Virus record (IMG/VR): IMGVR_UViG_3300032047_000115
Location: 1-25,524 of that record
Length of the DNA stretch: 25,524 nt
Source of the DNA: a virus
Strand: one strand, 5' to 3'
The notes below the pieces were generated by a model. That model was not told the DNA's origin, did not search any database, and saw nothing but the letters and a program-made list of their open reading frames with translations. This document shows positions 1 through 25,524 of this stretch, in pieces. Positions within the stretch are counted from its first letter, which is position 1, and the number at the start of each line of letters is the position of its first letter. Position numbers and translations under genes: made by a program.

Positions 1-3000
1 TACATTATTATCACTATCCCAAGCTATATTACCTGGGCCTTGGACACCACTTGTTATAGCATTAACGGGTGTTCCAGCAGTAATAGTACCATTAGCGTTT
101 ACTTTAACTGCACACAAAGATCTATAACCTGTTCCTGGATTATAGAAACCGTATACAAAAGTATCACTACCTACATAAACACAGCTACACTCGTTTTGGT
201 AATAAGTACTCATTTGAGCAGAGTTACCCCAAGTTGCTGGTGATGCCGTAGGGTGGCTAACTGTACCATTACTATTAATAATCACACCCTTAGCATTAGT
301 TAAAGAACCACTAGCTGTTGCTGTAATTGATCCACCAGACGCAGGTAGGTTGGTTATATTTGATCCATCAAAAGCAAGACCATTTATTCTGGATGCTGGT
401 AGCGTTCCAGAGGAAAGATTTGAAGCATTTAATGAACTTAAACTTGCACCCGATCCACTAAAGGTAGTCGCTTCACATGTTCCAGTTATTTCTACTCCCG
501 TACTTTTTGTCTGAAATTTTAGGTTATTATCGTAGTAAATTTTAACATCAGTACCAGCAGTTCCCCTGAGATAAGTATGTGACCCATTAGCATCAGTTAA
601 ATACGTCATATCACTTCGTATCCACAAAGCATCAGAGTCATTTTGGATGTATCCGTAGTAACTACCGTCGTGCCAGATTGATAAATCTTGAGAATTACCA
701 AATCGAGCTTTACCGTTATCAGCAAAATCTAACTGTGCTCCACTAGCAGTTATAGATGTCAGAGCATTTAATTCGTTAGCCGTACCCGAACCAGTAATAA
801 GTCTATTAGCTGCGTTGTTGTTGATTGTTGTTCCAGTTACTGTCTGCCAAGTATTGTCACCTCTTAGGAACTTGGAGCCAGTTGCTCCTGATCCAAGTCT
901 TGCTGTAGCTACCGTTCCAGAAGACGCATTAACAGCAGCTAACGCTTGATCTGCGGTTATAGCACCTGTATTACTATTAAAACTTGTTACTCCACCTGTA
1001 GGACTTTGTAAGTGAGTGAAATCTGACATACTGTTAGAAGTTCCACTATTCCTAATATATGTCTTACTTTCATCAGTTCTAATAACTACATCACCCTCTT
1101 GTGTCGTTAATGCTAACTGAGCACTTTGACTATTAGCAGTTTGCACTGTTGTAATAGCAAGAGCGTTTTCCCACTCTAAAGTTGTAGGTGTTGAAGCACC
1201 AGCTTTTAAGTATTGATTAGCACTAGGAGCAGCTGCGGGTAATGTTAAGACAACATTACTTGGTACCGTAGCTGGAGCAGTTAGACTAATTGAATGTGAA
1301 TCATCATCATCTGTTAACTGTAAGTTATCAGTAATAACAATACTACCCGATACAGTTGGGTTATTTGCAGGTAAAACTTGAGTCCAACTTAAATTTCCTG
1401 ATCCATCTGTTTTTAAAACATAACCTGCTGTTCCATCAGCTGTAGGCCAACTTAAACCGTCAAGTACAACTTTACCAGACCCATTAGGAGCAATAGGTAT
1501 ATTACCATTACTAGCTGAAACAATAGAATTCCCGTTGACATCTAAATTACTTCCAAGTTTCACAAGTCCAGACCCATTAGGATCTAACGTAATATCTGCG
1601 TTACTTGTTGTAGTAATATTACCAGTATTAAATGTAACATTTCCTGAAGCACCTAACGTACCAACAGTTGTGTTACCAGCACCTAATGTACCAACAGTTG
1701 TATTTCCAGCACTTAATGTACCTGTAGTAGTTAGATTTTCATCTCCAAAACCAATCGCTCCAGTACTATCAGTTATAGTCGCTGCATTAATAGTTGTAGT
1801 ATCAGCTTTTAACGATCCACCGTCTATTTGACCAAGTGCAATAATCCAACCTGTTGTAGATAAATTCTCATCTCCAAAACTAATTGCTCCACTACTATCT
1901 GTAATAGAACCATTAGCAAGAGTTAAGTTACCAATAGTTGAACCAGTTGAAGCATTAAAGGCACTTCCAATAGTGACTACACCAGACCCAGCTGGATCAA
2001 TAGTTATATTATCATTATTGTTACTTGTGACAGGGCCAGTTAAAGTAATACCCTTAGATTCTACCTTACCAGATCTTTGATCAATAACAAACGTATCACC
2101 AACCTTAAATTTACCAACATGGTTAGTACTTGATTGCCAAACCTTACCCATATTTCTATTGACAACTTCATTAGCCTCAATAGGTACTCCTCCATTCTCA
2201 GGAGCAGCACGATAATCGGTTCCAGCACCAGTATACTCAAATGTATGACCACCAGTACTAATATATGACCGTTGATAGAAGTTAACAGTAGCACCATCCG
2301 TAATAGCGTTGGTTAAACCATCGTTAATTGCTGGATTGGTAGAATTAGTCTTCATTATGGTTATAGTCCAGCCATTTGTAGCTGTCCATGAACCACCCAC
2401 GGGGGTAGCTGACACTATTTCATAAGTATCAGAACCAATAGAAACTAAATAGTTATCCCCTGGCCTTAAGTTAGCTGTACTATTATTAAATCCAGTACCA
2501 AAGTATCCAGATGTAATAGTTGTTGCATCAATATTAAATGAAGTTTGCCCAGCAGCTTTAGCACCATCTACTGTAGAAGTGAATGTTGTTGTAGCTGACT
2601 TACCATCTGCTATTAATCCGTATCTACCGTAGTCAGTAGTACAGTTAGCAAGGTTAAGCATACCACCGTTAAGACTCTTAGCGTGATAATGACAAAATGT
2701 TCCAAAGAATGATACTAACTGAGCGTACCCATTGTTAGTACATAGGATTCCTGGGCCATCCATGTTGATTTGAGTGAATGCATCGACAACAAATGACCTT
2801 AAAGGACTTGTTGCAGAAGGTACACTACCATCTACAAGGATACCACCAGCTGTCATACCAGAATCTTTATCTCCACCTAATCCACCAGTCTGTGTTACTG
2901 GATCATAAGCAGCATTATTGATGTCTGTATCAGATATTGATGTACAGTTTTGTATATATGGTGACTTTTTCAGTGAACAATTAGGTCTAAATGCAGCAAT

Positions 3001-5280
3001 CCATCCTTGTACAGGAGGTAAACCATAGGTAGAATCGGGGTCTACGTTAGTTCTTTGCTCATTTCTATTAGCTTCAGGTACATATCCTGTAGCATCACCT
3101 CTTGCACTAGCTGTAGAACCACCTGAAGTAGTCCAACCACCAGCTTTCATACCAGAGAATGCAAATCCCCAAATATAAGTACCACTGTTCATTTCAAACA
3201 TGGTGTTATATTCAGAAGTACCAGCTACAACTGCATTTGAAGCGTTGAAATCTCTACTTGTATCGTATCTTTGGGTATTACTTGGGTGTATAAAGCAACT
3301 ACGCATTGTAGTACCAACAATAGAAACGTTATCAGCCTCTACACGTAAAGGTAAAACCTCTTGATAAGTACCAGCAGCTACAGAAATCATCCAACCTTGA
3401 CCTACACGGCCTGCTTGGTTAGTAACTGTACCACCACTTACATATGTATGAGCTAAATTAGTATCAACTGTTGTCTCTAATTGGCATTCAAATGATGTAT
3501 TACTTGTGATATTTGAGACAAAACGTAATGGATCATCTGCTTCAGGGAAGGTATGGTTGTTGGTACCACCTCCATAGTTACAACTCCAAACTAATCCAGC
3601 CATAGTAACCTTCATACCAACCCTTAAATTATGATTAGCATCAGTTGTTACTTCTAATAAACCAGTTTGATGGTTGTATGTAGCAGCTGTTACGTTAGTT
3701 GTAGTAGTTGAAGTTATATTTTCGTTTACATCAAGTAAAGCACCTCTAATAGTCTTCTTAGCTTTAATAATTCTATGACCATCGTTAAGATCATTACCAT
3801 TAACAGAGTCTACATATACTACTTTAGGTTGTGAAGTGAATGTACCACCTGAAGTGATAGCTCTCCAAACACCAGTATTAGCACCAGTTTTATCCCATAT
3901 AGATAATGTTTGATCGTTTAAGTGATCATACCATAATTTACCTTCAGTAAAATTAGTTTCTGTAGGAGCAGTACCTTTATTAGTAGTGTGGCTATAATAT
4001 ATAGCATCAAAACGTTTTGCTAAAGCTTTACCTGTAGCAATACTGTCATCACTATCCCAGTCAGGAGTAGGATAATTAGAAGTAGTAGTAGAAGCATCTA
4101 ATTCTGATGAAGTGATTACATCATCATTCCTTATTTTAGCTAACTCTACAGTATTATCATTTATAGCTAGTGAAACTTCTCCGTCAGCTGTATATGTTGT
4201 TGTAATAGGTACACTAGATTGTACTCTAACAGTACCTTGTTGAGAAGCTGTAGAGCGATCTACACCAATAGTTACATCACCAACAGTACCACCAACAGCA
4301 TGAGTTACATTTATAGCATCTCCACTAACTTGGTTTACCTTAATAACACCTTGGGTAGTAGGAGTACTACGCTCAGTTGAAATAATAGCACTTCCACTAT
4401 AATTGGAATCAGTCTCATTTGAAGCACCGACTTTAATACCGTGCCCTGATTCGACAATAATAATACCTCTATTATTTTTAGTACTAAGTTCTCCAGATAT
4501 GACAGCATCACCATTGGTGTAGTTAACATCAATACCGTCACCTTCATTTATCTTAACAATACCTTTATTGGTTTTAGAACTATCTTCACCTGATATTGTT
4601 GTCTGACCGTTAGAGTTTGTACCACCTGTAGCATCAGTTAAGTTAATACCTTCGCCTTCTATGAGGTCATCGAAGATAACTTTTCTTAATTGCTCACGGT
4701 TTACAGCATCATCATCTGAATCAGCACCAGCTACATGTTCAATTTTTCTATCAATACCTGATACTGGATGTGCTACATCAACAGCGTTAGCACTAAACTT
4801 AGATTCTTTAATAGAAAGTTTAGCTTCATTAACACCTTCTTCAGCAATATGCTGGATTCTTCTTAGTTCTGAGTTTAATTCACTAGCACGAATAGTACCT
4901 TGAGAACTAAAATCACTTTGAACTTCAGATGTAATACGCTCTAAAGTAATAATAGCATTAGCTGTTGGCTTTGCTACACCATTATCTGTATTTAAAGTGA
5001 TCTGGGTATTTCCAGAATTAAACTGATAGTTATTTACTGGAGTGGTAGCTGCAATACTACCAGCGTTAGAACCGCTAGTATTAGATGCATCATATTGTGA
5101 GTGGCTTGTGCCAGCTGTACCAGCATTAGTAGCTTCTGCTTGTAGTACGGCTGTATTGGAATCACGGCTAGGTTCAAAAATATAAACCTTTAAGTCTGAT
5201 CTATTTATTAGATCTATTGTTCCGAGGCTGAAGGTTACTGTATTACCATCCCCCGTATATTCGAGTCGTGTTGTTGCCAT
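1..5280 (-). CDS. Tail fibre protein, T7 gp17-like N-terminus, very long; 3' end outside window
   Basis: The frame from ATG at 5280 has no stop to the left edge: 1760 codons, against 553 residues for T7 gp17. Residues about 1-205 match the T7 tail-fibre anchor: 'MATTRLEYTGDGNTVTF', then 'RITSEV..SDFSSQGTIRASELN', 'IQHIAEEG' and 'DDDAVNREQLRKV'. Residues about 215-360 are four degenerate repeats of roughly 35-40 aa, each with a '(S)GxxxS..xxGxVxV' theme. Around residue 485, 'VYVDSVNGNDLNDGH' is the usual opening of a single-stranded right-handed beta-helix. The later part holds three copies of an 'xIxPxGSGxVxL' motif, plus 'WHDGSYYGYI' and 'TDGSGNLSW' motifs typical of marine phage fibres. The N-terminus should dock on the gp11/gp12 tail and the rest should bind the host surface. 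The gene begins 24 nt after the gp16 stop with no clear Shine-Dalgarno. The fibre assignment is firm; the receptor is unknown. Confidence 0.93.
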   Translation of the reverse strand, partial: MATTRLEYTGDGNTVTFSLGTIDLINRSDLKVYIFEPSRDSNTAVLQAEATNAGTAGTSHSQYDASNTSGSNAGSIAATTPVNNYQFNSGNTQITLNTDNGVAKPTANAIITLERITSEVQSDFSSQGTIRASELNSELRRIQHIAEEGVNEAKLSIKESKFSANAVDVAHPVSGIDRKIEHVAGADSDDDAVNREQLRKVIFDDLIEGEGINLTDATGGTNSNGQTTISGEDSSKTNKGIVKINEGDGIDVNYTNGDAVISGELSTKNNRGIIIVESGHGIKVGASNETDSNYSGSAIISTERSTPTTQGVIKVNQVSGDAINVTHAVGGTVGDVTIGVDRSTASQQGTVRVQSSVPITTTYTADGEVSLAINDNTVELAKIRNDDVITSSELDASTTTSNYPTPDWDSDDSIATGKALAKRFDAIYYSHTTNKGTAPTETNFTEGKLWYDHLNDQTLSIWDKTGANTGVWRAITSGGTFTSQPKVVYVDSVNGNDLNDGHRIIKAKKTIRGALLDVNENITSTTTTNVTAATYNHQTGLLEVTTDANHNLRVGMKVTMAGLVWSCNYGGGTNNHTFPEADDPLRFVSNITSNTSFECQLETTVDTNLAHTYVSGGTVTNQAGRVGQGWMISVAAGTYQEVLPLRVEADNVSIVGTTMRSCFIHPSNTQRYDTSRDFNASNAVVAGTSEYNTMFEMNSGTYIWGFAFSGMKAGGWTTSGGSTASARGDATGYVPEANRNEQRTNVDPDSTYGLPPVQGWIAAFRPNCSLKKSPYIQNCTSISDTDINNAAYDPVTQTGGLGGDKDSGMTAGGILVDGSVPSATSPLRSFVVDAFTQINMDGPGILCTNNGYAQLVSFFGTFCHYHAKSLNGGMLNLANCTTDYGRYGLIADGKSATTTFTSTVDGAKAAGQTSFNIDATTITSGYFGTGFNNSTANLRPGDNYLVSIGSDTYEIVSATPVGGSWTATNGWTITIMKTNSTNPAINDGLTNAITDGATVNFYQRSYISTGGHTFEYTGAGTDYRAAPENGGVPIEANEVVNRNMGKVWQSSTNHVGKFKVGDTFVIDQRSGKVESKGITLTGPVTSNNNDNITIDPAGSGVVTIGSAFNASTGSTIGNLTLANGSITDSSGAISFGDENLSTTGWIIALGQIDGGSLKADTTTINAATITDSTGAIGFGDENLTTTGTLSAGNTTVGTLGAGNTTVGTLGASGNVTFNTGNITTTSNADITLDPNGSGLVKLGSNLDVNGNSIVSASNGNIPIAPNGSGKVVLDGLSWPTADGTAGYVLKTDGSGNLSWTQVLPANNPTVSGSIVITDNLQLTDDDDSHSISLTAPATVPSNVVLTLPAAAPSANQYLKAGASTPTTLEWENALAITTVQTANSQSAQLALTTQEGDVVIRTDESKTYIRNSGTSNSMSDFTHLQSPTGGVTSFNSNTGAITADQALAAVNASSGTVATARLGSGATGSKFLRGDNTWQTVTGTTINNNAANRLITGSGTANELNALTSITASGAQLDFADNGKARFGNSQDLSIWHDGSYYGYIQNDSDALWIRSDMTYLTDANGSHTYLRGTAGTDVKIYYDNNLKFQTKSTGVEITGTCEATTFSGSGASLSSLNASNLSSGTLPASRINGLAFDGSNITNLPASGGSITATASGSLTNAKGVIINSNGTVSHPTASPATWGNSAQMSTYYQNECSCVYVGSDTFVYGFYNPGTGYRSLCAVKVNANGTITAGTPVNAITSGVQGPGNIAWDSDNNV
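1651..1722 (-). repeat. 30-bp tandem repeat inside the tail-fibre gene
   Basis: Positions 1651-1680 and 1681-1710 are near-identical 30-base units, and a degenerate third copy starts at 1711. They encode consecutive ten-residue units with the core 'GAGNTTVGTL'. The period is a multiple of three, so copy-number changes would keep the reading frame. Confidence 0.85.
1729..1909 (-). repeat. Two diverged copies of a 43-residue fibre module
   Basis: The stretches starting at 1741 and 1870 share the core 'atctccaaaac.aat.gctc' and are offset by 129 bp (43 codons). They encode 'DSTGAIGFGDENLTTTG' and 'DSSGAISFGDENLSTTG'. This looks like an internal duplication in the distal fibre shaft. Confidence 0.75.
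4215..4625 (-). repeat. Four degenerate protein repeats in the proximal tail-fibre shaft
   Basis: On the minus strand the translation shows successive units with the cores 'TNKGIVKINEGDGIDV', 'NNRGIIIVESGHGIKV', 'TTQGVIKVNQVSGDAINV' and 'SQQGTVRV'. Each is followed by a short strand and a '(S)GE/V-D/L-(R)ST' turn. The similarity is at the protein level. A repeating beta-structured shaft just after the virion anchor is the simplest reading. Confidence 0.75.
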
Positions 5281-5304
5281 TGTTTATTGTATTTGGGACA
5301 TGGG

Positions 5305-8300
5305 TTACTTAGGTATGTTTATAAGCTCTTCTATGGCATCATACCTACCATATTTACCATAAGATTTACGATCCAAGCGTGTTTGAATCTTTTCAGCTAG
5401 TTTAGGATTATCATACATTAATTGTTCCATAGCGTTTTTACGCTCTTCTACAAAAATTTTATGTACATCTTGATAAAATCTCTGTTCAAAAATCTTATCA
5501 TTTTTATTTCTTAAACCTAAACGCTTGTATTCATCAAGATCATTACGCCAAACTCCTCCATCTTTCATAAGCTCTTCAAGCCTATAACGTAAGTCACCCA
5601 TAGACATATATCTTTGGATCTCAGACATCTCATAAGAGTTTAACCGTACACCATTATAAGTAGCTAGTATCTTAGGGACATCAAAACTCATCTCTAAAAG
5701 ACCTTTTTTAACAGGATCATCATCAGACCAGCTGATTGCAATAGGACTTAACCCATTAAACAACCTCATTAAAGGGTTCTCTGGGGGTGGATAATACTTC
5801 TTACCAGTACGATCTTTACTTAAAATATCATATTTAGGAGCAAGTGTAGACTTAGCACCTAACTCTCTTCTTGCTATATATTCAAGGATATTGTTAGCTT
5901 CTTTTTCATTAGCATCAATTATTCTACCAAGTTGATTAGATAGACCAGCATAAGGTAGAAGCTGTGGTCTTAAGAAATTACCCGCAATTCTTTGGATATT
6001 CTTCTCACCACCTTCTTTCCAGTTTAACAGTTCACCTAAATCTGCTACTCCTGCTAACATAGATTTATCTACAATAACAGCTGTAGTCATAAACATAATC
6101 TTACTAATAGCTTCATCTCTATAGTCTTCACCTAGTAGATGCTGATAGTTAAGTACATTTGCAGTAGCAGCTAGTAGTGTGTTGAATGGTTCTATATCTC
6201 TATATGAGACATAAACATTACCTAGTTTAAATGAATTAGGTTGAATACCATTAGCTTTCCATTGCTCTCTAGTAGTTTTATCTGCGGGTATATCCCCAGT
6301 TAAGTTACCAGTCATAGCAGCTATAGAAGCTAATCCTATAATTGTCCGACCCATACCCAAACGACCTTTTAAAACCGCTTGTTCATATTCAATTTTTTCT
6401 GGTTTTATACCATACTTTTTAAGTAATGTTGCTGGATCACCTCTCATTATATCTTGGTATCTATGTTGGAATCTTACCAACTCAGTATGACCAAAGGCTA
6501 ATTCCAAAGCATTATAACCTGTTTTAACGAATGGGAAGAATGCTCTTAATCCAGTACCATGACCCACTTCATTTAAGAATTTAAACCTACCTTCAATTGG
6601 TTTGGTTAAGGCAGCTTCATCACCAGCCAGTCTTGTTGCTTGATCAGAAACAACCCATCTTTCAACACCTGCTTCATCTGTTCTACGTTTGAATATCATA
6701 TTACGGAACTCTTCTTCCATACTTCTAGCTAACGCTAACGGGTCTTCAATATCAAGCTTACCTTCATCAACTAAATTCATAATTGTTCGGGCAGCTTCAT
6801 TACGCATTTCCATACGACCAATAAGAGTTCTAGCCATAGCATCACCAGCACCCATAGCATTTCTACTATAAGTCATCCAAGGTGATGTGTTTATTTGAAC
6901 TAGACTATCCATTGCTTCATATAGATGCATTTGATCTTTATCACCTTGCCTTCCGATATACTCCTTCATCTCTTGCCAATGTTTTAAATCAGTATCAAAA
7001 GAATAGTTAGTAGCATAATCTTGTTGCTTACGATTAAGACCTAAATCCCAGTTATGCTTGAACATTTTCAAACTTTCAGACCAAGCATCACCTAATGCCT
7101 GTACTTGAGCACCTGCTAAAAACATTTCTCGTTTATTACCTCCCATCCAAGCTCCTAAATAAGCCTGAAATGGACGTAATATACTAATAAAATTAGTACC
7201 TACAATAGCTTTGAGGGGTGTTTTTAAACTACTTAAGACAGAATTATAGTAAACAGAACGGGCTTCCATACGCCACCTACCTGTTATCTGATCTCCATCC
7301 ATACGACCCCCTTTAATAAGAGCGTCAAAGTACTCGTGAAGATGAGCCATAGTTCTGACTTTACCATTAGTTGCAGCATAAAGAGCCATAAGATCTGCTC
7401 TCTGCTCTAGTGTACCTTCTTTAGCTAAACGAGCTAACTCATCAAAATGTTCATTAGTACGTTGGTTTATTATACTTAAATCTTGCTGAATTTTTCTCCT
7501 AATATCTGTAGGATCTAGTTTAGATTTTCCAGTAAATCTCTGCAACTCACTACCAGCCATGTAACTAGCTTTCTTCATTTCAAGCATAGACACTTTCATA
7601 GCATCAAATATTTGATCAGCTTGTCGTATCAAAGAAACACCTTTAGGTGCATCTAAAGTACCTTGAGCTATTAGCTGTACTCTTTTAGTTAAACTATTAG
7701 TAACTAAAGTGAGAGCGTGGAATGCTGAAGAGTTTACAGTTTCTATTGTTAAACCATCATAGCTATATACAGTTTTATTATCTTTATCAAGTTTAATCCA
7801 CTTTTCAAGATTTTTGGATACATCTCCTTGGTTAAGACCTTTAGATACTTTACCGTCTTGGAACAAGACCTCGTACATCTCTTTAGACTGCCTTAACAAA
7901 GACTCTTGTATATCAATCTGATCAAGAGTATTTTTAGGAGCTTCCCAGATTTCTCGTGAAACATCCTCAACAACTTCTTTAATATACTCAGCTAAGGCTT
8001 TACTACCTCCAGCCATTCGTTTGATCTGGCTTTCTAAGAATATTTGAGTAGCAGCTGGGTTATCACTTCCTTTTCTAAAGTTACCAACAGTCTCTTGGAT
8101 AGCTTTTTTTACAGCAACTTTAGGATCATCTAAAGGTATAGTTGCCTTTTCAGACATATCAAAAGATTCACCATTATTAAAAGGTGCTGGTTTATTTTTA
8201 GCTTTTGCTGATTGAAGAGAACTCATTTTCTCTTGCTCATTCCAGAAATCACTTTTACTAGCACCATTCTGTTTAGCTAAATCTTCTAGCTCATCTAATT

Positions 8301-10245
8301 TAGTAGTAATTTCTAAATCAGTATCAACTCTACTTAATTCAAGTTGTTGCTCAGGGAACCAATAAACACGTGCTTGGTGTGCTGGTACATCTCCTCTTGC
8401 TGCAACTTTATAAGTTAAACCTCCATAACCTAGTTCAGCTATCTCATCATTAAGACCTTCTATAAAATCTAAGACTCGATCTGAAGTAGCTTGAAGTTCA
8501 AGAGGATCTTCAACTCCTTTATTTTTTTGTTCTAAATTCCAAGCTTGCCTTTCTCGTATCTGTTCTACACTATCAAGACGTTCTCTAGGATAATAACCAT
8601 AACCGTTTTCTTTAGCTGCTGCTATTAATTCAGCATAAGTTATCTCAGTATCTTTAGCCCATAATCTAGGCCATCTGTCACCTAAAGCCTCTTCCAGAGG
8701 ACTGACTGCTTCTTCTTGTAACCTTTGTCTACGAAGAAGATTAGCTAGTTTAGTCCTAGATTTCCAAGGTATCTTTTCATCAGCATCAAGCAACCTAACT
8801 GGTCCTTTTCTGTCAGCATATATACCATCCCCCATAGGTACTCCTGGGGTTTCATCTACTCTATAGACAACACGATTTTGACCTCTATTATCTAAACGCC
8901 AAACTTCACCTTGTCTTGCACCGAGTTTGATTCTTTCTGAAGCAGAGACACTTAAATTATCTGTGACATAGAAACCATCACCGAATAAGTTCTCATCACT
9001 CCATACACGTTCTTGACCAGTGGAGAATTTCTCTTTAAAACCTTGAGGAAGCTTATCACCTTCATAACCTAAAGGTTTACCAAAGCCATCCTTCTTTTGT
9101 TTATAAGGTACCCCATGCCAGTATACTGAGTTATTACTAATACTGCGTAGATTACCTTCTTTTAATTCTTTGTATGTATTAAACTCTTCTGGTGAAAGAT
9201 AAGTTCTTAAATAACTATTCCAAAGATCAGTAGGTATACCTTGACCTGTTTCAAGTTCTAGCTGCTTCATACTATCATTAGCGAAAGCTTGCGCCTTCTC
9301 ACCTTCTTCGATAGTCTGCATAAGCTTAGTAGTACCAGCCCTGTTAGCTTCTTCAATAGTACTACCATTAGCCCTTGACCTTATAGCAGCCCATTTACCA
9401 CGAGCTAAACCTACAAGAACATAACCACCTAGATTAAAACCAGCACCAGCAAAGACAGTTTTAATCCTTGCTGTCCAAGAGTTATCCTTTTCAGGATCAA
9501 CTGCTAATGCTTCAGAGAAAGGTACCCAAGGAGCATACTGATTAACCAAGTTTGCCATGTTGGCATACTCTGAGCTTTCAGAAACGAAATCTGCAATAGC
9601 ACCTTCAGTTCCAATTTTAACACCTCTAGGTAGGAAAGCTATAGTCCTAGCACCTCTCTTGGTTTTTAACAGACTACCGACTATAGGTATTTGACGACCT
9701 ACTCTACCAGTTCTACTTGCTTTATATAAGCGGTGTGAAGCTTTAGCAGCAAGTTTATTTGCACCTAAAACTTTTCCTCCAATCCCCCATGTAGCAGCGT
9801 CTAGTGCGACAAACTCTACAATACCACGTGTTAGTTTACCTAAGCCTGATTGGTTTGCAGGCTCCCAGTTATCAGGGATTTCAAAGGGATTTTCTACATC
9901 ATATTTTTGATGAAAAATGTTTTCTTCATCTTGCATCGGTAAGCCATAGGCTTTATGCATACCCCATCTAGCGGTATCATAAATGCGTCTACCAAAGCCA
10001 CCGACACTTTCAACAGCATCAACTCCACCACCCCATAGGGCTTTACCAGTTTCTTGAACTAATTCTACAGGATTATCAGGAAGAAAGCCCATATCTTTAG
10101 CAGCCGTAGCTGCTTGCTCTTCTTCCTGTTCCACTTGTAACTGCTGCTGTTCTGCAAGAACGTTAGCTCTTTCAGCAATAGCTTCTGTACTGTAATGAGA
10201 AAGGTAGTTCTCTTCTTCTGGCGGTGTATTAAGTTCTTCGTCCAT
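5305..10245 (-). CDS. Internal virion protein gp16-like, ejected core protein with ART-like region
   Basis: A 1646-aa protein in the T7 gene 16 position, between gp15 and the tail fibre (T7 gp16 is 1318 aa). By analogy with T7 it is an inner-core protein ejected first to form the conduit for DNA across the envelope. The N-terminal ~60 residues are acidic and Q-rich. I see no T7-type soluble lytic transglycosylase domain at the N-terminus. Residues about 373-640 resemble phage ADP-ribosyltransferase domains: 'YWHGVPY' (His377), 'LFGDGFYVTDN' (Tyr426), then 'ELGYGGLTY' (604-612) and 'ARVYWFPEQQL' (625-635). Where such domains often carry Glu before the last strand I see 'HQAR', so activity is uncertain. 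Hydrophobic stretches at about 263-283 and 1299-1316 could contact membranes. The C-terminal third is predicted largely helical. ATG 10245 follows the gp15 stop by 5 nt. The gp16 role is firm by position; the ART-like call is inference. Confidence 0.88.
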   Translation of the reverse strand: MDEELNTPPEEENYLSHYSTEAIAERANVLAEQQQLQVEQEEEQAATAAKDMGFLPDNPVELVQETGKALWGGGVDAVESVGGFGRRIYDTARWGMHKAYGLPMQDEENIFHQKYDVENPFEIPDNWEPANQSGLGKLTRGIVEFVALDAATWGIGGKVLGANKLAAKASHRLYKASRTGRVGRQIPIVGSLLKTKRGARTIAFLPRGVKIGTEGAIADFVSESSEYANMANLVNQYAPWVPFSEALAVDPEKDNSWTARIKTVFAGAGFNLGGYVLVGLARGKWAAIRSRANGSTIEEANRAGTTKLMQTIEEGEKAQAFANDSMKQLELETGQGIPTDLWNSYLRTYLSPEEFNTYKELKEGNLRSISNNSVYWHGVPYKQKKDGFGKPLGYEGDKLPQGFKEKFSTGQERVWSDENLFGDGFYVTDNLSVSASERIKLGARQGEVWRLDNRGQNRVVYRVDETPGVPMGDGIYADRKGPVRLLDADEKIPWKSRTKLANLLRRQRLQEEAVSPLEEALGDRWPRLWAKDTEITYAELIAAAKENGYGYYPRERLDSVEQIRERQAWNLEQKNKGVEDPLELQATSDRVLDFIEGLNDEIAELGYGGLTYKVAARGDVPAHQARVYWFPEQQLELSRVDTDLEITTKLDELEDLAKQNGASKSDFWNEQEKMSSLQSAKAKNKPAPFNNGESFDMSEKATIPLDDPKVAVKKAIQETVGNFRKGSDNPAATQIFLESQIKRMAGGSKALAEYIKEVVEDVSREIWEAPKNTLDQIDIQESLLRQSKEMYEVLFQDGKVSKGLNQGDVSKNLEKWIKLDKDNKTVYSYDGLTIETVNSSAFHALTLVTNSLTKRVQLIAQGTLDAPKGVSLIRQADQIFDAMKVSMLEMKKASYMAGSELQRFTGKSKLDPTDIRRKIQQDLSIINQRTNEHFDELARLAKEGTLEQRADLMALYAATNGKVRTMAHLHEYFDALIKGGRMDGDQITGRWRMEARSVYYNSVLSSLKTPLKAIVGTNFISILRPFQAYLGAWMGGNKREMFLAGAQVQALGDAWSESLKMFKHNWDLGLNRKQQDYATNYSFDTDLKHWQEMKEYIGRQGDKDQMHLYEAMDSLVQINTSPWMTYSRNAMGAGDAMARTLIGRMEMRNEAARTIMNLVDEGKLDIEDPLALARSMEEEFRNMIFKRRTDEAGVERWVVSDQATRLAGDEAALTKPIEGRFKFLNEVGHGTGLRAFFPFVKTGYNALELAFGHTELVRFQHRYQDIMRGDPATLLKKYGIKPEKIEYEQAVLKGRLGMGRTIIGLASIAAMTGNLTGDIPADKTTREQWKANGIQPNSFKLGNVYVSYRDIEPFNTLLAATANVLNYQHLLGEDYRDEAISKIMFMTTAVIVDKSMLAGVADLGELLNWKEGGEKNIQRIAGNFLRPQLLPYAGLSNQLGRIIDANEKEANNILEYIARRELGAKSTLAPKYDILSKDRTGKKYYPPPENPLMRLFNGLSPIAISWSDDDPVKKGLLEMSFDVPKILATYNGVRLNSYEMSEIQRYMSMGDLRYRLEELMKDGGVWRNDLDEYKRLGLRNKNDKIFEQRFYQDVHKIFVEERKNAMEQLMYDNPKLAEKIQTRLDRKSYGKYGRYDAIEELINIPK

Positions 10246-10250
10246 GTTAG

Positions 10251-13200
10251 TTAGTTAGTTTTGGGCCTCCATTCCCAGTGCCATGATTCTTTCTCATTAT
10301 AATTGAAATCCCCACGGTCTTCAAAAGGATAGAAGTTAAATTTAGAAGCGTTATTATATAACCAGTTCAAACCATCTTGACTTAAATAGTTTATATCTAT
10401 AGCTTTACCAGTATTATGCATTGAATGTCCAGCTTTTTTACTTCTATACTTTTCTGGATTCCAACCTGGATCACCTTTTTTAAGTCTATTTTCTTTTGCT
10501 ATAAAAGCTTCATCAGTATCACTTAGATATTCGGCACGTTGATGTGCTACATTACGGAAACCAGAGTTCAACTTAAAGTCAAAGCCAGCTTCTTTAGCAG
10601 CTGCAAACAAGCCTTCTACATCTGGTGCAGCATCTTTATGTACCTTGACATCCATTTTAATCCCTTCTTGCTCATTACTGAATCTAACAAGATTACCTAA
10701 ATGTGATACATCCACTAAATCGGCATCAGTTATTTCTCGTACCTCTTCAGGTACATCAAGGAAACTACCGTCAAACATAGGCTCTTGACCTAGTATATTA
10801 CTTAATACACTTATCTTTTCTCTTTGCCTATCTTTTGGATTCATAAGTTCACTAGAATTTACCCATCTATCAGTACTTCTAGCTTCTTGTAAGATCTCAT
10901 AATACCTTTCTTTACCTAATAACCTTTCAGCTGCGTTACTAAAATCAGTAAAGCGAACATCAGCAAATAATAGAGGTGAGTTTGCTAAATCAGGTGATAC
11001 AAGTGACTGTTTATAGTTACCTATATTATTCAAGACAACTAACTTATCTTTTGCTATTTGTAAATTAGTTTGGTATAGCTTATGTAAAGGATTTTCAGGC
11101 GATACTTTATTCATACCCATCATTGCGTTCAACTCCATATTAGCTAACCATAAAGGTTTTGCATAAAAAGGAAGTCGATCATATTGTTTTTGTAGGATAA
11201 TGTTTTCTTCTCTAGTAAATTCTCTTACATCTTCTAGTCTACGAGCTATAGGTACTTCTCTTTCTTCCATCCGAGTTATATACTCAGTCAAACCTTCGAT
11301 AGTATCAGGTATAGCATCTCCAAGAACATCACCTCCCTCTACCTCAGGAGCACCCTCATCATCATCAACAGGGATAAAGCTTAACTCATCAGTTAAAAGT
11401 TCTGGATCAAAGTTTCCTGTTATATATGATTTCATACCAGCAAAGGTATAATTATTTAACTTTGGATCACTCCAGTTTTCTAAATTCTCTTCACCAAACT
11501 TCATAGCAGCTACAGCCATCCTAATAGATATTTCTCTATTATCAGATTTAGAATTAGCTAGTTCTACCATTTTAGTGGCTTTAGCTACCGTTGCTTGATA
11601 TAAAAGTTCAGGATTATCAATAAGCTCTTGATAGCTAACATCAGATTTTAAACCTGCTTCTTGTAAAACAGTTTTATATTCGGCTTCTGATACTAAGATA
11701 TTTTCTGGAAGGGGATTATCGAAATTAGGATTCATTGCAGCTACTAAAGCTGAAGGTTCTATCATACCTCTTTCATCCATAATACGTTTAATAACCTTTT
11801 TATTACCTGCCGCAATACCTTCACGTTGAGGAACAGTTAGACTCATAAGCCAATCTACTTCTGCTTGTACTTCTGGAGGCCATTTCTGTGGCTCTACTCC
11901 TTCAGTTAATTCAGCTTGATAGTTGTATAAAACTTGAGCAGGTCTTTTGAATGGATCTTTTTGAGCTAATGTAGTCCAGATAGGATCTAGTCTAGTACCA
12001 TCAACGCCAAACTTTGTTTCAAAGGCTTCTGGCTTTAGACCAAAACTTACATCCTTATAATAATCACCTTCATAGTTCTTAGCATCTAAAGCTATCTTTC
12101 TAAATATTTTATCGTTTTTCTTTGTTAGATCTACTGATTTATCAACTTTTGTACTAGGAGCTAGATTAAAATCATCATAGGCCCAACGATCTGTACCTGT
12201 ATCATACTTATAAAGATTTGGTATAGGAAGATCATGGTTAGTGTCCCGTTTCCCATCATTATCCCAATCAAACGCTTGCATGTGTAGTTGTGTAGCTTGA
12301 TTTAAAGCATCTATTCTACTCATACCTTGTTCATTTTCTAGCCTTTTAGATTCTGTGGTAATAAAGGCCCATGATTTATCTATAATTTTTTGAGATTCAG
12401 CTACATTCTCATCTACTCTAGCTACTTTATAAACTCTTTTTTTAATCTTATTCAATAGCTGTTCTGAATATGTTTCTTTAACAGCTTTTTCTTCTGTAGT
12501 TCTTAAATAAAGTTGATCAACTACTACCTTATCCTTTCTGAATTTATCTTTAACATCTTCAGAAAAACGATTCATCTGAGCTTCAGTTATCTCACCACCT
12601 TGGGATGCTACAATATTGTTTCCCGTTTCTGTAGCAAGAGTATCATCTCGGATGTGCTTAGATTCGTTAATTTTTTTACGAAAATTTGCAACTAGACTAA
12701 TAACTTCTGGAAACTGTTTATATTCATTTTCTAAATCATCTAATAATTTATGAGCACCTGTAGTATCTAAAGGGTTCTCAGGATCATTAGTACGCCATCT
12801 CGCAAATATCTCAGCACCTCTATCGGTAACTAAGGTTTTTACATTTCTATTCTCTTCTTCTACTTTTTTGTAATGAGCTTTAATAGAATCAGCTACAAAC
12901 TTTTTAGTATCAAAAGCTTTCCAAAGTTCTGGAAGAGTTTGCCCTCCTTTTGGTGTTAAACCTTTGATATAAATCTTTGTAGTATCAAGAATATCAGCAA
13001 GCACAGCTATGTTATCAATATTATCATCTTCAGATGCAATATCTTTAAGCATACCAAGTAAAAGGTTATTACCAGTTTCTTTAACTGTACCATCTAACTC
13101 TCTACCATATGATAACTGTTTAGCTAAACTAGGTAAAACTTGTATTGAATGTTTAAGTTCCTTTATGAATTGCTTTTTACCTTCTTCACCGTTGCTAAAA

Positions 13201-14114
13201 AGGTTTGGTATACTAACTTCAAAATTTGATTTAATAGCTTGTATACTTTCTCTACCAGCTTCTCTTGTGTTCTCTTCTAAAACTTCTTGTTGGAATTTAC
13301 CTGTTGCATCAACAATAGTTTTGGTTAAGTAAGTATTAACAATATGTTGATCAAAGCCGTAGCTATTATCTTTTACATATTCACGTTGAACATGAGCAAT
13401 AATCTCATCTTGAGTTTCAGGATCATAGTTCCAGAACTGACTTACTGTTACCTCTTTACCTGTGCTAGTTGTAATTGTTTTTAATGCTAATGGTTGCCCA
13501 TCTGGACCAAGAGGATTAGCAGTTAGTTCATTTATAAGATGACCTTTCCATCCTCTACTAGCTTCAATTAAAAGACCTCTTCTATAACCCCAAGCAACAT
13601 TACTACCCATCTTACGGATGTTTAGTAACTTTTGCTTTTCTTGTAAAGTAGCTCTATAAGCTTTAGCTTCTAGCTCATCTGTTTTTTCTATAACAGCACC
13701 GAACTGTTTTTGAACAGCATCATTTATTTTAGCAGTTTGAGCCTTAGACAACTCCATGTAAGCCTGTGCTTCTGGATCACCTTGGGCTGCTTTCGCTCCC
13801 ATCACAAGACCTTCTTCTCTTTTAGCGTCTTGATGAGGTTTATAGATTTTTTTAGCAGCTGTATCTAAAGCTGTGTTTAGAGTATCACTGAACTTAGCTA
13901 ATTGTTTTAGCTTATAGTCATCATTACCAGCAGCTATACCAGATATACGATTTAACTCAGAACCAATAGAATTAGATTGCCTAATCATTTCATTAACTGA
14001 ATCAACTCTATCCTTGTCTGCTTGCCTTGCTTTCTGTGCAAGCTTGTTGGAGTTTGTGATAACTCCTGTACGGCCTCTATAGCCTGTACTACGTGTTTGT
14101 CTTTCGTATGCCAT
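10251..14114 (-). CDS. Internal virion protein gp15-like with C-terminal M15 (VanY-like) peptidase domain
   Basis: A 1287-aa protein in the T7 gene 15 position (747 aa in T7). Residues 1-~1150 are mostly charged and predicted helical, as expected for an ejected core protein. The last ~134 residues look like a zinc D,D-carboxypeptidase / L-Ala-D-Glu peptidase of MEROPS family M15. They contain 'NSGFRNVAHQ' (about 1183-1192), 'SMHNTGKAID' with ligands His1233 and Asp1240, and 'ESWHWEW' with Glu1276 and ligand His1279 (the E-x-x-H signature). All expected catalytic residues are present. The likely role is local cutting of peptidoglycan cross-links during DNA ejection, a job T7 gives to the transglycosylase at the start of gp16. 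ATG 14114 lies 6 nt after the gp14 stop. The gp15 role rests on position; the M15 domain rests on motifs. Confidence 0.9.
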   Translation of the reverse strand: MAYERQTRSTGYRGRTGVITNSNKLAQKARQADKDRVDSVNEMIRQSNSIGSELNRISGIAAGNDDYKLKQLAKFSDTLNTALDTAAKKIYKPHQDAKREEGLVMGAKAAQGDPEAQAYMELSKAQTAKINDAVQKQFGAVIEKTDELEAKAYRATLQEKQKLLNIRKMGSNVAWGYRRGLLIEASRGWKGHLINELTANPLGPDGQPLALKTITTSTGKEVTVSQFWNYDPETQDEIIAHVQREYVKDNSYGFDQHIVNTYLTKTIVDATGKFQQEVLEENTREAGRESIQAIKSNFEVSIPNLFSNGEEGKKQFIKELKHSIQVLPSLAKQLSYGRELDGTVKETGNNLLLGMLKDIASEDDNIDNIAVLADILDTTKIYIKGLTPKGGQTLPELWKAFDTKKFVADSIKAHYKKVEEENRNVKTLVTDRGAEIFARWRTNDPENPLDTTGAHKLLDDLENEYKQFPEVISLVANFRKKINESKHIRDDTLATETGNNIVASQGGEITEAQMNRFSEDVKDKFRKDKVVVDQLYLRTTEEKAVKETYSEQLLNKIKKRVYKVARVDENVAESQKIIDKSWAFITTESKRLENEQGMSRIDALNQATQLHMQAFDWDNDGKRDTNHDLPIPNLYKYDTGTDRWAYDDFNLAPSTKVDKSVDLTKKNDKIFRKIALDAKNYEGDYYKDVSFGLKPEAFETKFGVDGTRLDPIWTTLAQKDPFKRPAQVLYNYQAELTEGVEPQKWPPEVQAEVDWLMSLTVPQREGIAAGNKKVIKRIMDERGMIEPSALVAAMNPNFDNPLPENILVSEAEYKTVLQEAGLKSDVSYQELIDNPELLYQATVAKATKMVELANSKSDNREISIRMAVAAMKFGEENLENWSDPKLNNYTFAGMKSYITGNFDPELLTDELSFIPVDDDEGAPEVEGGDVLGDAIPDTIEGLTEYITRMEEREVPIARRLEDVREFTREENIILQKQYDRLPFYAKPLWLANMELNAMMGMNKVSPENPLHKLYQTNLQIAKDKLVVLNNIGNYKQSLVSPDLANSPLLFADVRFTDFSNAAERLLGKERYYEILQEARSTDRWVNSSELMNPKDRQREKISVLSNILGQEPMFDGSFLDVPEEVREITDADLVDVSHLGNLVRFSNEQEGIKMDVKVHKDAAPDVEGLFAAAKEAGFDFKLNSGFRNVAHQRAEYLSDTDEAFIAKENRLKKGDPGWNPEKYRSKKAGHSMHNTGKAIDINYLSQDGLNWLYNNASKFNFYPFEDRGDFNYNEKESWHWEWRPKTN

Positions 14115-14120
14115 AGTTAA

Positions 14121-14870
14121 TTAACCCGTTACTGTTCCAGTTGACCAGTTCAAATCTTTCCAGAAGTTCTCACCACCAATAGCTGAACCAGCTGAAACAG
14201 CCGTTGTAGCACCACTGAGGATTGGGCCTAGTATAGATGGTTTGCGTGGAGTAGCTTGCATTATAGGTTTGATAGGTTCATAAGAAGCAGCTTTCTGGGT
14301 AGCAATACTCTTAGTTGAGTTAATAGCAGCTACATCTGCTGAGTATTTATCCAGATCTATACCATATTGTTCTATAGCATAGGCTCTGAATACAGAATCT
14401 TGTGATGCATCTATCTGTGCTTGTTCAAACCCAAACTCTCGTTCAGCACCTTGTAATAATGCTGCTAAACTGTTACCACTTTGGGCACCACTAGCAAGGA
14501 TTTCACCTTGTGCTGCTATAGATTTAGCTAGGTTATCTTGTGTTTTGAAAGCTTGTTCTGCCAGTTTCTCATTCTTCTCAACCTGTGCAGCTACAGAAGC
14601 ATTGTCAGCATTTATCTGATTGTTCTGTCTGACAGCAGCTAGTTCTGTTTGAGCAGCAGCATCAGCTTTTAGCTCTCTTTCAAATACATCACCTTTTAAT
14701 TTGTCATTATATTCAGCGATTGTTAATTCATTAGCATACTTAGTTGTTGCTGCATGATTAGATCTTAATACCGCATCTCTTCGGGCTGCATAAGCAGCGT
14801 TTTGCTCTTGTATACCCGTAGCAGCTTGGGCAGCTCCAAGTGCTATTGATACAGCTAGTGTTGTACACAT
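14121..14870 (-). CDS. Internal virion protein gp14-like
   Basis: A 249-aa protein in the T7 gene 14 position (196 aa in T7). The N-terminus 'MCTTLAVSIALGAAQAATG' is hydrophobic and Ala-rich. A long Ala/Gln/Glu-rich helical region follows (about residues 20-190), then a Gly/Ser/Ala-rich tail. This composition fits T7-like gp14, a core protein thought to insert in the outer membrane during ejection. Its ATG overlaps the end of gp13 by 16 nt, so the two are probably translationally coupled. I recognise no catalytic motif; the name rests on order, size and composition. Confidence 0.8.
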   Translation of the reverse strand: MCTTLAVSIALGAAQAATGIQEQNAAYAARRDAVLRSNHAATTKYANELTIAEYNDKLKGDVFERELKADAAAQTELAAVRQNNQINADNASVAAQVEKNEKLAEQAFKTQDNLAKSIAAQGEILASGAQSGNSLAALLQGAEREFGFEQAQIDASQDSVFRAYAIEQYGIDLDKYSADVAAINSTKSIATQKAASYEPIKPIMQATPRKPSILGPILSGATTAVSAGSAIGGENFWKDLNWSTGTVTG

Positions 14871-15301
14871 AGTTTTATAAACTCAATTAGAGGAACACCA
14901 TTGTAAACATGGTAGTTAAGGAATTTAAACCTTAATAGTTTAAGTAGTTTGATATGATTTTCATTCCGCATATCTGCGTAGTTCCATAAATAAGGATTGG
15001 GTAAACTGTCTACCCAGCGTTTAGCTTCCCTAATAAATGTATGAGGGTACTCTTCACTAGCCTTAGTGCAAAGCATCCATATGGCATTCTCAGGGGTTAC
15101 TCCAGCCACTCCAGCAGCCTTGCCGTTGGGAACCTTAAAGAAAACTGAGTATGAGGAATCAAAATAAGATTGAAGGATAACTGTTGTTGCAGACATTTTT
15201 GAGGTGTCTTCAGCTTCCTTCTTATCTTCAGGACGTAAATTTAACCCTACACTTAGAGCTAAGTCAGGGGTGCAGGGTTGGATAAATTTACTTTCGTACA
15301 T
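14855..15301 (-). CDS. gp13-like internal virion / assembly protein
   Basis: The open frame can be extended to a TTG at 15343, but I choose ATG 15301. It gives 148 aa, close to the 138 of T7 gp13, and reduces the overlap with gp12 from 56 to 14 nt. 'PNPYLWNYADMRNENHIKLL' (about residues 102-121) resembles T7 gp13 'LWNYVWVGNTSHIRFL', and the C-terminal strand-rich end also fits. In T7, gp13 is needed for virion morphogenesis and is scarce or absent in mature particles; the fold resembles acetyltransferases, with no known activity. The gene overlaps gp12 upstream and gp14 downstream. No clear Shine-Dalgarno precedes 15301, in keeping with coupled translation. Confidence 0.8.
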   Translation of the reverse strand: MYESKFIQPCTPDLALSVGLNLRPEDKKEAEDTSKMSATTVILQSYFDSSYSVFFKVPNGKAAGVAGVTPENAIWMLCTKASEEYPHTFIREAKRWVDSLPNPYLWNYADMRNENHIKLLKLLRFKFLNYHVYNGVPLIEFIKLCVQH

Positions 15302-18300
15302 GTCGTCTGGTGTTATATCTACCGTCCCAGCTTGCTGAAACAATAGTTGCGGAAAAGGGTTGGTCTATTTTTACTTTAAATCTAAACTTATCATTCTTTC
15401 TGTATATAGGTACTCTAATTGATTTATATAATAAAGAAGGTATCTCACCAAACTTATTCCAATCTGTTAGCATACCTGATTCATTTTGTGTATAGAGATT
15501 AGCATTACCTATAACATCATCAACAGTAAACGATACAGGACCAGATAAACCTAATTCAAAGTTATACCCTCCCATTCTAAGATCACCATCTATATCATAC
15601 TTACCTTGATCATAAGAGAAGTAATACTGTGGTAACTCAAATTCAGTTATGTATTTATACCCAATAGCCATATGCCATTTAGACATATCACTTAAAGTTT
15701 TTAAAGCATATGTTGGTGCTTCTGGGTCACCTCCTGGGACTATAAACCATTCTTGACGGAACCCGTTATTAAAGGTCATAGTAGATCCAGATACCGAATC
15801 AGGTATCAAAACTGTACCTGCTTCCCCATCACTAGGCTCGTAAGCAGTAGTATCAGGATCATCTGGTGCTCCTGAGAGTACAACAATTTGTGGGTTGTAT
15901 GTTTGATCAATAGTATAAGGTAATGTAATAACAACAGGTCTAGTAGTATCTCCAGAATTACCACCTAGAGCTACAGAAACACCTGTTGTAGTGTTACTAC
16001 CGTCACCTTGTTTATACATCACAAGGTTATCTAAAGCTGCTTCAAGTTTACGATTAACTCTTAAACCAGCTTCACCTTCTCCAATGGTTTGAGAATCGTC
16101 ACCAATAGTATAGCTTCTAGCACTCATACTATTATTATCACTTAGGTATTCATACCTATTTAGTATAACTTCACTATTATCTTGTAGTGTTACAGTATAG
16201 AAAGCACCTCCAGTATAGAAACAATGCCTTAATACACCTGTTAATGTCCAAGTATACCAAGCTGATTGTTCTCTCTGCTCTCCAGAATCAAAATACTTAT
16301 AATTATAAATTGTAGAGGTGTTGAAATTAGTGTTATGATAAGTAGAATTATTAATACCAAAAGTTACTAAACCTAGATCTGCTGATCCTGAATTTACATT
16401 TAAAGTTTTTGGTAGAAATGAAGGGACCACTCTAGTTTGATCTATTATCTTAGGCGGTACACTCTCATCTACTATAGCCATCTCAAACGCTTTACTGTAA
16501 GCCCCCGTATGGTTAACAAACATATAGGTTGTACCCATATCTAATGGCTTAATAGTAGTGCTACATTCATAGCCAGCTACTTTTTTAAGACGAGCAGTTT
16601 TAGGAGAGAAAGAGTCTTGCTCACTAAATAGCATAAATTGTCCAGCATCACTGAACATTAACACACCTTTTTGTGTAGGTAGTACGTGATTAATATATGC
16701 TGGTTTTACATCTGATACTGATATATCAATAGGGTTATCATCACTGGAAGTTATAGCTGAGACTGCAAAGAAATTATGATAATCACTTGGTTGGCTTAAT
16801 ACTATTTGTTCATCTGCAATTAAACCTAATCTATTTCGATAGAAAAATATTTGTGATATTTTTTTACCAACAAAAGATGGATCGGGATTAGTAGTTATAG
16901 CATCACCAACTTTACGTTCATCCCATCCTACGTTGTTTGGGTTACTACCTGAACCTGATAATTCACAAAATTGAAAGCTTGCTATATTACCACCTGAACG
17001 TACAGCTACTAATGCATGTGGCATAGTATGGTGATCCAGCCCCGAAACAATTCCTGGGGCTACTGTTTCTTCCCAGACACCAGAACCTTTAATTCCATCA
17101 TCTGCAACAAACTTTAACCAGTAGTTGTCAGCATCAGATTCTTCTGTGTTAGCAACTTCTACTATATAACCATGAGCACATTCAGAAGGTAGTTTAGATA
17201 TATCTTGAGCACTATCTTGGAATACTGATAAAGCTTCACCAGCCATACCTCCTAGTACTTGTACATTCATAGCAGCGGTACCAGTTTTTTTAATTAAAAT
17301 ACCATTACCTACTACTGTAAAAGTATAATTATTAGCACCGCCTGGGTTATATTCATCATCTAAATCTTTTTTTAAACCATTAAGTACGTTCGCCATACTT
17401 AAGGTTCCTCTGTCTGGATTCTTAGGTGTTATGTGTTTTGCTACACCAGATTTATATCTATAAGTTTGATACTCTTTAGTACCTGTAATTTCTATATCAT
17501 AACCAACCACTGTATTTGTATCATCAGGAATACCAACAGCATTAGCTAGAACAGTACCTACAGGGCCAACATCAGTACCGCCATCTTTTAAAGTAGCTGT
17601 GGCTGTATAACGTATATCATAGTTCTGAACATAACCTAAGAATTTAGTCTCATCATCTGTTTGTTCGTTACCATTAGAGTCCTCTTGATATTCTTTTGAT
17701 TGACTCTGGAACATTGGTTGTCCATTGACTATTACAGTAGCTCTTATGCCTTTAGCATTAGCAGTACTACCTCCGTCATAATCCTTTTGTCCTGACAAAC
17801 CTGAACCAGTTTTAGGATGCTTCCAGCTAGATTTACCAGCAACACTTCTATTACTATTAGTTAAATCTTCGTTTAATTCATAGCCACCATTGCGGTATAC
17901 AGTAATACCTGTTGCCATTTTCTTTGTATCAGCATCAGGCATAGTTGCCCCAGCTGCCCCAATATGTATGACATACTCAGTATTATATGCAAGAGTATCT
18001 ATCTTAACAAAAGCGTATGGTTGTGCTACAGTAGGAGAACCACTACTCCAATTAAAACCAGTTGTAGTCCCTGCGGTACCTACAGTTGTATTTGGATTAG
18101 TTATATATGTATAATCTTGGATAGTATGCGTACTTAAAGTACCTGCTCCACTGAGGTAATTATAAGCATTACCTGAGCCTTCAGTCACATTAACTGAAAC
18201 TCCTGTTTCTGCATTCCACACTCGTATAGGTGAAGATCCAGAGTTAGCAGGGGTAATCTGTACTATAAATTTCTCTCCTTCTTTATTTAAAATCTCAAAC

Positions 18301-18488
18301 CACTGTCCAGTTGATGTAGTATTAGTCAGCTTATTCACATACTCAGCTGGAGGACGTTTCATTAAGCCAAAAGTTACATCAGGAACAGCATTATCACAGG
18401 ATCTTAGCTGGCCTGGAAATTTAATAAAATCTGGCTGCTGGGAAACCCCACCTAAAAAGTTAGGAATACGTTGATTAATAGCTGCCAT
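15288..18488 (-). CDS. Tail tubular protein B / nozzle (gp12-like)
   Basis: A 1066-aa protein. Its N-terminus 'INQRIPNFLGGVSQQPD', followed by 'FGLMKRPPAEYV', matches T7-type gp12 ('GGISQQPD ... GLQKRPP'). The C-terminus with 'RVPIYRKNDKFRFKVKID' and 'SASWDGRYNTRRHVRK' is also typical of the family. Gp12 forms the tail nozzle below the gp11 adaptor and binds the fibres. It is about 270 aa longer than T7 gp12 (794), with extra Gly/Thr/Asn-rich sequence in the first 500 residues that may be a surface insertion. The start overlaps the gp11 stop as TAATG, implying coupled translation. Confidence 0.95.
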   Translation of the reverse strand: MAAINQRIPNFLGGVSQQPDFIKFPGQLRSCDNAVPDVTFGLMKRPPAEYVNKLTNTTSTGQWFEILNKEGEKFIVQITPANSGSSPIRVWNAETGVSVNVTEGSGNAYNYLSGAGTLSTHTIQDYTYITNPNTTVGTAGTTTGFNWSSGSPTVAQPYAFVKIDTLAYNTEYVIHIGAAGATMPDADTKKMATGITVYRNGGYELNEDLTNSNRSVAGKSSWKHPKTGSGLSGQKDYDGGSTANAKGIRATVIVNGQPMFQSQSKEYQEDSNGNEQTDDETKFLGYVQNYDIRYTATATLKDGGTDVGPVGTVLANAVGIPDDTNTVVGYDIEITGTKEYQTYRYKSGVAKHITPKNPDRGTLSMANVLNGLKKDLDDEYNPGGANNYTFTVVGNGILIKKTGTAAMNVQVLGGMAGEALSVFQDSAQDISKLPSECAHGYIVEVANTEESDADNYWLKFVADDGIKGSGVWEETVAPGIVSGLDHHTMPHALVAVRSGGNIASFQFCELSGSGSNPNNVGWDERKVGDAITTNPDPSFVGKKISQIFFYRNRLGLIADEQIVLSQPSDYHNFFAVSAITSSDDNPIDISVSDVKPAYINHVLPTQKGVLMFSDAGQFMLFSEQDSFSPKTARLKKVAGYECSTTIKPLDMGTTYMFVNHTGAYSKAFEMAIVDESVPPKIIDQTRVVPSFLPKTLNVNSGSADLGLVTFGINNSTYHNTNFNTSTIYNYKYFDSGEQREQSAWYTWTLTGVLRHCFYTGGAFYTVTLQDNSEVILNRYEYLSDNNSMSARSYTIGDDSQTIGEGEAGLRVNRKLEAALDNLVMYKQGDGSNTTTGVSVALGGNSGDTTRPVVITLPYTIDQTYNPQIVVLSGAPDDPDTTAYEPSDGEAGTVLIPDSVSGSTMTFNNGFRQEWFIVPGGDPEAPTYALKTLSDMSKWHMAIGYKYITEFELPQYYFSYDQGKYDIDGDLRMGGYNFELGLSGPVSFTVDDVIGNANLYTQNESGMLTDWNKFGEIPSLLYKSIRVPIYRKNDKFRFKVKIDQPFSATIVSASWDGRYNTRRHVRK

Positions 18489-19141
18489 TATCTTTTAATA
18501 ACTTGGAATGGTTGGTAGCCTTGGTATGGATTACGTTGGGAACTATCTTGGAAGATATTGTAGTCTGCTTGGTTTGTATCATACTGGATACAGGAAGCCC
18601 TTGCAAGCGTCTCATCTGGTGACATGACCTCATTGGCCTCAGGGTTAGCTATCATGCGGTTAGAGGCGATCCTAGATGCCTTAGCGGTGACGTAATCACG
18701 GAATGGTTGGGGCATATCATCAAACTCATATAACCAGATAATATCACAGTAAAGAATATTCTCTGTTAAGTCAGTGAATTTGTTAGTATGTTTATAGCGA
18801 TCATATAGTTGTGCTACTTGTTGTCCAGTAGCTAGAGTTCTTGTTCTCCTGACAACATCATAATTGTCTGCATGTTTATACCTATTTGGATCTACCTGTA
18901 AGGCATTTGCGGGGAACTCAATCTCATTGTTATTATCAACAGGTAGAGGGAATTCGATTTCTGAATTGAAAGCCCATCCTTCTGCCTGAACTTCACGACA
19001 AACTTGTCGAAGAGTTTTCTGAGCAATAGCAACTTCTGGGCTTTGAGTATCCAGAGTGTTTACAGGAGACTCTCCAACACTCATTAATATTGAGTTTACA
19101 GCATCCAGTTCTGTGGACGTTGCGTATGTTAAAGTTGTCAT
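18488..19141 (-). CDS. Tail tubular protein A / adaptor (gp11-like)
   Basis: A 217-aa protein (196 in T7). 'ELDAVNSILMSVGESPVNTL' (about residues 11-30) matches T7 gp11 '[20 protein letters not shown]', and 'DDMPQPFRDYVTAKASR' matches the T7 'DEMPECFRYWIVTKASR' block. Gp11 is the dodecameric adaptor between the portal and the gp12 nozzle. The ATG at 19141 sits directly after the U-run of an intrinsic terminator, so there is no room for a normal ribosome-binding site. The sequence matches T7 from near its first residues, so a much later start is unlikely. Confidence 0.95.
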   Translation of the reverse strand: MTTLTYATSTELDAVNSILMSVGESPVNTLDTQSPEVAIAQKTLRQVCREVQAEGWAFNSEIEFPLPVDNNNEIEFPANALQVDPNRYKHADNYDVVRRTRTLATGQQVAQLYDRYKHTNKFTDLTENILYCDIIWLYEFDDMPQPFRDYVTAKASRIASNRMIANPEANEVMSPDETLARASCIQYDTNQADYNIFQDSSQRNPYQGYQPFQVIKR

Positions 19142-19168
19142 AAAAAAAAGGGGGAGCCGAAGCCCCCC
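19142..19168 (-). terminator. Intrinsic terminator after the capsid gene (UUCG tetraloop, 8 U)
   Basis: Read on the minus strand: GGGGGGC, loop UUCG, GCUCCCCC, then eight U. This is a GC-rich stem closed by a C(UUCG)G tetraloop, followed by an uninterrupted U-run at 19149-19142. It begins 12 nt after the capsid stop, the same place as the T-phi terminator of T7 between genes 10 and 11. It should reduce transcription into the tail genes relative to capsid. The U-run ends exactly at the gp11 ATG. Confidence 0.93.
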
Positions 19169-19180
19169 ATAAATGTATAT

Positions 19181-20284
19181 TTAGAATGCGGTAGGTGCAG
19201 TGTTGGTTGTATGTAGCTCAACACAAGCAGCAGGGTTTAGATAATCTGCGCCCATAGCGAGTCTTCCGAGGATTACATCACCTTGGTAGATGACAGAAAC
19301 ATCGCCAGAAGTTACTTGAACCTGTGGTCCAATAGTTTCTACAACACCAGCAGCTTCTTTCTGGAATATAAGTCCACAAGAAGTTGCGAATCCGTTAGCA
19401 GGGCCATAATCATTATTGATTCCTGTTACAGAAGGCTCACCATTCTCAACAGAAGCTCCAACAAATGAACCAGCATTATCAATAGTAGATGCAGTACCAT
19501 ACTTGCCTTGGAACGGAACGTTCATAGACTTGAAGATCTTGATACCAGCAATAGAGATAACACCACCACCTGTTTGAAGACCTGTACCTTGCTCGTCACG
19601 GTTGATCAAAGCATTTGAAGATACATTCTCTATTAGCGAATAGTATTGGCGTGGAGAGAGAACCGCACATCTGCCGTCAGTACTCAATCCTTTCTCGTCT
19701 AAAATAGCAGCAGCTTCAAAGAAAGCAGATACAATCTTAGCAGAATCAAGTGCGTCAGCAGCAGCACCAGTACCAGTACCAACCTGAAGGGTTGTTCCAC
19801 CTGGTTCTAGCTTACCTGTAGCAGAGATTGGGTGGGCTGCACGAGCACCACGGGTGATCGCACGGAAGATTAAACGGTCATACTTTTCAGCAAGAGCATA
19901 GCCGATCTTCTTAGAGATTTCTCCTCTCAATTCGTAGTGAGCAAGGGTCTCGTCCAGATCATACACGAAAGCAGAACTGATCAATAGGTCATCAACGACT
20001 ATTGTTTTTTCTGCTACTGGGGGATCGCCTGAACCCAAGATAGGGGTTCCTGGAGTGTGGAAAGCCGCACCCATGCGTCCTGTGTAGATGAACTGTAAAC
20101 TCTTACCGTTCTTAAGTGTACGTCTCGTAACCATGTCACGAGCGATTGTGTTGTGCTGGAATCCTTTAAATAGTTCTCCAGAAAACAACTGTAAATAGGT
20201 GGCGTACTTATCTGTAGCACCACCGTAACCTGTACCTGTAGATAGATTTATCCTACCTAAGGCGGTTTGGGTAGCATTAGCCAT
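19181..20284 (-). CDS. Major capsid protein (gp10-like)
   Basis: A 367-aa protein in the T7 gene 10 position (gp10A is 345 aa). Family-like blocks are 'LFSGELFKGFQHNTIARDMV' near residue 34, 'SLQFIYTGRMGAAFHTPGT', a central 'KYDRLIFRAITRGAR', and 'CAVLSPRQYYSLIEN' near residue 207. This is the HK97-fold shell protein. The gene has its own 170-nt leader with a palindrome and direct repeats, and is followed by a strong terminator, as expected for the most abundant virion protein. I see no slippery site or extended second frame like the T7 10A/10B frameshift. It appears richer in G+C than genes 12 and 15-17. Confidence 0.95.
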   Translation of the reverse strand: MANATQTALGRINLSTGTGYGGATDKYATYLQLFSGELFKGFQHNTIARDMVTRRTLKNGKSLQFIYTGRMGAAFHTPGTPILGSGDPPVAEKTIVVDDLLISSAFVYDLDETLAHYELRGEISKKIGYALAEKYDRLIFRAITRGARAAHPISATGKLEPGGTTLQVGTGTGAAADALDSAKIVSAFFEAAAILDEKGLSTDGRCAVLSPRQYYSLIENVSSNALINRDEQGTGLQTGGGVISIAGIKIFKSMNVPFQGKYGTASTIDNAGSFVGASVENGEPSVTGINNDYGPANGFATSCGLIFQKEAAGVVETIGPQVQVTSGDVSVIYQGDVILGRLAMGADYLNPAACVELHTTNTAPTAF

Positions 20285-20417
20285 TTAAGAGTAAATGTGA
20301 ATGTGTATGTTTGACTTACTCTAATCGATTAGAAATTTTATTGTTGAAATTTTAGGGTATTTCATCACCACAGCTGCGGCAATAGGGTATCGAACGTATT
20401 CGGCCTAAAGCCAATTA
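20285..20417 (-). promoter_or_regulatory. Capsid gene leader with 14-bp palindrome and 8-bp direct repeats
   Basis: No credible ORF lies here. TCTAATCGATTAGA at 20320-20333 is a perfect 14-bp palindrome. AGAGTAA (20288-20294) and TTACTCT (20316-20322) form a 7-bp inverted repeat that could fold the leader next to the start codon. TAGGGTAT occurs twice, at 20353-20360 and 20383-20390, exactly 30 bp apart. No good Shine-Dalgarno precedes the ATG. Given the strong expression expected of the capsid gene, these may be promoter or translation-control elements. No convincing host -35/-10 pair was seen; phage RNA polymerase promoters of this group are not recognisable by eye. Confidence 0.45.
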
Positions 20418-20448
20418 CAGAGAGGTCCGACTCTGAGGTGCCTCTCTG
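20418..20448 (-). terminator. Hairpin between the 50-aa ORF and the capsid leader (terminator-like or processing site)
   Basis: CAGAGAGG and CCTCTCTG form a perfect 8-bp stem with a 15-nt loop, starting 6 nt after the 50-aa ORF stop. No U-run follows, so it is not a classical intrinsic terminator. RNase processing or attenuation upstream of the capsid gene is equally possible. Confidence 0.45.
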
Positions 20449-20454
20449 CTTTGT

Positions 20455-20607
20455 TTACAAGGTAGTCAAAGCTTCTTCAATCCCAATATCTTCTTCAAGA
20501 TCATTGAGTTCTTTAGTTGCTTCTTTAACTTGCTCTACCTGTTTAGCTTTAACAGCTTCAGGCTTAGGGTTGTTAGTTATAAAACTGGTGGGTATAGCGT
20601 TATCCAT
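20455..20607 (-). CDS. Small acidic protein of unknown function (50 aa)
   Basis: The ATG at 20607 overlaps the stop of the upstream beta-barrel gene (TAATG), which argues for coupled translation and a real gene. The product is 'MDNAIPTSFITNNPKPEAVK...' with a Lys/Glu-rich, probably helical middle (residues 18-40) and an acidic C-terminal part. I do not recognise it. It lies just before the capsid gene and could be a minor assembly or accessory protein; this is only positional inference. Confidence 0.65.
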   Translation of the reverse strand: MDNAIPTSFITNNPKPEAVKAKQVEQVKEATKELNDLEEDIGIEEALTTL

Positions 20608-20969
20608 TAGAAACTATACTTAGCTCCAGCTTTAACATTGTAAACATTATCGAAGTCGCCAGCAGAAATACCAGAGAACTCACCATAGAATGCTAACTTA
20701 TCTGTAGCATTAAGGTTAGCTCCGATCTTTCCAGAGAGTTCAGTCTCAGTACCGTCAACACCATTAGCTGCTAGTACTGTTGGACCACCTTGTACATAGT
20801 AGGCAACTTTATCTGTGCCTCCTTCGTAACCAACGTGGATGTCTATAGCTCTAGCTACATATTCAGAACCAACATGACCTTGGTTCAATTCTGTGTTAAC
20901 GTATACGCCAGCGGTTGCAGGTGCAGACGCTAGAGTAGTTGCTGCGAGAGCAAGTGCAATTGTTTTCAT
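20607..20969 (-). CDS. Secreted porin-like / outer-membrane beta-barrel-like protein (120 aa)
   Basis: The first 20 residues are a textbook signal peptide: 'MK', a hydrophobic Ala/Leu stretch, then 'APATA' with an A-x-A cleavage site before Gly21. The mature ~100 aa alternates polar and apolar residues in strand-like blocks ('VYVNTELN', 'AIDIHVGYEG', 'VAYYVQGGP', 'LAFYGEFSG', 'YNVKAGAKYSF'). It ends in Tyr-Ser-Phe, the C-terminal aromatic signal of outer-membrane beta-barrel proteins. It likely folds in the host outer membrane as a small barrel. It has no T7 counterpart. Its ATG is 4 nt after the stop of the 18-aa leader-peptide gene and has no Shine-Dalgarno of its own. Possible roles are envelope modification, superinfection exclusion or solute permeability; none can be chosen from sequence. 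Confidence 0.8.
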   Translation of the reverse strand: MKTIALALAATTLASAPATAGVYVNTELNQGHVGSEYVARAIDIHVGYEGGTDKVAYYVQGGPTVLAANGVDGTETELSGKIGANLNATDKLAFYGEFSGISAGDFDNVYNVKAGAKYSF

Positions 20970-20973
20970 TTAA

Positions 20974-21030
20974 TTAAGATTTGATTGTTTTTGTGTATGT
21001 AACACCACGATACTTTAGTTTTACAGTCAT
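20974..21030 (-). CDS. 18-aa peptide with DUF4278-like start, downstream of riboswitch
   Basis: ATG 21030 is preceded by a good Shine-Dalgarno AAGGA (21037-21041) at 6-nt spacing. The product is 'MTVKLKYRGVTYTKTIKS', whose 'LKYRGVTY' core resembles the opening strand of cyanobacterial DUF4278 proteins. Very short peptides of this kind are known downstream of the 'Downstream-peptide' (glutamine-II) riboswitch of marine cyanobacteria and cyanophages. The gene lies directly after such a candidate and ends 4 nt before the next ATG. It may act as a peptide or mainly as a translated leader. Confidence 0.8.
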   Translation of the reverse strand: MTVKLKYRGVTYTKTIKS

Positions 21031-21036
21031 TGTAAT

Positions 21037-21100
21037 TCCTTAGTACCTAAGCCCCGTTCCATGCTTAGGTTTCATGCGTCCATGAAAAATGGATGAACGG
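21037..21100 (-). ncRNA. Candidate glutamine-II riboswitch (Downstream-peptide RNA motif)
   Basis: On the minus-strand RNA, CCGUUC (21100-21095) pairs with GAACGG (21059-21054) as the outer stem. Inside it, UCCAU/AUGGA (21093-21089 with 21083-21079) closes a 5-nt loop. ACCUAAGC (21070-21063), between the inner hairpin and the 3' strand of the outer stem, is perfectly complementary over 8 bp to GCUUAGGU (21052-21045), giving a pseudoknot. The 'CGUUCAUCC...GGACG...GGAACGG' pattern and the pseudoknot match what I remember of the Downstream-peptide motif, later shown to bind L-glutamine. The pseudoknot ends 3 nt before AAGGA, so ligand-stabilised folding could block translation of the 18-aa peptide. 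Covariance-model confirmation was not possible here. Confidence 0.82.
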
Positions 21101-21109
21101 ACGTGATGT

Positions 21110-21226
21110 TTAAAGTTTTTTGTAAATGTCGTTAGCTGATAATAAAATTTTAATTTTAGTAGAGGGACTACTAGCCTTACTAGCAGCATTAACTCTTCTA
21201 TCAAACTTATCGTATTTATTAGGCAT
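21110..21226 (-). CDS. Small basic protein of unknown function (38 aa)
   Basis: The ATG at 21226 lies inside the last codons of psbA (8-nt overlap), and the frame stops at 21110, just before the riboswitch. The product '[20 protein letters not shown]...' is basic and Lys/Ser-rich, ending in 'SANDIYKKL'. I do not recognise it. The start/stop overlap with psbA supports translation, but the gene is short and could be a chance ORF in the psbA tail region. Confidence 0.5.
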
Positions 21227-22271
21227 TTAATGTTACCTCAGTAGCCGCTAAATCTAGCGGGAAATTGTGTGCATTTCTTTCATGCATTACTTCCATACCT
21301 AAGTCGGCACGGTTAAGTACGTCAGCCCATGTAGGGATGGTTCTTCCATTTGTGTCAACAACGGACTGGTTAAAGTTAAAACCGTTGAGATTAAAAGCCA
21401 TAGTGGAGACTCCCATAGCGGTAATCCATATGCAAAGGACGGGCCAAGTAGCCAAGAAGAAATGTAAACTACGGCTATTATTAAAGCTAGCATACTGGAA
21501 TATGAGTCTCCCAAAGTAGCCATGAGCCGCAACAATGTTATACGTTTCTTCCTCTTGACCGAATTTATATCCATAGTTCTGAGAATCTAATCCAGTTGTT
21601 TCACGGATTAATGATGATGTAACAAGACTTCCATGCATTGCAGCAAACAAGGCACCTCCAAACACACCTGCTACTCCGAGCATGTGGAAGGGATGCATTA
21701 ATATGTTGTGCTCTGCTTGGAAGACAAACATGAAATTAAACGTACCCGATATACCTAGAGGCATACCATCAGAGAATGAACCCTGACCGAATGGGTAGAC
21801 TAGAAATACAGCAAATGCCGCTGCAACTGGAGCCGAATATGCTACACATATCCAAGGTCTCATTCCTAATCTATAGCTAAGTTCCCATTGACGTCCCAAG
21901 TAAGATGAGATACCAATGAGGAAATGGAAGACGATGAGTTGGTACGGCCCTCCGTTGTAGAGCCATTCATCAAGGTTTGCAGCTTCCCATATTGGGTAAA
22001 AATGCAATCCGATTGCGTTGCTTGACGGGACAATCGCTCCCGATATGATGTTGTTTCCATAGAGTAAAGATCCAGCGACAGGCTCACGGATACCGTCGAT
22101 GTCAACTGGAGGGGCTGCGATAAACGCAATAATAAAACATGTAGTTGCGGCTAGTAAGCAAGGTATCATAAGCACACCGAACCACCCCACGTAGAGGCGG
22201 TTGTCTGTGCTTGTTACCCACTCACAAAACCTATCCCAATTAGAGGATTGATCAAGAGTAAGTGTTGACAT
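21219..22271 (-). CDS. psbA: Photosystem II D1 reaction-centre protein
   Basis: A 350-aa phage-borne D1. Numbering runs two behind the host standard. All key residues are present: Tyr159 (Yz, standard 161), Asp168 (170), Glu187 and His188 (189, 190), P680 ligand His196 (198), and the iron/quinone-site His213, Ser262 and His270 (215, 264, 272). The manganese ligands at the C-terminus, '[14 protein letters not shown]', are intact. The extension removed on maturation after 'DLA' is only eight residues ('ATEVTLNA'), about half the usual cyanobacterial length. Standard position 130 is Gln. There are five transmembrane helices and no intron or frameshift. It replaces fast-turning-over host D1 during infection to sustain photosynthesis and energy supply. 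It follows hli as TAATG, so the two are one translational unit. It appears richer in G+C than the flanking long virion genes. Confidence 0.99.
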
Positions 22272-22456
22272 TAAAATACACCAGGAATAATTTGGCCTGT
22301 GAATATGTAAGCACCTAGTAAAGCTGTGAATCCTATCATAGCTAATTGCCCGTTAGTGCGTTCAGCTGTTATAAAATAAGACTCTTCTTCAGGTGTTCTT
22401 GCTTTTGTTTCTTTAGCAAGAATGTTTTGCTTTCCGTATTCTGTAGTAACAGTCAT
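22271..22456 (-). CDS. hli: High-light-inducible (HLI/HLIP) protein
   Basis: I use ATG 22456 (61 aa); the longer frame to 22510 would need a TTG and would run through a hairpin. A hydrophilic N-terminus leads into one transmembrane helix with the chlorophyll-binding signature '[18 protein letters not shown]' (Glu32, Asn35). It is a single-helix member of the LHC/ELIP family, inserted in the thylakoid near photosystem II, where it binds pigment and quenches excess energy. It is co-translated with psbA (TAATG), so both products would protect or supply photosystem II in the infected cell. The 128-nt upstream region holds a hairpin but no clear Shine-Dalgarno. Confidence 0.97.
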
Positions 22457-22478
22457 TAGAATAAAATAAAAGTTCGAG

Positions 22479-22509
22479 TGTGGCGAGGATGATCGGTCAG
22501 GTCGCCACA
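22479..22509 (-). promoter_or_regulatory. Structured leader hairpin upstream of hli-psbA
   Basis: UGUGGCGA and UCGCCACA form a perfect 8-bp stem around a 15-nt loop. It ends 22 nt before the hli ATG and is followed by a U-rich stretch. It could be a terminator for the scaffold transcript or a conserved 5'-UTR element. PhotoRC-II (cyanophage psbA leaders) and wcaG (exopolysaccharide and HLI gene leaders) are the known RNA families to test. Confidence 0.6.
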
Positions 22510-22584
22510 AAAATTAAATAAATATATAAAGAAATATCTATGACCATACACACTCTACCTAAATATATTTCTAATGCATATAAC
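22510..22584 (-). other. AT-rich spacer between scaffold gene and hli leader
   Basis: The spacer is very A+T rich, with TATATATT-like tracts around 22521-22535 that could serve as a -10 region. No matching -35 box was convincing. No gene is supported here. Confidence 0.4.
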
Positions 22585-23445
22585 TTAGACATTCAAATTA
22601 GAACGTTCAATCTTTCTCTGAACGTCTGCACGATAAGCTGGATCTGTTTCATACTCAGGTTTATTCATATCCCTGACTACTTCAGCCATGCTTCTATATC
22701 CTTCACCAGCTACAGGTTTCTTACCTGTAACTACATTAGAATCTCTACCTTCTGCTTCTTCCATTTGACCTACAAGTGCTTTGATTGCAAATTTAACAGC
22801 TGATTTATTACCAGTAGCTAGGACATCATCAAAAGATTCGATGTCATTTTTAGCTAGATTATCACTAGCCCATTTCATTAGGTCATTATAACCTGATTCA
22901 CCACCAGCTAGACCTTTAAGGTCAGAGACTTCTGATTCAGATAGCTCAGGTTGAGCAGCTGCTTCTTCTATACCTACTTCTTGACGTACACCTTTAAGGT
23001 ATGCATCAACAACAGTTTTATTTAAACCAGCTTCACCGAGTTGCTCGTACATCTCATCAGTAAGAGTACCATTATTCTCAGCGAAATGCTCATTCATCTT
23101 GAATGGATCTATCTCAGCTTTCTGGAATATACCTCCAAGGTTATCACCATATAATTCTTTAGCAGAATCGTAGTTTACACTACCATCTTCTGCATAGAAC
23201 TGTGGTTGATCTGTTGTCTCAGGCTCAGGTGTTGCTGTTTCTTCTTTAGGCTTACCTTCACCCATCTTTTTCTGAAGCTCTATATATGCACTCTCTAAGT
23301 CTTCAGCATTCTTATACTTACCAGCTAATAATTGTTCTTGTTCTTTCTGCATCTCCTGACCGACAGCTAAAGTCTCAGAATCTCTGGCTTCAGCTTCAGC
23401 TATTGCTACTGGGTCATTAGATGGATCATAAGTTATTGTTGGCAT
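22585..23445 (-). CDS. Capsid assembly scaffolding protein (gp9-like)
   Basis: A 286-aa, strongly acidic, Glu/Ala/Gln-rich protein between the portal gene and the capsid region, as in T7 (gp9, 307 aa). The C-terminal block 'YRSMAEVVRDMNKPEYETD' (from about residue 250) followed by 'PAYRADVQRKIERSN' matches the conserved end of T7-like scaffolds ('DPRY.TDPAYR..V..KL'). It guides procapsid formation around the portal and leaves before DNA packaging. The start is 5 nt after the portal stop. In T7 the capsid gene follows directly; here about 2.3 kb of accessory genes intervene. Confidence 0.93.
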   Translation of the reverse strand: MPTITYDPSNDPVAIAEAEARDSETLAVGQEMQKEQEQLLAGKYKNAEDLESAYIELQKKMGEGKPKEETATPEPETTDQPQFYAEDGSVNYDSAKELYGDNLGGIFQKAEIDPFKMNEHFAENNGTLTDEMYEQLGEAGLNKTVVDAYLKGVRQEVGIEEAAAQPELSESEVSDLKGLAGGESGYNDLMKWASDNLAKNDIESFDDVLATGNKSAVKFAIKALVGQMEEAEGRDSNVVTGKKPVAGEGYRSMAEVVRDMNKPEYETDPAYRADVQRKIERSNLNV

Positions 23446-23450
23446 AGGTG

Positions 23451-25043
23451 CTATTGTAATTGAGATTGTAATTGAGCAGCAGCTTCACCAATATTCTCTG
23501 CTGCTTGTGGGTTTTTAGCGGGGTCTAACATAGGAGCACTAGCAAGTTGACCAGCTTGATCAGTTAATGACTGCATCTGCTGTGCCTGCATTGCTTGTTC
23601 TTCCTCTGCTTGAACATCTTGTACACTCTTGACTAGGTTAAGTACATCAATTCCTTGTGCAGCTGCGAGGCGTTTGATAGCTTCGTCAGGATTCAAGAAC
23701 TTCATCAATGCCTCTGGTCCCATAGTTTGTGAGACTGTAGTTACAAACTGAACTAAAGCTTCACGATCTTGACCACGACCTAATGCATTAACACCAGCTA
23801 CTATAGTAGGTCTGACTAGACCTTTAGGTAATGCTGGTATCTGTTTAGATTTGGTGAGTGTATGCATCTTTCTACTTAAATATGGTATTAGAAACTCAGT
23901 AGTTAAGAGTGAGAATAAACCACCCAACTGTTGTTCTAATTCCATCTGTGTCATACGAACTTCTTCCGCTGTAGTGCGTTCGCTTTGACGTACATTCAAG
24001 ACAAGGAAAGCTTCTGCTAATCTCTTCTCTAATGTATTGACAAGCTCAAATGCTGTACGGAAGTCAGCAGTTTTACCTACTTGTACTACTCCTATATCAT
24101 CTGGCCTTCCCTGAATGATAGCTCCATTCCCTGCTTGTGCTAGGCTCTGAGGCTTAGTCACACTGCTAGGAGATACTGTGAAAATAACTTTGGCTGCTGC
24201 TGCACTACCTTCCACGAGGGCTTGCATTAATGCTTCAAGAGACTTGAGATCACCAAGGAACTCTTCTACTCTTGAACGTCCGTAATCTTCTCCATCAACA
24301 GTTACAAACCTGAGGGGGAGCCAAGGACTCTTATCCTTTGGAGCTTTACCGTAGCTGTCAGGTAATCGTATGTCATCAGCTTCTTGATACCAAGTCCAGC
24401 CTGTACCTTTACGTTTAACACAAGTGTAGACATCAACATCTTTAGAGCCGTTAGCTCCACTGTCATCTACTGGGCTGTTAGGTTTCTTAGCTGTCTTAGC
24501 CGCAAACTGTTCTCCTAATAGTTCCCTATTAATTTTTTCACGAGTTACAATTTCCGTAACTGATCCATTACCATCCCTCTCTACTACATAACGGTTCAAA
24601 GGATACATCTTTAAACCTTCTGGTCCCATATAAACTAACGCATTACCTGTCACTACCAAGTGCTTGATAGCAGAAAAAATTTGAACACGATCAGTAGAGG
24701 CAGCAATGCTGTCCATAATCATTCGTTCAACCTTAGCAAAACTAAGATCTAATTCACTCTTGGCTTCAGCTGGTATCTCAACTCCAAGTTTAGAATCATC
24801 TAATTGAAGTTTGAAGAAGCTAGTCGAGGGAGGGAGTAAACCTAACATAAGTTTAGAACTTAATGTGGTAACCCCCTTAGCCCCGATTGATTGCCAAGGT
24901 GTTTTTAATTTAGTATAATTTGCAGTGACATCTTCTTGTGTAAGAAGAGATGGTATAGTTAATTGAGCACATTCAATTGCAATATCAAGAAAGGCATTAC
25001 GATTACTTGTTAGTTCATGGTAACGTTGCCTTGCGCTTTTCAT
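23451..25043 (-). CDS. Portal / head-tail connector protein (gp8-like)
   Basis: A 530-aa protein, near the 536 of T7 gp8. Recognisable family blocks: N-terminal 'RQRYHELTSNRNAFLDIAIE', 'TPWQSIGAKGVTTLSSKLML' (about residues 48-67), 'LPPSTSFFKL', 'HLVVTGNALVYM' (about 127-138), 'YGRSRVEEFLGDLKSLEAL' and 'TAEEVRMTQMELEQQLGG'. The C-terminal ~50 residues are Gln/Ala-rich. It forms the ring at the capsid vertex through which DNA is packaged and ejected, and to which gp11 attaches. The start overlaps the stop of the 99-aa gene (TAATG). Confidence 0.97.
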   Translation of the reverse strand: MKSARQRYHELTSNRNAFLDIAIECAQLTIPSLLTQEDVTANYTKLKTPWQSIGAKGVTTLSSKLMLGLLPPSTSFFKLQLDDSKLGVEIPAEAKSELDLSFAKVERMIMDSIAASTDRVQIFSAIKHLVVTGNALVYMGPEGLKMYPLNRYVVERDGNGSVTEIVTREKINRELLGEQFAAKTAKKPNSPVDDSGANGSKDVDVYTCVKRKGTGWTWYQEADDIRLPDSYGKAPKDKSPWLPLRFVTVDGEDYGRSRVEEFLGDLKSLEALMQALVEGSAAAAKVIFTVSPSSVTKPQSLAQAGNGAIIQGRPDDIGVVQVGKTADFRTAFELVNTLEKRLAEAFLVLNVRQSERTTAEEVRMTQMELEQQLGGLFSLLTTEFLIPYLSRKMHTLTKSKQIPALPKGLVRPTIVAGVNALGRGQDREALVQFVTTVSQTMGPEALMKFLNPDEAIKRLAAAQGIDVLNLVKSVQDVQAEEEQAMQAQQMQSLTDQAGQLASAPMLDPAKNPQAAENIGEAAAQLQSQLQ

Positions 25044-25342
25044 TAGTATTTCTTGTTAGCTCCAGTGTTAATACCTTGCATTGTTCCTGGACCAGCTGTG
25101 CCAGTACCAGCAGCATTCTTGGTAGATAATTGAGTGGTGCCTTTAGCTTTAGCTTTCTTATTTGTTTTCTTAGCTACTACTTTTGTTTTAGTTTTAGTAG
25201 CATCAGCTGGTGTTGGTGTAGGTGTTGCAGGGAGATCTGCTTTAACTTCTTCTAGTGGAGGTGCGATAGGAGGTGGATCATTGGGTTTGATCTGTGGTAG
25301 ATCAGGAGCCTTAGGTGTTTTAAATAAATTTCCTATACACAT
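25043..25342 (-). CDS. Proline-rich small virion-associated protein, gp7.3-like by position
   Basis: A 99-aa protein directly upstream of and overlapping the portal gene. The N-terminus 'MCIGNLFKTPKAPDLPQIKP' and the following Pro-rich stretch lead to a Lys/Ala/Thr-rich middle and a Gly/Ala/Thr-rich tail with 'GPGTMQGINTG'. T7 gp7.3, also 99 aa and also upstream of gene 8, has a Lys-rich body and a Gly-Ile-Asn ending, and is needed for tail assembly and adsorption. The likeness is in size, place and composition more than in alignable sequence, so function is tentative. Confidence 0.65.
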   Translation of the reverse strand: MCIGNLFKTPKAPDLPQIKPNDPPPIAPPLEEVKADLPATPTPTPADATKTKTKVVAKKTNKKAKAKGTTQLSTKNAAGTGTAGPGTMQGINTGANKKY

Positions 25343-25344
25343 AA

Positions 25345-25524
25345 TTATTCTTTGAGTTGTTGTTTCAATAATTTTATTATTGATAATTGACCTGCTCGAT
25401 AAGCGATCTGTTTAGGATCTAAATTATGATCAGGAAATTTATCAGGAAAACGTTCTTCTAATTCCTCTACAATACGCTCTAGTCTTCCCCAATCAAGCGT
25501 ACTTTGGGAGGTTTGTATTTGCAT
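25345..25524 (-). CDS. Small hypothetical protein (59 aa), possibly partial at 5' end
   Basis: The frame reads 'MQIQTSQSTLDWGRLERIVE...' to 'IKLLKQQLKE' and stops 2 nt before the next ATG. The only available ATG is at the last bases of the window, so the true start may lie outside. The protein is mixed-charge and likely helical. I do not recognise it. The tight spacing to the 99-aa and portal genes supports a real gene in the same transcript. Confidence 0.6.
   Translation of the reverse strand: MQIQTSQSTLDWGRLERIVEELEERFPDKFPDHNLDPKQIAYRAGQLSIIKLLKQQLKE

Follow-up and report, generated by a model that had tools for sequence, protein, structure and literature searches.

In this study, we asked whether an internal virion protein of a marine T7-like phage carries an enzyme that could act on the host cell from the very start of infection. 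The question was raised by a first-pass annotation of the window, by which we mean the whole stretch of 25,524 bases analysed here (IMG/VR record IMGVR_UViG_3300032047_000115). That annotation described an ADP-ribosyltransferase (ART)-like order of motifs inside gp16, compared its delivery with that of T4 Alt, named ART-PolyVal among the folds to be considered, and made the reading depend on an ART-like predicted fold and on conservation of one His and one Tyr among homologues. We suggest, with a probability of about 0.68, that residues 361-655 of this gp16 are an ART of the H-Y-[EDQ] clade (H377-Y426-Q634), carried by gp16 as a passenger module and ejected at the start of infection to mono-ADP-ribosylate host macromolecules.

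Genomic setting of the carrier protein

The window comes from the genome of a T7-like cyanophage, of which it covers a fragment with a complete virion module on the minus strand, on which all features described below are also encoded. The module comprises genes for portal, scaffold, psbA (Pfam Photo_RC match, E 1.7e-90), a cyanophage outer-membrane-barrel protein, capsid, tube, nozzle, gp14, a gp15-like protein and gp16. The gp16-like internal virion (ejection) protein of 1646 amino acids is encoded at 5305..10245 and matches the 'internal virion protein' family phrog_6651 across residues 20-1637 (E 2.3e-241). It is preceded by genes for a gp14-like ejection protein (14121..14870; Pfam T7_gp14, E 3.5e-11) and a gp15-like ejection protein (10251..14114), and followed by a long open-ended ORF which, by position, we take to be the tail-fibre gene. 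Both the whole-protein family profile and the gene order gp14-gp15-gp16 thus place the protein among the T7-type gp16s, and like the gp16s of T7 and P-SSP7 it is an internal virion protein whose gene stands after those for gp14 and gp15. The nearest named phages include P-SSP10, 9515-10a and NATL2A-133, with 36-38% identity across 78-79% of gp16; the gp16 of P-SSP7 shares 28% identity with the core of the window protein (residues 876-1612), and a whole-gp16 profile found no sequence-level relative in the PDB. The enzymatic equipment differs from that of T7, whose gp16 bears a transglycosylase at its N-terminus but lacks an ART, whereas here the cell-wall enzyme is a VanY peptidase at the C-terminus of the gp15-like protein (residues 1157-1284, 10263-10646; Pfam VanY, E 1.7e-12) and the ART-like domain is on gp16.

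A discrete insert in gp16

The motif region lies in gp16 as the first-pass annotation had claimed, residues 373-640 corresponding to 8326-9129, and its four motifs follow one another in the order described: YWHG (375-378), FGDGFYVTDN (421-430), ELGYGGLTY (604-612) and ARVYWFPEQQ (625-634). Alignment of the window gp16 with those of the nearest named phages showed that the surrounding domain (residues 361-655, 8281..9165) is a single extra block of about 276 residues with clean borders, so that 439 residues separate two anchor columns in the window as compared with 163 in P-SSP10. The parts on either side, N-terminal (residues 1-360, 9166..10245) and C-terminal (residues 656-1646, 5305..8280), are conserved and common to phages without the ART-like domain. 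The insert is absent from P-SSP10, 9515-10a and NATL2A-133 and is present at the identical site in metagenomic relatives, including two, L008 and L009, with 54% whole-protein identity to the window. Since the motifs fall within an insert that the nearest named phages lack, their occurrence is more than chance, and since named relatives without the domain exist, it is not essential to such phages.

In a core tree of 17 hand-chosen gp16 sequences, the 11 ART-bearing proteins clustered apart from the ART-less ones with a bootstrap of 89, and the distribution among these 17 sequences can be explained by a single gain or, alternatively, by a single loss in the sister lines. The domain also occurs in more distant gp16-like proteins, in one of which (L032) the conserved part matches proteins of Pelagibacter and Roseobacter phages. 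It is under purifying selection: dN/dS (NG86) was 0.11-0.37 in all six close pairs compared and 0.39 and 0.59 in two distant pairs. The ART-like domain evolved faster than the rest of gp16 in two of the six close pairs (0.29 versus 0.10 and 0.37 versus 0.19) and not clearly faster in the other four.

Invariant residues and the third position

Conservation was assessed in an alignment of 55 sequences, consisting of the window, 11 of the 16 gp16-type loci L008-L023 (L015, L016, L020, L022 and L023 being left out as near-duplicates) and 43 further regions. The latter remained from 64 extracted regions, L110 included, after near-duplicates and the truncated L037 had been dropped; other loci found with the profiles and left out were mostly second views of the same contigs or partial matches. 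Seven residues, H377, G378, G422, G424, Y426, Y461 and H623, are unchanged in all 55 sequences, and the His and Tyr on which the ART reading had been made to depend are both among them. H377 (9115..9117), in the Y-W-H-G of motif I, is the predicted NAD+-binding His of strand 1, and Y426 (8968..8970), in the GDGFYVTD of motif II, is the predicted Tyr of strand 2; in the model of the homologue L010 described below they fall in strands E25-29 and E57-60, respectively. Y461 (8863..8865) and H623 (8377..8379), the latter before the penultimate strand, are a further invariant Tyr and His.

The first-pass annotation had noted that the final Glu seen in many such enzymes was not evident. This holds in so far as there is no Glu; the third position itself is nevertheless present as Q634 (8344..8346), and it is Q in 14/14 sequences of a hand-picked gp16-type set. 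ARTs have been divided into H-H-h, H-Y-[EDQ] and R-S-E clades (PMC9503650; PMC7955679), and because the definition of the second of these admits Q, Q634 is a legitimate third residue and the doubt about the missing Glu is removed. With His and Tyr invariant throughout and Q fixed in the gp16-type set, the residues are those of the H-Y-[EDQ] clade. The R-S-E active site of T4 Alt and VIP2-type ARTs was not found, the invariant residues being H and Y, and an Alt-like label for the domain was rejected as naming the wrong clade. In the other 41 sequences, the third position is S in 22, Q in 12, D in three, A in two, T in one and a gap in one.

Profile searches

In the window, the domain matched no ART profile in Pfam, and NCBIfam returned nothing relevant. 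The curated cut-offs of ART-PolyVal (PF18760; 31.2 bits) and of DUF3990 (PF13151, ART clan; 32.2 bits) were reached by neither the window, which gave no match to either, nor the relatives that gave sub-cut-off matches, and an assignment to one of these families was therefore rejected. The relatives L028, L034 and L035 match the ART-PolyVal profile below its cut-off at 19-21 bits (6.4e-4, 2.3e-3 and 1.6e-3, respectively). The same three relatives and L031 match DUF3990 (1.6e-5, 3e-5, 9.6e-5 and 8.2e-4), at no more than 25.7 bits, whereas the DUF3990 match of L024 and L030 was only 0.07-0.26 and L008, L010, L017 and L033 matched neither Pfam profile. DUF3990 is one of the ART-clan Pfam families, and ART-PolyVal sequences have been used as known ARTs (PMC7955679). 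A canonical ART-PolyVal domain (4.9e-16) and the window-type domain, together with LPD22, occur in one chain in the 3028-residue protein L041. We conclude that the domain represents a subfamily to which current Pfam profiles are blind in the window and only partly sensitive in its relatives.

Searches with single sequences were uninformative: no relatives emerged from 50,697 phage records searched by tblastn with the domains of the window, L010 and L028, or from a single-sequence scan of viral contigs with the domain, and profiles were needed to find them; phmmer with the domain against PDB sequences gave nothing relevant. A profile scan of genome contigs found one locus (L110), on a contig of a Cyanobium metagenome-assembled genome. 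When three family profiles (A3, A5 and A6) were searched against PDB sequences, the ART matches, namely Chelona toxin (0.033-0.26), PARP16 (0.038-0.078) and PARP4, were all insignificant and stood among designed helical proteins.

Predicted fold

The window's own AlphaFold2 model, built from a 19-sequence alignment, had a low confidence (pLDDT 57.7), gave no ART-like match with Foldseek or VIA-align and is uninformative. We therefore rely on L010, a compact homologue from the same gene and insertion site with 39% identity to the window in the domain, whose AlphaFold2 model from the 55-sequence alignment reached a pLDDT of 74.2 and a pTM of 0.75. This model is ART-like, with the split beta-sheet of ARTs, His in strand 1, Tyr in strand 2 and Gln just before the last strand; by proxy of this homologue, the window domain is predicted to have an ART fold.

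The first-ranked VIA-align match of the L010 model was chain B of the cyanophage A4 pre-ejectosome (9k3a_B, chain residues 1420-1605; Z 11.6, rmsd 3.6, 161 residues), which was also the sole Foldseek match below 0.001 in the PDB (E 1.4e-4). Among the best 50 VIA-align matches listed, ranks 2-50 were PARPs, tankyrases, MbcT, NatT, RES toxins, cholix and one anti-CRISPR protein (Z 5.1-7.4). MbcT, NatT and the RES toxins are ART-fold enzymes, and the anti-CRISPR protein, at rank 29, is one that we take to be AcrIF11, an ART. The PARP Z-scores of 5-7 lie in a range that VIA-align itself calls common, and Foldseek E-values to PARPs were not significant (tankyrase 2.7); the support for the fold thus comes from the fact that all listed rows are ART-type and not from the middling Z-scores. 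Among viral predicted structures, the best matches of the model were large phage proteins, the name of one of which mentions a polyvalent-protein domain; an ART-PolyVal-like protein matched with an E-value of 3.7e-3.

Cyanophage A4 is presumably Anabaena phage A-4L and 9k3a_B its ORF27, in which H1426, Y1448 and V1594 lie inside the structurally matched range. On this basis, an ART-like domain has already been imaged in the ejection core of another cyanobacterial podovirus, where it shows the motifs YHG...GSGTYF within an ejection protein. The A4 protein is nonetheless from a different phage family and is a different protein overall, with the domain near its C-terminus (1420-1605 of 1717) and V in place of Q634 at the third position; hhalign gave no sequence-level match (E 0.096).

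Proposed delivery and activity

In T7, gp16 is a core protein of which about four subunits are visible in the virion; it is ejected, and its DNA-binding C-terminal part has been located in the cytoplasm of the host (PMC8954989). The inner core of P-SSP7 has been reported gone after attachment (PMC8954989). In the window protein, a hydropathy scan identified a hydrophobic, candidate membrane segment (residues 263-281, 9403..9459) about 80 residues before the ART-like domain, which may correspond to about residues 390-412 of T7 gp16, although hhalign gave only E 0.045 and a probability of 1.2%, and this on a neighbouring stretch. From the cytoplasmic C-terminal part of T7 gp16 and the hydrophobic segment before the domain, a connection that rests on this very weak alignment, we propose delivery at entry. 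On this view, the core, gp16 included, would be housed in the phage head until infection begins and would take the ART along when it is ejected; lying behind the hydrophobic segment, the ART would enter the cytoplasm together with the part of gp16 that binds DNA. Cytoplasmic placement is uncertain because the sequence evidence for homology to T7 gp16 is very weak. The few delivered gp16 copies would then act catalytically, with host NAD+ as substrate, in the mono-ADP-ribosylation of host macromolecules (proteins in the likeliest case) ahead of phage gene expression. For T4 Alt, and likewise for polyvalent proteins, early delivery has been argued on the same logic (PMC5512222).

The domain might instead be an ART-fold pseudo-enzyme, inactive and retained for a structural or binding role in the core or in the DNA-translocating hub, as could be expected of a domain housed in a structural protein and as the widely variable third position in the 41 sequences outside the gp16 group, as well as V at about 1594 beside H1426 and Y1448 in the solved A4 domain, would suggest. 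We consider this unlikely, since the gp16-type sequences keep H, Y and Q in 14/14 while identity to the window drops to 28-45%, the nearest named relatives do without the domain, and PARPs with I, L or Y at the third position are listed as active mono-ARTs (PMC7955679).

Another reading accepts activity and alters its object: the domain could be an NAD+-consuming enzyme (a glycohydrolase or phosphorylase resembling MbcT or RES toxins) or else serve as an anti-defence ART; either way it would target NAD+ pools or a defence protein and not host proteins in general. MbcT is structurally at rank 2, with NatT, the RES toxins and the anti-CRISPR protein (presumably AcrIF11) also listed; weak matches to PDC-M13B, a PADLOC candidate-defence model, occur in 35 of the 55 family members (best E 5.1e-6); and in two close pairs the domain has changed more quickly than the remainder of gp16. 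The VIA-align Z-scores do not, however, differ beyond noise, a clearly faster ART is not seen in four of the six close pairs, and for a few delivered copies depletion would be less economical than modification of a scarce target, so that we regard this reading as rather improbable. That an unrelated alpha/beta insert bears H, Y and GYGG motifs by chance, as sub-threshold Pfam scores and the poor fold model of the window's own sequence might be taken to indicate, is very improbable and already largely refuted by the family-wide invariance of H and Y, the correspondence of the L010 model to ARTs strand by strand and the matches that intermediate members give to two distinct ART-clan profiles.

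Relation to known phage ARTs

The mono-ADP-ribosyltransferase that we favour can be compared with two known kinds of phage ART. With the ARTs of phage polyvalent proteins (PF18760; PMC5512222) it shares the superfamily, an H-Y-[acid/amide] site and a place in large multidomain podovirus proteins, which in the case of gp16 would likewise be virion-delivered, and in both cases zincin-like metallopeptidases are sometimes adjacent. It differs from them in that the window and the gp16-type members fall short of the PF18760 profile, in that the third residue is Q and not D as in the published family (PMC5512222), and in that the carrier is a T7-type gp16 and not an N4-type RNA polymerase or MuF protein. 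T4 Alt is a head-packaged ART that is injected with the DNA and acts early (PMC5512222, PMC9503650). The comparison with Alt made in the first-pass annotation applies to the proposed delivery and not to the clade, since Alt is a separate protein of the R-S-E clade (PMC9503650), whereas the window domain is H-Y-Q and part of an ejectosome. Head-packaged ARTs, as in T4 Alt, and ARTs in podovirus polyvalent proteins are thus already known; what is new is gp16 as the carrier protein, an insertion site with variable cargo, the adjacent zincin insert in relatives and the profile-missed subfamily. No report of an ART in a T7-type gp16 was found in the literature searched, the coverage of which leaves out most subscription papers.

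A variable site in gp16

Directly after the ART, 10 fetched loci (L013, L014 and L016-L023) carry an insert with an HELWH motif, which in L017 weakly matches the Pfam ATLF profile (0.0025), an anthrax-lethal-factor-type domain. The zincin-like peptidases of polyvalent proteins are thought to release effector domains by cutting (PMC5512222). The window gp16 itself holds one recognised enzymatic domain, to which these 10 loci add the zincin-like insert, and L041 is clearly polyvalent.

The gp16s of the isolates P60 and S-CBP42, which share 75.5% identity, have, by eye, a different sequence at apparently the same place. The P60 stretch, with the motifs YHATS, GSGVYTAND and LFDPSQV, matched the ART family profile partially (domain E 7.4e-4 in a 93-protein set) and had no Pfam match; its inclusion in the same family was set aside, and it is a lead only.

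We tentatively raise the idea, which we hold to be somewhat doubtful, that enzymes can be docked as cargo at one point of gp16 in marine T7-like phages, just after the candidate membrane segment, this site being occupied by the H-Y-Q ART described here, by the same ART plus a zincin, by a different ART-like sequence (P60, S-CBP42) or by none. If this were true, the ejectosome would double as an effector-delivery device, the payload of which evolves separately from the DNA-translocating core.

Implications

The family alignment allows members of this ART subfamily to be recognized where current profiles fail, and phages that naturally carry the domain can be compared with others that naturally lack it. 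If the domain is active, some marine T7-like phages would alter their host before transcribing any gene, with the ejection machine as the carrier, and a named domain with three residues would be at hand for the study of how Prochlorococcus and Synechococcus are taken over in the first minutes of infection.

The cell-wall enzyme in the window appears to be carried by gp15 rather than by gp16: the gp15-like ejection protein (10251-14114, minus strand) has a C-terminal VanY D-Ala-D-Ala carboxypeptidase domain at residues 1157-1284 (Pfam 1.7e-12), whereas in T7 the cell-wall enzyme is located on gp16. In the Anabaena phage A-4L, ORF28, which occupies the place equivalent to that of the gp15-like gene, has a Peptidase_M23 domain.

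In one gp16 clade (loci L013, L014 and L016-L023), a zincin-like stretch some 260 residues long, with a HELWH motif at residues 709-741, is inserted shortly C-terminal of the ADP-ribosyltransferase-like (ART) domain; the gp16 of the window does not have it. At locus L069, the gp16 reading frame ends directly behind the ART domain, giving an ORF of 609 aa compared with 1586 aa in its close relative L070; the shorter frame may be genuine or may come from faulty assembly. L041, a polyvalent protein of 3028 residues, has two ART domains that belong to separate subfamilies (residues 696-831 and approximately 1443-1692), and it also contains LPD22 and a HETAH motif.

An ART-like sequence differing from that of the window is found at residues ~372-530 of P60 gp16 (L116), and likewise in S-CBP42. 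It looks as though this sequence shares the insertion site of the window's ART, and since both phages are cultured isolates it provides the easiest case for testing.

Between capsid and psbA, the window encodes a cyanophage outer-membrane-type beta-barrel protein of 120 residues (20607-20969, minus strand; Pfam Phage_OMP, 3.8e-38). Weak matches to an unnamed PADLOC candidate-defence model, PDC-M13B, were obtained for 35 of the 55 ART family members in alignment A6 (best E 5.1e-6), a hint that defence systems contain a related domain.

What the first reader, a model, noticed from the sequence alone, without database searches (positions are those of the whole stretch)
20607..21100. Riboswitch, leader peptide and phage outer-membrane-like gene arranged as a coupled unit
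The 18-aa ORF stops only 4 nt before the ATG of the secreted beta-barrel-like gene, which lacks its own Shine-Dalgarno, and the 50-aa ORF overlaps that gene's stop as TAATG. Translation of all three may depend on ribosomes loaded at the riboswitch-controlled site. This would place a phage envelope protein under glutamine control, a use of this riboswitch I do not know to be described.
Basis: inference. Interest (0 to 1): 0.78.

Follow-up and report, generated by a model that had tools for sequence, protein, structure and literature searches.

The report
Phage glutamine riboswitch controlling a micropeptide
Viruses of ocean photosynthetic bacteria carry a glutamine-sensing RNA switch whose real target is a tiny conserved peptide just before the capsid gene; the peptide's own codons appear to form the part that hides the ribosome site, and the membrane-protein gene behind it in this virus is an optional extra.

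Summary
In detail: on the minus strand lie a Glutamine-II riboswitch (54.7 bits), an 18-aa ORF, then 4 nt later a Phage_OMP gene without Shine-Dalgarno, then a 50-aa ORF overlapping as TAATG. The reading is partly right. A peptide with a YRGxxY motif follows the riboswitch in every phage copy with enough sequence to see it (127/127). The barrel gene does not: in 113 copies the next larger ORF is the major capsid gene in 76 and the barrel gene in 21. The peptide is under purifying selection, resembles the host's riboswitch-controlled DUF4278 microproteins (below Pfam's cut-off), and has no glutamine codons, so it looks like the regulated product, not an attenuator leader. Where the barrel gene follows, it mostly sits 0-12 nt behind the peptide stop and 0/88 have an SD; but its start is unusually open and the capsid gene also lacks an SD, so dependence on the peptide is plausible, not shown. 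New here: covariation supports a phage-specific expression platform in which codons 2-7 fold onto the ribosome-binding site, exclusive with aptamer helix P3, and codons 8-11 pair with the sequence just 5' of the aptamer.

The parts
21046..21102 (-). Glutamine-II riboswitch aptamer (PK strands 21099-21095 and 21059-21055; P1; P3 21070-21064 with 21051-21045)
   Evidence: Rfam RF01704 54.7 bits; P1, PK and P3 94.9% of cells paired with covariation in 37 phage sequences
21102..21109 (-). P0 5' strand ACAUCACG, immediately 5' of the aptamer, complementary to the YRG codons
   Evidence: 8 bp in the window; real pairings stronger than swapped ones, 0 of 10000 permutations
21010..21046 (-). Predicted RBS hairpin: leader with SD (AAGGA 21041-21037) and AUG folded on peptide codons 2-7; shares nucleotides with P3
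   Evidence: MFE fold; covariation
20974..21030 (-). 18-aa micropeptide ORF MTVKLKYRGVTYTKTIKS with YRGxxY motif
   Evidence: Such a peptide follows the riboswitch in 127/127 untruncated phage copies; pN/pS 0.28 at non-motif codons
21002..21009 (-). P0 3' strand CGUGGUGU within the YRG codons of the peptide
20607..20969 (-). Phage_OMP gene (120 aa, signal-like N-terminus, predicted six-stranded barrel-like fold), 4 nt behind the peptide stop, no SD
   Evidence: PF24653 130.9 bits; model pLDDT 86; nearest solved folds OmpX/OmpA, weak
20455..20607 (-). 50-aa ORF overlapping the barrel stop (TAATG), lineage-specific
   Evidence: only near-identical relatives found

Best explanation
This is a phage-borne Glutamine-II (Downstream-peptide) riboswitch whose conserved target is a YRGxxY micropeptide, the likely phage counterpart of the DUF4278 microproteins behind the same riboswitch in Prochlorococcus. 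Without glutamine the leader is predicted to form an OFF fold: peptide codons 2-7 pair with the ribosome-binding site (RBS hairpin), and that hairpin stacks on P0, a helix between codons 8-11 and the sequence just 5' of the aptamer. Glutamine favours P3 and the pseudoknot; P3 uses some of the same nucleotides as the base of the RBS hairpin, so the SD and AUG are freed and the peptide is made when glutamine is plentiful. In the window's clade the barrel gene lies 4 nt behind the peptide as an optional second cistron and probably gains some translation from ribosomes that have just terminated. Shown by computation: the parts, their conservation, covariation of both folds, the optional barrel gene. 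Known from the literature for a host copy: ON behaviour. Inferred: the switch between the folds, the peptide's role (tuning host nitrogen metabolism such as glutamine synthetase during infection), and coupling to the barrel gene.
For: Riboswitch. Peptide in 127/127 copies and 120/120 against 1.3% of shuffles. Next gene capsid 76, barrel 21, of 113. Purifying selection pN/pS 0.21 (0.28 outside the motif). Host products behind the same riboswitch are DUF4278 (E 6e-11, 7e-8) with repeats of the same motif. ON switch and DUF4278 link in Prochlorococcus: PMC6316151, PMC6698751. OFF fold: 89.2% of cells paired, 81 double-change cells against 30.1 in shuffles, slid controls 34-43%; RBS hairpin -8.74 against -6.33 kcal/mol swapped, 0/10000; P0 in both peptide classes, z -5.6 and -6.6, and not in hosts. 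ON fold 94.9%. Barrel spacing mode 4 nt.
Against: About 30% of copies have no flank-codon helix of 6 bp or more, and in the long-peptide class the RBS hairpin is not significant in the swap test. Shuffle controls do not remove relatedness. Folding programs do not model the pseudoknot; forcing the aptamer did not change predicted SD exposure in a first test without the 5' flank. P0 at about +71 in long peptides cannot itself block initiation. The peptide is below the DUF4278 cut-off. Nothing shows that the peptide is made or does anything.
Confidence: 0.66

Rival explanations
1. One reading: a three-gene translationally coupled unit in which barrel and 50-aa translation depend on ribosomes loaded at the riboswitch-controlled site, so that a phage envelope protein is under glutamine control.
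For: Spacing mostly 0-12 nt in barrel-bearing loci and 0/88 with an SD before the barrel gene, while 83% of peptide starts have one; TAATG overlap with the 50-aa ORF.
Against: The barrel start is unusually open (0.69 unpaired against 0.43 at random sites), so no structure needs unmasking; capsid and scaffold genes also lack an SD; in other lineages the barrel gene sits upstream of psbA or behind hli; most riboswitch copies have no barrel gene directly behind.
Confidence: 0.3
2. The barrel gene is translated independently from an open AU-rich, SD-less start, as the capsid gene may be; the riboswitch governs the peptide only, and the tight spacing is ordinary compact gene packing.
For: Open start and SD-less neighbours; the barrel gene is also packed against hli in other phages.
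Against: Close spacing is kept across different peptide classes, which suggests some benefit from closeness.
Confidence: 0.4
3. The peptide ORF is a classical attenuator leader peptide that senses amino-acid supply by ribosome stalling.
For: Short ORF between a regulatory RNA and a gene.
Against: No glutamine codons; no terminator hairpin on this strand; the amino-acid sequence, not just a codon run, is conserved; the peptide persists where no barrel gene follows.
Confidence: 0.04
4. The YRG codons are conserved chiefly because of the RNA pairing, and the peptide itself is a by-product.
For: P0 and RBS hairpin lie in these codons.
Against: Third positions vary most and pN/pS is below 0.3; host proteins keep the motif without the pairing.
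Confidence: 0.1

Closest known systems
Glutamine-II (Downstream-peptide) riboswitch, Rfam RF01704, with DUF4278 microproteins of marine picocyanobacteria (Yfr6 peptide, PMM1846)
   Same: Same aptamer, same order (riboswitch, then small YRGxxY protein), published ON behaviour for a Prochlorococcus copy
   Different: Phage peptide has one YRG unit against 2-3 in the host; phage-specific P0 and RBS hairpin made with the peptide's codons; fixed place before the capsid gene; sometimes a barrel gene directly behind
Glutamine riboswitch of methylophage Melnitz (PMC9004378)
   Same: A glutamine riboswitch in a marine phage
   Different: There a glnA-like motif associated with tmRNA; no micropeptide described
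Phage_OMP / DUF680 / T4-GC_241 family of cyanophages (PF24653, PHROG 417)
   Same: The barrel gene is a clear member
   Different: In the five T4-like cyanophages inspected it is not next to a riboswitch-peptide, and several have their own SD
Translationally coupled gene pairs of phages
   Same: Stop and start a few nt apart, no SD for the second gene
   Different: Upstream gene is a riboswitch-controlled micropeptide; dependence untested

Membership tests
Glutamine-II riboswitch (RF01704) | Covariance-model score above the curated cut-off | tested here: met
   54.7 against 33 bits
Glutamine-II riboswitch (RF01704) | P1, pseudoknot and P3 helices kept | tested here: met
   94.9% of cells paired, 51 double-change cells against 13.9 in shuffles
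Glutamine-II riboswitch (RF01704) | Binds L-glutamine and raises expression | not testable with these tools
   Known for host copies only (PMC6698751, PMC6316151)
DUF4278 (PF14105) proteins | Score above Pfam's gathering cut-off | tested here: not met
   15.6 bits against 25.3 for a 28-residue construct (18-aa peptide plus the start of the barrel protein); 19.0 for the best phage peptide tried
DUF4278 (PF14105) proteins | YRGxxY unit in a small protein behind a glutamine riboswitch | tested here: met
Phage_OMP (PF24653) | Score above cut-off over the whole domain | tested here: met
   130.9 against 27 bits, residues 1-120
Attenuator leader peptide | Codons for the sensed amino acid | tested here: not met
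   No glutamine codon in MTVKLKYRGVTYTKTIKS
Attenuator leader peptide | Intrinsic terminator between leader and gene | tested here: not met
   None on the minus strand in 20200-21300
Translationally coupled pair | Stop and start close, second gene without SD | tested here: met
   4 nt; 0/88 with SD
Translationally coupled pair | Second start masked unless the first ORF is translated | tested here: not met
   Start region 0.81 unpaired in the window
Translationally coupled pair | Second gene falls when the first is not translated | not testable with these tools
   Needs reporter fusions

The most novel reading that the evidence does not exclude
T7-like cyanophages share a glutamine-gated micropeptide cassette in front of the capsid gene, in which the coding sequence of the peptide is itself the expression platform (RBS hairpin plus a 5'-flank/codon clamp), so that the phage reads host nitrogen status, makes a host-mimicking DUF4278-like peptide when glutamine is high, and in some clades gates an outer-membrane barrel protein with the same switch.
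Probability: 0.35. Interest if true: 0.82.

Novelty: new variant of a known kind. Interest (0 to 1): 0.62.

Why it matters
It shifts attention from the barrel gene to a riboswitch-micropeptide cassette found in many T7-like cyanophages at a fixed place before the capsid gene. [quoted passage not shown] It also suggests that phages of very abundant ocean phototrophs adjust a step of infection, or of host nitrogen metabolism, to glutamine.

Tried and rejected
Attenuator leader peptide: no Gln codons, no terminator. SD absence as proof of coupling: capsid and scaffold genes lack it too. A simple anti-SD hairpin between the P3 strand and the SD (CUUAG-GUA-CUAAG in the window): by inspection not kept in relatives such as NATL1A-7 and R27W. 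Aptamer-only folding to show SD exposure: no net effect; structure appeared only when the 5' flank and early codons were included. The 50-aa ORF as a conserved third member: only near-identical relatives. The peptide as a Pfam DUF4278 member: below cut-off. Solved-structure comparison of the barrel: only weak OmpX/OmpA-like matches. Literature for the phage module: none found in the searches made; Klahn 2018 itself is not held. In one search the peptide of the window was entered one base off (21029 instead of 21030); its SD score is not affected in substance.

Full report
OBSERVATION. A Glutamine-II riboswitch lies at 21102-21046. An 18-aa ORF, MTVKLKYRGVTYTKTIKS, runs from ATG 21030 to a stop ending at 20974. 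Four nt later comes the ATG of a 120-aa Phage_OMP protein (20969-20607; PF24653, 130.9 bits), whose stop overlaps a 50-aa ORF as TAATG. The record is a 25.5-kb IMG/VR virus contig with the portal-scaffold-hli-psbA-capsid order of T7-like cyanophages.

WHAT FOLLOWS THE RIBOSWITCH. Every copy with enough downstream sequence is followed by a short ORF with a YRGxxY-type motif: 127 of 127, the other four being cut by the contig end; 120/120 against 1.3% of shuffled sequences. The next ORF of 60 aa or more is the major capsid protein in 76 of 113 and the barrel protein in 21. P-SSP7, P-SSP2, P-SSP3 and P-GSP1 have riboswitch and peptide, then capsid, with no barrel gene between; the Tangaroavirus and Cheungvirus isolates have the barrel gene between. 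S-TIP37, S-RIP2, S28-C3 and S45-C4 also carry riboswitch and peptide; in S-B28 and 7B11-B no riboswitch was found. So the conserved unit is riboswitch plus micropeptide in front of the capsid gene; the barrel gene is optional.

THE PEPTIDE. Across 131 distinct cores the third codon position varies most, and pN/pS is 0.21, or 0.28 when motif codons are left out. Four Prochlorococcus genomes hold 4-6 such riboswitches each. Their products include a 33-aa and a 57-aa protein with two or three YRG-like units that match Pfam DUF4278 (E 7e-8 and 6e-11), and a 54-56-aa family without the motif. The phage peptides give only sub-threshold DUF4278 matches. A review (PMC6316151) states that the type-2 glutamine riboswitch activates expression on glutamine binding, is linked to DUF4278 proteins, and that DUF4278 covers the N-terminus of the glutamine-synthetase inactivating factor IF17. 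The peptide is therefore best read as a minimal phage counterpart of these host proteins. It has no glutamine codons, and no terminator-like hairpin lies on this strand, which disfavours attenuation.

The nucleotides just 5' of the aptamer are complementary to the YRG codons. In 88 thinned phage sequences mean duplex energy is -10.51 kcal/mol against -8.88 (sd 0.22) when flanks are swapped between sequences, not reached in 10,000 permutations; in host copies there is no effect (-6.10 against -5.78 for shuffled flanks). It holds both for short peptides (motif about 20 nt after the ATG) and long ones (about 70 nt), z -5.6 and -6.6; in some phages the flank instead pairs with the SD/ATG region. 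In short-peptide phages the leader also pairs with codons 2-7, hiding SD and AUG: -8.74 against -6.33 swapped, 0/10,000. Minimum-energy folds of the window, P-SSP7 and P-GSP1 leaders give a junction of P0, an aptamer-side arm and the RBS hairpin. On a 37-sequence alignment this OFF fold has 89.2% of cells paired and 81 double-change cells (shuffled 30.1; slid controls 34-43% paired); the ON fold of P1, PK and P3 has 94.9%. P3 and the RBS hairpin share alignment columns 72-73, so they cannot both form in full. This fits the ON switch reported for a host copy and the 'alternative structure' proposed in PMC6698751. Limits: relatedness inflates such tests, about 30% of copies lack a 6-bp P0, and the long-peptide class gives no significant RBS hairpin.

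THE BARREL GENE. Among 88 distinct riboswitch-peptide-barrel loci none has an SD before the barrel gene (mean +1.6 kcal/mol), while 83% of peptide starts do; 5 of 9 T4-like barrel genes have one. The spacing from peptide stop to barrel ATG is mostly 0-12 nt with a mode of 4 (range -4 to 31). This suggests coupling. Against a strict dependence: capsid and scaffold genes of the window also lack an SD, the barrel start is far more open than random sites (0.69 against 0.43 unpaired), and other T7-like phages keep the barrel gene upstream of psbA or packed behind hli. The model of the protein (pLDDT 86, six strands) resembles OmpX/OmpA only weakly; where it acts is unknown.

VERDICT. Observation confirmed. 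The peptide-coded expression platform is the more novel outcome.

Noticed in passing
window 20414-20356 (-) with hairpin 20448-20418; L006 2663-2726; L001 3818-3880: A conserved structured RNA lies about 50-107 nt before the capsid ATG in 159 of 181 T7-like cyanophage capsid loci, also in phages without a detected riboswitch; none of the 34 named records that match has a feature annotated there, and the window shows no Rfam match for it at E<=1. Stem and hairpin covary (48/48 paired at three stem positions, one of them with four pair types).
   Followed up: partly
just 5' of that element: window 20448-20418, L001 3747-3817, L006 around 2600-2660: The element is preceded by one of three seemingly interchangeable modules: a hairpin with loop CACCUCAGAGUCGGA (at least 83 loci), a tRNA-Gly (ARAGORN, 10 loci), or a T-arm-like hairpin resembling a truncated tRNA whose 5' strand overlaps the end of the peptide ORF (P-SSP7). 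It may be a processing signal for the capsid mRNA 5' end.
   Followed up: partly
L011 (Synechococcus phage S-SBP1) 4170-4372: The Glutamine-II riboswitch appears split: a 54-aa ORF (gp32, 4181-4345) sits inside the P1 loop, Rfam sees only the 3' half, and the YRG peptide follows. No other such case among the loci held.
   Followed up: partly
L003 (P-SSP10) about 2640: One A is missing from the A-run at the start of the barrel gene relative to NATL2A-133, breaking the signal-peptide frame in the database record; sequencing error or true frameshift.
   Followed up: no
L378 (contig QCFJ01000008.1, Prochlorococcus single cell AG-363-G03): A contig filed as Prochlorococcus holds the phage-type riboswitch and peptide with phage-type P0, so it is probably a phage contig from an infected cell.
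   Followed up: no
L291-L409 and L424-L428 (Prochlorococcus): One family of host Glutamine-II riboswitches precedes a conserved 54-56-aa protein (MNNLLQIREKIKRANRLYEAQLLATKSGEVTPYRRSVFEERI...) with no Pfam match.
   Followed up: no

Follow-up and report, generated by a model that had tools for sequence, protein, structure and literature searches.

Introduction

The glutamine-II riboswitch, or Downstream-peptide motif (RF01704), is reportedly the subject of studies by Weinberg (2010), Ames and Breaker (2011), Klahn (2018) and Huang (2019). When fused to GFP the motif behaved as an ON switch, which is also what the structural paper calls it; in a Prochlorococcus strain glutamine binding activates expression, and it is proposed that the pseudoknot, once stabilised by ligand, releases the ribosome binding site (PMC6698751; PMC6316151). 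In the crystal structure of the family the pseudoknot consists of five base pairs and a long-range C19:G41 pair (PMC6698751). Host DUF4278 proteins are similar to the N-terminal region of IF17, the inactivating factor of glutamine synthetase, and according to a review that draws upon Klahn 2018 glutamine riboswitches are confined to cyanobacteria (PMC6316151). The glutamine-I riboswitch (glnA motif, RF01739) has been described from a T4-like cyanophage as well as from a marine methylophage (PMC9964418, PMC9004378). In the literature that we found, mentions of phage copies are either brief asides or concern other genes, and a limited search returned no paper describing the phage locus presented here, which does not establish its absence from the literature. 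All of the results below are computational.

Gene Context of the Locus

The DNA under study, referred to here as the window, comprises 25,524 bases (virus record IMGVR_UViG_3300032047_000115), and its sequence identifies it as part of a T7-like cyanophage, a fragment of 25.5 kb. PHROG matches give the gene order on the minus strand as portal, scaffold, hli, psbA, a 38-aa ORF, the riboswitch, its peptide, phrog_417, the major capsid protein, and tail and internal virion proteins, placing the element among head genes, in agreement with its initial annotation as part of a phage structural cluster. The predicted glutamine switch of the window is a borrowed element in a virus of ocean cyanobacteria. 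The features of the locus, all on the minus strand, are as follows.

22271..22510 (-): high-light-inducible protein gene hli (phrog_178, E 2e-20), upstream context
21219..22271 (-): psbA, photosystem II D1 (phrog_182, E 5e-190), directly upstream in the operon
21110..21226 (-): 38-aa ORF, from sequence, overlapping the psbA stop and ending ~10 nt 5' of the aptamer
21046..21102 (-): glutamine-II riboswitch aptamer, whole (RF01704, cmscan 54.7 bits, GA 33, E 6.9e-11)
21095..21099 (-): 5' strand of the pseudoknot, CGUUC, equivalent to C1-C5 of the crystal structure (numbering of PMC6698751)
21079..21093 (-): P1 hairpin, UCCAU/AUGGA
21075..21078 (-): linking strand, CGCA (C17, G18, C19), with the ligand-stacking and base-triple nucleotides, matching the positions of the crystallised aptamer
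21055..21059 (-): 3' strand of the pseudoknot, GAACG, equivalent to G36-G40 and including C39 and G40, which contact the ligand in the crystal
21045..21070 (-): P2 helix, ACCUAAGC/GCUUAGGU around the pseudoknot loop AUGGAACGGG
21037..21042 (-): Shine-Dalgarno UAAGGA, from sequence, 2-3 nt past the end of the 8-bp helix
20974..21030 (-): 18-aa peptide MTVKLKYRGVTYTKTIKS, with a single YRG unit
20607..20969 (-): cyanophage outer-membrane-like beta-barrel protein "gp222", 120 aa (phrog_417; PF24653, Pfam 130.9 bits)
19181..20284 (-): major capsid protein gene (phrog_267, E 6e-82), downstream context

A PHROG search with the 38-aa ORF returned no match, and no family was found for it.

Identity and Architecture of the Aptamer

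The RF01704 match, whose score is well beyond chance, was the only Rfam match that cmscan returned over the whole window, and in a search of the genome collection the same aptamer was recovered with an E-value of 1.6e-14. The glutamine-II identity proposed in the initial annotation is thus borne out by one of the two Rfam models that it had named, whereas the other, RF01739 (glnA motif, glutamine-I), had no match at the gathering threshold in the window.

The structural elements that had been described for the locus are all present in the sequence: an outer stem of 6 bp (CCGTTC 21100-21095 with GAACGG 21059-21054), which contains the pseudoknot strands; an inner hairpin of 5 bp (TCCAT 21093-21089 with ATGGA 21083-21079); a perfect helix of 8 bp (ACCTAAGC 21070-21063 with GCTTAGGT 21052-21045) that ends 2-3 nt before the Shine-Dalgarno TAAGGA; and, following this, the ORF of 18 codons (21030-20974) in whose 5' leader the aptamer sits. 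The 8-bp helix had been designated the pseudoknot; in Rfam and the crystal structure it is P2, and the CGTTC/GAACG helix is the pseudoknot (PMC6698751), although either may be called the knot because the two helices interlock. Every position that contacts glutamine or builds its site in the crystal (C1, G2, G18, C19, A37, A38, C39, G40, and G41) is present in the window. On this sequence evidence the element is a phage-borne member of the glutamine-II riboswitch family, and it is predicted to bind the ligand.

Covariation of the Helices

P1, P2, and the pseudoknot all covary in phage relatives; covariation of both strands of its pseudoknot had been suggested as a check in the initial annotation. 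The helices were evaluated in 63 distinct viral sequences among the matches listed, joined at fixed anchors. In this set 96.8% of cells were paired, vs. 79.9% after shuffling and at most 56% after sliding; 155 cells with double changes were observed, vs. 38 expected by shuffling; and the covariation score was 0.467, vs. 0.139 for shuffled and at most 0.092 for slid alignments. For P1, 96.0% of cells were paired and each of the four pairs showed double changes, and for P2 the corresponding value was 95.2%, with double changes at seven of the eight pairs and up to six pair types per pair.

The pseudoknot was examined apart from this alignment, by single- and double-mutant pattern scans, because the search pattern had fixed the pseudoknot letters in the alignment; its covariation is informative at C5:G36 alone, the other four pairs being fixed by the search patterns. 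The double change to U5:A36 (CGTTT/GAAACG) was found in at least 23 viral contigs, each with a YRG peptide after it, and also occurs with a YRG peptide in the isolate SS120-1. Among the matches listed, the single-mutant scans gave one genuine case of a U-G wobble at this pair and no genuine mismatch; the sole match listed to CGTTC/GAAACG, a C-A mismatch, has no YRG peptide and looks like a chance sequence.

Distribution among Cyanophages

To estimate prevalence we used 40 contigs that had been picked by their capsid protein alone, ignoring the RNA. RF01704 scored above the gathering threshold (GA) in 35 of these, and the aptamer is kept in 38 when two loci with a nested gene (L312 and L313, see below) and one with a long P1 (L318) are included; the remaining two capsid-chosen contigs (L248 and L305) appear to be without it. 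Among isolates, for which counts cover the stretch around the capsid gene except where the whole record was searched, 12 of 23 scored above GA directly (e.g., P-SSP7, 48.1 bits, and NATL1A-7, 59.2 bits), P-SSP3 shows the same pattern and peptide, and the aptamer is present in at least 14 of 23 if the nested form of S-SBP1 is counted. The ordinary aptamer is absent from 10 of the 23 in the stretch examined, these including S-SBP1 (nested) and S-CBP3, which has a degenerate version and a YRG peptide. The RF01704 match in P-SSP7 falls where no feature is annotated.

Isolates without psbA at this place mostly have no aptamer (P60, Syn5, S-CBP2, and S-CBP42), although SS120-1 and S-TIP28 have one despite the absence of psbA there. 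At loci among the matches listed psbA lies upstream in 59 of 96, and downstream are the capsid gene in 60 of 92 and phrog_417 in 17 of 92. The element is near-core in psbA-bearing T7-like cyanophages, where its usual position is after psbA and before the capsid gene. In three T4-like cyanophages, P-RSM6 (L382), ACG-2014f (L383), and P-TIM68 (L384), we observed tandem degenerate glutamine-II-like aptamers before YRG peptides, scoring at or just below GA.

The YRG Peptide

A YRG..Y motif lies downstream of the aptamer at all 111 viral loci with enough sequence among the matches listed, vs. 0 of 111 on the antisense strand and 0 of 105 upstream of the aptamer. The tyrosine at +5 is invariant (73/73 peptides). 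Pairwise counts, which ignore phylogeny, gave a dN/dS of 0.27 on the nine-codon core of the peptide and of 0.31 on the flanking codons, with the YRG codons excluded. Among the matches listed, 112 of 113 viral peptides have one YRG unit vs. 2-4 units in all 39 closed cyanobacterial peptides, a host set limited to pattern-scan matches with a YRG peptide, many chance matches in unrelated bacteria having been dropped.

Phage peptides are mostly 13-21 aa in length (e.g., MKVTFVYRGVAYTRVIG in P-SSP7 and MTVKLKYRGVTYTKTI in NATL1A-7), and others of ~33-38 aa have a different N-terminal stretch and, again, a single unit. The earlier assignment of the peptide to the YRG/DUF4278 type agrees with the constancy of the motif, and the Pfam scores of phage forms fall below the cut-off: against PF14105 (DUF4278, cut-off 25.3) phage forms of 33-34 aa scored 20.2 and 15.1 vs. 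33.1 and 42.9 for host forms, the 18-aa peptide of the window being too short to be scored (20-residue limit). The idea that a tRNA follows the peptide in P-SSP7-like phages was rejected, as ARAGORN found none in the four loci searched (L122, L008, L066, and L101).

Genes Downstream of the Peptide

The barrel gene starts 4 nt past the stop of the 18-aa peptide in the window, and between -4 and +17 nt from the peptide stop in the barrel-following loci that were inspected; it is probably translationally coupled to the peptide. The missing Shine-Dalgarno before the barrel gene was considered as proof of coupling and dropped, since a clear one is generally wanting at the gene starts of the window and its absence thus proves nothing in this respect: by eye, a clear Shine-Dalgarno at the usual spacing was seen at none of 12 gene starts between 5305 and 25342 (-), in contrast to the UAAGGA of the riboswitch peptide. 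The barrel protein itself (PF24653, 20607-20969 (-)), which adjoins the riboswitch peptide in one clade, has a signal-peptide-like start and is possibly a surface-altering protein.

A second conserved structured RNA was observed in the leader of the capsid gene (window 20448-20350 (-)) and occupies the same place in most loci compared. It comprises a 5' hairpin in two interchangeable forms, followed by GGC..GCC..UACG..GAUACC..GCCGUCUAGACGGUGGGAUAGACCACA; of the five main stem pairs, four were intact in every sequence of one form (60/60), with up to five pair types. No Rfam family matched this RNA in the window or in the relatives scanned. In one relative (L258) the sequence 5' of the capsid gene at 3904 resembles, by eye, the final part of an endonuclease-type ORF (GLFEGEG...), and endonuclease PHROGs also occur among the genes downstream of aptamer loci.

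Genes Nested inside P1 of Relatives

The aptamer of the window has the plain form, without a nested gene. In S-SBP1 the aptamer scores below GA and the gene for hypothetical protein gp32 is located inside its P1 (L327:1962-2126). Searches with gp32 and a divergent homologue identified 85 distinct aptamers of this nested form in relatives, a count that, with nested-gene sequences being related, is not one of independent events. Loci with the nested gene are L327 (S-SBP1), L386-L465, L467-L503, L312, L313, L347, L353, and L354. The nested gene has 51-60 codons and is phrog_628-like. Its start lies in the P1 strand or immediately inside it, typically 3-6 nt past CGUUCA (11 nt in 3 of 85), and its stop codon typically falls in GACGCAUGA or GACGCAUAA, in the ligand-binding linking strand (GAC GCA TGA or TAA); exceptions among the 85 are four stops three bases later and two before CGCA. 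The nested protein is predicted to be a helical hairpin (pLDDT 85.5) and has weak free-standing relatives in T4-like cyanophages.

In a set of 54 nested ORFs dN/dS was 0.10, and synonymous divergence was 0.63 in the loop vs. 0.15 and 0.24 in the codons of the P1 strands. Only 7% of synonymous recodings, on average, reached the stability of the natural P1, the mean stability being -8.1 kcal/mol for natural sequences vs. -2.9 kcal/mol for recoded ones, and L397/L399 are exceptional among nested forms in having a weak P1. P1 of the nested form is more stable than protein coding requires. Because the gene starts in or at the P1 strand and normally stops in the linking strand, a translating ribosome and the folded aptamer would exclude each other. 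We rate at about even the chances that in these relatives, with a whole phage gene nested in the sensor, the two states are mutually exclusive and the switch either reads glutamine and nested-gene translation together or gives two opposite outputs.

Discussion

We consider it probable, with good confidence, that a glutamine-II riboswitch serves the psbA-to-capsid cluster of this T7-like cyanophage as an ON switch driving a host-mimicking YRG peptide, a reading that predicts binding of the ligand, an ON response, a barrel gene coupled to the peptide and possibly an action on nitrogen assimilation. Glutamine would stabilise the pseudoknot and leave the adjacent Shine-Dalgarno free, so that more of the 18-aa YRG peptide is made; in the clade of the window this increase would extend through coupling to the outer-membrane barrel gene. 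The peptide would represent a single-unit form of the small DUF4278-type proteins that hosts place under the same riboswitch. Its simplest role may be that of a host-mimicking regulator on the same partner, because these riboswitch-controlled host proteins are similar to the N-terminus of IF17, and it could imitate or antagonise the host DUF4278 proteins. The earlier proposal that the phage senses host nitrogen status would follow from the chemistry of the family.

The direction of the switch is where we depart from the initial annotation, which had glutamine lowering translation; that sign is probably wrong, because published work has glutamine-II switching translation on. An OFF switch would operate if the glutamine-stabilised stack of P2 and pseudoknot, 2-3 nt from the Shine-Dalgarno, blocked the ribosome and reduced synthesis of the peptide. 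The spacing from aptamer end to Shine-Dalgarno is indeed short and conserved, mostly 3-5 nt in phages and 7 nt in hosts, and folding of the viral leaders revealed neither a competing anti-Shine-Dalgarno structure nor any clear glutamine-free structure that hides the Shine-Dalgarno, the CUUAG/CUAAG hairpin of the window leader being not general and so rejected as a conserved alternative. In the same folded leaders the mean unpaired probability of the Shine-Dalgarno was 0.31 when free vs. 0.42 with the aptamer held, and host leaders had the opposite trend. Against this, the Prochlorococcus glutamine-II riboswitch activates with glutamine and the structural paper calls the class an ON switch (PMC6316151, PMC6698751), leading us to regard an OFF switch as unlikely.

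We are similarly doubtful that the peptide is a regulatory leader only, functionless in itself, whose translation couples to the downstream gene (barrel or capsid). Barrel starts at -4 to +17 nt from the peptide stop, in the inspected loci of the window's clade, would suit such coupling, but at most loci no gene lies that near, with the capsid gene starting ~150-350 nt further on, and the YRG..Y core is under protein-level selection across phages with quite different downstream genes. Also conceivable is that the fold was kept and re-used for something other than glutamine sensing, for instance to stabilise or process the mRNA between psbA and capsid, where it lies near another strongly conserved structured RNA; however, the ligand-binding nucleotides are conserved as well as the helices are and the peptide partner is constant, making this the least likely of the alternatives and, in our estimation, very improbable.

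A type-2 glutamine switch becomes a near-core part of psbA-bearing T7-like cyanophages, the model phage P-SSP7 included, which opens to direct testing the question of whether the nitrogen state of the host is read by a lytic phage. The gene-in-aptamer form offers a natural case of a single RNA under both protein and riboswitch selection.

Among known systems, the glutamine-I riboswitch (RF01739) shares the ligand and is also phage-borne, but is built on a three-way junction, unlike the pseudoknot of the window. The small DUF4278 proteins of hosts (e.g., PMM1846 of MED4, PMC6316151) have in common with the phage peptide the LxYRGxxY core and riboswitch control; they are 33-72 aa in length with repeated units, whereas phage peptides have a single unit and are mostly shorter, so that the host proteins gain a natural single-unit counterpart. 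The closest system is the glutamine-II motif itself, with which the window shares the aptamer score, ligand-site positions, P1-PK-P2 architecture, and a place before a very short ORF. The window copy differs from its RF01704 relatives in hosts in lying in a phage head-gene operon after psbA, in having one YRG unit in place of 2-4, and in its shorter spacing to the Shine-Dalgarno.
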